A stretch of 64,000 nt of DNA from Corylus avellana. Its lineage: Eukaryota; Streptophyta; Magnoliopsida; Fagales; Betulaceae. The stretch spans positions 8,053,021 to 8,117,020 of the forward strand of contig NC_081541.1 of NCBI RefSeq assembly GCF_901000735.1, given 5' to 3'. Position numbers and translations under genes: made by a program. This document shows positions 1-64,000 of the stretch, in pieces (within the stretch, counting starts at the first letter, position 1; each line of letters starts with the position of its first letter). Below the pieces are notes generated by a model. The model made no database searches. It was given only the letters and a program-made list of their open reading frames with translations, and was not told the DNA's origin.

Positions 1-2213
1 TAGTGCCACAACCCAAGACGCCGGCCAGCTCATCCGTCTCAACTGAATCTCCGACTGGGACCAAAACAGCCTTGGCCCGATTAATCTTTAGCCCGGAAAC
101 CGCCTCAAAGCCTATACTGAGAGCTTTAATAAATCTAACATGTTCCGGTTCTGCCCCACAAAACACCAAAGTATCATCAGCAAAAAGAAGATGGGAGATC
201 GACACCCGCTCATGCTCCCTGGCACCCACATAGAACCCATTGATGAAACCCCTACTGATGGAGGCATTAATCATCCTACTGAAAGCCTCCATGACCAAGA
301 TGAACAAAAACGGCGATAGAGGGTCACCTTGTCTAACCCCACGCGAGCTCACAAAGAAACCGGAGGGCGAACCATTGATCAACACCGAGAACCGCACGGA
401 CGAGATGCAATGCTCAATCCAAGAGCACCATTTGTCGCCGAATCCACACCTTCTTAATAGATAGAGTAGAAACTTCCAGTTCATATGATCGTAAGCCTTC
501 TCCATATCCAACTTACACAAGAGGCCGGGATCCCCGGATCTGAGACGGCTGTCCAGGCATTCATTGGCAATAAGCACCGAATCCAAAATATGTCTACCTT
601 TGACAAAAGCGTTTTGCGGATTGGATATGACCCGGTTCATGACTCCCCGCATTCTGTTGGCTAAGACCTTCGCAATGATCTTATAAATTCCTCCCACAAG
701 ACTAATAGGACGGAAGTCCTTCAAATCGGAAGTCCCATGCGACTTCGGAATGAGAGCAATGAAAGTAGCATTGAGACTTTTTTCGAACTTACCTCGATCA
801 TAGAACTCCCCAAAAACAGCCATGACGTCCTTTGTGATCACCTCCCAACAATCCTGAAAGAACGCCATAGAAAAACCATCCGGGCCTGGAGCCTTGTCCC
901 TATCCATATTTTTGACCACCTCCCACACCTCCCTCTCCTCAAAAGAAACTTCTAGGCTAGAAGACTCTTCCTCCTCCAACCTATCAAATTGAAGATTGTC
1001 CAACCTTGGTCTCCAACTTAGGGTCTCAGTGAAAAGAGACTCATAAAAGCGAGTAATATGATTACTAATAGCCTCTTGATTAGAGGTAGTAGTTCCATGA
1101 ATGTTCAAGGACTCAATATAGTTCTGTCTACGGTTGGCATTAGCGATCCGGTGGAAGAATTTGGTACACTTGTCACCCTCTTTCAACCAACGGATTCTTG
1201 ATTTTTGTCTCCAACTAATTTCTTCTTGAAGGAGAGAGATTTCTAACTCCCTAGCGAGCACCTTTTTCTTCTCAATCTCTTCCGCGGATAACCCTCTTTC
1301 TTCCTCCACCCTATCTATAGCTTTGAGATCTTCCATACGATCCTTAATCCGAACCCCCACATTGCCAAAATTTTGTGCATTCCATCTCCTTAAATCCCAC
1401 TTTAGAGCTTGCAACTTCTTTGAAAGGATGAAACTCGGAGTACCCTGAAAATGATACGAGTCCCACCAACTGCGCACTTTGTCCACAAAACCCTCCACTT
1501 TAAGCCACATATTCTCAAACTTGAAAGGCCTTTTACCACCCTCATGAGAGCTACAATCCAAAATAATAGGAGCATGATCGGAACAAACCCGAAGCAACCT
1601 CTTTTGGCGCAAGTCCGGATGGCGGACTTCCCAATCCGGGGTCACAAGAAAGCGATCAAGCCTAGACCAAGAATTATTGTTTGACCAAGTAGAAATACCC
1701 CCCACTAAGGGAAGGTCCATGAGACCCTGATCCGAGATGAACTCGCCAAAATTCCTCATAGCCGACCGAGAATGAGCTCCCCTAGACCTTTCACTAGAAT
1801 AAAGAGTGACATTGAAGTCCCCACCAATACACCACGGGACGTCCCAGCAACTCATAATCCCTGCCAATTCCTCCCAAAGTAAACGCCTAGCAATAGCTCT
1901 GTTAGGACCATATACCCCCGCAAACGCCCACTCGAAACCATCCTCAATATTCTTGAAAGAGCAAGCCGCCACATGCCTTCCCAACGCTATATCTACCTTC
2001 TCCACAGCTCTCTTATCCCACATGAGCAATATACCCCCCGAAGCCCCAATGGAAGGAACAAAACACCACTCCACATACGGGCATCCCCATAAGCTCCTCA
2101 CTAAATTATACGAAAAGAACTCCAACTTAGTCTCTTGGAAACAAACAACATCAGCCTTCCAACTTCTAAGCAAATTTCTAACCCTCAACCTTTTATCCCT
2201 CTCATTCAAACCT
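1..2213 (-). mobile_element. L1-type LINE ORF2 (endonuclease + reverse transcriptase), open, runs off the left edge
   Basis: On the minus strand one frame (codon boundaries at window positions 2, 5, 8...) has no stop from 2213 down to 2, about 737 codons. From N to C it shows the end of an apurinic endonuclease-like domain (GDFNVTL near 1810-1835, SDHAPI near 1570) and then a non-LTR reverse transcriptase: [20 protein letters not shown] near 640-720, [13 protein letters not shown] near 550-600, [11 protein letters not shown] near 305-340 and the catalytic FADD box near 170-195. The N-terminus lies in or beyond the gap at 2214-2313, and the C-terminal part lies off the window. Known family: plant L1-clade LINEs, copied by target-primed reverse transcription. 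The lack of stops suggests a young or recently active copy. Whether the element is complete cannot be seen. Confidence 0.93.
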
Positions 2214-2313
2214 NNNNNNNNNNNNNNNNNNNNNNNNNNNNNNNNNNNNNNNNNNNNNNNNNNNNNNNNNNNNNNNNNNNNNNNNNNNNNNNNNNNNNNN
2301 NNNNNNNNNNNNN
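2214..2313. other. Assembly gap (100 N)
   Basis: Exactly 100 N, the usual placeholder for a gap of unknown length. It hides the 5' part of the LINE on its left. It is followed at once by a (TA)n run, which may be why the assembly broke here. Confidence 0.98.

Positions 2314-2345
<32 letters not shown>
2314..2345. repeat. (TA)n microsatellite
   Basis: About 32 bp of pure TA repeat directly after the gap. Its true length is unknown because the repeat touches the gap. Confidence 0.9.
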
Positions 2346-2347
<2 letters not shown>

Positions 2348-2380
2348 AATAGAAAATAAGGGTAAGATTGAAATTTCACA

Positions 2381-2420
2381 CCCTTCCGTTAGGATTTCAC
2401 AAAAAATCCTAACGGAAGGG
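2381..2420. repeat. Perfect 17-bp stem hairpin
   Basis: CCCTTCCGTTAGGATTT (2381-2397) is followed after a 6-base loop by its exact reverse complement (2404-2420). It could be a short MITE remnant or the end of a transposon. No gene is attached to it. Confidence 0.8.
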
Positions 2421-3004
2421 GCAAAGTAGAAGGAAACGAAAGTTGGATACATCAAAGTGAGAGTTTTTGAACAATAAGGAAATGTCTGCAAAAAGCGCGA
2501 AAGTATAGGAGAATAAGTGAAATTTCCCTAAAAAAAAATTTACACGTCTGTTTATGGACTTTTTATACAACCTTGGGGTTGCCAAGGCCACCCACCCATC
2601 TACTTTGGTCCGTCCCTGTCTCACTCCTTCCGGTCTAAACTGAATTAGAAAACAAAATATCGTGGATGGATGCTCCAAACTCTCTTAAATTTTACTAGAA
2701 ATATATGGTCCATTCTCGCAAAACACCCTAACCTCAAACCAAACAGTAGAGACTAATATATCTGATGTCTAAATATCCATCATATTTTTTTATTCTATCT
2801 TTATTATTATGAATATGAATTAATAAACTACTAAACATCATGAGACGTGATAATTCCTTGTATCATTGATAAACTCAACATTGTGCACTAAGCTTAATTA
2901 AATACAAAAAACTCTATGAAGAATAGTAGTATTACATTTCAAGATCATCAACCTTGCAAGAATAGCGCTGCTTTTAGATTGGTCTGACTCATATCATCCC
3001 TAGA
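2421..3004. other. Intergenic, no gene seen
   Basis: AT-rich sequence between the hairpin and the 3' end of CRK copy 1. A minus-strand reading frame at 2409-2678 has no recognisable domain. The last ~120 bp before 3005 are probably 3' untranslated sequence of CRK copy 1, because similar sequence (GATCTTGAAATGTAATACTA) follows the stop of CRK copy 4 near 31030. Confidence 0.6.
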
Positions 3005-6000
3005 TTATGCTCCTGTTGCAAGGACATCTAGTTTAATGTCGTTGTGCTCAAAATTTGTAGCTTGTGAGGGCTCTGGCAAAGTGATAGAGTAGGTATTAAG
3101 CATAAGAAAGACCGAGGCCATAGCTGGTCTATCAGTTACATTTTCTTGAACACACAGTAATCCAATGTGGATGCATCTCATTATTTCAGTGTGGGATTTA
3201 CAAGATTTGAAGTTGTCCCCTCCCAGTTTTTCCATACCTGCAAAATAATTTAAGTAAATGAACACACACAAAATCAAGGAGAATATTCTTTTATTTGTCA
3301 ATTTTCTTTTCGGTTCAACAGATGTGTTGCACAATAAGGGAAGTACTCTTCTATCCCTAAGTCCCTCCATACCTAGTGTAAGGGGTTCGATTTGGATCCA
3401 AATCCCGTGCAATCTCAATGCACCCGATCCCCATCCATTCGATCCAAAATCTAAGTACAACTCTAAGAGACTTTTTAACGACTAGGCTAACTGACACCCA
3501 TTCATTTTGTCAATTGATTCATACCGATTAAACTAATAGCTACAAAGGAAAATGTAACAAGGAACCCCAGGGAGTAGCATATATTCCACTTCAAGAAGCT
3601 AATTATAAGATACTCCACCTCATGGAGTTGAGGCACTCTTCAAATCTAGCCTTCCCCTCTCTTTGGGTCTATTTACTCATTGAAAAGAAAATAGAAAGTA
3701 TTGAAAGATAATAATATACATTTTTGGATAATAAACTCATTCACATAACGATAATTAATATACTTACATAACTCAGAAGGTCCTCTATATTCTCTCTATT
3801 CTAAAAGCATTTTTTTTTTTTTGCCCAGTCACTATCTCTAAAGTTTAACATACCAAAATTAAAGACATCAGACTTCACCGAGAATTGTCCATATGTCCCA
3901 TATTCTGAAGCCATATACCCACTGCACATCCACAATTAGTTCAAAAATAGTTGTTATGACTTTCTTGTAGTTTCTATGGCACAGAGTAAACATTAGCTCT
4001 ACCTTGCTGCGATACTTACAAGGTTCCCACAATTCTACTTGTATTGGCTTCAATTTGATCAAATTCAAACAATCTTGCCATACCAAAATCTGAAATTTTA
4101 GCATTTCTGCATCTAATAGAATGTTATTAGCTTTGAAATCACGCTAAATAATACGAAGTCAAGAATCTTCATGAAGATAAACAAGCCCTCGAGCAATGCC
4201 TCTTATAATTTTGTACCGCTCCTCTCAATCCAGATTTGCACATTTGATTGGATCTATGCATTTAACCAAGTTAATGACTATTGAAGTAAAATGTGCCGAA
4301 GTCTTATCCTCACTAGGCCTGAAACCCAAAATAAATTACTACCAATGCAATATATAGATATAAAATTAAGATAAAAGTGTAGCCATACCAAATATGAAGT
4401 AATCAAGGCTTGTATTGGGCACAAATTCATAAATCCTTTCATTTCCTTCCAAGCAAAAGCCTAAAAGCTTAACTAAATTTCGGTGTTGAAGCTTGGATAG
4501 CAACAAGGCTTCATTTTTAAATTCTATATCTCCTTGTTTAGAGTTCATTGATAACCTTTTAGCAGCAATAACTTGTCCATTTGAGAGTTTACATTGAAAA
4601 AATATTTTAAAACAAAGCATAATTAACACTCAAATTTTATATATATATACAAGTCATCACAAATACTTGATATATTTCCAAAAATAAAATCACATCACCT
4701 TATAAACAGTACCAAATCCACCTTGTCCAAGCTTATTCGCATCAGAAAAGTTTTCTGTTGCAACTCTAATAGTGCCGAAGTCAAATTGCAAGGATTCCGC
4801 ATTTCTAATCTCATCCACAACTTCATCTAGGAAGAAGTCAACACTTTTCCAAATTATAAGTGCATTGTTAAACGAGGATCAACACAACTTAAATTACTTG
4901 CATAGAACAACAAATGAGCTTTCCAAAACGAATTATTGATATTAAATTTCTCTAAAAACCTATAGCACGGTAATAATTTTCTGTTTGCTTTAGAGGAATT
5001 GTCATTTCTTGACAGAAGACTCTGATTTAATGGTCCTTGATGATAGCTAAGTATTGTTTGATAAAATGAAAATATTCTCCAAATTATATCACTTTATTTG
5101 TAAATTATTGATTGAGAATTCTTGTGCTCATAATATATTTCGACCGAATTTTATTCCCGTAAGTATCACCTAGACTTGCATCTATATGATGAGCATATAT
5201 TTTCTAACTCTGTCATTTTCTTTGAGATATATAATTCAAATTCTTACTCTTTTCATAACAAAGAGCAGTGAATCAATTTCTTTACTTACTTCCTTGTTTC
5301 TCCCATGGCCTCCCAACTCTTAAATAGATGCAGATGGAGATGACTAGTACCACAAGAGCAACAAAGGGCACAACTATAATGATCGCAGTTGGAGATTTTC
5401 CACACTCTTCTCACCTGCAAAAACCAGAAATATGTTCACATTAAGACAATAAGGGGCTGAATTTAAATTCAAGCAGTCAGATACATAGAAAGAGCTACCA
5501 TAGTTGGTAGTTGTTTCGAAACTCTTAACAAATTATGCAGTTAAAGTTAAAAGGAACAACCCCGCCAAATTAAAAAAAATCCTTCTTCTTAAGATAAAAA
5601 AGTAAAAAAAGAAAGGAAATGGAAATGTTAAAAGAAAAAAGTATTCATGAAAAATATTAATAGCAAACAAATTCATGATCAAAGACCACTTAGAAATACT
5701 TCACTTGGACAAATTTGCTATGTTTTAAGCATAACGACACAGCTGGTACCTGGTGGAGGCGGTGGCGATGGCGGAGGCGGAGGCGGAGGCAGAGGCGGTG
5801 GCGATGGTGATGGTGATGGTGATGGCGCATCAGCAGCAGGGTGGTAGAAGCCGTAGATCTCATACCTAAAATTACGGCTGGGTCTAAGAGTTCTCCCACC
5901 TATTCTCCCAGCACAACAATTCCAGTAATTTTCAAAAGCCAAACTCAAGCAATAATTGCAATCTTGCTCGGACAATTCAGGTGTGCACTGCACAAGTGCA

Positions 6001-6594
6001 TTTATTGCTTGGAAGTTTTGTCCTGGTGCATTTCCTATTGCAAACTTACAGCGAGAACCACCTGCTGCAGCTCGACCTCTTAGCCTTCCCTACAAATTCC
6101 AGAGGAGATTATTAAACTCAACCTTCACGTCGACTGATACGCTATCGTACGTCGTTCCACAAAGGAAATTCAGGAATATCTTCCATGGTCCTAAATATGT
6201 TGCGGCTTGAGTAGCATAACATGCACTCGTCATACCATACTATTGCTTCCTTCTGACTGAGACAACACTGTAGCGTGAGATAATCTTTGGCGACATCGAG
6301 GCAATTAGGGCAAACATCAGGCTTAAAATCTCCTCTACAAAGTCCAATTGCATAGACTTTGTCATGGTTTTTCCCATAATACGAAAAATAGAACCCGAAC
6401 TCAATTTCAGTGTTGTTGGAGAGGATGGAGAGGACGAGATTCAGGTTTCCCATGTAGCTACTGTCACTGGTGTAGTTACCCTGCTTATCAGAACAGTTTT
6501 GGCGAAGGAACGTTGGCCGGTTGGCAATGGCTGGAGCAATGAGAGTGCATATGGCAGACAGGAAGACTAGTCTTGAAGAAACCACAGCTGCCAT
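3005..6594 (-). pseudogene. Cysteine-rich receptor-like kinase (DUF26 RLK), copy 1, decayed
   Basis: Seven CRK exons can be followed on the minus strand. Exon 1 (6594-5750) has signal peptide, first DUF26 (CRGDFKPDVCPNC, the C-X8-C-X2-C motif), second DUF26 (CTPELSEQDCNYC) and a Pro/Ser-rich hinge. Exon 2 (5414-5290) is the transmembrane segment. Exon 3 (4826-4699) has the Gly loop [10 protein letters not shown]. Exon 4 (~4600-4393) has the VAIK-type lysine AAKRLS. Exon 5 (~4270-4033) is the catalytic loop. Exon 6 (~3915-3800) is the APE region. Exon 7 ends with stop 3005. Lesions: a 1-base shift near 6140 and stop at 6090-6092 between the DUF26 domains; a 1-base shift at the start of exon 2; loss of two codons in exon 4; two stops in exon 5, one replacing the His of HRD; a small deletion before DFG. 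The start is the ATG shared by all paralogues (MA...). The family acts as plasma-membrane receptors in immunity and stress; this copy cannot make an intact one. Confidence 0.9.
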
Positions 6595-7489
6595 GTGTTC
6601 CACAAAATGGTACCCAAGTAACTCATCATATATATAGCTGCGCTCCTTTGAAAGGGTGGACGCGCGGGCCAACTAAAAACCCTTGAATTCATAGTACTCC
6701 ATGATTTCTGAAACTCTAATGGCAGACTAAGACCAGTCTTTCTGGTCACAGAAGGGCATAGACTACTAGTCGATCGATCGCCCAATTTGGCCAACCACGC
6801 ATGTAAGCCTGAATCCAATGAGAATTCATTATCTGCGGATTTTTATTTTTTTTTTCCTCTCCCTGTGAATTCAAGAATTGCAAGAAAGAAAAAGGCTTGT
6901 TTTTCTCTTCTCCCATGCACCTTCCGCTACGTTACGTACCTTACTTTCCTTGTTATTTCTCGACAAACGCTGAGACAATCGCAACTTAAAGGAAGCTTCG
7001 ATGGAAGCACAAACAAAGCTCCATTTCTGCACTCCATGACAGCGGTGAAGTCAGGATATTATATATTCCAGAATGCCAAGAAAAAAAGAAACAATCTAGG
7101 CGATATTCCATAAAATAGAATGAAAAAAGTAATTATTAAATATACCTACAAAGATTTGAATTACGATAACAAGCTACAAAAATGCACTTTTAATCAACCT
7201 TGACATAGATAGGTGACCCAGATTTTAAAAAAAAATAAATAAATAAATAAATGCTTTTATTCAAATTGTTTTTACTTTTTATGTTTTATTTTTTTTGGTA
7301 GTACTACTACTGAAGAAAAATCAATTTTCACTGTGGCATTATCTTTCCAATCAATTTCTTTCTTAGTTTACAAAACCAAATAACTTGCAAATATAGAGGA
7401 GCCAAGGATTTTTTGAAATTAGGATAGAAGTTAACTCAGAAAAAATTAGGCGGATAGGCCTCTCCCTTTGCCGTGGTCCATACAAGTGT

Positions 7490-7660
7490 CTTATATTTTA
7501 ATCAATCGTGCGCTTTGAACAATGAGTATAGAATTAATGGGTCAGTGGTATTTTAATCTAAATTGTTGGAGTACAGGAAATCAATGACCGTCTTAGCCTC
7601 CCCTTTTATCTTCTTACTGGAGGGGACTTCTTATTTTGCTTTTCCTTCTTTCTGATGAGA
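7490..7660 (-). promoter_or_regulatory. Conserved upstream block of the CRK family
   Basis: The reverse complement of this segment matches the block upstream of the CRK copies at 23580-23720 (and its duplicate at 28940-29080) and, in part, 16750-16900. Shared words include GGAGGGGACTTCT (as CCCCTCC on the other strand) and the sequence around TGACCCATTAATTC. It lies about 0.9-1.1 kb upstream of the copy 1 start. It is conserved because it duplicated with the genes; a promoter role is inferred only from position. Confidence 0.5.
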
Positions 7661-7778
7661 AAAAAGGCACCCTTTTTTCGCGATCACTAATGCTAATCAC
7701 GTTAACTCACGGGGTCAACATTTTTACTTCCAAATAAACAAGTAATTCTAAAAGTCCCTCTTTGTTATTCATATGTCC

Positions 7779-7925
7779 CTCTAAAAGTAAGGTGACTTTT
7801 AAAATCAGCATTTGATCAAAATCCAATAGTGATAAATCACAAGCTCAATGATGTTTTTAAGAACTATATCATTCTTAAAATGACACAAGAATGACTTCTA
7901 GCATTACTCCAAATATACTCTTCGC
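7779..7925. mobile_element. MITE-like element, TGACTTTTAAAAT family
   Basis: Contains GGTGACTTTTAAAATCAGCA near 7790 and ends near CTAGCATTACTCC. The same core, TGTGACTTTTAAAATnATT with its inverted partner ATTTTAAAAGTCACAT, recurs at 32738-32881, 32950-33115 and 54641-54815. No coding capacity. This copy is the most degraded; its borders are approximate. Confidence 0.45.
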
Positions 7926-7940
7926 CCATCCTATTTTTCC

Positions 7941-7971
<31 letters not shown>

Positions 7972-8229
7972 TCACTCACTTTGCAAATGGAATGGGAATA
8001 AATAGCCTGAAAAGGTTTGTAACACTGTAATTAAAGTAGAAACTGCCTTACCTTACTGTGGTGAAGGCTTGTGTATTAATGGATAATTCTGTTACAAATA
8101 TATGAAGTTGATGAACTAATAAATTCAAACATACAGATGGTCGAGGATTTAAAACTAAAAGATTTTGGTAGCATTTTTTAGTGTAAATTATTTGATACAA
8201 TTTTCAATAACACAGTGATTTTGAGTTAT

Positions 8230-8587
8230 TGTACATAGCACAAATATTAACCTTACCCAATGGTCCTGGTATTATGGGAAGAAGTACCATGTACAAGCAT
8301 GATGCGGCAACCTCTGCACCAAATGTATGAGAATGGAGGCTGTGTGATGCACGTAAGAAAATTTGGTGAAAAGACCATTTCTTCAATGAACAATTATAAA
8401 TAAAGTTTTGGGTAAGATGAATGAGAAGTACCTGATTCGAGCAAAAACAAGCCCCAGAAGTAGTTTCCAGCATCAAATATCCTGCTTAGCTGGGTACGAA
8501 TTCTTGGCGTGACAAAAACAAAAACTCCTACTCGAGGCACAGCGAAACCGAACAACTTTGTTGAGCTTCTTACCACAATATGATATG
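8230..8587 (-). pseudogene. Possible two-exon gene fragment of unknown function beside the gap
   Basis: Minus strand. A first piece (about 8580-8432) reads LFGFAVPRVGVFVFVTPRI and ends FLLESG at a GT donor. A second piece (about 8357-8255) reads HTFGAEVAASCLYMVLLPII and ends PGPLG at a GT. Both look like conserved, hydrophobic protein sequence rather than chance ORFs. No AG acceptor precedes the second piece in the frame that joins them, so the fragment looks broken. The rest may lie in the adjacent gap. I do not recognise the family. Confidence 0.3.
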
Positions 8588-8687
8588 NNNNNNNNNNNNN
8601 NNNNNNNNNNNNNNNNNNNNNNNNNNNNNNNNNNNNNNNNNNNNNNNNNNNNNNNNNNNNNNNNNNNNNNNNNNNNNNNNNNNNNNN
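8588..8687. other. Assembly gap (100 N)
   Basis: Exactly 100 N. Left of it is a possible gene fragment, right of it a low-complexity transposon body; the two need not be adjacent in the genome. Confidence 0.98.
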
Positions 8688-8689
8688 TA

Positions 8690-9263
8690 TTTCTCTCTCT
8701 TTATTTAATTTTCTTTTTATCTTCTCTTGCTTTATGTTTATATCTCAATATGAGACAATTAAAATGTATGAGTTTTATTTGTAATATATTTAATTGTCTT
8801 AATGAAGAAAACAAAAGGTTATCAAATTCTCTCTTTCTCTCTCTGTTTATTTTTCTTTTTCTCTTCTCTTGCTTTCTATTTATATCTCAATGTTCCTCTA
8901 TCAATTTCACACTCAAATCAGAAAAAAGACAAGACTACAAGAGAGAGCTATAGAGAGTTTCTAATCATTGTTTCTCAATGATTTCTTTTCTTTATTTTAT
9001 TTTTTTGCAATAACAGTTCTTTTCAATTTTCCAATCGTTATTTCTCAATGAAAAATTATACTATTCTCAATAAAGAATATAATAGTTATTTTCAATTATA
9101 TTAGTATTTTCATTTTATTCATTTTTTTTATCTTTATTTTCGGTGCTTATGTTCTTCCATTTTTGTTTTTGTCCCTTATATCTTTTTCTAATTTTTTTTT
9201 CTTCTCTTACTTTCTATTTATATCTCAATGTTCCTTTGTAAATTTCACAATCAATTCAGAAAA

Positions 9264-9301
<38 letters not shown>

Positions 9302-10600
9302 CATTGCTGTTTCTCAATGAAAAATTATACTATAGTTCTTTTTTTTATATATATTTTTTTTCTAGAACAGTTTTTTTCAATTTTCCAATCGTTGTTTCTC
9401 AATGAAAAATTATACTACAGTTTTTTTTTTTATTATTATTATTTTTTATCTAGAATAGTTATTTTCAATTAGTATTTTCATTTTTTTTCCTTTTTTTTTA
9501 TCTTTATTTCCGGTGCTTATGTTCTTCCATTTTTTTTTTTGTCCCTTATTTTTTTTTTCTAATTTATATATTATTTTTTATTCAAATGATTACTTTTCTT
9601 TGGTAAATTTTACATTGAACTCAAGAAATAATAATGAGAGAGAGAGTTTCTTATCGTTATTTTTGGTTGATAATTTTTTAGTTTGTACATGTTGTTGTTC
9701 ATTGAGTAATTTAATTTTTTTTTATCTGTTTACATGCTTAATTAATGGATGACATTGGTTTTTAAGGTTTCATTGGAATCGGAAAACGTATACAGTAGAA
9801 AAAAGACAATTCTTTCAATTATATTAAAATTTTATTTTTAGTTTTTTATTTTATCTTTATTTAATGTATTTATGTTCTTCCATTGTTATCCTTTAAAGTT
9901 TCTACTAATTTATATATTATTTATTCAAATTGAATATTTTTCTTTTGTAAATTTCACATTGAATTAGGAAATGATAGTGAAAGAGTTTCCTATCATTATT
10001 TTTATTTGTTTACATGCTTAATTAATGGATGACATTGGTTTTTAAGGTTTCAATGGAATCGGGAAACGTATACAGTAGAAAAAGACAATTCTTTCAATTA
10101 TATTAAAATTTTATTTTTAGTTTTTTATTTTATCTTTATTTAATGTATTTATGTTCTTCCATTGTTATCCCTTAAATTTTCTACTAATTTATATATTATT
10201 TATTCAAATTGAATATTTTTCTTTTGTAAATTTCACATTGAATTAGGAAATGATAGTGAGAGTTTCCTATCATTATATTTGGTACGGTGTATGATGCTTT
10301 TTTAGATTATGTCAATGTTCATTGTGTAGATTTTTTCGTCTTTGTTTTCCTGTATGTCTTAAAATTAGTTTCATTTACTTTATATATGTGAAGGATGGTT
10401 GTTAAAAAAAAAAAAAAAGTGGTTATGTTCTTCCATTTTTTTCCCTTAAATTTTATACTAATTTATATATTATTTATTCAAATTGATTAGTTTTCTTTTG
10501 TAAATTTCACGTTGATTTAAGGGAAATGATAGTGAAAAAGTTTCCTATCATTATTTTTGGTACGATGTATAATTAGATTATGTCAATATTCCTGCCAGTG
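8690..10600. repeat. Degenerate tandem array, ~280-bp unit
   Basis: Two clear units with period 280 begin TACATGCTTAATTAATGGAT at 9731 and 10011 and stay nearly identical to about 10285. Weaker copies of the segment GTTCTTCCAT ... TTTGTAAATTTCACA ... ATGATAGTGA occur around 8860-8920, 9150-9260, 9520-9660 and 10420-10560. The array lies inside the probable Helitron and suggests internal expansion after insertion or in the source element. Confidence 0.75.
9265..9297. repeat. (GA)n microsatellite
   Basis: About 15 GA units inside the tandem array. Shorter GAGAGA runs sit at the same place in other units, so this is a unit-internal expansion. Confidence 0.9.
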
Positions 10601-11385
10601 TTTTTTATCTCTTTCATTTTTAAAAAGAAAAATTAAACTACCAACATTCTTTTGTTTACAAAATTAGTAAACATAACTGTAATAAAATATCAATATGCTC
10701 ATATATTTTAGAACACTTCTTTATTTTTGTTCGTGTAATAGAAAAATTTCTCAAAAAAATTGTTTATGAGGAGAAAGTTCAACTCCTAAAGACAAAAGTT
10801 TACCATAATGGATTGTGTAATGGATGAGAAGTGGTGTCATTGTTGGAATATAATGATTAATTAATCATTTTGTATAATTGATTAATCTATGTTTTTATTT
10901 TGAATTTTTTTCGTTTATGTTTCATTTTAAACTACATATATGGGAACAAATATTTAATATGTTTCAGTTTATAAGAACTAAAATTTATGAATTTTTAAAT
11001 TTATTAGATATGTATTGAGTAAAACTATGGTTTAAAAGGATCTTATGAACATTTGTCATTTTTGGTAGCTAATTAGTTTATTAAGAGAAGAAAATAAAAA
11101 TTGTTGTTGATAATCTTTTAAAGACTTTTTGAGTAAATTACAAAATAAAAAAAAAAACCGGCGCGTAGCGCGGGCTCTAAGCTAGTATAATATAATATTT
11201 GAGGTTCGTTTAATGGATGCACGTTTTACTGAGTCAAAAGATTTGAAGAGATAAGTCGACGTCAGGTTTAATTAATTAATGTTTCCGTTCAATAATCAAC
11301 ATTAGAGTTTATAATTAGAAACCAAGGACTTCTATTAATACGTGGTTCTTTTAGTCATATGATGAGTTACTTAGCGGTGGAACTC

Positions 11386-14300
11386 ATGGCAGCCCTAGTG
11401 TTCCTGTCTGCCATATGCATTCTCATTGCTCCAGCCATTGCTGGGCCAGCGTTCATTCACCATTCCTGTTCAGATGAGCAGGATAACTACACGAGTGGGA
11501 GTGCCTACAAGGCAAACTTGAATCACCTCCTCTCCTCCCTCTCCTCCAACATCACTGAGGGGTTCTATAATTTGTCTGATGGGGAAAACCCTGATAAAGT
11601 TTATGCAATTCTACTTTGTCGAGGAGATTTGAAGCCAGATGATTGCCGTAATTGCCTCAATGTCGCCATAGATAATCTCACACTGGAGCTTTGTCCCAAG
11701 CAGAAGGAAGCCATAGCATGGTATGAAGAGTGCATGTTACGCTACTCAAGCCGCAACATATTTAGCACCATGGAAGATACTCCTGACTTTTCATGGAGGA
11801 ACGCCTATACCTTTTCAGACCAAGAAAAGCCTCAATACAGTAGACAATTCTTGAGCTTGTCGCAAAGCCTAACAGATCGAGCTGCAGCAGGTGGTTCTCT
11901 CCGTAAGTTTGCAGTAGGACATGCAGCAGGACCAGACGTCAATACAATTTATGCACTTGTGCAGTGCACGCCCGATTTGTCTGAGGAAGACTGCAAACTT
12001 TGCTTGACTGGGGCTTTTGCAAGTTACTGGAAATATTTTGCTGGGATAAAAGGTGGGAGAGTTCTTAGGCCTAGCTGTAATTTTAGGCATGAGATCAACG
12101 CCTTCTACAACCTCACAGCTGAAGCACCACCACCATCGCCGCCTTCTTCAGCTGAAGCACCACCACCATCGCCGCCGCCTTCAGGTACCGCCTCCAGCTA
12201 GCACGTCAATTTGTCCGAGTGAGCTATTTCTTTTTTCTTTTTCTTTTTTTTGTAACAAACATTCATTCATAAAACCAGAGAGAGATTACAGGACAGTCAA
12301 GCTTTTTATAAAGCTAAAAAGCATAGGCAGATAAACCCGACTCAAATGGTCAACAAACACTTTAAAGCATGTGAAAGTAGAAATCATGGAATGCAATTCG
12401 AGAAAACCCATGCAGCGGCGCAATCTGATAAAAACAACCATCAGGAGTACGAATACTCCGAACATCTAAATAAACTTCCTAAGAAGTTATGAAGATTTAG
12501 ATGAAAACCAACCGTGAAAAAAACAGTTTCCAGAAAGAAACCAAAAATAAAAGCAAAAAAATTCCAAATCACATACGAAGAGTTTGAAGCCCAACCAAAA
12601 TGGGTTAAACAGAAAACAAAATAACAACATAACGAAAAATAAAAACAGGACAGAAAAACAGGGAACAAATTTTAAGTCCAAAAAACAGCCACACACGTGA
12701 CGGAAGCGGAGGCGCGGAGGATGCCAGGAACGCCAGCAAATGCCGACACCAGGGAGGTGGAGCGGATGAAGCAAGCACGTGCAGCGAAAAGCTCTCCACG
12801 GGACGGCGCGTGCGATACACGCGCTGGAGAGTAAGATCTACTCTCGGGGGCGTGTGGGCCACGCGCCGGCTTGTGGAGGTCCGCTGGTGGCACGGCTGAT
12901 GGCAGCAGAAAGGTGAAAGACCCAGGATCCCGGTGGATTGGAGCGTCGTTGAGTATGGCTTCCTGAAATTTACAGATCTGATTTTGAAGAAAATCAAATC
13001 CAAAAATTCAAAAGGAAGAGAGAGAACAGAGCTTTTAGTTTCAATTCGAATTCGAGTGAGCTATTTCTAAGTGGTTTTTGATCATGAATTTGTTTGTTAT
13101 TTTCCTGATCATACTTTTTTTTTTATAAAAAAACTTTATATGTTTCGTTTAATTTCCTTTTACTTTTCATCTTTAAGAATTAAGAGGGAATTATTTCTTG
13201 GGTGTCGGAGTCGGACTGGGTTATTTCTAAGTGTTAATTTGTTAGAGTTTCAAATCAAATGTTAATTATAGTAGCTCTTTCTATGTATTCCACTGCTGCT
13301 TGATTTAAATAATATATATTTCTAATCTTCGCAGGTAAAGGGAGTCACAAATCTACAACTACAGTCATTATAGTTGTGCTCGTTTTTGCTTTTGTGGTAA
13401 TAGCCATCTTCATTTCCATCTATTTTATAGTGAAGAAGCGAAGGGAGAAACCAACAAGTAAGTATAGAATTTGGTTCACTTTTATTTGTTATGAGAGGAG
13501 TTAGAAGTTGAATTATCGCAAAGAAAATATATAACAGAGTTCGAAAACATTTGCTCTTGCCTCTTCGTATACATCAAATACGTGTCCTTAAGAACTAGAG
13601 TCTAGCTAGGTGATACTCCCGTCCCCCCATTTGAATAGAACAAAAAAAAAAAAAAAAAAAAAAACGGAGTCTATCACCAGAGGATCGAAAAAGAATTGAA
13701 GAAGAAAAAGAATAAATCATCATAAAAAGAATTTGGATTTAGAAATTATGCTTAGTATAAATATTCTTTCTTATTTTTCAATTGGCAAAAATATCCTGGA
13801 TATAATCCTTCATTGAACTTGCTCAGTTTGTCTTCTTTTACAGTCCAATTAAACCCTAAAACTTCATCATCTTCTGAACGTCATTGGGATGTCTTCCTCA
13901 ATTTTAGAGGTGAAGACACCCGCAATCATTTCATCGATCACCTTTATGCTGCCTTGGCGCGAGCCAAAATTTGCACCTATAAAGATGATGAGACGCTTCC
14001 AAGAGGGGAGACCATCTCTACTGAACTTCTCAATGCAATTCGAAAATCAAGGATTGCTATTGCGGTTTTCTCCAGAGGCTATGCTTCTTCCACATGGTGC
14101 CTTGATGAGCTTGCGGAGATCATGGACAATAGGAAAATTAGAGGGCAAACTCTTCTTCCAATATTTTATGACATAGAACCCTCGGATGTCCGAGAACATA
14201 CCAATACTTTTGCAGAAGCATTTGCTCAGCATGAAGAGCAGTTTCAGAACAATATGTGGAAGGTGCAAAGGTGGAAAGAAGCTCTTACTGAAGCTGCAAA

Positions 14301-15222
14301 TTGTTCCGGCTTCGAGCCCAAACGCATTGCAAATGGGTATGATGCTACGGACTCTTGTGCTTTTTCATTCATTTTTATTTGTTATTTTATTTTATTTTCT
14401 TTTAAATTTTGGAAAAGAATTTAATAAATTAAAGTTTGAGCCATAAAAAAAAGAGGGAAAAATAACCCTATGTATTGCATACTATTCTACGCCCTCTTAA
14501 GTCATCAATTTCTTTCTGTTCCGGGGGTTAGAGTGCTTTCATGTTCAATCAAAACCCAAAGATAGGCTTGTCATTCCCTGCTAGAAATTCATGGGGATGA
14601 GATCCGTACATGTACCGTATGGTGGCTAAAATCGGTTTTCCCATATATAATAGGGAGTAAACAATGACAACTCTACGAGTATAGAAAGATGATACTTCTT
14701 AGAGAGGGATTTTGGTTCTAGAATTATTGAATGTTGCCTTTTAGATGAAATGTCATGCACTTGAAAGGAATAGTATTTTTGCCATAATTTCCATAAAATA
14801 GTTAATGCCTTTGTCTATGGGAAAAAAAAAAATTGAATTATTTTATGGAATGTCACTGGATAAGACAAGAAATTATGTACAAATGTACTTCGATGATATT
14901 CTTTGACAAATTTGATATGAGTTAGATGCTTGTCATGACATCTTAGTCTCAAATGACAGGTATGATAACATATTTTTGGTACCTGAAGACTCATAAGTTA
15001 CTCTGTTTTTTTTTTTTTTTTTTTTTTAATATATTTTCTTCCATCTTCTTTCCTTGTACTTAATTTGTTGTTGTATTTTTCATTTGAATCATAATAACCA
15101 GGCGTGAGTCAGAATCCATCAAGAAGATTGTTGAAGACGTTAGGCGTAGATTAAAAGCCGGTGCTAACCGGAATGTTGCCAGGCGGGTAAAAATAAAGTT
15201 CCTAAACCTCATGGGGTATTAG
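11386..15222 (+). CDS. Chimeric DUF26-DUF26-transmembrane-TIR receptor, predicted 511 aa
   Basis: Four inferred exons: 11386-12184, 13335-13457, 13844-14336, 15102-15222 (stop TAG 15220-15222). Phases agree at every junction (1, 1, 2) and the total is 1536 nt. Exon 1 gives a signal peptide (residues 1-19), DUF26 motif C78-X8-C87-X2-C90, second motif C194-X8-C203-X2-C206 and a Pro-rich hinge. Exon 2 gives one membrane helix (about 277-299) followed by KKRREK. Exon 3 is a full TIR domain (from 323, DVFLNFRGEDTR; FYDIEPSDVR), with the WCLDEL glutamate (E396) that corresponds to the catalytic residue of plant TIR NADases. Exon 4 is the usual post-TIR linker (ESIKKIVEDV) ending in a stop. No kinase exons are present, unlike copies 1, 3, 4 and 5. 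The start is the MA... ATG conserved in the paralogues; an in-frame ATG 27 bases upstream (11359) is possible. The TIR exon has no ATG of its own downstream of the in-frame stop at 13753, so it needs an upstream exon. Splicing is predicted, not shown. Otherwise it is a CRK remnant beside a TIR-NBS remnant. Confidence 0.65.
12232..13052 (-). mobile_element. Retroposon insertion in intron 1 of the chimeric gene, 16-bp target-site duplication
   Basis: CGAGTGAGCTATTTCT occurs at 12216-12231 and again at 13053-13068, exactly flanking 821 bp. On the minus strand the insert ends with an A-rich tail (12232-12252 read in reverse), the mark of LINE-type retroposition. The interior has a GC-rich part (12690-12900) and no retrotransposon domain. 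It may be an internally deleted LINE (5' and 3' untranslated parts only) or a retroposed transcript. Without it intron 1 would be ~313 bp, close to the 262 bp of copy 3. Confidence 0.8.
14337..15101 (+). other. Intron 3 of the chimeric gene (TIR to linker)
   Basis: Bounded by GG/GTATGA and AACCAG/G. This is the usual position of the first intron in TIR-NBS-LRR genes, directly after the ...ANG codon that follows the TIR domain. No transposon or gene was recognised inside. A poly(T) run lies at 15007-15030. Confidence 0.6.
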
Positions 15223-15237
15223 GTATTTAACCCTCTT

Positions 15238-15440
15238 TTAAATCTTGTAACAAGTGCTATTCACTTTGTGGGCATTTATATAGGATTGATGGGTGAAATT
15301 GGTAAAACAACTCTCGTAAATGTTGTTTATAGCAAAGTATGTGTTGAATTTGAAGGAAGTAGTTTTCTTTCAAATCTTGAAGAAAATTTAGAAAAGCCCA
15401 ATGGCTTAGTTCATTTGCAAGAACAACTTTTGTATTCATG
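15238..15440 (+). pseudogene. NB-ARC (NBS) remnant with P-loop
   Basis: After the stop of the chimeric frame, a different frame reads a P-loop, GLMGEIGKTTL (canonical GMGGIGKTTL), then VVYSKVCVEFEGSSFLSN and EKPNGLVHLQEQLLYS before a TGA at about 15438-15440. This is the start of the NB-ARC ATPase of a TIR-NBS-LRR gene, cut off before the kinase-2 motif. A deletion or frameshift separates it from the linker at 15102-15222. No leucine-rich repeats follow. A matching, more decayed copy is at 22520-22700. Confidence 0.85.
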
Positions 15441-15480
15441 ATTACATGAACATCAATTATGTGCAATGAATCTTATGAAC

Positions 15481-16072
15481 ATTTGATGTTATTTTAAATA
15501 TATGAAATGAATGTCATTCATAATATATTTTAGAGACATGTTACACATTATTTTCCATCTCATTCTCCAACTATTCGCTTTGCAAATCTATCATTGAATT
15601 TGTGAGACCCACATGTGGGCTCCACAACTGTATGGAGAGAATAAAATATAGGATGGAAAATGTGTGTTTTTTTTCTTTTCTTTTTCATTCTGTATGGAGA
15701 TAGGTAAAGTATGGTGAATTCACCCATCCCCTAACACCACATTCTCACAACTGCCACTATATATCACTAATAACCTTGCAAACTTGTACACAATCATGAA
15801 TGAGGTGGTATGAAAAATATTACTTCTCAACCAATCCTTTTATGAGTCATCTTTTAGAATGAGCAAGCTTTTTCTAATAATAAGAATCTCCTCGTCATCG
15901 CCTTTATCAAAAACAGGATCTCCAATCAAGAGATTCTTACATGTTTTGCTAGCATTTTACTAATCAGTCGATCACTAGGCTCCCCACACCTAAACAACGG
16001 ATGTTGGAATTTGAACTTTAGCCTTGCGTAAATAAAGTTTTGTATTTGACAACTCAACTACTGATTCCTGCA
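15481..16072. other. Intergenic, contains a small foldback element
   Basis: No gene. A MITE-like foldback at 15544-15666 has arms CACATTATTTTCCATC and GGATGGAAAATGTGTG. The remainder is unremarkable single-copy-looking sequence. Confidence 0.55.
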
Positions 16073-16560
16073 TCATTTCCTCGCTCTTAAATATATGTAA
16101 ATGGAAATGATGGCTAGTAGCACAAGAGCAACAACAAGAAGGGCAGTCGCAAGTAAACTATTGATCGCAATTGGAGGTTTGTCACTCCCCATACCTGCGA
16201 AAACCAAAAATATTTTCACATTAAAAAACATCTTGGGGGATGAATTTAAATTTAAGCAGTGAGATACATACATATATAGAAAGAGCTACCATAATTAGCA
16301 GTTGTTTTTAAACTCAGCAAATTAATTATATGCACGTAAAGTTACCACGAAAAAGCTCCGCCGGCCAGATGAAAAAAAGGAGAAAAAAAAAATCCCTCTT
16401 AAGATAAAAAGTAAAAAGTACTCATGAAAATCAAGCATTATCAGGACACTACTGGTACGTATCTGGATCGAGCAAGTGTGGGATATCGTAGGAGACGGAG
16501 ATATCGTAACTAAAATTACAGCTGGGACCAACAATTCTGGCACTTATTCAATTGTCCAAC
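16073..16560 (-). pseudogene. CRK relic: end of DUF26 exon and transmembrane exon
   Basis: Minus strand. The end of a second DUF26 domain (GPSCNFSYDIS near 16490-16530) is followed by a remnant hinge and stop. After an intron comes the transmembrane exon (about 16205-16075): an AG acceptor, then MGSDKPPIAINSLL and a hydrophobic stretch LVVALVLLAIISIYIYL. No upstream DUF26 and no kinase exons are found. It is a partial copy oriented opposite to copies 2-5, with a mirrored upstream block to its right. Confidence 0.8.
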
Positions 16561-16627
16561 GATTATAGATATAATTTTTATAATTTCATGAATTCTAATA
16601 CACAAAATGACAAAATTGTGTTGTAGC

Positions 16628-16817
16628 CCAAAGTTTACAGAAATATTTAATTCAAACGTATGTATATTTGTTGGAGAAGGGAAATTCATTGACCAAACTA
16701 TGTATATATATATATATATATATGTAGACTAATTATTAGGCCACAATCATCTTCTGATCGAATTACTGGAAGGGACTTGTCATTTTGCTTTTGCTTCTTT
16801 CCGATAACAAAAAGGCA

Positions 16818-16854
<37 letters not shown>

Positions 16855-17065
16855 TTTTTCTTAATAGCACTACCATTGACCCATTAATTCTTTTACTCAT
16901 TTTGCCAAATGCATATATATGCTGCAATTAATAATATGATTGTGGCCTTAGTATACATAGTTTCGCCACTGATTTTCTCAAATTTTAAACCAATATCCCT
17001 TCTCTCCTATAAATATACATACACTGTTGTTTCAATTAAATATTTCTGTAAACTTTGAGATATCT
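16628..17065. repeat. Head-to-head inverted copies of the CRK upstream region
   Basis: The left arm (about 16628-16800) and right arm (about 16868-17065) are imperfect reverse complements. For example AAAGTTTACAGAAATATTTA at 16629 mirrors AAATATTTCTGTAAACTTT near 17040, and AGGCCACAATCAT mirrors ATGATTGTGGCC. The right arm belongs to plus-strand copy 3 and the left arm to the minus-strand relic. The centre contains (AT)n runs at 16708-16723 and 16823-16852. It reflects inversion plus duplication of a CRK unit. Confidence 0.7.
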
Positions 17066-17654
17066 CAAAGTCCAATAATATAATTTAGTATATTAATTAG
17101 AATTCATTGTTCAAAGCGTATAAAAGCCACGTCAATATATATGGTTCTAGTATTACTCATCATAAATTAGTATAGTTTTGAATTCACACTGCCCAATTTG
17201 GTTGATAGCCTTTTCACTGCTCTTGTTGAGAAATATCAAGGCCAGACAAGGACAAGTAAGGTGACGTAGCGGAATTGAAGGTGCATGGAAAAAGAGGAGA
17301 AGAAGTAGGCCTTTATTTATTTATTTTTTCTTAATTTCTTGAAATCCTTGAATTCACATGAGCGCAGCAGGGAGAGAAACAATTAATTAAATGATAAGAT
17401 TCCACAGATCGATAATGCTTCTCTTAGACTAAAGCTTTAGCCTTTAGACTTACGTGCATGGTTGACCAAATCCGTCGATCGATCGACTTGTATATTAATT
17501 AGGTTAATTTGTATCCCTTGCAGTAACCAGAAAGGCAATGTTTGCATAGAAATGGATGGTTTTCCTTAGCCCCCTCCTTCACCCGTTCAAAGGAGCTAGC
17601 CTCGCCTAGTTATATATGGAAGAAAATTCACTAATTTATCTCCTCTAAAATTAC

Positions 17655-17926
17655 AGGAGTTTTTCAATTCAAACTCTAATGTTTAAAAATTGGCAATATA
17701 CTCCCCTAATGTTTTAAAAATTTTCAATTCAGACCACCCGTTACTAATTTCCGTCTAATTGGACGGAAATTAAAAAAAAAAGCATTGAGGATAATTACGT
17801 AATTTCATAGATTTCCGTCCAATTTGATGGAAATTAGTAATAGAAGGTCTGAATTAAAAATTTTTGAAAAATTAGAGGGGTACATTGTCAATTTTTAAAC
17901 ATTGGGGTTCGAATTGAAAAACCTCT
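17655..17926. mobile_element. Foldback MITE A upstream of CRK copy 3
   Basis: Long imperfect inverted repeat. AGGAGTTTTTCAATTC (17655) mirrors GAATTGAAAAACCTCT (17911-17926), and the arms continue through TTACTAATTTCCGTC / GGAAATTAGTAA to the centre near 17790. No coding capacity. Confidence 0.85.
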
Positions 17927-17931
17927 GAAAC

Positions 17932-17962
<31 letters not shown>

Positions 17963-17963
<1 letters not shown>

Positions 17964-18139
17964 AATGTTATAGTGTAATAAAAAAATTATTTTTAGCCTA
18001 TAAAAGTCTTAGGTGGCAAGAGGTCACGGACCTATCAATGGGTGGGGCCACAACAACTACGGATCGATGGGGCCTATGGCCTCTTACCACTTAGGACTTT
18101 TATGGGCAAAAAGTAGCATTTTTATTGCACTATAACATT
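17963..18139. mobile_element. Foldback MITE B upstream of CRK copy 3
   Basis: AAATGTTATAGTGTAATAAA (17963) mirrors TTTATTGCACTATAACATT (ending 18139). The arms extend through CCTATAAAAGTCTTAGGTGG and CCACTTAGGACTTTTATGG. It is preceded directly by a (GA)n run at 17945-17962. Confidence 0.88.
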
Positions 18140-18152
18140 CCTATATCTATAT

Positions 18153-18333
18153 GAGAAATGCTTGGCTTCATTAAAAAGTTCATCTTTTGGCCATTTTAAT
18201 TCAAAGTGGTATAGTCCACTTTTCATAAATCTATTAATTTATTGTTTAAAATCTATTAATTTTAAAATGGATCATGCCACTTAGGATTAAAATGGCCAAA
18301 AAATAAATTTTTTAATGAAGCCAAGCATTTCTC
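18153..18333. mobile_element. Foldback MITE C upstream of CRK copy 3
   Basis: A perfect 21-bp terminal inverted repeat starts GAGAAATGCTTGGCTTCATT (18153-18173) and ends at 18313-18333. The interior is also largely self-complementary. The right end is 54 bp from the copy 3 start codon, inside what should be its 5' untranslated region or core promoter. Confidence 0.9.
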
Positions 18334-18387
18334 TATATATAATGATGAGTTACTTGGCGGAAATCTTACTTAATTAGCTACGTACAC

Positions 18388-19716
18388 ATGGCAGTAGTGG
18401 TTTGTTCAAGACTAGTGTTCCAGCTGTCAGCCATATGCATTCTCATAGCTCCAGCCATTGTTCGGCCAGAGTTCCTTGGCTATTCCTGTTCAGATAAGCA
18501 AGGTAACTACACGATTGGCAGTAGGTACTACAAGGCAAACCTGGATCAGCTCCGCTTCTCCCTCTCTTCCAATAGCACTGGAATTGACAACTCTTTCTAT
18601 AATTTGTCTTATGGGGAAACCCCTGACAAAGTATATGCAATTGCACTTTATAGAGGAGATATTCAGCCAAATGTATGCAATTTTTGCTTCAATATCTCTA
18701 TATATGACCTTCGTGTACAGCTTTGTCCCAATCAGAAGGAAGCAATAGCATGGTTAGACGAGTGCATGTTACGCTACTCAAGCCGCAACATATTAAGCTC
18801 CATGGAAGCTACTCCTGAATTTTCTATTGGAAACGTGTATAACGTATCAGGCATTGTGAAGACTGAATTCAATAACACCCTCTTGAGCTTGTTGCAAAAC
18901 CTAACTGATGGAGCTGCAGCAGGTGGTTCTCTTCGTAAGTTTGCACTAGGACATGCAGCAGCACCAAACTTCTTAACAATAAATGCACTTGTGCAGTGCA
19001 CACCTGATTTGTCTCAGCAAGATTGCATTAATTGCTTGAGTGGGGCTTTTGGAAACTTCTGGAAGTCTTATGGTGCGGCAACAGGTCGGAGAATTCTTAG
19101 ACCTAGCTGTAATTTTAGGTACGATACCTCCGACTTCTACAACCGCACACCGGATGCACCACCACCACCGTCGTCCCTGTCCCTGTCCCAGCCCCCGCCC
19201 TACAGCAGCACAGCTGATGCATCACCACTATTGCCACTGCCACCGCCACCGTCAACACCAACTCCTGCGGGTACCAGCTATGTCGCTATGCTTGAAACAT
19301 AGCAAATTTGTGTATATTTCCATATTACAAATTTTCATGAATACTTGTTTATTTTTTAATTTTTCCTTTTCCTTTTTTAACTTTTTTTATCTTAGAGGGC
19401 CGGTGATTTTTCTTTTTAACTGCATAAGTTGTTGACTTTGAAAACAACTTCTAATTAATTACCATATATAGCTCTTTCTATATATGTATCCCATTGTTTA
19501 ATTTAATGTGAACATATTTCTGGTTTTCGCAGGTAATAAGAGTGACGACAAATCGATCATTATAGTTGTGCCTGTTGTTTCTCTTGTGTTACTAGTCATC
19601 TCCATTTGCATCTATTTACGAGTGAGGAATCCAAGGGAGAAACCAGGGAGTAAGTAAACAAATTGATTATCGATCGCAAATAAAAAATAAGAGAGTTAGA
19701 AAATTTACATGTGCTC

Positions 19717-19774
<58 letters not shown>

Positions 19775-20940
19775 AGTTTGGGTGATACTTGTGGGAGTAT
19801 CCGCTGATATATATTAATTATGAGTACAACAAGTCCCAATTAAGCAATAATTTACATAATAATTTGGACGAATATTTTATTTTTATCAAACAATACTTAG
19901 CTATATATCATTAAGGACATTAAATCAGAGTTTTCTGTCAAGAAATGAAAATTCCCCTAAAGCAAACAGAAAATTATTACTTTTTGGAAAAGTTAATATC
20001 AATAATTGGTTTTGGAAAGTTCATTGGGTTCACTTATAATTCAGAAAAAAAGTGTTGACTTCTTGCTAGGTGAAGCTGTGGTCCGTGGATGAGATACTCA
20101 ACCAAAAAAAAGGAGCTGTGGATGAGATTAGAAATGTGGAATCCTTGCAATTTGACTTTGGCATTATTAGAGATGGAACAAAAAACTTTTCTGATGCAAA
20201 TAAGCTTGGAAAAGGTGGATTTGGTACTGTTTATAAGATGATGTGAATTTTTTTTTTGGGTAATATATCAAGTCTTTGTGAAACATGTTAAATAAAAAAT
20301 TTTGAAGTTTATGAGTGTTAAGTATGCATTATTCTAAAATATTTTTTTTAGGGTAAACTCTCAAATGGACAAGTTATAGCGGTGAAAAGATTATCAAAGA
20401 ATTATGAACAAGGAGATATAGAATTTAAAAATGAAGTCTTGTTGGTGGCCAAGCTTCAACACCGAAATTTAGTTAAGCTCTTAGGCTTTTGCTTGGAAGG
20501 AGATGAAAGGATTTTAATTTATGAGTTTATGCCAAATACAAGCCTTGATAACTTCATATTTGGCATGGCTGAACTTTTAAACTAATTTTATATATATTGC
20601 ATTGGTAGTAGTTTATATTGGGTTTCATGTCTAGTGATGATAGACTTGGCACATTTCACATCAATATAATTATACACTTGGATAAATGCATATATAGATC
20701 CAATCAAATGTGCAAATCTGGACCGGAAGGAACGCTACAAAATTATAAGAGGCATTGCTCGAGGGATTCTTTATCTTCATGAAGAGTCTTGACTTCGTAT
20801 TATTCATTGTGACCTTAAAGCTAACAACATTCTCTTAGATGCAGAAATGAATCCAAAAATTTCAGATTTTGATATGGCAAGATTGTTTGAATTTGATCAA
20901 ACTCAAGCCAATACAAATAGAATTGTTGGAACCTTGTAAT
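18388..20940 (+). pseudogene. Cysteine-rich receptor-like kinase, copy 3, decayed and 3'-truncated
   Basis: Exon 1 (18388-19270) is open: signal peptide, two DUF26 domains and a long Pro/Ser hinge. The first cysteine of the first DUF26 motif is replaced by tyrosine (LYRGDIQPNVCNFC). The second motif, CTPDLSQQDCINC, is intact. Exon 2 (19533-19649) encodes the membrane helix, in phase. Exon 3 (about 20125-20237) has the Gly loop [10 protein letters not shown], but its donor is AAG/ATGATG instead of AAG/GTGATG. Exon 4 (about 20352-20565) has AVKRLS and a GC instead of GT donor. Exon 5 (about 20698-20937) has a stop in EES*LR, HCD for HRD and DFD for DFG. Later kinase exons are missing: the sequence runs into a CACTA-like element at about 21025. 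A truncated membrane-anchored ectodomain could still be made from exons 1-3. Confidence 0.9.
19720..19772. repeat. (AT)n microsatellite in CRK copy 3 intron 2
   Basis: About 50 bp of AT repeat in the intron after the transmembrane exon. Similar AT runs occur at 21176-21208, 16823-16852 and 7940-7968. Confidence 0.9.
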
Positions 20941-21024
20941 TAAGTATCGTTGCAAGGTAGAGTTAATGCTTACTTTGAATGATAGAAACAACAAGAAAGT
21001 CATAACAACTATTTTTGAAACTAA

Positions 21025-21171
21025 TTGAGGGGGGAAATAAAAAAAGGGAAAGAAGTTCAAAATCCCGCCTAAAGGGGGCCAATCGAGGTAATTTCCTGAC
21101 GTGCCAGGTGTCGCACGTCAAATTCTCACGCGGCGACAATTCCGGCATCCGCCGTATAAATAAATATAATT

Positions 21172-21210
<39 letters not shown>

Positions 21211-21689
21211 GATAATTTTAATATATATATATATCTGATAATTTTAATATAATTTTATTTATAAAATTATAATTATATATAAATATCTGATATATATAAT
21301 AATTTTAGATATTATGATTTAAAATATCTGATAAAAGCAATTATAATGATATAAAACCAATTATAATTATCTATACAATATATATGAGTATTCTGACGTG
21401 GCGTTGTGCCACGTCAGAATTTTCTGACGTGGTAAGTCCTCACACGTCAGCAATTTTCTCAATTTTTATTTTTAAGAAAATGAATGAACCTCCCGACGTT
21501 GGTGTGTTTGCCACGTGAAATTTTTCCTGACGTGTGAATAGTAACACGTCAGAATTTTCTGACGTGTTACTGTTCACACGTCAGGAAAAATTTCCCTGAC
21601 GTTTTATATATAAAACGACAGAAAATTGCTGAGGTGGCAAAAATTTTACACTGTAGCACACGTCAGAAAATGCCCTTTTTTTTGTAATG
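21025..21689. mobile_element. CACTA-like non-autonomous transposon with ACGT-core subterminal repeats
   Basis: Between 21085 and 21670 there are about a dozen copies of CTGACGTG or its complement CACGTCAG, several paired as palindromes (21391-21420; 21524-21592). The right end reads TTGTAATG (21682-21689), one base from the TTGTAGTG expected at the end of a CACTA element (CACTACAA in reverse), just after GAAAATGCCC. No matching left CACTACAA end was found near 21025, so the left border is a guess. It separates CRK intron 5 sequence on the left from TIR sequence on the right. Confidence 0.55.
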
Positions 21690-22745
21690 AAAACAAACCA
21701 AAACTTTTGCAGAAGCATTTGCTAGGCATGAAGAGAAGTTTCAAACCGATATGGAGAGAGTGCAGAGGTGGAGAGAAGCTCTTAGTAAAGCAGCAAAATG
21801 CTCCGGCTTAGATCTCAAAAGCATTGAAAATGGGTATTATGTTGTGAACTCTTGTGCTTTTTCATTATTTTTTGTTTGTTTTTTCCTTTTTCTTTTCTTT
21901 GAATTTTGGACGAGAATTGATCAAATTAAAGTTGAGCTATAGAAAAGAAAAAATAACCTTATCTTTTTTATCTTTTTTTTTTTTTTTGGTTTGCGCATAG
22001 GAGTAAACAATATTGACAAGCCTCTTGGGAGAGGTCAGATCTTAGTTTTAGAATTATTGAGTGTTGCCTTTAATTTAGATAGAATGTCATACGCTTGAAA
22101 GAATGTTATTTTTACCATAATTTCCATAAAACAATTACTAGCTTTCTCCATGAAAAATTATTTATGGCATGTCATTGCGTAGGGGACAAAAAATTATGTA
22201 AAAATATACTCCAACGATATTCTTGATTAATTTGATATAAGTTAGCTGATTGTTATGACATCTTAGCTAGTCTCGAATGATTGGGATGATGGTACCCTAT
22301 AAGGACTCATTATTGATTTATTTTTTCCTTTTTTCTTTTCATGTACTGACTTTATTATTCTATTTTTCATTTGAATCATAATAATCAGGTGTGAATCAAG
22401 ATTCATCGAGAAGATTGTTGAAAAAGTTTTGTGTATGGTGATTGTCCCTACTGACCTAAATGTTGCCAACATCCGATAGGAATAGATTCTTGTGTTGAAG
22501 AGATCGATCAAAGTCTTTCTAAATCTTAAAACAAGTGACGTTTGCATTGTAGGCATCTATGAGATGGGTGGAAGCAATACATACAACTACTCTAGCTCAC
22601 AAATGCTTTCTATAACAAATATGTGTTGTATTTGAAGGAAGAACCTTAAAAAGAAATTCAGAAAAGCCCAATGGCTTAGTTCATTTACAAGAATAACTTC
22701 TGTATTAATGAGCATCAATTATGTGCAGTAAATCTTACAAACATA
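21690..22745 (+). pseudogene. TIR-NBS relic (3' part of TIR exon and decayed NBS exon)
   Basis: The frame opening near 21713 reads TFAEAFARHEEKFQ-like sequence, then MERVQRWREALSKAAKCSG, ending IENG at a GT donor (about 21834). This is the last third of a TIR exon, colinear with copy 2 at 14208-14336. After an intron that also resembles copy 2, 22390-22700 holds remnants of the linker and NB-ARC start with stops and frameshifts (EKPNGLVHLQE is still readable near 22660). The TIR start is missing. Together with copy 2 it shows that a CRK plus TIR-NBS pair was duplicated as a block. Confidence 0.85.
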
Positions 22746-22956
22746 CGCTATTAATTATTTCAAATATTATATTAATATGAACACCTTCTTTAGAAGTTTT
22801 TTGTGCCATGTATTATATACATTGATGATGCTCAAATCATAGGCAGAGCAAGAAAGATTCCAGGAAGTGTATTTAAACTTGTGAAAGAAAGAATCAAACT
22901 CAAAAGACAAGCCAGATTGGGAGGCCGGGGGATGTAAATGCTAAAAACCCGATCTT
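22746..22956. other. Unassigned sequence before the duplicated block
   Basis: No gene or known transposon was recognised. It includes AAGAAAGATTCCAGGAAG and GGGAGGCCGGGGGATG. It continues without a break into the segment repeated at 28316, so contig B probably would have shared it had it extended further left. Confidence 0.5.
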
Positions 22957-24068
22957 CACATCCAGCCCAAAACAAAAAAGGCTCACTAAAAAATTAGCCT
23001 TACCGGCATTTCTGGTGAGAGTAATCAGACCCTGTTTTTGGTTCAGACCAACGATTCTACAGGGTCGGCTCAAGCTGGTCCCCGGCCGCAACCTAAATAT
23101 ATAAGACTCTAATTAATAATTTTTTGCAATAAATTTTCTTTAAAAAAAAAAAAAAAAATTGTTTACGTCCTAATATGATAAAAATTTAGTAAATACTAGT
23201 TTTTAATTATGACACATATATGGGTAAAACAAATACTAATTGGAAGTCATTTGTTTACATTCATGAAAAGTCTCAACGATCATAAATTCTTGGAAAGTCA
23301 TAGTCGTCTACTTTTTTTAAACGTCTCAGTTGACATTCATGAACGCCTCCAAGGTGGATAATTTTTTCTCCAACCTCAGTTTGTTTGCATAAAGTCATCC
23401 AAGATGACACTAAGCTCTAATATCAATTGATTGACGCCGGCAGAACTAAGATTGTTGTGACATAATATAATACATAGCAGCAGAAGTTAGGAATTGAAGT
23501 CTGAAAAAATGAACTCTGGGAAAGAGAAAATGGAAAATAGGGAAGAGAAGTTAGAGGTTGACTTTTTCTTATTGCAAAGTAGCAAAACCAAAATGAGAAG
23601 TCCCCTCCAGTGAGAAGATAAAAGGGGAGGTTAAGAAAGCCATTAATTTTCCCTACGTACTCCGACTCTTTAGACTGAAATACCATTGACCCATAATTCT
23701 TTTACTCATTTTGCCAAATTATATTCTGCATGCAATAAGATGATTGTGGCCTTGGTATACATACTTTGGCCACTGATTTTCTCAAATTTTAAACCTTCCC
23801 TTCTCCAACAAATATATATATATACACTGCCGTTTCAATTAAATATTTTCGTAAGCTTTGGGTTATCTCAAAGTGCACGATTGATTTTTCTTAGCCCTTG
23901 CAGTGGTCAGACAGGCAATATTTACATAGAAATTGATGGTTTTTCTCCATAAAAATTTCAATGGAGCTGCCTCGATCGCCTAGCTATATATATATGACCA
24001 CTTAATTAATTACTTGGCAGAAATTAAGCATAATAATTGGTTTTGGAAAGTTCGTTGGGTTCACTTAT
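22957..24068 (+). repeat. 1,112-bp segment duplicated at 28316-29427 (first copy)
   Basis: Offset 5359. I found no difference in the stretches compared by eye, including a 17-base poly(A) and two ORFs with identical translations. It carries the CRK-family upstream block (about 23580-23960: TGACCCATAATTCTTTTACT, TGATTGTGGCC, CACTGATTTTCTCAAATTTT). It ends where the gypsy LTR begins. The second copy starts exactly at the end of an N gap. Best explained as the same locus from two alleles. Confidence 0.9.
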
Positions 24069-24575
24069 GTTGGGTCAAATTTCGGCTCACTTGGGCCCAG
24101 TTCTGGAATAAACCAGCCCATTCCCCATACTCGGTCATTTATTTACTGTTCAAAACAAACTCATGCTCGGCAGGGCAACTTTATATGTGGTTATGTTATT
24201 AACACTCGGCCATCACGCTCGGCTAACCAAGCATGAGGCATGTGCCGAGTATTATTCTCGTTTGATTAGAATGTTAGAAATGAATATCTGGTTTTAGTAT
24301 ATTATTAACACGTGGGCACTCGATGAGTCCACAGTGTTAGATGAACAGGAACAATTCGATGCCTATAAAAGGGGGGTCCCCTCTCATCATTTCGGTAACT
24401 TCTTTTCACCCTCTGAAATGATATACTTTGCTTATCTTTTCTCTGATCCAATAATCTTCAAGTTTATTTCTTCCTTAAACACTGTGACTAACTTAGGCAT
24501 CGGAGCTTCCACCGGCCGGACAACGCCGGCAGCTTTGATCCCCTTTTATCATCTCTTGTTTTCAGATCAACGTTT
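24068..24575 (+). mobile_element. Ty3/gypsy 5' LTR-like region
   Basis: Starts TGTTGGGTCAAATTTC exactly where the duplicate copy (29427) shows the uninterrupted host sequence, so this is the true insertion border. A TATA box (CCTATAAAAGG at 24362) lies in the middle, as in a U3/R region. It passes near 24575 straight into integrase coding sequence, so gag, protease, reverse transcriptase and RNase H are missing. The LTR right border is not defined because no 3' LTR is visible. Confidence 0.75.
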
Positions 24576-25360
24576 GGTTCGTGGTGTTCATTGTAGACTA
24601 TTTCACTAAATGGGCAGAAGCCGAAGCTCTGGTAAATATTACGGCTAAGAACATCGAGAAATTTCTTTGGAGAAGTGTCATTTGTCGATATGGGATTCCT
24701 CACGCATTTGTCACAGACAATGGTAAACAGTTTGACTGTGAGTCCTTTCAGAGTTGGTGTACCGAACTTCATGTTCGGCAATATTTCTCATCTCCGGGAC
24801 ATCCTCAAGCAAATGGCCAGGTAGAAGCAACGAACAAAACCATATTCAAGATTCTAAAGAAAAAGCTCGGCCAGCATAAGGGTGAATGGTCAGAAAATCT
24901 TCCCGAAGTTCTATGGGCATACCGCACAACCAGAAGGACTCCAACCGAGGAGACTCCTTTCGCTTTAGCCTACGGAACCGAGGCTGTCATTCCTGCCGAG
25001 GTCGGATCAGGAAGTTTTCGAGTAGACACATTCAACCCTAATTTCAACGACAAAGGTCTAAAGTTACATTTAGACTTGCTGCAAGAAAAACAAGATCAGG
25101 CCCAGGTTACAATGGCGGCATATCAACAAAGGGTAGCTCGGTATTTCAACCGACGAGTGAAGCATCGAAGTTTCAAAGTCGGAGATTTGGTTTTGAAAAA
25201 GGTCACATTGGCAACTGAGGGAAAGCTCGCACCAAATTGGGAAGGACCATATCAGGTGATCAAGTGTGGTAAAGCAGGAGCTTACCACCTTGCAAACTCC
25301 GAAGGAAAACAACTCCAACGACCATGGAATGCCGAACATCTTAAGAAGTATTTTGTGTAA
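24576..25360 (+). mobile_element. Ty3/gypsy integrase (C-terminal part of pol)
   Basis: Open frame to TAA at 25358-25360. The DDE core shows VDYFTKW, then VTDNG and GQVEATNK, with 35 residues between the second Asp and the Glu (D-D35-E). It is followed by the chromodomain-less C-terminal part with KVGDLVLKK and GPYQVI. It would insert the element cDNA into host DNA. The frame is intact but has no own pol upstream, so it is a fragment. Downstream lies an antisense gene, the layout of plant Tat-lineage elements. Confidence 0.93.
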
Positions 25361-25589
25361 AATTATAATTCTCAGGGCATCATTTTTGTTATATTCCTTT
25401 TATAGTCAAACTAGATATATCAATGAAGGGTCCTCTGAGATTATAATCATTCAAAAATCTTAAGTATGTGGTAGACCATGCATTTGATGAAAAACTGCCC
25501 TAGAATTATCGAGCATCACTCGATTTTTCTTTCCAAGGCGTTTTCATTAAAATCAAAATCTTTTATCAAAAAAGATTCAAGCTCGGTAA

Positions 25590-25990
25590 AACATAGGTGG
25601 AGAAATCACCGACTTTCGCTCAGTCTAAATTTCAGGCTTTCCTGAGGAAGAAGAATGTCTTAAGTATGCCGATCTCAAAAACTAACAAACTTGCGATTCC
25701 ACGCTTCGAAAGATATAGCTGCACTAAGCGCTCTTTCGAGGATCATCCTTTGGAAAGTATTTATAACACTTTCCAACCCTTTGGCAAGATATAGCCTGAG
25801 ACTTTCCCGAGCGTAACTCGGCGATACGTCGCTAAGGCGCTTTCCCAAGGAAGAGTTCGGAAATATAGCTGAACAAAGCACTTTCCGAACTTGACCTTTA
25901 TTCAAAGGTTCCTCAACGGAGAAATATAGCCAGAGAAGTTCCCGAACGTATTTCGGTAAACTTCACTAAGGCGCTTTCCCGATGATGAAG
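25590..25990 (+). repeat. Degenerate tandem repeats in the gypsy 3' region
   Basis: Units of roughly 60-90 bp built on GCGCTTTCC..., GATATAGC / AATATAGC and TTCCCGAACG / TTTCCGAACT recur about five times. Members of the Tat lineage are known to carry variable tandem repeats between pol and the 3' LTR. Unit borders were judged by eye. Confidence 0.6.
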
Positions 25991-26430
25991 TGCATATGTC
26001 CTTACAAATACAAAATCCGCCGAGCATTAAGACTTCATACCGAGCATACACCTACCGAACATGCCGAGCATTTTCTTTAAGCAAACGTACGCTTATCATG
26101 GTTTAACATAACTTGCTCACAAACAGCGCATCCTCGGTTAAATACACGGCGTATTGTGATATTAATTCAAGTTTTACATTCGGTTCAAATTCTTTTACGC
26201 CTCGTTAAGATTCCCATCGGTATAAATTACATTTATAAACTATGGGAATCAGGGGGGTATACGTAGTATGTTTGCAAATACTAATGTGCAAGTTTGAATA
26301 TAAACTGAATAGAACAAACCAAGCATGAGATTTTCTCATTATAATTGTGAAAAATTTCTTTTATTTACAAAGTTTGTATAAATTAGATACAAGAAGAGAG
26401 ATGTTCTCTCGGTATTTACAGTTAGGAGAC

Positions 26431-28215
26431 TTAAGGAGAGGCGCAATCCCATTCATCGTCAGATGCAGCCACTGACTTCGTCGAGTCATCCTGAGCATCG
26501 GCACGCTCGGCCGCAGTAGAAGACTCTCCAACTTGACGCCGAGCAAACGGGTGAAAACCAAAAATTGAGATGCCTCTGCAGTCAGGCATTTGCTCTTTGC
26601 CAAGTATGGAGATTTTTGAAATGTCTTCTTTGGTGGGAGGAACATCTTCAGACTTTATTGTATTAAGGTCGACACCTTCGGGAGGATTTCTCGACCATCT
26701 TCGGAAAGTTTAAAAACCTGAGATGAAGCCATTCCCCAGCCGTAATCTCGGGCCCAAGAAGCAAAGGAGAGCTGCTTGTAGAAATCCCGAGCTTTGTTCT
26801 TGTATTTGAACACTTGATCCTTCGCTCGCAGGAATTTCTCTTTAAAGCCCTCAGCCCTCTTGGCAGCAGCCTTGGCCTTCTTCTTGTCTAACCTTCGTTT
26901 TTTCTCCAAGGCCAGAAGCTGCCCCTCGATGGCCACCACTCTCTCTTCGGCCACCTCGACCCTGGAGCTTTGAAAGGCCGTTTCTTTCTGAGCTGCTTCT
27001 AACTCTTCAAAAAGTCGTCTAACTCGACCCTCGGCAGCACGGTGCTCAAGCGCGGCCTCAGTGTGTTTCTTCTTGTAAGAATTGACCTTATTCCCCAAGG
27101 CCACAATATCAAGAAGCAACTACCTGACTCGGGATCTCTCGGCAATCCCTTGGACTTCCTGCTTCCGAATCCTGGAAAGGTTGTGAGAGCACTGAGCCTC
27201 CAGGTCGGCAATTTTTCGCTCAGCCTCCTCAAGCTTCCTTTGGGTGCCCTCAGGCTCCAAAGCCAAGAGTTCATCAAGGTTTTTCTTCAGCAGGGCTGTT
27301 CCCTCCTCAAGGGTCGAGAAATCAGCTTTTAGGCTGGCGTGCATTGTTCGTTCTGCAGCAAGCTCGGATTCCAATTGACTTGACCGAACAACAGCTTCCG
27401 CGCCTTGAGCTTTTAACCGAATTATGTCAACTTCGGCCTCCTCAAGCCTTTTCTTCATCTCCTCGGTTTCCCGAGCTTGGTTCTCAGCAAATTTTCTGTA
27501 GTGAAGATAATAGTTCATGCTGTTCATCGAACCCTACAAAATGGAAAGAAATTCATTAGAACAAAAATACTACCATTAGAAATCAAGTGTATGGGAATAT
27601 GATTACCTCAAGCTGATGGTATAGCATGTGCTCCATCACCTCCTTCGGGAGCTGGGTATCGACTTCCAACGGGCTATTTCCCGGGATTGCACCAGCCAGG
27701 AGAACGAAAGGGTTGGCCAGCCATTTCTCACCTAGCCGAGTGAGGGGCTCCCCGAACGTCCAGAGAAGTGATTCTGGTGTACGCCCAGCCAAGAATTCAC
27801 CTCCCCTCAAAGACTTGGCCAGGTTCTCCATGAAGGTATTTTTTGGAGACTCGAAGGGACTCTCCATATCCGTGTTCGGCAGTGCATTATCCACGGGCTG
27901 AGATGATTCCCTGAGTTGTGGTGATACTCCGCCAGCTAGGAGTTTGAAACCCATTTCTTCTTCAGCAACTCCACCCATAGTTGCTGTAAGGTCTGCACCC
28001 AATTGCCTTTTATCTTCAGGCACTTCAAAAGCTTCTTCAATAAAAGCTTACTCGGTGTACATAGGTTCAACAAAAACCGGAATTTTGTCTGTAGTCTCCA
28101 TGACCGAGTGACCAGGTGCTACTGGCTCTTCAACTCCGACCCCACTGATGTTAGCTTCCCCAACCAAAGGCTCGGCTTTGTCAAAATCGGTGTGGGGAAA
28201 CAAAGGTTCACCTTC
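26431..28215 (-). pseudogene. Antisense coiled-coil gene of the gypsy element, with an intron
   Basis: Minus strand, cut by the gap at its 5' side. The first part (to 27607) contains FGEPLTRLGEKWLANPFVLL. A 73-bp intron (27606-27534, GTAATC...TTTTGTAG) joins in phase to an exon (27533 down) dominated by heptad-rich Glu/Lys/Ala coiled coil (EMKKRLEEAEVDIIRLKAQG). A TAG at 27120-27122 interrupts the frame. It then continues in the same frame (RRLFEELEAAQKETAFQ) to about 26680, where one base is lost, and ends DDEWDCASP at TAA 26431-26433. Antisense ORFs between integrase and 3' LTR are known in some Tat-lineage plant elements. Function unknown. Confidence 0.75.
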
Positions 28216-28315
28216 NNNNNNNNNNNNNNNNNNNNNNNNNNNNNNNNNNNNNNNNNNNNNNNNNNNNNNNNNNNNNNNNNNNNNNNNNNNNNNNNNNNNN
28301 NNNNNNNNNNNNNNN
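28216..28315. other. Assembly gap (100 N), junction of two likely allelic contigs
   Basis: Exactly 100 N. The sequence left of it is inside a transposon. The sequence right of it matches 22957 onward. The gap is therefore probably not a real physical interval of the chromosome. Confidence 0.95.
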
Positions 28316-29427
28316 CACATCCAGCCCAAAACAAAAAAGGCTCACTAAAAAATTAGCCTTACCGGCATTTCTGGTGAGAGTAATCAGACCCTGTTTTTGG
28401 TTCAGACCAACGATTCTACAGGGTCGGCTCAAGCTGGTCCCCGGCCGCAACCTAAATATATAAGACTCTAATTAATAATTTTTTGCAATAAATTTTCTTT
28501 AAAAAAAAAAAAAAAAATTGTTTACGTCCTAATATGATAAAAATTTAGTAAATACTAGTTTTTAATTATGACACATATATGGGTAAAACAAATACTAATT
28601 GGAAGTCATTTGTTTACATTCATGAAAAGTCTCAACGATCATAAATTCTTGGAAAGTCATAGTCGTCTACTTTTTTTAAACGTCTCAGTTGACATTCATG
28701 AACGCCTCCAAGGTGGATAATTTTTTCTCCAACCTCAGTTTGTTTGCATAAAGTCATCCAAGATGACACTAAGCTCTAATATCAATTGATTGACGCCGGC
28801 AGAACTAAGATTGTTGTGACATAATATAATACATAGCAGCAGAAGTTAGGAATTGAAGTCTGAAAAAATGAACTCTGGGAAAGAGAAAATGGAAAATAGG
28901 GAAGAGAAGTTAGAGGTTGACTTTTTCTTATTGCAAAGTAGCAAAACCAAAATGAGAAGTCCCCTCCAGTGAGAAGATAAAAGGGGAGGTTAAGAAAGCC
29001 ATTAATTTTCCCTACGTACTCCGACTCTTTAGACTGAAATACCATTGACCCATAATTCTTTTACTCATTTTGCCAAATTATATTCTGCATGCAATAAGAT
29101 GATTGTGGCCTTGGTATACATACTTTGGCCACTGATTTTCTCAAATTTTAAACCTTCCCTTCTCCAACAAATATATATATATACACTGCCGTTTCAATTA
29201 AATATTTTCGTAAGCTTTGGGTTATCTCAAAGTGCACGATTGATTTTTCTTAGCCCTTGCAGTGGTCAGACAGGCAATATTTACATAGAAATTGATGGTT
29301 TTTCTCCATAAAAATTTCAATGGAGCTGCCTCGATCGCCTAGCTATATATATATGACCACTTAATTAATTACTTGGCAGAAATTAAGCATAATAATTGGT
29401 TTTGGAAAGTTCGTTGGGTTCACTTAT
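28316..29427 (+). repeat. 1,112-bp duplicated segment (second copy, empty-site allele)
   Basis: Matches 22957-24068. After CACTTAT it continues AATTTAGAAAAATTG, which is CRK intron sequence (compare 20035-20055 in copy 3). It therefore shows the gypsy insertion site unoccupied. It contains the CRK-family upstream block and ends near TTACTTGGCAGAAATT, the sequence that precedes the start codon in copy 3. Confidence 0.9.
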
Positions 29428-30967
29428 AATTTAGAAAAATTGTTGACTTCTTGCTGGGTGAAGCTGTGGATGAGATACTCAACCAAAAAAAAGGAGCTGT
29501 GGATGAGATTAGTTAGAAATGTGGAATCTTGCAATTTGGCTTTGGCATTATTAGAGATGCAATAAAAAACTTTTCTGATGCAAATAAGCTTGGAAAAGGT
29601 GGATTTGGTATTGTTTATAAGGTGATGTGAATTTTTTTTTGGTAATATATCAAGTCTTTGTGAAACATGTTAAATAAAAAAATTTGAAGTTGTTGAGTGT
29701 TAATTATGCATTATTCTAAAAATATTTTTTCAGGTTAAACTTGTGGATCGACAAGTTATAGCAGTGAAAAGGTTATAAAAGAATTCTGAACAAGGAGATA
29801 TAGAATTTTAAAATGAAGTCTTATTGGTGGCCAAGCTTCAATACCAAAATTTAGTTAAGCTCTTAGGCTTTTGCTATGAAAGGATTTTAATTTATGAGTT
29901 TATGCCAAATACAAGCCTTGATAACTTCATATTTGATATGGCTGCACTTTTAAATTAATTTTATATATATTGCATTAATAGTTTATATTGGGTTTCATGT
30001 CTAGTGAGAATAGACTTGGCACATTTGACATCAATATAATTAATAATTATACACTTGGATAAATGCATAAATCCAATCAAATGTGCAGATTTGGCTACAA
30101 AATTATAAGACGCATTGCTTGAGGGCTTCTTTATCTTCATGAAGATTCTCGACTTCGTATTATTCATCGTGATCTTAAAGCTAACAACATTCTCTTAGAT
30201 GCATAAATGAATTCAAAAATTTCAGATTTTGGTGTGGCAAAAATTGTTTGAATTTGATCAAACTTAAGCCAGTACAAATAGAATTGTACATAGGAACCTT
30301 GTAAGTATCGTTACAAGGTAGAGTTAATGCTTACTTTGAATCATAGAAACAACATGAAAGTGACAATAACTATTTGTGGATGTGCAGTGGATATATAGCT
30401 CTAGAATATGGGAGATATAGACAGTTCTCCGTGAAGTCTGATATCTTTAGTTTTGATGTGTTAACTCTAGAGATGGTAACTGGGCAAAAAAATAGATGCT
30501 TTCAAATGGAGAGAATATTGTAGAGGATCTTCTAAGCTATGTAAGTATAGTTACCTTTGGGTTTAATACACTTTTACTCCCCCAAGATCGGTTAATTAGC
30601 CTAGTCATTAAAGTCTCCTAGAGTTGCACAACAGATTTTGGATCGAACCCTTACATATTGACAAAATAAAAGAGTCTTGATATTAATGTGTGTGCACATT
30701 TAAATTATCTTGCAGGTATGGAAAAATTGGAAGAAGAGGACAACTTCAAATCTCTTAGATCCCCCACTGAAGACCGGTCCAGCAACTGAAATAATGAGAT
30801 GCATCCACGTAGGATTACTTCGTGTTCAAGAAAATGTAGCTGATAGACCAACCATGACCTCAGTCATTCTTATGCTTAATAGCTACGATATCACTTTGCT
30901 AGAACCCTCACAAGTTGCAGATTTTAATCACAACATTAAACCAGACGTCATTGCAACAAGAGCATAA
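29428..30967 (+). pseudogene. Cysteine-rich receptor-like kinase, copy 4: promoter joined to kinase exons, ectodomain lost
   Basis: No DUF26 or transmembrane exon exists. The upstream block runs directly into CRK intron 2 sequence (AATAATTGGTTTTGGAAAG) and then kinase exons. Exon 3 (about 29490-29622) has a stop but keeps GKGGFGIVYK and a GT donor; its upstream acceptor is TGCTGG where TGCTAG is expected. Exon 4 (about 29735-29937) has stops in KRL* and IEF*. Exon 5 (about 30068-30302) keeps HRD and DFG but has a stop in LLDA*MN. Exon 6 (about 30388-30540) and exon 7 (about 30716-30967, ending IATRA*) follow. A pseudogene of a CRK kinase domain. Confidence 0.9.
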
Positions 30968-31664
30968 TCTAGGGATGATAAGAGTCGCATGAATCTAAGA
31001 GCAGCTCTATATTCTCGCTATGCATGTTTGATGATCTTGAAATGTAATACTATTGTTTAAAGTTTTATGTTTTATGTTTTCCGTTTTTTAATTAAGAGTA
31101 TCACACTATGTTGAGCGGCCGTCAATTATAAATTTGCACCCCCGCAATGTTGGGAATATAACATAAAATTACAATATGAAACATCCCAAGAAAAACATTA
31201 TGAAAGCATAGGAAAACAAAAATTAGTAAGGGAAGATCTCACAATGCAAAATCGGCTACTATAAAGTGACATGCTAAACGAAATTAAGTGAACCAAACTT
31301 GAACATTTTATATTTAGCTCGATTACAGTCTTCAAGGCAACTATCAGCATCGATCAAAATGATAAGCAAAAATCTGTAGGAAATTCTTCATCAATCGCAT
31401 TGAGTGCTACAAATGTTTTAATAAGAAATAATAATAATAATAATAATAAATAAAAAAAAAAAAAAAAAAACCCAAAAGAACCCAAAAGAACATGCATTTC
31501 AAGCCAAATGATTCATATTAGAAATTTTGGTTAAAGATGCCAGCCAGTCGCCATATCTTTCATAACATTTACTGATTATGAAATAATAATAATAAATAAA
31601 TAAACAGAACTTTAGCATTATGATCCTAATTAATTAATGTAGTTTAACATTCAGACTTTCAAGG
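30968..31664. other. 3' flank of CRK copy 4, no gene seen
   Basis: The first ~120 bp resemble the 3' flank of copies 1 and 5 (GATCTTGAAATGTAATACTA). The rest is AT-rich with an (AAT)n / poly(A) tract at about 31425-31470 and no coding signal. Confidence 0.6.
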
Positions 31665-32283
31665 AGGGGCAGACCTATGTGTGTAGGTGGGGGAACGAAT
31701 GTCCCCCCAAAACTTTCTAAAATTTTGCTACAGTATGTACTTTATATATATATATATATTTCAAAATCTAGAAATTTGACCCCTCAAATCACTGAAAAAT
31801 GTCCCCCCAAATTGTTTTTTTATTATTTTATCTTCAGCCCACTCTCTCTCACCAAATATTCTCCAGTTGTCCGGTACTTGTCCCCACTAAATTTATTTAT
31901 TTTTATTCATTTAATCTTCAACTCTTTCTCTCTCTCACCAAAAAAACTTCAGCATTGTAACATTTTATTCCTTTTACCATTTATCTTTGAGGAGAAGTTA
32001 CCCTCCCCTGTGTCTTTCCCTCTCATTTCAGTTTCTCTTCGTCCAAACACCTCCTCCACAACTCTCAACCCTTCCCTCGTTCACAGGCCAGGCGAAACCC
32101 AAACCTCAGGACCCCACCGTACAACTACAAAATGACATTCACATATTTGGTGGCTTTAATTTGATCGTTCGGCTCGGCTCCCCATAGAAACACCACCGCA
32201 GATCCAAGAGAATCCCTTATATTAGCTCCCTAAGTCTAACGAGAAATTTGTTCCTCTACACTCAAAATCCTGGTTCCACCCCT
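31665..32283. mobile_element. Non-autonomous DNA transposon with AGGGG termini
   Basis: Left end AGGGGCAGACC and right end GGTTCCACCCCT are imperfect inverted repeats (AGGGGCAGA versus AGGGGTGGA). The inside has repeated CTCTCTCTCACCAAA motifs and no transposase. The termini are hAT-like. ORFs within it (31677-32187) are low-complexity chance frames. Confidence 0.5.
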
Positions 32284-32737
32284 GATCATAGGCCACTTGG
32301 AAATAGCAAGCTGGACAAATTGATGTGCTAGCTAGTCACAACTTATATATATGACTTAATTATAGCATTATTGGAAGATTTAGCACCCACTACGCAGACA
32401 ACTTATTTCCACAATATAGGAACGACGATTTTGGACGGCCCTATCATATTCAAATAAAAAAAGGGAAGAGATTACGAAGTAAAGGCACACAAATTAAAGT
32501 GAGGTAAAATCTAGAAATTCCATGTGATTGTTTTTTTTAGGGCACTTTTCTACACTTACAAACACCCTCTACTCCCCTAACCAAATCCACAGGTGGAATT
32601 ATATTCCTTTCCAAATTATAGTCACCACATGCTTCTTCTTTTTTTCTTTTCTTTTTTCCCTTTTCTCTGTTTTTGTTGCACAGGTCATATCCCGTTTTAT
32701 ATTATATATATACGAGTAATAATATATAAGGAGGCCA

Positions 32738-32881
32738 GGACCAGAGTTCTCCCAAACATAATGTGACTTTTAAAATTATTAATAAATCAAAATTCAATAA
32801 TGATCATCTTAAATTCAATTGTAATTTTAAAAGTCACATCACATTTGAAGAACTAAAACAAAAAAAACTCTAGTCCTTCTT
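32738..32881. mobile_element. MITE, TGTGACTTTTAAAAT family, copy B
   Basis: Ends GGACCAGAGTTCTCCC and CTCTAGTCC are roughly inverted. Inside, ATGTGACTTTTAAAATTATT is mirrored by AATTTTAAAAGTCACATC. No coding capacity. Confidence 0.65.
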
Positions 32882-32949
32882 ACTATTGACACCAATAATT
32901 TATCTTATATATATCATTACTCTTTATATACACTACATATGTATATATA

Positions 32950-33115
32950 TGTCAAGGAATGCTATATACTATCATTTTATCTTTTTTTTTTTTATCCTCA
33001 TAAAATTAATGTGACTTTTAAAATAATTATTAAATTTTGGATAGATCACCATTGAATTTTGATTAAATGGTAATTTTAAAAGTCACCAAATGCTAGTATA
33101 TACTATTACTCATAG
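32950..33115. mobile_element. MITE, TGTGACTTTTAAAAT family, copy C
   Basis: AATGTGACTTTTAAAATAAT at 33007 is mirrored by TAATTTTAAAAGTCACC near 33070. Outer ends GGAATGCTATATACTA and TAGTATATACTATTAC are partly inverted. It sits beside copy B, so the family is inserted twice within 400 bp. Confidence 0.65.
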
Positions 33116-33124
33116 TTTTAGTAT

Positions 33125-33690
33125 CCAAAAGGCAAAAATAATCCCCCAAGTAATGGGCGCCCATGCTCAGGGTTGACCTAATAAGGCCCATCTCTCAAGC
33201 AAGACTACAAGTCTACAAGCAAGCCAGTCCAATTAGACCCTAGACAACAGGCATACCAATCCCAGTAAAACAATGTCTACATAAGGTCATAACCTGGCCA
33301 CGTGTACCCGAACGCCCTGATATGTATTCTCAGATCATGAGGGAGCAATTGCCTAACGGAGTAGCGCATAGGAAATCAAATCGATTATCACTGGATCCTC
33401 TCCTCTGAAACAACAATCACGCGAGAAACACTCTATAAAAGGAAGGGAACGGTTCATTCACAAGGTACACATCATTCTCTACCTAATCAGCTTTTTGAAA
33501 TATATATCATCCTCTCTCTCAATAAGCAAATCCCAACTTAAACATCAGAGTGTTCTCCTCTTGGCACACCCGACAAGGTCACCTTGCTTGTCTTCCTCCC
33601 CATCCCAAGTTTTGTCAGTCTAAATTACGGTGTCCAATCAACTGATTCCTCGACTTCCAATCTCAAAGTGTCCTGGTTCTAAGTGGCTGT
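33125..33690 (+). mobile_element. Possible solo LTR
   Basis: LTR-like composition: a TATA box (CTCTATAAAAGGAAGG near 33431), then a pyrimidine-rich segment and AACATCAGAGTGTTCTCCTC, as in R/U5 of plant gypsy LTRs. No pol sequence flanks it. Borders and terminal repeats could not be fixed, so this is tentative. Confidence 0.4.
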
Positions 33691-33751
33691 ATCATTGAAT
33701 GGTGTCATGGCCCAATGGGTATCTTAATACTCCAGAGCTTCAATTAGTTCT

Positions 33752-34415
33752 TAGAGCATCTTCAGTAGCTTAGCTAAAAGACTAATATTAGCTATATTTA
33801 GCTATTATTGTTCATTTTTTAGCTCCAACAAAGTAGCTTACCATTAGCTAGAATAGTTACATTGCTACAGTGAACAGCAATTTGAAGTTATTCACTGTAG
33901 CACACTAGATGAATAAAATATTGTTTATTTTTATTTTGTTTATTGTTTCTTTATTTCACATCTTTTCACCCAACATCTTTTATTTCTTTTAAACACATCT
34001 TCACATCTGCTACGTCTCTCTCTCAAACACAAAATTTCTTCACACAAAATTTATCTCTCTCGCTCGCAAAATTTCTTCACATAGTTGGATGAAAAAATTT
34101 AATGCAAAAAAAAAATTATTGCATAGAAACGCATGAATGAAAACAAATCAATTGTAGTTGGATGAAAAAATTTATTTATGTTATTAATTTTAAGAATTAG
34201 TACCTGCATGTGAGATGAATGTTCCTCATATGTGTTTATTTTTGTTTTTATGAATGATTTATATATATGTGTGTTTGTTTTTCCCTTTAATTAAGTGTTG
34301 ACAATAATATAATAAAACAAGATCGAATGAGAAATAATATTTTAAAGCAAGTAGAGAATGAAATAGATAATCTATTAGAGTGTGTAGTAAAAAACTATAA
34401 GTAAAGAATTGTACT
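33752..34415. mobile_element. MITE with GAGCATCTTCAGTAGC-type ends
   Basis: The left end TTAGAGCATCTTCAGTAGCT is a common plant MITE terminus, and the right side (TAATACTGCTAGAGATT, about 34397-34413) is a diverged inverse of it. It contains an internal hairpin GCTACAGTGAACAGC ... TTCACTGTAGC (33861-33902). No coding capacity. Confidence 0.5.
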
Positions 34416-34852
34416 TTTTCACTAGGTAAAATACCTAATACTGCTAGAGATTGAAACCCACTTCAAAAACCTAATAGTCAGAGAATATTTTAGCCCGTAG
34501 AATGTAATTCACCCTTCAGATTCCTGGCTTGTCCTCATCTGCTTCTGCTTCTGATTCAACCAACCATTTATTTAATTTCGTAGATTAGTTTATATTTCAC
34601 CATTCAAAGCACGTGAAACGGCTTCATTAATGAAGCAAGTAATTAACACTTGCATGGACCACTCAAAGTATCATAGTTCAAGAGGGGTGCCAAGGGGAGC
34701 AGGCCAGGCAGGTCCCCTAAAATTTAATTTGATAACTAGTTGTATTTTGTATGTATCCCTATTTAATTAAATTAGTATTGCTCCCCCAAATATTTCAGCA
34801 GTTACTTTTTATATATCCTTAATTAGTTAAAAAAAAAATAAAAAAATAAAAA

Positions 34853-34872
34853 AGAAGAAGAAGAAGAAGAAA
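34853..34872. repeat. (AAG)n microsatellite
   Basis: About six AAG units in an A-rich tract. The surrounding 34420-34970 holds no recognisable gene; a transposon-like GGGGTGCCAAGGGGAG word lies near 34685. Confidence 0.8.
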
Positions 34873-34980
34873 GGCATTGGACCCCTTATATATATTTGCA
34901 AGTTATCTGATCTTGTAAATTGAGTATAAGAAATTGATATAAGAATTTCAGTGAGACATAATGATAAATTATTTAATTTT

Positions 34981-35441
34981 GGGAAAAATACATTTTACCC
35001 CTTAAACTATCCACTCATTTGCACTTTGACCTCCAATGTTTAAAAAGTGACACTTGACCCCTCCCCAAACTTTCAAATTGTTGCAATTTGACCATTCTGA
35101 CTTTTTTTTTTCCCAAAATGCCCCTCATCCCAAGTTAAAAAATAATAATAATAATTTAAAATTAAAAAATTAAAAAAAAATTAAGGGGTGGCCGGCCACC
35201 CCAGTTGGGCCTAGGGGTGGCTTCGGCCACCCCCGACCGGACACCCCTTAATTTTTAATTTTTTAATTTTTTAATTTTTTTTAAACTTGGGATGTGGGCA
35301 TTTTGAAAAAAAAAAAAGAAAGTCAAAATGGTGGAATTGTAACAATTTGGAAGTTTGGGGGGTCAAGTGTCACTTTTTAAACATTGGAGGTTAAAGTGTA
35401 AATTGGTAAATAGTTCAATGGGGGAAAAATGTATTTTTTCC
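34981..35441. mobile_element. Large foldback MITE (~460 bp)
   Basis: The two arms are near-complete inverted copies. GGGAAAAATACATTTTACCC (34981) mirrors the end at 35441, and CCAATGTTTAAAAAGTGACA mirrors GTCACTTTTTAAACATTGG. The arms meet at a GC-rich centre (35185-35245, GGGGTGGCCGGCCACCCC). It would form one long hairpin. No coding capacity. Confidence 0.92.
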
Positions 35442-35990
35442 TTTATTTTTTCTGGCCTGAACAAGAGAATGTACATATAGTATACGTACATTAATTTAAA
35501 TAAAAAGTTTGATTTCTTTTTAATTATTCTAAAAAAATCAAAATCTCTCTCTTTCTCTCTCTCGATCTCTCTCTCCAACACAAAGAAAAAGAAAGAAAGA
35601 AGGGCATCACTAATCTATTACTATCTTCATTTTAATAAGACCCCTATTTTCCCCCATTTTCCACTAGATAATACAAGGTGACCATTAAGTAATTTGGACC
35701 ACGCACGTCATTTTGGAGACAATAAAGTTAATTTAGATTTTAGGAATTTCTTGCTCCACGTACAGTAGTGTCATATCATATAAACCCTTCTTAATTAATA
35801 GGGACGCGAAGGGGTCGTTTATAAAATTGAATGGCTTTTCTTAACCAAGAAAATGCATGTAAGCAACAATGGTTGAATTTTTTTAATTAGCTCAACAGTA
35901 GAGTTCCACCAACACAAAGTTTTTCAGTCACCCTTCTCCCTTAAAGCTTTCTTGGCCTAAATCTTACCGTTTTTATGAAAACACATCGCA
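35442..35990. promoter_or_regulatory. Upstream region of CRK copy 5
   Basis: About 550 bp between the foldback element and the start codon. It contains a CT-rich run near 35540-35575 and no ORF of note. It does not show the upstream block shared by copies 1, 3 and 4, so copy 5 probably diverged earlier or has a replaced promoter. Any regulatory role is inferred from position. Confidence 0.4.
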
Positions 35991-38900
35991 ATGGTTTCTT
36001 CAAGAGCACTCCAACTTCTGTCTGCAATTTGCTTGCTGAATATTGCTCAAGCCATTGCCTCGTCAGTCCTCCTACACCATTTATGTGTAGATAAGGGAGA
36101 TACCTACAGCAGTGACGTCAACAGTACCTACAAGGCAAACCTCAATAACCTTCTCTCCTCTCTCTCCAACGCTGAAAATGCCTACAATTTCTACAATTCC
36201 TCTTATGGGGATAACCCCGACAAAGTATATGCAATTTCACTTTGTAGAGGAGATGTCAAGCCAGATGTTTGCCGTAGCTGTCTCAATGACTCCACAGTTC
36301 TTCTTACACGGCTTTGTCCCGACAAGAAGGAAGCAATAGCATGGTACGATGATTGCATGTTACGCTACTCAAACCACGACATATTTGGCGCCATGGAAAG
36401 TGGTCCTGTGTTCCATTTGAAGGGCGAAAACGTATCAGCCGATGCGGGTTGATTCAACCAGGATCTTAAGACCTTGTTGGATAGCCTCAGAGGTCGAGTG
36501 GCAGCAGGCGGCTCTCTCCGGAAGTTTGCGGTCGGAAACACAGCGGTGGTGCGGAACTTCCAAACGATATATTCACTTGTGCAGTGCACGCCCGATTTGT
36601 CTGAGCAAGATTGCAGCACTTGCTTGCGTGGGGCTATTGGAAATATTGCTTATTGTTGTGAAGGGAGGCTTGGTGGGATAGTTTATGGACCCAGCTGCAA
36701 TCTTAGGTTTGATGTCTACCGCTTCTATGACTCCTCAGCTGATGAGCCACCACCGTTGCCACCAACAGCACAACCAGCATCTGCTCCGCCATCGACCAAT
36801 ACCAAAGGTATCTGAGTCCGTATAATTAAAAAGTAAAGCTATTTAATAAGCTGTTATATGATTACTATATAACTCAGATAACGTGACAATTAAAATCAAC
36901 AATTAAATAAAGTTATAATCAGTTTTATAACTTTACTTGCATAATTCGTTAAGTTCAAAATGTTTTAAGGTGAATAAATTACTGGGTTTTGCAGGAAAGA
37001 AGAGTAACAAATCTCGAACATCCATCATTATAGTTCTGGTTCTGGTGGTACTAATCATCTCCATTTGCATCTATTTGAGACTGAGGAAGCCAAGGGAGAA
37101 ACTAGAAAGTAAGAAAAGAAATTCGTTTATTGTACTAGTTGTTACCAAAAAGTTAGAACTTGAATTGTTGCTTATTGCAAAGGAAGTAACAAAATTAGAA
37201 AATATTTGCCATAGTGATATGGATGTGCTTCCTCAAGTACTAGGGTCTAGGTGATACTTCTAGGAATAAGATTTCACCGATATCATGAGGGTAATTTGTT
37301 TGTGGTTGATGTGGTAGTATATATCATGTGAACTGCTATGTTAATTTGTAAGGAATTTTGTAGAAAAAGTTGTAATTCTCCAAGCTAATTAGCATGTATT
37401 CTATATTGTGTTGATCCTCTTTTAATAATTAATACACTTATAATTTGGACAACCTTTGACTTCTTCCTAGACAAAGCTGTGGATGAGGATGAGATTAGAG
37501 GTGCAGAATCCTTGCAATTTGACTTTGACACCATTATAGCTGCAACCGAAAACTTTTCTGATGCAAATAAGCTTGGACAAGGTGAATTTGGTGTTGTTTA
37601 CAAGGTAATGTCCGTGACATTCTATTTTTTTTTTTTTAAGTATATCAAGTATCCCAAAAACATGTTAAATACAAAACTTAGAATTGCCCAAGGCTTAAAT
37701 AAGTTTTATTCTAATACATATATTTTCAGGGAATACTTTCTAATGGAGAAGTTATAGCTGTGAAAAGATTGTCGAGAGATTCTAGACAAGGAGATCTAAA
37801 ATTTAAGAATGAAGTCCTCTTAATAGCCAAGCTTCAACACCGGAATTTAGTGAGGCTCCTAGGCTTCTGCTTGGAAGGAAACGAAAGACTTTTAATTTAT
37901 GAGTATGTGACAAATACAAGCCTTGATCACTTCATTTTTGGTAGGTTTGCCCTTTTACTTTTGTTTAGTTTTATGTTTGTCAGCAAATTTAGTGTCCAAA
38001 CTTGTTGTGTTGTAAGTCTAGGTTTAAGGTCTAAGTTGGCTCTTAAATTGAAGTCCAAAACTTGGTTAAAAGTGAAGATCATAAGAGGCCGTTTGCAACC
38101 TCGATTAAATGGCATTCGAATGAGGCAATTTTACAAGGTTTAGAAAATTCAAGGCATGCGCAGAATGCCTTTATCGCAAGCCCATTCGAAAGGCGTTTGA
38201 ATGAGATCATCATGGCACTTTAAGAATCGAGTTCCAAGTTTGAACAATGCTGAATTTACAATGTCTCAAAAACGGTCATTGAATGCTTCAATCACACTCA
38301 TGTAGGAAGTAGGTTCGAATACAATGATGTTAAGTCAAATCCTAGGCATTTGATCACAATGATGTTCGAACCGTTTTGAACACTGCATGCGATAAGTTGT
38401 TCGAATGTGACTTACTCCCATTCGAATGCAATAGCCTCATGATCTACGACTTTCACAAGACCTAGAGCCTATTTTTCATTGCTCTTGAAGAAGTTCCTAA
38501 ACATCTTTAGGTCTTATACAATTTTTTTTCTTGTCTTTGATTTTCATCAATCAAAACACAGAAAAACCTTCAATCACTAGAGTTTTAGGTTGTAGCAAAC
38601 AATGTTAATTTGTTCGTAAATGTGATTCCTGTAGAAGAAGGCTATAATTTATGGAACTACTGTGGTGGGATGTGAGTGGATCGTTTGTCGTGTTTACAAA
38701 TTGAGTCTTGGGAATTATAAATGTTTTGCAAGTAAAATCATTCGGTAACATAAATCTTATATAGTGGATGCATTTGGAGTTGACTAGCCCGCATAGTGGT
38801 TTTACTTTTGAAAGGTTCTTCAAATGTTTCCACTTCGTTACAAAATATGTGTGTAAATTTTCTTTTATGCTTGTTTTGATTTTGGTTTTGACATCTATGG

Positions 38901-40270
38901 TATTTGACTTTAAAGTTAAATCAGTTTTGTCAATGTGATTAATAATAACTTGGGGTCTAAATTAAAAAAATTTAAGTTTAATTTTCATGTTGCTTCCATA
39001 GTTATTAATTTTAAGGTTCCATGTTGTTAAAAGGATAGATCTTCGACATTTTTTATTTCAATATGATCACAAATTTGGTTGAATGCATAGATCCAATCAA
39101 ACGCGTACTTTTGGATTGAGAGAGGCGCTACAAAATCATAAAAGGCATTGCTCAAGGGCTTCTTTACCTTTATGAAGATTCTCAACTCCGTATTATTCAT
39201 CGTGATCTTAGAGCTAATAACATCTTGCTAGATGCAGAAATGAACTCCAAAATTTCAAATTTTGGCATGACAAGATTGTTTACACTTGATCAAACTCAAG
39301 GCAATGCAAGTAGAATTATGGGGACCTAGTAAGTATCCTTGTAGCTAGAGCTAAATTTTATTTATTTTGTACCATAAAAACAATAATAGAATCCTAACAA
39401 TTGTTCTTTAATATGATTGTGAATATGTAGTGGATATATGGCTCAGAATATGCAATGCATGGGAAACTCTCAATTAAGTCCGATGTCTTTAGTTTTGGTG
39501 TGTTAATCCTAGAGATGGTGACTAGGCAAAAAAAATAGTCGCTGCCGGACTGGAAAAAATAAAGAGGACCATCTAACCTATGTAAGTACGTGTTAGAGTG
39601 TGTTTAATACTGTGATTTCGCATATCAAAGTTACAATTTGAAACCAAATTATAAATGTATCGTTTAAGAATGCGTTTTTAAAAAATTGTGATTTGAAAGG
39701 GTAGAAAAATTTGCATTTTCAAATCAAGGCAATGGGGTGTATTTTTTAAAATGCATTATTTTAAATGCTAAACTATGATTTTACTAAATACTTAACTATA
39801 TTTTTAAAAATTGCATTTTAAATTCACTATTCTTAAATCGCAAATTTTAAAATCGCAAATCCAAACAAACGCTTGCATTAACTAGTATAGTGTTCTCCAT
39901 AATATTGTGTGTGCCCATTTAAACTATCTTGTAGACGTTAAAAAACTGGAGGGAAGGGACAACTTCAAATCTCGTTGATCCCACATTGAAGACCGGTCCG
40001 AAAACTGAAATAATGAGATGCTTCCACATAGGATTATTGTGTGTTCAAGAAAGTGAAGTTGACAGACCAACCATGGCTTCAGTCATTCGTATGCTTAATA
40101 GCTACTCCACCACCCTGCCGGTACCCTCACCACCGGCAATTTTCATGAACAACAGCATTGAATCAGACGTGTCCTTCCAATGGGAGCATTATTTTGGGAT
40201 AGCAGAGGCAGATTCAGGTCAATTATCCCAAAACTCAGCAAGCTTCAAGTACTGGCGGACTAATGTTTGA
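35991..40270 (+). pseudogene. Cysteine-rich receptor-like kinase, copy 5, few lesions
   Basis: Exons: 35991-36807 (signal peptide, DUF26 CRGDVKPDVCRSC, DUF26 CTPDLSEQDCSTC, Pro hinge), 36995-37108 (membrane helix), 37471-37604 (Gly loop [10 protein letters not shown]), 37730-37940 (AVKRLS lysine), 39091-39329 (catalytic loop), about 39430-39540 and 39937-40270. Phases agree through exon 4. Lesions: TGA at 36450-36452 (CGA to TGA) between the two DUF26 domains; TGA at 39117-39119; NFG for DFG (HRD is kept); a TAG ending exon 5 at GT*; a lost base in the APE region (exon 6) and TAG after VTRQKK. Intron 4 is ~1.15 kb against ~100 bp in copy 1 and carries an unidentified insertion. From the start codon to the first TGA the frame could still encode a 153-residue secreted single-DUF26 protein. 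Confidence 0.9.
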
Positions 40271-40514
40271 TGATTTTGAGATGTAATACTATTATTGTTC
40301 GTAGTTCTTTTTCTTTAAGCTTTTTAATTAATTAAACACGGTATGTTTGAGTTACCACTAATGATATATTATATTAGTGAGCCAAGAAAGTTATCTCAAT
40401 CAGATCGACTCGTTAATCGGATCCATCCATAGCGTTTAGGCATTTAGTAATTAATTAATTTAATTTAAAATAACAAATATGGAATAAATAAATCAATATT
40501 GCATAGTTAAACAA

Positions 40515-40670
40515 AGAGAAATGCTAGGTTGCCAAAAAAAAAAATCAAAATTAGTTTTCAAATGATGTGTTATCATCTCATGTGATATATTATTTTAGTA
40601 AATAGAGGCATAGGGTGATAAGATTAATACATTATTTGGGAACGATTTTAGCATTTCTTTAAAACGATGA
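40515..40670. mobile_element. Short MITE with AGAGAAATGCTA ends
   Basis: AGAGAAATGCTA (40515) mirrors TAGCATTTCT (to 40670). The termini resemble those of MITE C at 18153. The remaining sequence from 40271 to 41470 shows no gene. Confidence 0.6.
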
Positions 40671-41474
40671 TCAAAAGGCGGTTGTTGCTATTTCTACAAG
40701 TGTAATAAGCAAATAGTCTCTAAAAATAGTTCGTATGCGAGCAAGATTAATATGGAAATTCTTATAAAAAAATAAGAGTAATGCTATAAAAGCTCACACT
40801 TCTTACTCTCTTAAGAGGTTTTTCAAACTACCATTGGATTTGGGATGGAAGTTTATTAGAAATTGTAAATTCTTTTATTGTTAGGAATGAAATTATATAA
40901 TCCATATGAAATGCTTAAACTTTTTGAGGCGTGTGCATTGTGAGTCGCTTGCAATTAGTGAGTCGGTGTCCAACAAATCTATTAGCCTTGCAACTCATTT
41001 GATCGTTAAAGCAAAGGCTAAAATATTTTAAGTCAAAAACACAAAGAAAGGATAACCGATTTGCTAAATAAGAATTCCAGTATTCTCATAATTAGTCTCT
41101 ATTTTCTTTGGATTGGTAGAGTTTTCTCTTCTCTATATATGAATTACCTTTCTCCTTCAATATTGAGTTTTTCCTTACCTGATCGTTGTCAGAATAATCA
41201 TAGTTACCATGCTTCCTATGAGACTGTCTAAAAGTCTAAAACAACTTATGGAGGTAGGTTAGTCACCTAGAAGAGCTAATGATCAGAGTGTTTGATCACC
41301 CACATTAAGAGCTAAAGGGTGGTGGTCGATTATCCCAACGCAACTTGGGTATGGGTATGCTAAGGATGTATGGAAGTTTCAATGTATCATGTTAGGGCCC
41401 TATGGGCATAGCAACATATTTGATATTACCAACATGAAAACATTAATAAAAGGTCAAATTTATATACCACCAAG

Positions 41475-41777
41475 GGTGTAGTCTAGTGGCATCTGGATTC
41501 TGGGTTGTATTAGTGGCGACTAGATCTCAAGGTCGAATTTCACAATAGAAAGTGTTTGGGGTTATTGCCTTGTCTATTTCTTGGGTGTTGTTGCTAGAAT
41601 ACTCTTTGAGGGATTGGTATTAAGTTATGACTCGATTGATTTTGAGGGAGTACTTACTGTTTTCACTGTTTAAACCCTTTATGAGTGATGCCCAACAAAC
41701 ATGTGCTACTATGATCACGCTCAGATAGAGTAGTCACTCTGATTGTCCCCTTCTGCCTTTTTTAATAAAAAAAAAAA
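41475..41777 (+). mobile_element. Possible tRNA-derived SINE
   Basis: GTAGTCTAGTGGCATCTGG resembles a Pol III A box and GGTCGAATTTC, ~45 bp later, a B box. The segment ends in an A-rich tail (AATAAAAAAAAAAA) and is flanked by near-duplicates GTCAAATTTAT (41453) and GTCAACTTTAT (about 41779). Family not identified. Confidence 0.4.
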
Positions 41778-42059
41778 TGTCAACTTTATTTGTTGCTATG
41801 GATGCAACTTATGATATATGCATAGCAACAGCGCGAATTTTTATTCTTTCATAATAGAAATGTTATGTAATTCATTCCACATAGGTTAATGGTGTGTATT
41901 TAATTATTTTTTTAAATAACTAAAATAAAAATTCACTGAAAACACGTCAGATTAACCAATACAAAATAAATATAAAAATCTAGTTCCGGATCTTCCTCCC
42001 ATTTACTCAAAAAAAAAAAAATAATAATAATAATAATAATAATAAGTGCCATTTTTGAA

Positions 42060-42200
42060 CTAAAGACGTGGCACGATCATAGCGGTTCAGGTTACTTTCT
42101 TTGGTCGATTACATCTCTCTCTCTCGCTTGCTCACTCGTTTTAACCCATTTGGTAACGCGTAATTGCAGAGAGTCTTCTCCGAGCGGCCTACACTCAACT
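42060..42200 (+). promoter_or_regulatory. Likely promoter and 5' untranslated exon of the UBX gene
   Basis: The UBX coding start (45032) lies directly after an AG acceptor, so an upstream non-coding exon is expected. Here a CT-rich stretch (CATCTCTCTCTCTCGCTTGC) and a less AT-rich segment end at CTCTCAAG/GTACAAAG, a plausible donor. Position and composition only; transcripts would decide. Confidence 0.35.
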
Positions 42201-43639
42201 CTCAAGGTACAAAGTGCTTTATTCGTTTTCTTTTTACCTATTCAATGTTTGGCTCTTGAGAAAGCTAAGGAAAGAAAAAGAGAATGGAAACGAAACTTCG
42301 AAGCGAGTATTGAAAAGCCTACTTCAATTCAGCCTAATATATACATATATGGCTCGGAAGTTTTAAATTGGAGTTTTTTTCCTTCTCCTGTATTTTCTCT
42401 GCGGCCAAACACAGTTTGGGGTTTATACTTTATAGTTTAGGGGTTATTGTTTCCAATACTTCCGTTTGTATAGGTACGTCTTGTCGTTTTCTATTTTTCG
42501 TTATTTCTAATTTTTCTTTGCCATTAGTTGCAAGTTGATTATATGTGATTTAAAATTGGATTTGCATAGAGACGCATATTTTTTTTGGAATCTTTGGATT
42601 AAATTCGATTCATTGGTGAGAGTTGCATTATCCTCCCCAATTGGTGGGCAATATTTTTTAATTAAGTCACTGAAAGTTTTGGAAAAATGATGGAAAATCC
42701 GGCGGAAGTTGAAGGAAAATTAAACTTTTGCCCTGGCTGAAAAATGAGTACGAATCATAGACAAGAAAGGAAAAATGATCATGTACTTTGAATTTTATGA
42801 TATGAGGGGTTATATGTGCTTTACTTTAGGCACCTATATATATTGAGTTGAAGTTTGTGATGGTTGAATTTTTACGAATCTGAAATATCTTTTGTGCTCC
42901 ATTCAAGGCCCGTATTGTAGCAGCATCGCTTGTCTGTTTTAATAATTTTATTTTCCTTCCATCTTTACGTAAAAGTTAGTTACGCACAACCTTGCAAGCA
43001 TTGGTTAATTTTATTTTCCAATTTGTTACCAAAAGTTGTAATGTTTTTAATTTAAGCACTTAATTTATTTAGTGCATTTACTTATCAAAAGTTTATTTAG
43101 TGCATTCAATAATGCATGATAGTTGGACACTTAGTTGATACAAATTTCAAAATCCATTCAATCACCTACAATTTGTTGTGAATGCTAAATGCTGAACATG
43201 CACATAGAGTTTTAATCATTTTATTAAATCTTTTAGGTGAGACTCTTCCTCAGAAGTAAATTGTGTTCCTTTTGTCACATATGCAATGAGCAATACTATA
43301 GTAAATGTCGCTTACACTATCAATGTTATTGCTACTACCACTACCTTAAATGATGTCAATGTTGACTCCACGGCCAGAATGATAATGACTCAATGTCACC
43401 ACCATGATAGACAGTTATACTAATCCTATTGTTGTCGCCAACAGCACTGCTGCTATTGCTCCCATGAAATTGTTGCTGCTTGCAGTTCCACTAATACCAT
43501 GATTGGTACCAACTCATGTTGTCATAACTTTTAAGACAGTCACATCACTATCATCAATAATCCCTGAATTATTCATAAACAACACCCCTACAGTCACTAA
43601 AGTTGGAACTAGCTGCTACCGATGCCATCAATCAAAAAA
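42201..43639. other. Presumed 5' intron of the UBX gene, no gene seen
   Basis: AT-rich, without coding signal. 43270-43620 is unusually rich in ACT/ACC triplets (CCACTACC, CACCACCATGA) and could be an old coding or repeat remnant that I cannot assign. Confidence 0.45.
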
Positions 43640-44160
43640 ATAAGAAATGAAAGATGGATTTTCATATTTTCAGACATATCAGTATCACCCTGGTAGGGAG
43701 TGTTTATAATATCTTGGCGAAAGTTCTTGCTAATAGATTGAAGCAAGTGTTGGGAGTGCTTATTTCAAACAGCCAGAATGCATTTATTGAGGGGAGACAA
43801 ATTGTAGACTCAGTACTTATAGCCAACGATGCTTGGACAGCAGGATGAGATCGGGTATTCCTGGTTTTTTGTGCAAACTAGACTTGAAGAAGGCTTATGA
43901 CCACGTCATCTGGGACTTCCTCTCTTATCTATTGAGGCGTAGTGGGTTTGGCTCTAAATGAAGGAGGTGGATTTCTACATGTATTTCAACGGCCTGCTTT
44001 TCTATCCTGATCAACAGTGGCCCATATGGCTTCTTCGGAAGTACTCGGGGCCTTCGCCAAAAGGACCCTCTCTCACCCCTTCTCTTTGTGATAGTCATGG
44101 ATGCTCTTAGTAGGATGCTATCTAGAGTGATGGTTGGGGTTTTGTTATTAGGTTTGTTTG
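43640..44160 (+). mobile_element. LINE reverse-transcriptase fragment (palm part before FADD)
   Basis: Plus strand, broken by frameshifts: [49 protein letters not shown], then [18 protein letters not shown]. It stops just before the FADD box. Homologous to the LINE at 1-2213. It lies in the presumed 5' intron of the UBX gene. Confidence 0.88.
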
Positions 44161-45031
44161 CCAAGCTAGAGCTGGCTCGCAAGTTTGACAAGCACCTTCC
44201 AAGTTGCGCTCAAGCTGGAAATTTGAGGGTTAGTTCGAGCTTGAGCTCTGCACAATTTCATTCCAAGTGAGCCTGAACAGTGCAAAGCTTGGGTCGGCTT
44301 TATTTGTTTGTACCCATACCTAATTCTATAACTAACATGCAAGTTATATACTAAATGGGAGCACAAAATTAAATTTATGTGTTCAGCCATGTCAGAAACC
44401 AAAAAGAAAAAAAGAACAGTAAATATTTCTTTTGGTTGATTTATATGGGTGGACATTTGAGCCACTTTAACTTAAAGCTAGGTTCAATCTTGTTTGGGAT
44501 ATGCCTTACAGAGGACATTTCAGTGGTTCAGTACTAATCTTACTAAGTTGGAAAATATAGATGTTCTTGATTGAGCATGGTGGAAAATGAGCATGTTTGA
44601 ATTTGTCGTGGTGTCTCTATCTAGTGAGCTGTTTTGTTAATTTTTACTGTGGTTCATTGACTTGATGGTTCCCTTTTAGATGAGTTGGGTAGCTGTCAAT
44701 GTTTCTCTTCCTAGGTTAGTTACAAGTCTCCTTTGTCCTATAACCTTTTCTCTAGTCTGTAGTCATAAGCATTGAGTTTCCCAACCTATAGCTTTGCGTC
44801 TCTCTCTCTCTTCAAATGTTGCATTTGATACAGGTTTGGTTTCTTTTCTCATTTTACAACTACCTAACGATTTTAATGTTAAATAACTTTGGGAATTTAG
44901 CATTGATTTAAACTCCATCCTTGTAATGTGCCCTTTGAACTGGTTGCTACTTCTATCTGTGCGTTATGTGAAGCTAGCAAGAGCCTATGGACATTTTTGG
45001 TATCTTTAATATTTTTCCTTTATGCGAACAG
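44161..45031. other. Presumed UBX 5' intron, no gene seen
   Basis: No coding region or clear transposon. The sequence leads into a polypyrimidine tract and AACAG acceptor directly before the ATG at 45032. Confidence 0.5.
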
Positions 45032-48000
45032 ATGGAACAGTCTCTCTCCTTGCTTTCATTTAAGGGTTCTATTACTGAAGCAATTATAGAAGCCAAAAGG
45101 CAGAAGAAACTCTTTGTCGTCTATATTTCGGGTAAACACTTCTTTCATATGATTTCTATAGTTTTGCTTTTACGGAGTTTCCTATCAGCGGGCGTAAGGT
45201 GGGTATAGGTGGTACTCAATTTATTTGAAGTGTTGTGCTCTGGTGATACATTGAATAGTCTTCATTGCAAGAGCTTTTTGTTTTATGTACAGGAGCTTTT
45301 CGTTGTATGTACATTTGAAGTGTCGTGCTCTGGTGATACTTAACTCTTTTTCTCTTTATTGAGGTTAAGTTGATTTGGTGGGTTAATGTTTTCAGGTGAA
45401 GATGCAGAGTCTTGTCGTTTGGAAGAATCCACATGGACTAATTCAAATGTTCGCTTTCTTCCCTTTTCTTATTGATTTTTAGTTGGTCAGGGTTTTCCTT
45501 TAATTCATTTCATATGCACTCCATCTATGTTTCTTACTTTCAAAAGCTGCATTCAGGTGGCAGAGTCTCTATCAAAGTATTGTATTCTACTGCATATTCC
45601 TGGAGGGAGCACCGATGCTGCATACTTTTCTGCATTATGTATCCTGCTTGATGATGGCAAATCTTACTTTCCTTGAAAGCTACGCTTTTGAGCTTATTTC
45701 CATTCTTCAAAAAAGACATTAAACATGATAATCTGACATTGAGCTACCAGAATAATATATATTTAGAACCCAAGTTTTTAAGAATGTTATCATGGTTTTT
45801 TGGTTGAATTTTAGGTGCAATTTCATTTTTAAGACAACCGGGTACTCACAATCCGTTGCTACGACGTGCATCTTGACTGATTTTCAGTTCAATTTGCTGT
45901 TAAATAAGATTCACTTAGAGATGTGGAGCATCCAGTCTTTCAAATTTTCATGACTATTGGCACATCGCGTGGAGTAGGTGGGAACCATGTCCAAAGTATT
46001 TCAAGTATATGAATGATATCTTTGATGAAACACCATACATCATACAATTCTATTCTAAGTGTTGTTATGAACAAGAAATGGCACCTCTACACATTATCTA
46101 TCTTGGAAATTAGATTATTTATTTATTATTATTATTATTATTTTGTGTACTTTGGTCCATCTTTACCTGCAGGCAGTATTTAAAATATTTGCTCTTTCAG
46201 GTAAGATGGTCACCAAATACTAGTATTGCAAAAGTACTAGCTGAGCTCAAATTTTAAAATTGGTATGGTTTGCATGAATTCACTTGCTTTCTTTTATCTG
46301 TTAAACAAACTGTTCTTGGTTTTGACTCTTAAGTCTCCAGAAAGTTTTATTTTATCTTTTGTGGCAGATGAGCATTTCCAAAATTTCAAAATCATTTCTA
46401 TTACTTGCAAAGAAAAGAGAAAGAAAAAAGCATTTCATTAATATGTTCTAATTACAACAATCATTTCATTGTGTTAAGTTATATGACGTTTAAGTAGCTT
46501 CATGGTTCTCATCTTTTTGGGGCAAAAGTAGGAATTTAGTCTAGGGGAATTGGATTGAACTAGAATTTTTTTTTTCCCCTTGAAATATTCCACCTTTTGT
46601 TCACAGATGATACACTTATAATGTGTGATGCAGGTTGTGATCAAATCCATAGTTTGGGTCACATTCTCCTATGTTTCGAGGCCATTTCAGGCTTGAAGGT
46701 CAACCTTCGAAAATTTGAGTTAGTCGCAGTAGGGGAGGTACCGCATAAGGAAGAGCTGGCCAATATTCTTAGTTGTAGCATTTCTTCTCTTCCCTCGAAA
46801 TATTTGGGTCTCCCTCCGGGTGCTTCTTTTAAATCAAAGACTATTTGGGATGGGATAGTCGAGAAAATGGAAAAAAAAGGTTGGCTAGTTGGTACTTGGA
46901 AGAAGATCTACTTGTCTAAGGGAGGGTGCCTTTTGCTCATCAAGACTATGTTACCCAGTCTACCTATGTACTTCTTATCCCTCTTCCCATTACCAACGGG
47001 CGTTGCTAGGAGATTGGAGCATCGTCAAAGAGATTTTCTTTGGGATGGACCAAGCACGGAGTCCAAGTTTCACCTGGTGAATTGGAAGACTATTTGCTCC
47101 CCAATCCCTACAGGTTGGGAGTAAAAACTCTCATGTTGTTCCTTAAAGCTCTTCTCTTAGTAAATGGTTATGGAAATTCGTGGAAGAGGATAAATCTTTG
47201 TGGACAGAGATGATTGTTGAGAAGTATGGGGTCCAAAGAGGGAATTGGTGTTCAAAGGAAGCTTGAGGGCCTTACGGTATCTTTGGAGGAATATTAGAAA
47301 CGGCTGGGGTTTTTCTTTAATCTTGTCTCCTTCAAGGTTGGGGACGGATGCCGCGTTTGCTTTGGGCATGACGCATGGTGTGTATAAGTGGCTCAAAATT
47401 ACTCTTTCCTATAACTTTTATTCAATAGCCAGTAACAAAGAGGCCTTGGTGTCAGACTATTTGGATCCCTCCAACTCTTCTATCCATTGGAATTTGAGTT
47501 TCATTAAGGTAGTCCAGGATTGGGAGTTGGAATCTCTTGACTCCTTTCTCAATCTATTATACTTCTCAAAAACCCATTTGGGGGAGGTGGATATAATGTT
47601 GTGGACCCCAGCTCACAGTCATGGTTTCGAAGAGAGGAGCTATTACAAAATGTTACAGACTGGAGAGCAGTGTTCGGTCCAAGGTTGAGGCCCCTCCCTG
47701 CATTGCTTTCTTCTTATAGACGACCACAAAGGGTAGAATCCTCACCGTTGATAATCTTAGAAGGCAAGTTTTCTCTATTGTAAACAGGTGTTGCCTATGA
47801 AAAAAGAATAAGGAGACTGTAAATCACCTTCTTATTTACTGCGAGTACACCAGAGCACTTGGTTCTCAACTTATTTGGGGTTTCGTGGGCTATGCCTAGC
47901 AACATCGTAGAGATGCTTCATTGTTGGAAGATTCAAGTGTAGGAGCATCCCAAAGAGGCCATCTAGGAAGTTAGTCTTGCTTTCTTAATGTGGAGTATTT

Positions 48001-51000
48001 GGAGAGAAAACAAATAGGCATTTCTTTGAGGAATCTGAGTCCAACGTGCTTTCTTTAAAATCCTCTTTTTTGAGATCTCTTTTTGATTGGGTTGTTGTAT
48101 ATGTTCCTAACTTCTCCTCATCGAATCTAGTGGATCTAGTTAATTTTTTAGATTTTAGAGCCTTTAGGGTGATTGGCTCTCTTCTATACTTTTTGTGTAT
48201 GAGGGCTTTGCCCTTTTTTTTATAGGTAATATCAAGAAAGCTTTATAGAAAGCGTACGCGCCCCAAGCATACAGGAAGTATACAAAAGGACACAAAAAGC
48301 AAAAAGAACAAAAACACAAAAAACAGGAAAGAACAAGGAGAAGTTGAGGGTTTTGCCCTTTTCTTTCAATAAAATTATTATTCTTACTCTTTTTTGGGCC
48401 GGGGGGGGCTCCTTTTCAGTGGTTGGTTTGTTCCATCAAAGAGTTAGTAGTTCTCTTTTGTGTGCATTGCAATATGTGTCATCTTAATGCCAGTGCTGTC
48501 ATTGTTTTATTTTACCTGGTAAAATATCTTTTTAAGCTTTGTCTAACATTTTTTTTTTTTTTTTTTTTGATAAGTCTTAACATTTTTTTATAAAACCAAG
48601 CACATATCCTTGACTCAAGCTGTTACAGACCCACAGAAATCTGTTCCTTCTATTACAGCTATAGGATTTCATGGTGTACAAGTTTGGCAAAATGGTATGT
48701 TGTTCATATTTAAATTGGAAACTCTGTTTCAGGCTAGCATCTAGGACAACACATAACCATGTAGTTAATTTTTGGTTATTCCCTTTGTGAATAACTTTAC
48801 AGACGGATTTGTCAGTGCTGAAGATCTAGCATCCAGTTTAGAGAAGGCATGGTTGAGTCTGCATATCCAGGTATATAGTTGTTCATTTTAATCATCATTA
48901 GTCAGCACTTGCAAATGCCTATTTTCTTCTGTTATGGTCCCACTGCTCCCAATCCTTGGGCTACCATGTTGATGAGTGGCCATGTTTGAGGAGCAGATCT
49001 CCATTTGACTGGGTTCTAAGTTGTGGAAAAAGCAATGGAAAAGATTTAAACCCCTTAGTTGTCTACAATGCAGTCGCGTCTGCTTTAGTTTATGAGGAGA
49101 TTGACTTTCCATCTAATGATGTGCCTTGTCATGCAATGCCCTCTCCTTGAATCACTGCCTTTTATAAGAAGATTGCTATACCCCTTTCAGGACCAACTAA
49201 AATATAACATATACTTTTACTTCACACTAATGACAAATCAACTAGAATATATGCTATCCATTTTACATGTCATGGAGCAGACCAAGGCTATGTTTGGCAA
49301 AGGAGTGGACTTAGGAAGTGGGCCGAAACTATAGCAGATTTAATTGATGTGAGAGAAAAAAGTAAGAATATTTTGTATAAAAAAGTGAAAAATTTTGTTT
49401 TGTAGTATTTTTTTATTTGAATAGTAATAAAAAGTGATTGATGTAATGTAAAAAATAAGAATGTTGGGGTTGATTTTTAGAAATAATTTTTTGGAATTTT
49501 GGGTCCAGTCCGGCCCACTCCTTTGCCAAACACAGCCCAAGTCATATGAAACCAATCTCATTCTTTTTTGTCTTAGTGCCAAATATGATACTCTAGCAAT
49601 AATCACCCGTGAGAGGCCAGATGCCATTATTGGGCAGTTACAAGCCTAGGAACTTCCTTAGTTTCTTTTTATTAGAAACATGACAAGGTCATATATATTG
49701 TGGAGTGCAGGAAACAACTGCAACTTTCCTGACTGCGGCACTTGCTTCAAGGAATTCTGGAGCATCTACTTCTAGTTCTAATGCTGCCTCATCTAATGAA
49801 CAAATTTCTTCAAGTATAGTTGTTCCATCACCTTCAACTGACGAGCATGTCCAATATGAAGAGGCTAAGCCAGCAGTAACCTCTGACGTAACCGAGGAAA
49901 AGAAAGGCCATGAATCCAAAGTTGAGGTAACTATAATAGGTAGTCATTGCCTCGTTGATCTTTTATATTCATTAACTGTTGCATGATATGCTTGTACTGT
50001 TTCATTCCATTTACATGGACAGGAGAAAGATACTGAAATGAATGAGAAGGCATCTTCAAGATCATATAACACCGGCAAGTTAAAGGGTGTTGTGGATGAA
50101 CAGCCCACCTCATCCACTAAGGTACATAAAGGATCAGTTGATCCTTTAGTGGCCGGCATAGAAAAATCTAGAGCTGATCATAACTCTTCCAGTGTTGAAG
50201 ATGGTTGTCCTGCTCCAGAAAAAATCAGTGGTCATCATTCAGGTGCTACTGGAGGAGGTGAGCAATTGGCTGGTACTGAAGTAAATGAAGCTGAGCAAGA
50301 TGAAAAGGCTGAAGCTGTAAACCATATGCAGGCTTATGCATCTGATGGTTCTAAAAGAGATAATATGTCTAGTGATGTCCATTTAAATATACGATTGCCC
50401 ACTGGTTTTAGCCTACAAGAGAAGTTTTCTGTGACAAGCACTTTGAGAATGGTGAAAGACTATGTTGATGAAAACCTACCAAGTGGCTTTGGCACTTACG
50501 ATCTAGCCATTCCTTATCCCCGCAAATTATTCAGTCACCAAGGTATGAACATTGTTTGTTTTCTTTTTTCTTTTTCTTTGAAAAGAAGGCTAAAATGCAT
50601 ATTGGTCCTTTCAAGTTTAGAGTTTCTGCCAATTTGGGTCCTAGTATCTTTGATTTGGTCATTTTAATTCTTGAACCTGCACATCATGGTCAATGTGGCC
50701 CTTCTATCCGTTCTGTTAACTTTGTCCCTGTCAAATTTCGTCTAATGTCACGTGATGCTGCATAAAATTAAATGACATAGTTATGATGAAAATGATCATG
50801 AGGGAAAAAAAAAATAGAGAGAGGGAATGAGTGATCATCTGAGACCCCAGATCTGGTAATGGAGTGGGGCTGCCCCCTCCTCCTCCCTTGCAGGGGCAGG
50901 CGCCCACGGCCCAGGCCTGATCTTACCTGCCTCTACCAAAAGAAATGTGGGCTCCCATATCAATGGACACTTGATCATGATTTTATCATCTTCAATACTA

Positions 51001-53135
51001 TTTTACTTGTTATTTATTAGATACTATGTTTTCAATAATTACAGTTAGCATGATCCGCATATTTTTCCTTTTGTGTTATCTACAATCTAGGACCCATGTG
51101 GGGAAATCTTCAGCTAGGATATGTTTCTGTGTGTGTTTATACATGATAGCATTTCAAAATGAAATTACTTCTATTTATGCTTAATCCACATTCCTTGTGG
51201 GAGTATGAGATGTCGCCTTGGTTATTGATGCTGTTTACTCACAAGACAGCATCAGGAATGATCTTTCTGTTCTATTGTTTTTAACATGTATGTTGACAGA
51301 AACACACCACAATTTGTATGTAAATGATTGATATATTCCATTTGCTACAGATTTGAGCAAATCATTGTCAGAGTTGGGCCTGCTTAATAGACAAGCACTG
51401 ATAGTGGTTCCACATCAGAGAGGTGCAGGTAATTACAGAGGAGCATCTTCCTCCTCTGATCAAACAGATACTAACGTTGATTCTTCAGATGGAACTAATG
51501 GGGGATATTTTGCATACGTGAGGAGGATTTTATCTTACATGAATCCTTTCTCTTATCTGGGTGGTGGTGCCAGCTCATCAAGCTCTGAACAGGAATCTCA
51601 AAATGGCATATGGCAATATGGTGAGTTTCCTTACCTAACTGTACCAATTTTATGCGATTAGGTCTAGGATCTGGGTCGAGGAAGTTATTTATTGTATGTT
51701 AGTTTAAGCCACAAACAAGTAACTGCTATTTCCACAATTGCTTGTTTAATTTTGATTAAAAATATATTCCTGACAAACAATGGCCCACCGTTTAACAAAA
51801 AAATTTGAGTGAAATGTTGATGAGGAGGTGATGGAATGAACTATAGCAGCCAGTATGAACTAATTAGTTATTTATCAAACATACTGGTACAAATCCCCAT
51901 TTTATATGGAGACCACTATTTAACAAAAATTTATGAATGAAATATAGATGAGGTGTGTGTGTGCACATACAGCCTATATTCCTAACAGTTTGTATAAAAA
52001 TCTCTGAAAATGACATATTTCCTTTATGCCTAATGTGTGAGATATGTTTGTTTTGCTGCTATGACGGCTGTAGTTGCCTAGGGGTTGGATACTCTTCTCT
52101 TCTGTTGTTTCTTTTTCTTTTTGTTGGTTGAGAGATTTTTTTTTTTTGGTTGGAGAAGGGGGACAGTGAATGGTCTCAGGTTGGATGACTTGTAATAATT
52201 TGGTGCCCTTCCTATTGGTTGGTAGGTATTTGACTACATGGAATGAACTAGCTTCCTGCATCTACTAGTTATGTATTATCTTCTTCATTCTGCTGCTGGA
52301 TGAGCAGAACGAAGAAGAAACCTTCTGCATTCTGATGTCTGGGGCCATTTCCCGTCCTTTCTCTCTCTGCTTACCCCCTTCTTTTCTCATAGGGAGTTAA
52401 TTTAATTTAAAGCTTGTTTATGAATGATGATGTATTTCGTCAGTGAGAAGAGTTTGTTTGCTATATGGCTGGTTGGTGTTGCATTTTTGCAGTAATTAAT
52501 AAATTGTGTTTCTTTATTGTTTGGAACCTTTTAAATTCCTTGTATTGAAGTGTGTTCCCTGAGTCCTTCGAAGTCTTTATTGGAATAGAAACTTTCTTGA
52601 GCATTGTTTATAGTAGTTGTCACTTCTCAGAGGATTTCTTTCCAGTAAAAATAGCAGTTTTTGCTTTTCGACAGAGGTGTAAAATCTTTTTTGTTCGTGG
52701 TTTTTTTTTTTCCTTGGTTTGTGTGTGGGGAAATACTTTCTATCTGTTTAGTCAAGACATTGGAGGAAAATTGTTGTGCAATATGCATTGGTGGCATTTG
52801 CATCCACCTGTTCTGTTCTCCTACCATATGCCTTAACCTACTATCAGAATAGCGTACTCTACTTACTTGATTGGCTTTTTGCTATTTTAGGTCCAAATCC
52901 TACACTTCAGAATAACATGACTGGAAGAGAGAGGCCCCAGTCCCACCACTCTTCAAACCAAAGCACCTCTGCAACTGGAAGAGATGATGGCAAGAAGAGG
53001 CAACCAACGACATCCCGTTTTGGGAGCAATATTCATACTCTAAAACATGATGAAGATGATGGCCGGTTCAATGACAGAAATTCCTTCTGGAATGGTAATT
53101 CTACACAATATGGTGGCGGCAACAATGACAAATAA
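45032..53135 (+). CDS. PUX11: Plant UBX domain-containing protein (PUX11-like), 9 coding exons, 539 aa
   Basis: Exons: 45032-45131, 45396-45448, 45557-45638, 48629-48694, 48803-48870, 49711-49926, 50023-50542, 51351-51620, 52891-53135. All junctions are GT-AG, phases agree and the sum is 1620 nt. The N-terminal ~110 residues form a thioredoxin-like UAS-type domain ([41 protein letters not shown]). A Ser/Glu-rich low-complexity middle follows. The UBX beta-grasp fold is encoded by the end of exon 7 and exon 8 ([22 protein letters not shown], the FPR-type loop; [13 protein letters not shown]). The tail is hydrophilic. UBX proteins of this type bind the AAA ATPase CDC48/p97 and steer it to substrates; here that is inferred from the domain. 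The gene appears intact despite LINE and MITE insertions in introns 3 and 5. The PUX11 name is by recollection of the family, moderately sure. Confidence 0.9.
46590..48400 (+). mobile_element. LINE 3' half (FADD box to zf-RVT) in intron 3 of the UBX gene
   Basis: Starts at the FADD box ([12 protein letters not shown], 46600), then [44 protein letters not shown] and RDFLWDG, with the zf-RVT region near 47700-47880. Several stops and frameshifts. The element probably ends near 48400 after ...TCAATAAAATTATTATTC. It is in the sense orientation of the host gene. A second LINE tail is nested in its 3' end (48219-48345). Confidence 0.88.
48219..48345 (-). mobile_element. Nested LINE 3' tail inside the LINE fragment
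   Basis: GAGGGCTTTGCCCTTTTTT (about 48201) and GAGGGTTTTGCCCTTTTCT (about 48346) are near-identical direct repeats flanking this piece. Its left edge is a poly(T), so on the minus strand it ends in poly(A). It is a 5'-truncated retroposon with target-site duplication, inserted into an older LINE. Confidence 0.65.
48549..48575 (-). mobile_element. Micro-retroposon: poly(T)-GATAAG tail only
   Basis: A T-tract followed by GATAAG, flanked by TCTAACATTT and TCTTAACATTT, near-identical direct repeats. The reverse complement, CTTATC-poly(A), matches the 3' end of the two other micro-insertions in this window. Confidence 0.55.
49286..49537. mobile_element. MITE in intron 5 of the UBX gene
   Basis: Terminal inverted repeats of 23 bp with one mismatch: GGCTATGTTTGGCAAAGGAG... 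at 49286 and its inverse ending ...TTGCCAAACACAGCC at 49537. The interior is AT-rich and non-coding. Confidence 0.88.
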
Positions 53136-53910
53136 GGTCTTAAGGTATACCCCCTCCTGCAACAGTTTGAGTTTTTTTTTTCCCTTTGCATTTGAGTTGC
53201 CAGCTTCATTGCCTGTTCTCCTAAACTATTAACTTAAAAACTTGAGTTTACTTTCAACACAGAAGATTGTAGATATTACCTACTAAAAAGGGGGCTAAAT
53301 TTTTAGCATCTTATGTTGGATTTAATCTTGTGACTTTGCCGTGTAATATGTAGTAGCTCTTTTCTGCCCATATAGGAAGAATAAGCCCAATAATGTAATT
53401 GAAATGCTTCTTTCTAGCGCCACATTTGTATATAATTGTATTATTAAGAGGAGTAATGCTAAAAACCAGACCGCACTCTTGAAGCCAAATATATATTTTT
53501 CTGGATTTGTTTACTATGGAAGTTGTTTTTGTTGAGGATGACACAGATATTTTCATATGTCCTCCGTCCTTGCTTGGTTTGCTCATGAGCATGGAGTTCA
53601 CTAAAAACATGAGCAAATTAGTTTCTTTAGTTTGCAATTTCAATTCAAATGGCTGTGAGCCGTGAGGAGGCCCCGGTATTTTGTGATGGAATAATGTAAG
53701 GCACACTTGAATGGGCTAGTCTAATATATAACCGATCTAATGGTGATTCATGTTTAACCCACATATGAAAGATGAAGGTTTGGGTTGTAATGAGCTTCAC
53801 TGCATTGATAATTGCATATTTTCTACATTTTCTGTTGTTTGAAACAACACAACATAAGAGTATATTGATTGGAGATATTATTCCAAAGAGAATCCCCAGC
53901 ACATTCATCG
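53136..53910. other. 3' flank of the UBX gene
   Basis: Contains the presumed 3' untranslated region (to about 53450) and intergenic sequence. No gene or clear element was recognised; ORFs on the minus strand (53311-53908) have no domain. Confidence 0.5.
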
Positions 53911-54510
53911 TGGCGTTTGGATCCTGAAATCTAATATTCTTTCTGGCATATACATTTCAGGAGTGTGATGTTTAGGAATCTAGATTTTCAGGAATGTGAA
54001 TATCCCCATGTTTGGGAATGATTATCGGATTCCTAAGAATATGGGATTTTTTATGTTTGGTTTATTCTTAGTCATCCTATAAGAATTATGTATTCTTTTC
54101 AAAATATTCTTATGTACGTTTTGTCCAAATCTTCCTTACAATTTGCTATAGGATGCCTAAGAGTAAACCAAACATAAAAATCTCATATTCCTAGGAATCC
54201 GATAATCAAAATGTATTGTCCCATTGTCTTTTTGTTTTTTTGTTTTTTTTGTTTTTTTTTTTTTTTATCTATTACATTCTTTCAATATTTGTAAGAGTTT
54301 TTCAATAATCAAATTGAAAGTCGGGATGTGCATTCTCGTTTTTTTTATTAAAAAAAAAAAAATCACATTTCCAAGTCAAGGGAATGTGGATTTCCTCCTC
54401 TCTAGAAGGGAGTCCACATTTATTTTGGAATGTGAATTACCTCCAGTTAAGTCCCAACAAATAAGGTAATCTTTTAGGAATCCTAAAAAATTACTTTTAT
54501 CCAAATGCCA
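53911..54510. mobile_element. Nested foldback MITE (~600 bp)
   Basis: Outer ends TGGCGTTTGGAT (53911) and ATCCAAATGCCA (to 54510) are inverted. A second inverted pair lies inside: TCGGATTCCTAAGAATATGG ... (54026) against ...CATATTCCTAGGAATCCGA (ending near 54202). This may be one element inserted in another. The centre has poly(T) and poly(A) tracts at 54240-54265 and 54340-54362. Confidence 0.8.
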
Positions 54511-54640
54511 CATGAGTTTTCGTGCTATTTAAAATTAAATTAATTATTACCTGACATTTAAATATGGCTTTTAACCCCTTAAGTCGCTCATTCCATTTAA
54601 AACTATTTATGTGATATCAACGCCAATATTAATAGAGGAG

Positions 54641-54815
54641 TATGCTATAAGTCTTTTTAGAGTCATTTTAAATACAATGTGACTTTTAAAATAATTGTTG
54701 AATTTAAGATGTGATTTATTGACTTTTGATTTATTGATGATTTTAAAAGCTACATCACATTTGGGAGGACTCTAAGAGGATTCTAGGAAGACTTATAATA
54801 TTACTCTTAATAGAG
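54641..54815. mobile_element. MITE, TGTGACTTTTAAAAT family, copy D
   Basis: AATGTGACTTTTAAAATAAT near 54678 is mirrored by GATTTTAAAAGCTACATC near 54740. Ends GAGTATGCTATAAGTC and GACTTATAATATTACTC are inverted. This is the best-preserved copy of the family in the window. Confidence 0.75.
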
Positions 54816-54974
54816 TTAATGCAGCATAAGCAATTTTACCATATTACATGTTAAAATTTTATTTTATTTTTGATAATAATAATAATAAAAGGAGGGAGAG
54901 GGGCCTGGGAGGGATAAGCAACTTCCATAGAAAAGGAAAATGATCATCTCCATTTCAAATCTCCTCTATTTCTT

Positions 54975-56217
54975 AGGAGTGTCAAGGCGGTTACGGTTAG
55001 CGGTTATTGGCAATAACCGCTAACTGTAACCGCCTTAGCGATTAGTAGATTTCATTAACCGCAACTGCTAACCACCTAACGGTTAGCGGTTAACCGCCGG
55101 TTAACGGTTAGTGAAATAGATAACCACCCGCTAACCGTTTTTTCAAAATTGGGCTTCTTTTTTGGCGGTTTTGGGCTTTCTTTAGGGCTTTTTGGGCTTC
55201 TTTTTTTTACCCTCTTTTTTTAATATTTTTTATTTTTAGTGTCTTCTTGGGCCCAATAGCTATAAAAAAGCCCATATTGAAAAATCAAAAATATTTGACC
55301 AAAAATTTACATTTACTTGTACTTTAAAAAAAATTTCTTAAATATTAAATCATAACCGGTTAACTTCTTTTTTCTTAAAAGAAAAGAAAAAAAAAAAAAA
55401 AAAAAATTCAACACAAGATATAAAAAAAAGTTCAGAATTCAGACAACTGTCACAACAAATAATTATAATACATTAATACTTAAATTTTGTTTATAAGTAA
55501 CACATTGGTCATTGTTTAATCTAATGTCAATTACTTAATTTGATATTATACAAATCATATCATCATTGTACATTAATAATATGATTCACTTGAAGTCTTG
55601 AACAAAGTATTTGAATTGTCATTTAATCATATGATTAAGTATTGATATTGTACATTTATATTATTCATATGCATATGTAGACTTATATAGACTTATAAGT
55701 TTATAACATATAAATTATAGTATTAGTATGAATTGGTATACTTATGAGTTATGTCATATTATATATGTATAATTTGTTATTATATAATCAAATGATTTAA
55801 TGATCAATTGATCATGTGATATAATCATATAAATTATAGTGATAATATATTAATACTCAAATTGTGATTTAATTATTTTTTAAAAAAAATTGTGATTTAA
55901 TGATCAAGTGATTATATGATATAATCATATAAATTATAGTAATAATATATTAATACTCAATTTGTGATTTAATTATTTTTAAAAAAAAATTGTGATTTAA
56001 TGATCAAGTGATTATGTTATATGTATAAATATTTTTATAATTATAATTATAAAAATATATTATATAAAAATGCGGTTAATGGTTACGGTTAGTAAACTCA
56101 ATAACCGCTAACCGCTTATAGCGGTTAGGCGGTTAGCAGTTAATACGGTTAAGCGGTTAGCAGTTATAGCGGTTAGCGGTTAGTGGACAGTTTTTAAGCA
56201 CTCACATTGACACCCCT
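54975..56217. mobile_element. hAT-like non-autonomous transposon with GGTTAGCGG subterminal repeats
   Basis: Ends AGGAGTGTCAAGG (54975) and CATTGACACCCCT (to 56217) are inverted; AGGGGTGTCAA is a common plant hAT terminus. Both subterminal regions carry many copies of GCGGTTA / TAACCGC (54985-55135 and 56075-56190). The AT-rich interior has a ~115-bp tandem pair (about 55795-56020). No transposase was found. Confidence 0.75.
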
Positions 56218-56307
56218 ACTATTTCCTCTATTTAGTGTATTTTGAAGGATAGTGTACCATCATTAAAATTTTTGGACAACACTACTTTTTAAAATGCACT
56301 AAATAAA

Positions 56308-56420
56308 GTTCCCAAGAGGTAGCTCAATCGGATTGGACTACGCTTAATGAAGCGGAGGTCACTAGTTCATCCTCCTCCCTCCTCTTGTGCTGACATGCCA
56401 AAAAATAAAAAAAAATTAAA
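56308..56420 (+). mobile_element. tRNA-derived SINE with 17-bp target-site duplication
   Basis: AAAATGCACTAAATAAA occurs at 56291-56307 and 56421-56437. Between them GGTAGCTCAATCGG matches a Pol III A box and GGTCACTAGTTCATCC a B box, followed by an A-rich tail. Short (113 bp), as in plant SINEs. Copied in trans by a LINE. Confidence 0.85.
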
Positions 56421-56437
56421 AAAATGCACTAAATAAA

Positions 56438-57089
56438 AAAAATTGAGAAGATCATTTTCTCATAGAAGGGTTGTAAAGTCACTTCCCTGTCTTCACTCTT
56501 TAATGAGGACAATAACTCCCATGTTGTTCGTACAAGACCCCCCAACAAAAAACGGAAGGCCACCCTTATTTGTGCAAAGTCATTCATTGCAATGAGTACC
56601 CCGTTGAGGGGTGGCCGGCTGCCTCTTCCCTCTCCCTCTCTTTTTGTTTTCACAAAGTTTAGTTCTTTTTATAAGGGGAGTTCTTGGATGATGTATATAT
56701 ACAACTACCTCTCTTCACAAACCGTAAAGTTTGTTTTCTTTTTACCGAAAAGACAGGCATTGTTATTTCAACAGTTAACACTTTTTTCCTAATGGATTGA
56801 GATCATAATCCTTTGATGACAATGGAAAATGTCCGAATATTCTTTATTTCCTCCAATCATATATATAATTCTACTCCTTTTTCTTTCCCATTCCTATCTG
56901 AATCTACACAATCTTCCACTCGCATACGTGGAATTGAGAGATTCTAACACAAAAAAAAAGGACAAAATCCAGCTGCCTCCAAAATCCACCTATCCCTTGA
57001 CTAATACAGCGCCGCCATAAATACCCGAACACATGCAGTCTCTCTTTTTTAGGGCTTAAAACATATTTTTTCCCCGCCCCTCCTCCGCC
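56438..57089 (+). promoter_or_regulatory. Promoter and 5' leader of the isopropylmalate synthase gene
   Basis: No ORF of note. CATAAATACCC at about 57016 is a plausible TATA element 74 bp upstream of the ATG. CT-rich sequence (CAGTCTCTCTTTTTTAGGGC) follows, as in plant leaders. Position-based inference. Confidence 0.5.
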
Positions 57090-60000
57090 ATGGCTGCCAT
57101 TTTCACAGCTCCCAAATTCTCCTCCACACCCACAGCCTCCATTTCCGCAGCCAATACCAACATCTACACCAGAATTCCTCACCACGTCTCCCCAAGACCC
57201 TCACTCCCACGTCTCCCCCACGCCTGCCCCAGAAAAACCGCCGTCTCCTGTTCCCACCAACATGCCCCACCGCCGTCGTCAACAACAACAAAGTCGACGA
57301 CCAGGAACCGCCCAGATTACGTCCCCAATCGCATCTCGGACCCCAACTACGTCCGCATTTTCGACACCACTCTCCGCGACGGCGAGCAGTCCCCGGGCGC
57401 CTCCCTGACGTCCAAGGAGAAGGTCGACATTGCTCGGCAGCTCGCCAAGCTCGGTGTCGACATTATTGAAGCCGGCTTCCCCGCCTCCTCCAAGGACGAC
57501 TTCGAGGCCGTCAAAACCATCGCCAAGGAAGTCGGTAACGCCGTCGATAAGGACGGGTACGTCCCCGTCATCTGCGGCCTCTCCCGGTGCAATGAGAAGG
57601 ATATTCGGACGGCGTGGGATGCCGTGAAGTACGCCAAGCGGCCCAGGATCCATACCTTCATTGCCACCAGTCCCATTCACATGGAATACAAGTTGAGGAA
57701 GACCAAGGAGGAGGTGATTGATATTGCCAGTCGTATGGTTAGGTTCGCCCGGAGTTTGGGCTGCGACGATGTCGAGTTTAGCCCCGAGGATGCTGGGAGG
57801 TTCGCCTGTTTTTATTCTTCACTAATTCTATGAAAAAGCTTTAACACTTCTGTTTTTCTTTTAATCACTAAAACCGCTAAGAAGTTAGAAGAATTTTTGG
57901 TTTGGTGTTTGAATTGGTCTTCATTGTTGTGCCATTGGCTAAGTTCTTTTTCTGGAGTTGTGAAATAAACATTCGTGTTCAAATGTTAATCTTTATTTTA
58001 ACTTGTAATTGATCACCCTTTGGTCAGTTCTTAATGTGCTCTGTACTCATTGTCATACAATTCAAGGGCAAAGGTAGTTCATTATTAGATTGTGGAACCA
58101 AATTGTTCAAGTGCATATGATTTTCAATTAGGAATTTGGGTTGTCATGTAAAAGGATCATGCTGCTGAATCATTTTCCTTGAGATGATCCTCAGCGATTT
58201 TAACTCATTCAGTAACTCTGAGAAAGCTTAGCTCGTTTTTGTTTGGGACTCCTTCTCCTTATGTAAGTTTATTGTTAATGCTTTTCATTCATACATGGGA
58301 GCCTCTTTATTTTATTGAGAATGCTTATGCAGTTATTGCCATGTTTCCATTACTGTGCTGATATGACTGTTTCACATAGTACGGAAAAGAATGACTGGTC
58401 TTTCCAATCTTGCTAAAATTATGAACTTCTTGCCTACCAAAAAAAGTGGGAAAAAAAACTAATGAAAAATCCTGTTGTAGATGATGATGCGTCTCTATTG
58501 TTGGTCACTTGCCATTTTTCATTTTAGAATAAAGTGTAATGAAATAAAGTGTAATGGTTATTTGTTTCTTTGAATCTACCAGATCTGACAGGGAGTTTCT
58601 GTATGAAATATTGGGAGAAGTTATCAGGGCTGGAGCCACAACTCTAAACATTCCCGATACTGTGGGTATTACTGTTCCCTATGAATTTGGGAAATTGATT
58701 GCTGACATAAAATCCAATACCCACGGAATTGAAAATGTTATTATATCAACTCACTGCCAAAATGATCTTGGACTTTCTACTGCTAACACTGTAGCGGTAA
58801 GCCCATTGCTTTCTTTTGCTCTATTTATTCAGGGCAAGATGATCAAATTGCACTCATGTCTCATTTCATCAAGTTCAGGGTGCATGTGCAGGTGCGAGGC
58901 AGCTGGAAGTGACAATCAATGGCATTGGTGAAAGAGCTGGAAATGCTTCACTAGAGGAGGTGAGTGTTTACTTCTTACAACAGTATAAGGCCTCAGTAGT
59001 CAGAACACTTGTTAGGCCTCCAAGTATATATTCACTTACATTAAATCATTGTCATCAAATGAAATCAAAATTCAAATGCATCTCGTTCTGATCTCAATTT
59101 CCACACATCCTTGCTTCTCTCTCTCTCTCTCTCTCTCTTGCTCTTCAAGGACTTCTCTGACTCTTTGTTTCAGCAACTCTGAGCATTTCGTTTACTTTTG
59201 ATTTCTTCATGTGATACATAACCAAATCAATTTCTTTTAGTTTTGCTCTTCAAGTACTTCTCACTCACTCTTTGTTTCAGTAACTCTGGGGATTTCTTTT
59301 ACTTTTGATTTCTTCACCTGATTCCTAACCAAATCATATTCTTTCAGTTTTACCCTATCTACCTAAACGTTATAAATCCTTTTCTCAATCCCTTTGAGTT
59401 GGTTCTTACCACCTTCCTTGCAAGACATTCCATTAGTCTCAAAAACTGCATGGCTGACCTGCACTAGGAATTCTAGAAAAAGAGTAAGAAATCCTAGACT
59501 CAGTGAGCTCTAGTTGCTAACTTGGGCAGTTAGTGTAACATCCTAGTTCTATATTGAGAAAATGAGTAGCCTACATAGAATAAGTGGTTTATAAAGATAC
59601 TCATGGGTGCTAAGTCCTACATTGTTTACTTACTAGGTAAACCTAAGATTCATAAGTGATTATAGGAAAGCTCCAAATTGACTATCTTTCGCTTTGGAAT
59701 GATGGCACTCCCTTTCCTTGAAAGAATATTTGGCGGATTAAGGTTCCTTTGAGAGCGGCTTACTTTGCTTGGTGAACCCCCTAAAGAAGATCCTTACCAT
59801 GGATAACCTTAGAAAGCGGCATATTATTGTGGTCGATTGGTGCTATATGTGTAAGAGAAGCATGTAGTCTGTTGATCATCTTTTTTCTTTATTGTAAGGT
59901 TGCTTGTGCCTTATGGAATGCTATATTCGGTCGTGTTGAGTTGTCTTGGTCTAGTAGTAGACTTGTTTGCTTGTTGGAGGGGGACTTTTGGTAGCACTCA

Positions 60001-62565
60001 GAGTACAACTGTGTGGAAGATAGTGCCTTCATGCCTTTTGTGATGCCTTTGGACTCCTAGCTAGGTGTTTTTCTTGTATGCTTTAAGTGTGTTTGGGTTG
60101 CGCTTTTTGCCTTTTAATTACATTTTGAATACTTATAGAGAACATATGGAAAATTCCTTCGGTTAACACAATTTATCATGTGTGCCGCTTATGGAGTAGG
60201 ATTGGAGTAATAAGTATGTGAAGTGCTCAAGCTCTTAAATATCCCTTTTAAACTAATCAAAATATTTGATATTTGGAGACTTGGTAGTCAGAAGTAGCCT
60301 TGGACAAGATAATTCGATGAAATTAAAATAACAGATAACAGTGCAGGAGATAGAAAATGTGAATTTATTGGTTGACAACCAAGGCAAGTAATGGGGGCAG
60401 GAAGGATTTGACTCTTGCATATACTTTAGAATCTGCAAATTGTTACTTGTAGGTGAGGGATCTGCCATCTGATCCTGCAAAATTCTCTACCAGCCCAAGG
60501 TAGAGTCTCAATTTTAGAATCCATTCAGGTTTTTGGCACTCACTTTTAAGATCTTTGTAGATTGTGTAGAATGATCCTTCAAAATTCTCAACCAGCCCAA
60601 GGCAGAGTCTCAATTTTTGAATCCTTTAGGTTTTTGGCGCTCACTTTTAAGATTTTTGTCAATTGTGTGGAATGGACTTTGGTTTGGTTTGCCATTTATG
60701 CCATCTTGCATTCTTCATTAGCAAACAGAACTGGGTTATTTAAGACTATGCAAAGTGAGATGGTCTCCTCTCTTTTTTTTGCATCATTCATCCTTTTAAA
60801 TTGTAATGCCTAAATTTAAAGCCTATGAGCTCTAACTAAAATGGCACTTCTTCCCCCCTTAGTCTGGAAGGTAAGAGCTTGGGTTCAAAATCCATTGGGT
60901 GCATCTGTAACTTAGCAATAAAACCAAAAAAACTACTTAGTTTTTAAGTTATTTATCATTTGTAAAGGATTTGTTCCTAGCTAATTATCTTCATATCCTT
61001 TTATATTGTGTAATTGTTCTATGATTACTTATCCAAAAAAAAAAAAAAAATTGTGTAATTGTTCTCTTTGCCATTGATCTGTTTTGTTGTTTAAGTTGCT
61101 TTAGCATGCTTACAAAATTTGTAGGTTGTAATGACCTTAAAATGCCATGGGGAGAACTTTGGAGGTCTTTATACTGGGATTAATCCACGACACATCTATA
61201 TGACAAGCAAGATGGTAATTTCTCAATCACATAATGCATAATTACACCTATTTTTCCTAGTTGGTTGAATGCTCTTCTGATACTTGACAACATAACTTTT
61301 TAGGTAGAAGAGTACACTGGGATGCATGTTCAGCCACACAAAGCTATTGTTGGTGCTAATGCATTTGCTCATGAAAGTGGTATCCATCAGGTAGTTATAA
61401 GCTTATTATCTCTATCGCTGTTCCTTACCTTTTTTACCTCATTTTGAACAGCAGTAGGATGTGGCTTGCAAGCAATCTGTCATGGCTTGCTCTTGATAGG
61501 AAAAGGGTGTTTCTTCAAGAACATCTGAAGTAACGAAATCTTATAATATGTATATATATATGTATATATGTTAGCTGCCTTCCTATCTTGCTTTCTCCCT
61601 CCTAAAAAGAGTGTTTCAAGTTTTCTTGGGTTTTGCATTTTATATCATTGTCTCCATCCTTGCCAGTTACATTTCTTCACTTTTATATTCTTGACAGTGT
61701 ATTTATTTCCTAAAGGTGCATGCTTTATTTTATATAAGATATAATCAGCTGCTATTAGAAGTTGACAGTTTGCTTCTCCTGGACAAGCACCTTTGCTATC
61801 GACTCCTGCGTGGCCCTGCTGACGAGAGAGCTTTCGAGAATTAGTATATCATTTATGGAACAAGCTTGGCACTAGTGACATGAGTAATGCGACACATGTT
61901 CCCACTTCCTCACACCCATTTCACACTCCGGGCTTTTATTGGATTAAAATCCAATAAAGATTCATTCTAATGAACTGGGAGTGTGGAAATGGGTGTAAGG
62001 AACTGGGAGTGTGTCTAGCATTACTCTAATGACCTATGTGTTTGAGTTTGGGGGGGAGTGTTTTGTACAGTGGTTTATTATTTTGGGGCGTTATGGTTGT
62101 ATTGATACTTTTTTTCTTCCGCTTGCCCATATTTCTTCTAGTTTATTCTTTGTTTGACAATTGCTAGACTAATAAAAGGAAAAACTGTTGACTATGGTAG
62201 CTTCTATAATTATTTAGAGGACTTTTTGATTACGAAAGGTAAGATCTCCAATTAGGAAAATAAAGCATCATAGGTTCACATAGAACCCACCAGCCTTCCA
62301 AGCGAATATTATTTCCTATGTCTTATTTAGTGTCTTTCTAAGGCTATTGAAGTTAAAAACTTATCATGCAAAGTACAACATGGTTTTTATTTTTCCATAA
62401 GTTAAAGCAGCTTATTGAAGTTATGGTATGAGGACTTATGTCAACAAAGCTTTTTGTTTTGTAGGATGGAATGCTTAAACACAAAGGCACATATGAAATA
62501 ATAGCTCCTGAAGATATTGGTTTCGAACGATCCAACGAAGCTGGTATTGTCCTTGGAAAACTTAG
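57090..62565 (+). CDS. IPMS: 2-isopropylmalate synthase, plastid, partial (continues past the window)
   Basis: Exons: 57090-57799, 58583-58796, 58879-58959, 61125-61214, 61304-61390, 62465-62565 and more beyond. Phases agree; 427 codons are visible of a family length of about 630. Residues 1 to ~75 are Ser/Pro/Thr-rich, a plastid transit peptide. The catalytic TIM barrel begins [14 protein letters not shown] (residues 90-103; Arg and the metal-binding Asp). It continues with [56 protein letters not shown] (plant form of the metal-binding HxH site) and [14 protein letters not shown]. Exon 5 gives [10 protein letters not shown] and exon 6 [12 protein letters not shown]. The enzyme condenses acetyl-CoA with 2-oxoisovalerate, the first step of leucine synthesis. 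The C-terminal leucine-binding domain is not in the window. Methylthioalkylmalate synthase is a related enzyme largely limited to Brassicales. No lesions seen. Confidence 0.95.
59142..59350. repeat. Tandem duplication, ~105-bp unit, in IPMS intron 3
   Basis: CTCTTCAAG...CTCTTTGTTTCAG...TTTACTTTTGATTTCTTCA occurs from 59141 and again from 59246, about 85% alike by eye. A (CT)n run at 59117-59139 precedes it. Confidence 0.8.
59660..60000 (+). mobile_element. LINE C-terminal (zf-RVT) fragment in IPMS intron 3
   Basis: Plus strand with stops. Words typical of the zf-RVT end of plant LINE ORF2: [14 protein letters not shown] near 59735, then a DNL..R..... segment, a Cys/His region near 59850-59890 and [17 protein letters not shown] near 59905-59950. 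Confidence 0.75.
60487..60690. repeat. Tandem duplication, ~102-bp unit, in IPMS intron 3
   Basis: ACCAGCCCAAGGTAGAGTCT (60489) and ACCAGCCCAAGGCAGAGTCT (60591) start two units that both contain CAGGTTTTTGGC / TAGGTTTTTGGC and CTCACTTTTAAGAT. About 88% alike by eye. Confidence 0.8.
61021..61050 (+). mobile_element. Micro-retroposon (ATTACTTATCC-poly(A)) with 15-bp target-site duplication
   Basis: TTGTGTAATTGTTCT occurs at 61006-61020 and 61051-61065, exactly flanking 30 bp made of ATGATTACTTATCC plus 16 A. It is 75 bp upstream of the exon 4 start of IPMS. It looks like an extremely 5'-truncated LINE insertion. Confidence 0.85.
61882..62026. mobile_element. Foldback MITE in IPMS intron 5
   Basis: GAGTAATGCGACACATGTTC (61882) mirrors GTGTGTCTAGCATTACTC (to 62026), and CCCATTTCACACTCC mirrors GGAGTGTGGAAATGGG. 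The centre is TTTTATTGGATTAAAATCCA. No coding capacity. Confidence 0.88.
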
Positions 62566-62734
62566 GTATGGTGCATTTCATTATGCAAAACTCCTTTTCT
62601 CGTGTTGGCGCCTTTCAAGTTTTTTTAGTTCCCACTAAGAAAAAGTGAAGAAAACTATGTTCTACCCACCAATTATCATTATCATCCCAAGACTATGAGG
62701 GACATCTCCTCACAAGTTTAATAAAATTGTTGAT

Positions 62735-63830
62735 TTTTTTATAAGTAATTCAATTTTATTAGAAAATGCAGAAGGGCGCAACCCAAATACACTAGGAGTA
62801 TACATAAGTGATGCCCAACTAGGGAGAAGAAGAAGAACACAAATCCAGAAACTCTAGAAAATTAGAAAATAGAGGACTATTGTGAGCAGCCATCCAAACA
62901 TAAATGGATTTGAACATAATAGTCGCCTCACGGGTTTAATAAAATTGCTTTCCCGCCAAATACGTCTTGTCCTAACAAGGGAACCTTACCCCAGACTTCT
63001 ATATTATGGTGGCTTACAAATTGGCCTCTCTTACTAGCCAATGGCTTCGCCTGTTAAAATTATCTGACTTTGAACCTTCACCTTTTGGAAGGGATTCAAC
63101 ACATTCTATCCTCGTCAACCTTGGCTCAACCCAAGAGAGTACAAAAGAATTTTTTTTTTTTTTTTTTGATAAGTAAAGAGAGTACAAAAGATGAAGGAGA
63201 CATTCCACTGTAACAAGTCGTTGGAAAACTGCACATGATTTTCCATTGAGGCCTCCTTATGGCGAGCAGTAGAAAACAACACTAGGAAAGCTTCATTCGA
63301 GGTTTGATCTCCACACCACACGCCATTCCCACCTCAATCCTCACAAATCTAGAGAACTCCCCTCATCCCCTCCTAATGTATTTTCACATCCTGACCCCAT
63401 AGGACCAATATGCTGCATTGGAGCACCATCCGCTCCACAATCTGTCAAGTTTAACTTCCACCACCAATCTCTACAAAGGCTTCATCTCCTTGGCATATCA
63501 CCATAACCACTTTCTCAAAAATGCTTGGTTAAACAAGAGCAAATTTTGAATCCCCAAATTGCCCGAGGAAATCGGGGTACAAATCTTAGACCAACAGACT
63601 AGGTGGAATTTTAACTCCTCATCGACTCTGCCCCACAAGAATCTAGCCTTTGTTCTTCCTCCCTCCTCCAGCCTACGTTGAAGCTCGACAAATGGACCAA
63701 CAAGGGTGCTAGAAGGGACATACTCGCCAGGAATGGTAGCCGTAGTGGCTAACTGGAGATGTGAAGCGGTGGCGGGGCCACCAGATGAGGTGGACACCCT
63801 CGGGTCACAGGTATGACCCAAACCCATGGC
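62735..63830 (-). mobile_element. Degraded LINE 3' end, antisense, in IPMS intron 6
   Basis: Minus strand. Near 63510-63640 it reads ELKFHLVCWSKICTPISSGN and LLLFNQAFLRKWLW, the conserved region after the reverse-transcriptase domain. Downstream (63480-63000) shifted frames continue the C-terminal part (KEASMENHVQFSNDLLQWNV). It ends at the left with TTGAATTACTTATAAAAAA, a LINE tail. A younger micro-insertion sits within it (63149-63176). The right border and the N-terminal reading above 63660 are uncertain. Confidence 0.75.
63149..63176 (-). mobile_element. Micro-retroposon (poly(T)-GATAAGTAA) with 15-bp target-site duplication
   Basis: AGAGAGTACAAAAGA occurs at 63134-63148 and 63177-63191, exactly flanking 28 bp: a T-tract and GATAAGTAA. 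The reverse complement, TTACTTATC-poly(A), is the same tail as at 61021-61050. It interrupts an older LINE relic. Confidence 0.85.
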
Positions 63831-64000
63831 CTTCTTCGGCCCAAACCCGATCCCTTCTTTAGGTGCGAACCTAGCAAATGTAGTTTGGGTTTAAAGGTAA
63901 ATTTGGGCCGAGAACCCTCTAAGTCCATCGACGCCTTACCTTTTTGTGTTAGGAGCCTTCAACCTCGCAATTGGGCCTTGAGCTGGACTTTGCATGCATG
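63831..64000. other. Right edge, no feature assigned
   Basis: Probably still intron 6 of IPMS, possibly the continuation of the antisense LINE. It contains GGGTTTAAAGGTAAATTTGGG and no clear coding signal. Confidence 0.4.

Follow-up and report, generated by a model that had tools for sequence, protein, structure and literature searches.

Plant surface receptors are taken to signal via kinases, and plant TIR domains to act in intracellular receptors or in soluble TIR-only proteins. In a stretch of 64,000 nucleotides of the Corylus avellana (hazel) genome, which we call the window, a locus at 11386-15222 seems to bring the two together: exons coding for a DUF26 ectodomain and a membrane helix, as in a CRK, are followed by exons coding for a TIR domain. 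We asked whether this locus is a real gene, how such a joint could have arisen and what its product might do.

The first-pass annotation had described four exons whose splice sites are canonical and whose phases match, with 512 codons in an open frame (Table 1). This description held when the sequence was re-read: all three introns run from GT to AG, the phases match at every junction, and the sole stop of the 1536-nt frame is its last codon. Both C-X8-C-X2-C motifs of the DUF26 domains of exon 1 were found intact by Pfam and a motif check. The linker helix encoded by exon 4 is of the type found between TIR and NB-ARC of TNL-type proteins. Downstream of the stop codon, we also observed a broken NB-ARC relic that was absent from the earlier description; with it, the TIR and linker resemble a truncated TNL. 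Intron 1 contains an insertion whose low end bears a T-rich run and which has the appearance of a reverse-oriented retroposed element; two minus-strand ORFs checked in it had no Pfam match.

Table 1. Features of the fusion locus and of the other CRK copies (positions in the window).
Feature	Position	Strand	Description
Exon 1	11386..12184	+	799 nt; hydrophobic, signal-peptide-like N-terminus and two DUF26 (PF01657)
Intron 1 insertion	12216..13068	.	Between two copies of the 16-bp direct repeat CGAGTGAGCTATTTCT, 837 bp apart
Exon 2	13335..13457	+	123 nt; membrane helix, then basic juxtamembrane stretch; phase-1 donor
Exon 2 and start of intron 2	13342..13556	+	Alignable to CRK copies 1 and 4
Exon 3	13844..14336	+	493 nt; TIR domain (PF01582); phase-1 acceptor
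Exon 4	15102..15222	+	121 nt; linker helix, closing with the stop codon
NB-ARC relic	15235..15459	+	Broken P-loop region; after the fusion stop codon, outside the protein
CRK copy	6.6-3.0 kb	-	Stops at aligned residues
CRK copy 2	18.4-20.9 kb (unit 18370..22744)	+	DUF26, membrane exon, partial kinase with stop, TIR fragment, linker, NB relic
CRK copy	29.5-30.9 kb		Kinase pieces only; stops at aligned residues
CRK copy	36.0-40.2 kb		Stops at aligned residues

The length of the open frame was compared with a neutral simulation, which is rough as it included no insertions or deletions. At 0.1 changes per site, 1% of 300 runs left the whole frame without a stop; at 0.15 changes per site, no run did. 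That every exon is clean, as stated earlier, is less telling for exon 1 than it seems, since the DUF26 exon of the ruined copy 2 is also stop-free. This copy 2 exon is open but has lost one motif cysteine that the fusion keeps, and the alignment shows that copies 1 and 2 each lack one of the motif cysteines kept by the fusion. On the DUF26 exon branch of the hazel fusion, dN/dS was 1.01 (bootstrap 0.56-2.12), and other pairings of the window copies gave 0.92 and 1.61. Such a rate would fit fast ectodomain evolution or relaxed constraint alike. As the value is close to 1 and a ruined copy has an open DUF26 exon too, constraint on the ectodomain is not established.

The kinase-bearing CRK copies of the window are decayed, as had been claimed: stops occur at residues aligned to hazel CRK44 in all four other copies, and copy 1 shows a frame change inside DUF26 besides. 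Copy 2 also contains, after its partial kinase, a C-terminal TIR fragment (21691-21834). This fragment, the linker and the NB relic can be aligned to the fusion locus as far as 22744, corresponding to 15482; neither the TIR fragment nor the NB relic of copy 2 had been noted before. The CRK-TIR unit thus seems, from this alignment, to have been duplicated; in the history of the fusion, copy 2 may represent either a step that preceded the loss of the kinase or a mixture formed afterwards. Between its kinase and TIR fragments, the interval 21040-21680 is AT-rich, carries repeated TGACGTG-like motifs and looks transposable-element-like. Further along the window, an ORF at 24539-25360 matches an integrase core (PF00665) and belongs to a mobile element, and ORFs at 49987-50667 (UBX, PF00789) and 57060-57833 (HMGL-like, PF00682) are probably ordinary neighbour genes.

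These surroundings bring up a minor rival reading, in which two adjoining relics, a kinase-less CRK and a truncated TNL, were joined by accident by gene predictors. The NB-ARC relic directly downstream would fit it, as would the ruin of the other CRK copies, the kinase fragment lying between membrane exon and TIR fragment in copy 2, the DUF26 dN/dS near 1 and the open DUF26 exon of that copy. We consider an accidental joining unlikely: the kin of the fusion, its TIR exon and the TIR phylogeny, presented below, all argue against it.

Pfam analysis of the predicted product revealed two PF01657 (DUF26) stretches and one PF01582 domain (TIR, E 3e-47). Neither a protein kinase family nor an LRR was matched at E 0.001, and Pfam found no NB-ARC in the product, the relic lying past the stop codon. 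NCBIfam matched the TIR part only, far under its cut-offs. A search of about 5.8 billion proteins retrieved P0001 (Corylus avellana, 520 aa), which has 100% identity and coverage to our 511-aa query. P0001 starts nine residues earlier, with MMSYLAVEL, which can be read in the window from 11359. As its junctions and end are identical to those of the predicted fusion, the database annotation drew the same gene. The protein is labelled cysteine-rich receptor-like protein kinase 8, yet has no kinase domain; automatic naming as a receptor-like kinase can thus hide a kinase-less protein.

In the hydropathy profile of P0001, residues 1-34 form a hydrophobic N-terminus and a single internal helix spans about residues 280-311; the TIR motif comes after it, at residue 332. 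The structure model also has a helix at this place, so that a single membrane helix follows the ectodomain and precedes about 200 residues, including the TIR domain. Both halves of the model match solved folds, DUF26 and TIR. In the WCLDEL motif, which conforms to WCLxEL, the glutamate expected to be catalytic is E405 of P0001, presumably equivalent to E100 of RUN1. The DUF26-helix-TIR layout proposed at first is thus backed by the sequence, the database gene model, two alder proteins and the structure model. The Toll-like order of a membrane helix followed by a TIR was likewise found by Pfam, hydropathy and the structure model.

The two alder proteins are from Alnus glutinosa. They have 510 and 503 aa, share 56% identity with the hazel fusion over 95% of the query and, as in hazel, end shortly past the TIR linker. 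That open-frame proteins of the same layout exist in alder speaks against an accidental joining in hazel. In three protein searches, we considered the best 120 of 746, 1245 and 268 matches. PF01657 and PF01582 occurred together in three proteins among the matches listed, one from hazel and two from alder, and no fusion from further families was found among these best matches. This result applies to the ranks listed, to proteins within the length limits and to annotated genomes, which leaves out e.g. Betula, Carpinus and Ostrya. Full-length TNLs exceed the search length limit, and the LRR parts of the Fagales TIR-NB group are thus outside the comparison. When the 264 distinct proteins were scanned by script for a membrane helix ahead of the TIR motif, four were flagged: the three fusions and P0212 (Helianthus), which has a weak 20-residue stretch. 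Judged from these predicted proteins, the DUF26-TIR layout is common to two Betulaceae genera. Two other combinations were encountered: P0136 (Malus domestica) associates TIR with a protein kinase, with two TIR motifs before the kinase and no membrane helix found, and P0170 (Alnus glutinosa) has a PF06839 match listed beside TIR.

Alder also has DUF26 proteins with other ends. P0024, encoded on a contig equal in length to that of the alder fusions, continues through the joint and terminates with PSSSKFR, one residue short of DVFL, so that a TIR-less form exists in this species, and P0013 and P0016 carry other tails. JGI DUF26 proteins were considered as a source of spliced transcripts and set aside, the six tails inspected resembling unspliced read-through. 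The alder proteins P0024, P0013 and P0016 could suggest that the useful product is a PDLP-like DUF26 protein, short-tailed or secreted, made by retention of intron 2 or by cutting off the TIR, and that the TIR exon is a passenger. This is very unlikely, as it leaves the conservation of the TIR in both genera unexplained. Indeed, 42 columns reach a conservation of 90% or more among 94 other TIR rows, which were taken from the 264 proteins if they matched the motif once and were long enough. The hazel fusion keeps 40 of them and each alder fusion 38, while the other rows have a median of 41, a 10% point of 39 and a minimum of 25 over the same columns. The glutamate of WCLDEL is present in all three fusion proteins; the stretch that follows it and the PRGETI stretch are alike in hazel and alder.

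To describe the origin of the fusion, we compared both sides of the joint. After the membrane helix, hazel reads KP(T)IQLNPKT and alder KKPGNQSNSTRST; the two are in register in the alignment, and among the first four residues only Q and N are in common. On the CRK side, homology to copies 1 and 4 continues beyond exon 2 and ends at 13556 and 13554, which places the joint in the intron. On the TIR side, an extra N-terminal segment is followed by DVQSNSTT before the TIR in hazel P0160 and P0163, by DVYSNPTT in P0166 (Morella) and by DVQLPNS in alder P0170, for which no NB-ARC is listed; the gene model of hazel P0159, in the same TIR clade, has no such segment. Since these segments of Fagales TIR-NB proteins end at the same residue, the TIR exon appears, on the evidence of the proteins, to own a natural acceptor there. 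A phase-1 donor facing a phase-1 acceptor fits the requirement for exon shuffling.

Other explanations for the start of the TIR exon were considered. Its frame has a stop at 13753 and its first ATG at 14122, in the middle of the TIR domain; as no in-frame ATG lies between the two, a start codon of its own is disfavoured. That the exon keeps 40 of 42 conserved columns despite having no start of its own is hard to reconcile with an accidental joining of relics. Five 5' segments of TIR-NB proteins, searched against the window for a relic, gave no match at E<0.01 (E at least 1.4 in 13.0-15.5 kb and at least 0.12 in 19.6-22.8 kb). The position of the stop, that of the ATG and the lack of a 5'-segment match also disfavour the alternative, raised at first pass, that the TIR exon is joined to another 5' exon with its own ATG. 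A TNL start region whose ATG has been lost was considered too, and abandoned because of the TIR-NB proteins whose extra N-terminal segment ends at the same residue. Comparison of the pre-TIR intron with a TNL intron (P0169 read-through) gave a weak likeness: its anchored score was reached by 38 of 5000 shuffles and its free local score by 605 of 2000. Within residues 1-40, the hazel TIR proteins P0163 and P0007 begin with MGQSFS and MGQISS, respectively, followed by a basic stretch. We take these beginnings to resemble an N-myristoylation start; if they are so modified, TIRs of this group were anchored to membranes before the fusion arose.

Trees were calculated for both halves of the fusion. 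The TIR tree comprised 38 rows hand-picked from the matches, P0208 being left out as it had no motif match. All three fusion TIRs fall into a single clade (99/95), which again argues against an accidental joining, and this clade is nested in an 11-row clade (97/92) of hazel, alder, Morella and one JGI row. The branches of the fusion TIRs are longer than those of their TIR-NB kin. Trees separating the fusion TIRs gave p-AU values of 0.014, 0.068 and 0.032, for groups that were named after the tree was seen. In the DUF26 tree (39 rows), a 14-row clade (100/99) comprises hazel copies 1 and 2, the hazel fusion, five alder and six JGI rows. The alder fusions and P0024 group together (99/94) inside a nine-row group of five alder and four JGI rows (100/100). 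A clade restricted to the hazel fusion, the alder fusions and P0024 was rejected (p-AU 0.002), while a wider clade joining the hazel fusion to the nine-row group was not (p-AU 0.37). On this tree, the hazel and alder fusions are not sister groups in their DUF26 halves. Tandem duplication, gene conversion and TIR loss in alder could explain this pattern, and two separate joinings would do so too.

Separate origins would mean that the same exon exchange took place twice, once for hazel and once for alder, both source families having fitting introns. This possibility, which is compatible with the other readings, draws on the DUF26 halves not being sisters and on the one TIR test not rejected at 0.05 (p-AU 0.068). 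The single TIR clade and the joint in register point the other way, as do the two other tests (p-AU 0.014 and 0.032), with the reservation on how the groups were named. We hold two origins to be rather doubtful, though less so than the other alternatives discussed here.

Taken together, we have good confidence that the fused gene is real. The explanation that we favour, with some reserve, is that of a real four-exon gene for a single-pass receptor, produced in Betulaceae by intron-to-intron exon shuffling, whose TIR domains would be clustered through DUF26 and hydrolyse NAD+. A phase-1 membrane exon of a CRK would have come to precede the phase-1 TIR exon of a TNL-type gene of Fagales, whose 5' segment is normally a separate one; NB-ARC and LRR would have disappeared or persisted as a relic. 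Once transcribed and spliced, the gene would yield a protein with a signal peptide, two DUF26 domains outside the cell, one membrane helix and a catalytic-type TIR inside. Contacts of DUF26 with a ligand or with other DUF26 receptors would gather the TIR domains under the plasma membrane; their assembly would lead to NAD+ hydrolysis, and the resulting small-molecule signals could act on EDS1 heterodimers and helper NLRs. In RPP1-TIR, RBA1 and TX14, cell-death activity is lost when the BB loop is mutated, and RBA1 with the catalytic mutation E86A gives no cell death on its own (PMC10972746). PDLP ectodomains, built of DUF26, resemble fungal lectins (PMC6368629). From the BB-loop data and these lectin-like ectodomains, we infer that extracellular contacts would cluster the receptor and hence its TIRs.

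The activity of the TIR could be of another kind. The fusion might be real and transcribed, with the TIR as a regulator and not an enzyme, for example one that pairs with TNL or TIR-only proteins and holds or sequesters them at the membrane. Such a role would suit a protein devoid of an NB-ARC to drive assembly, with fusion TIR branches longer than those of its kin and a TIR-less relative in alder. We nevertheless find it improbable, because the expected catalytic glutamate is present in the three fusions, with the following stretch and the PRGETI stretch alike, and because several plant TIR-only proteins act without NB-ARC, as stated in passages of PMC12856790. Returning to the receptor with an enzymatic TIR, we infer its ligand, expression, location and enzymatic activity, and sensing of a ligand by DUF26 coupled to a TIR output, as first suggested, is plausible. 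The chances that the protein is a working ligand-driven TIR receptor are about even. Slightly below this stands the broader proposal of a Betulaceae class of surface receptors, in which a TIR enzyme replaces the kinase behind a CRK ectodomain and helix; such a receptor would directly convert a signal from outside the cell into nucleotide messengers made by the TIR, as a convergent plant Toll-like receptor.

We then compared the fusion with described proteins. A survey of 1409 DUF26 gene models from 32 species distinguishes CRRSPs, PDLPs and CRKs, and the word TIR occurs 0 times in its main text (PMC6368629). A surface receptor with a TIR is not described in the passages considered of reviews and of a survey on plant TIR proteins. 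The first-pass annotation knew of no described plant protein of DUF26-helix-TIR layout, and we found none in the open-licence literature; the proteins themselves were already public under kinase names. Like PDLPs, the fusion has tandem DUF26 domains, which match in fold, and a membrane helix, but PDLPs have a short cytoplasmic extension (PMC6368629) where the fusion has a TIR domain. The Arabidopsis TIR-lectin PP2-A5 also joins a TIR to a lectin-type domain; its TIR is N-terminal, in contrast to the fusion, and passages of that report mention no membrane helix (PMC12355970).

CRKs share with the fusion a hydrophobic N-terminus, two DUF26 domains and one membrane helix, and copies 1, 2 and 4 of the window are alignable with it over the DUF26 and membrane exons, whereas a TIR stands where the CRK kinase would be. 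With the Fagales TIR-NB proteins (P0160, P0163, P0166 and alder P0170), the fusion has the TIR, its start residue and the linker in common; it differs from them in having DUF26 and membrane exons in place of their N-terminal segment, and in having no NB-ARC. The plant TIR-only proteins RBA1 and TX14 resemble it by a TIR with a catalytic glutamate and by the absence of NB-ARC and LRR, but presumably have no ectodomain or membrane helix, both of which the fusion has. A protein that joins a surface ectodomain to a TIR, common to two genera, would unite both arms of plant immunity within a single molecule and would make ligand-driven TIR activation testable without an NLR. As in animal Toll-like receptors, an ectodomain and one membrane helix are followed by a cytosolic TIR; the ectodomain is DUF26 instead of LRR, the TIR is of the plant enzymatic type, and the origin is independent. 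If it works as its layout suggests, the fusion would thus be a convergent match to Toll-like receptors.
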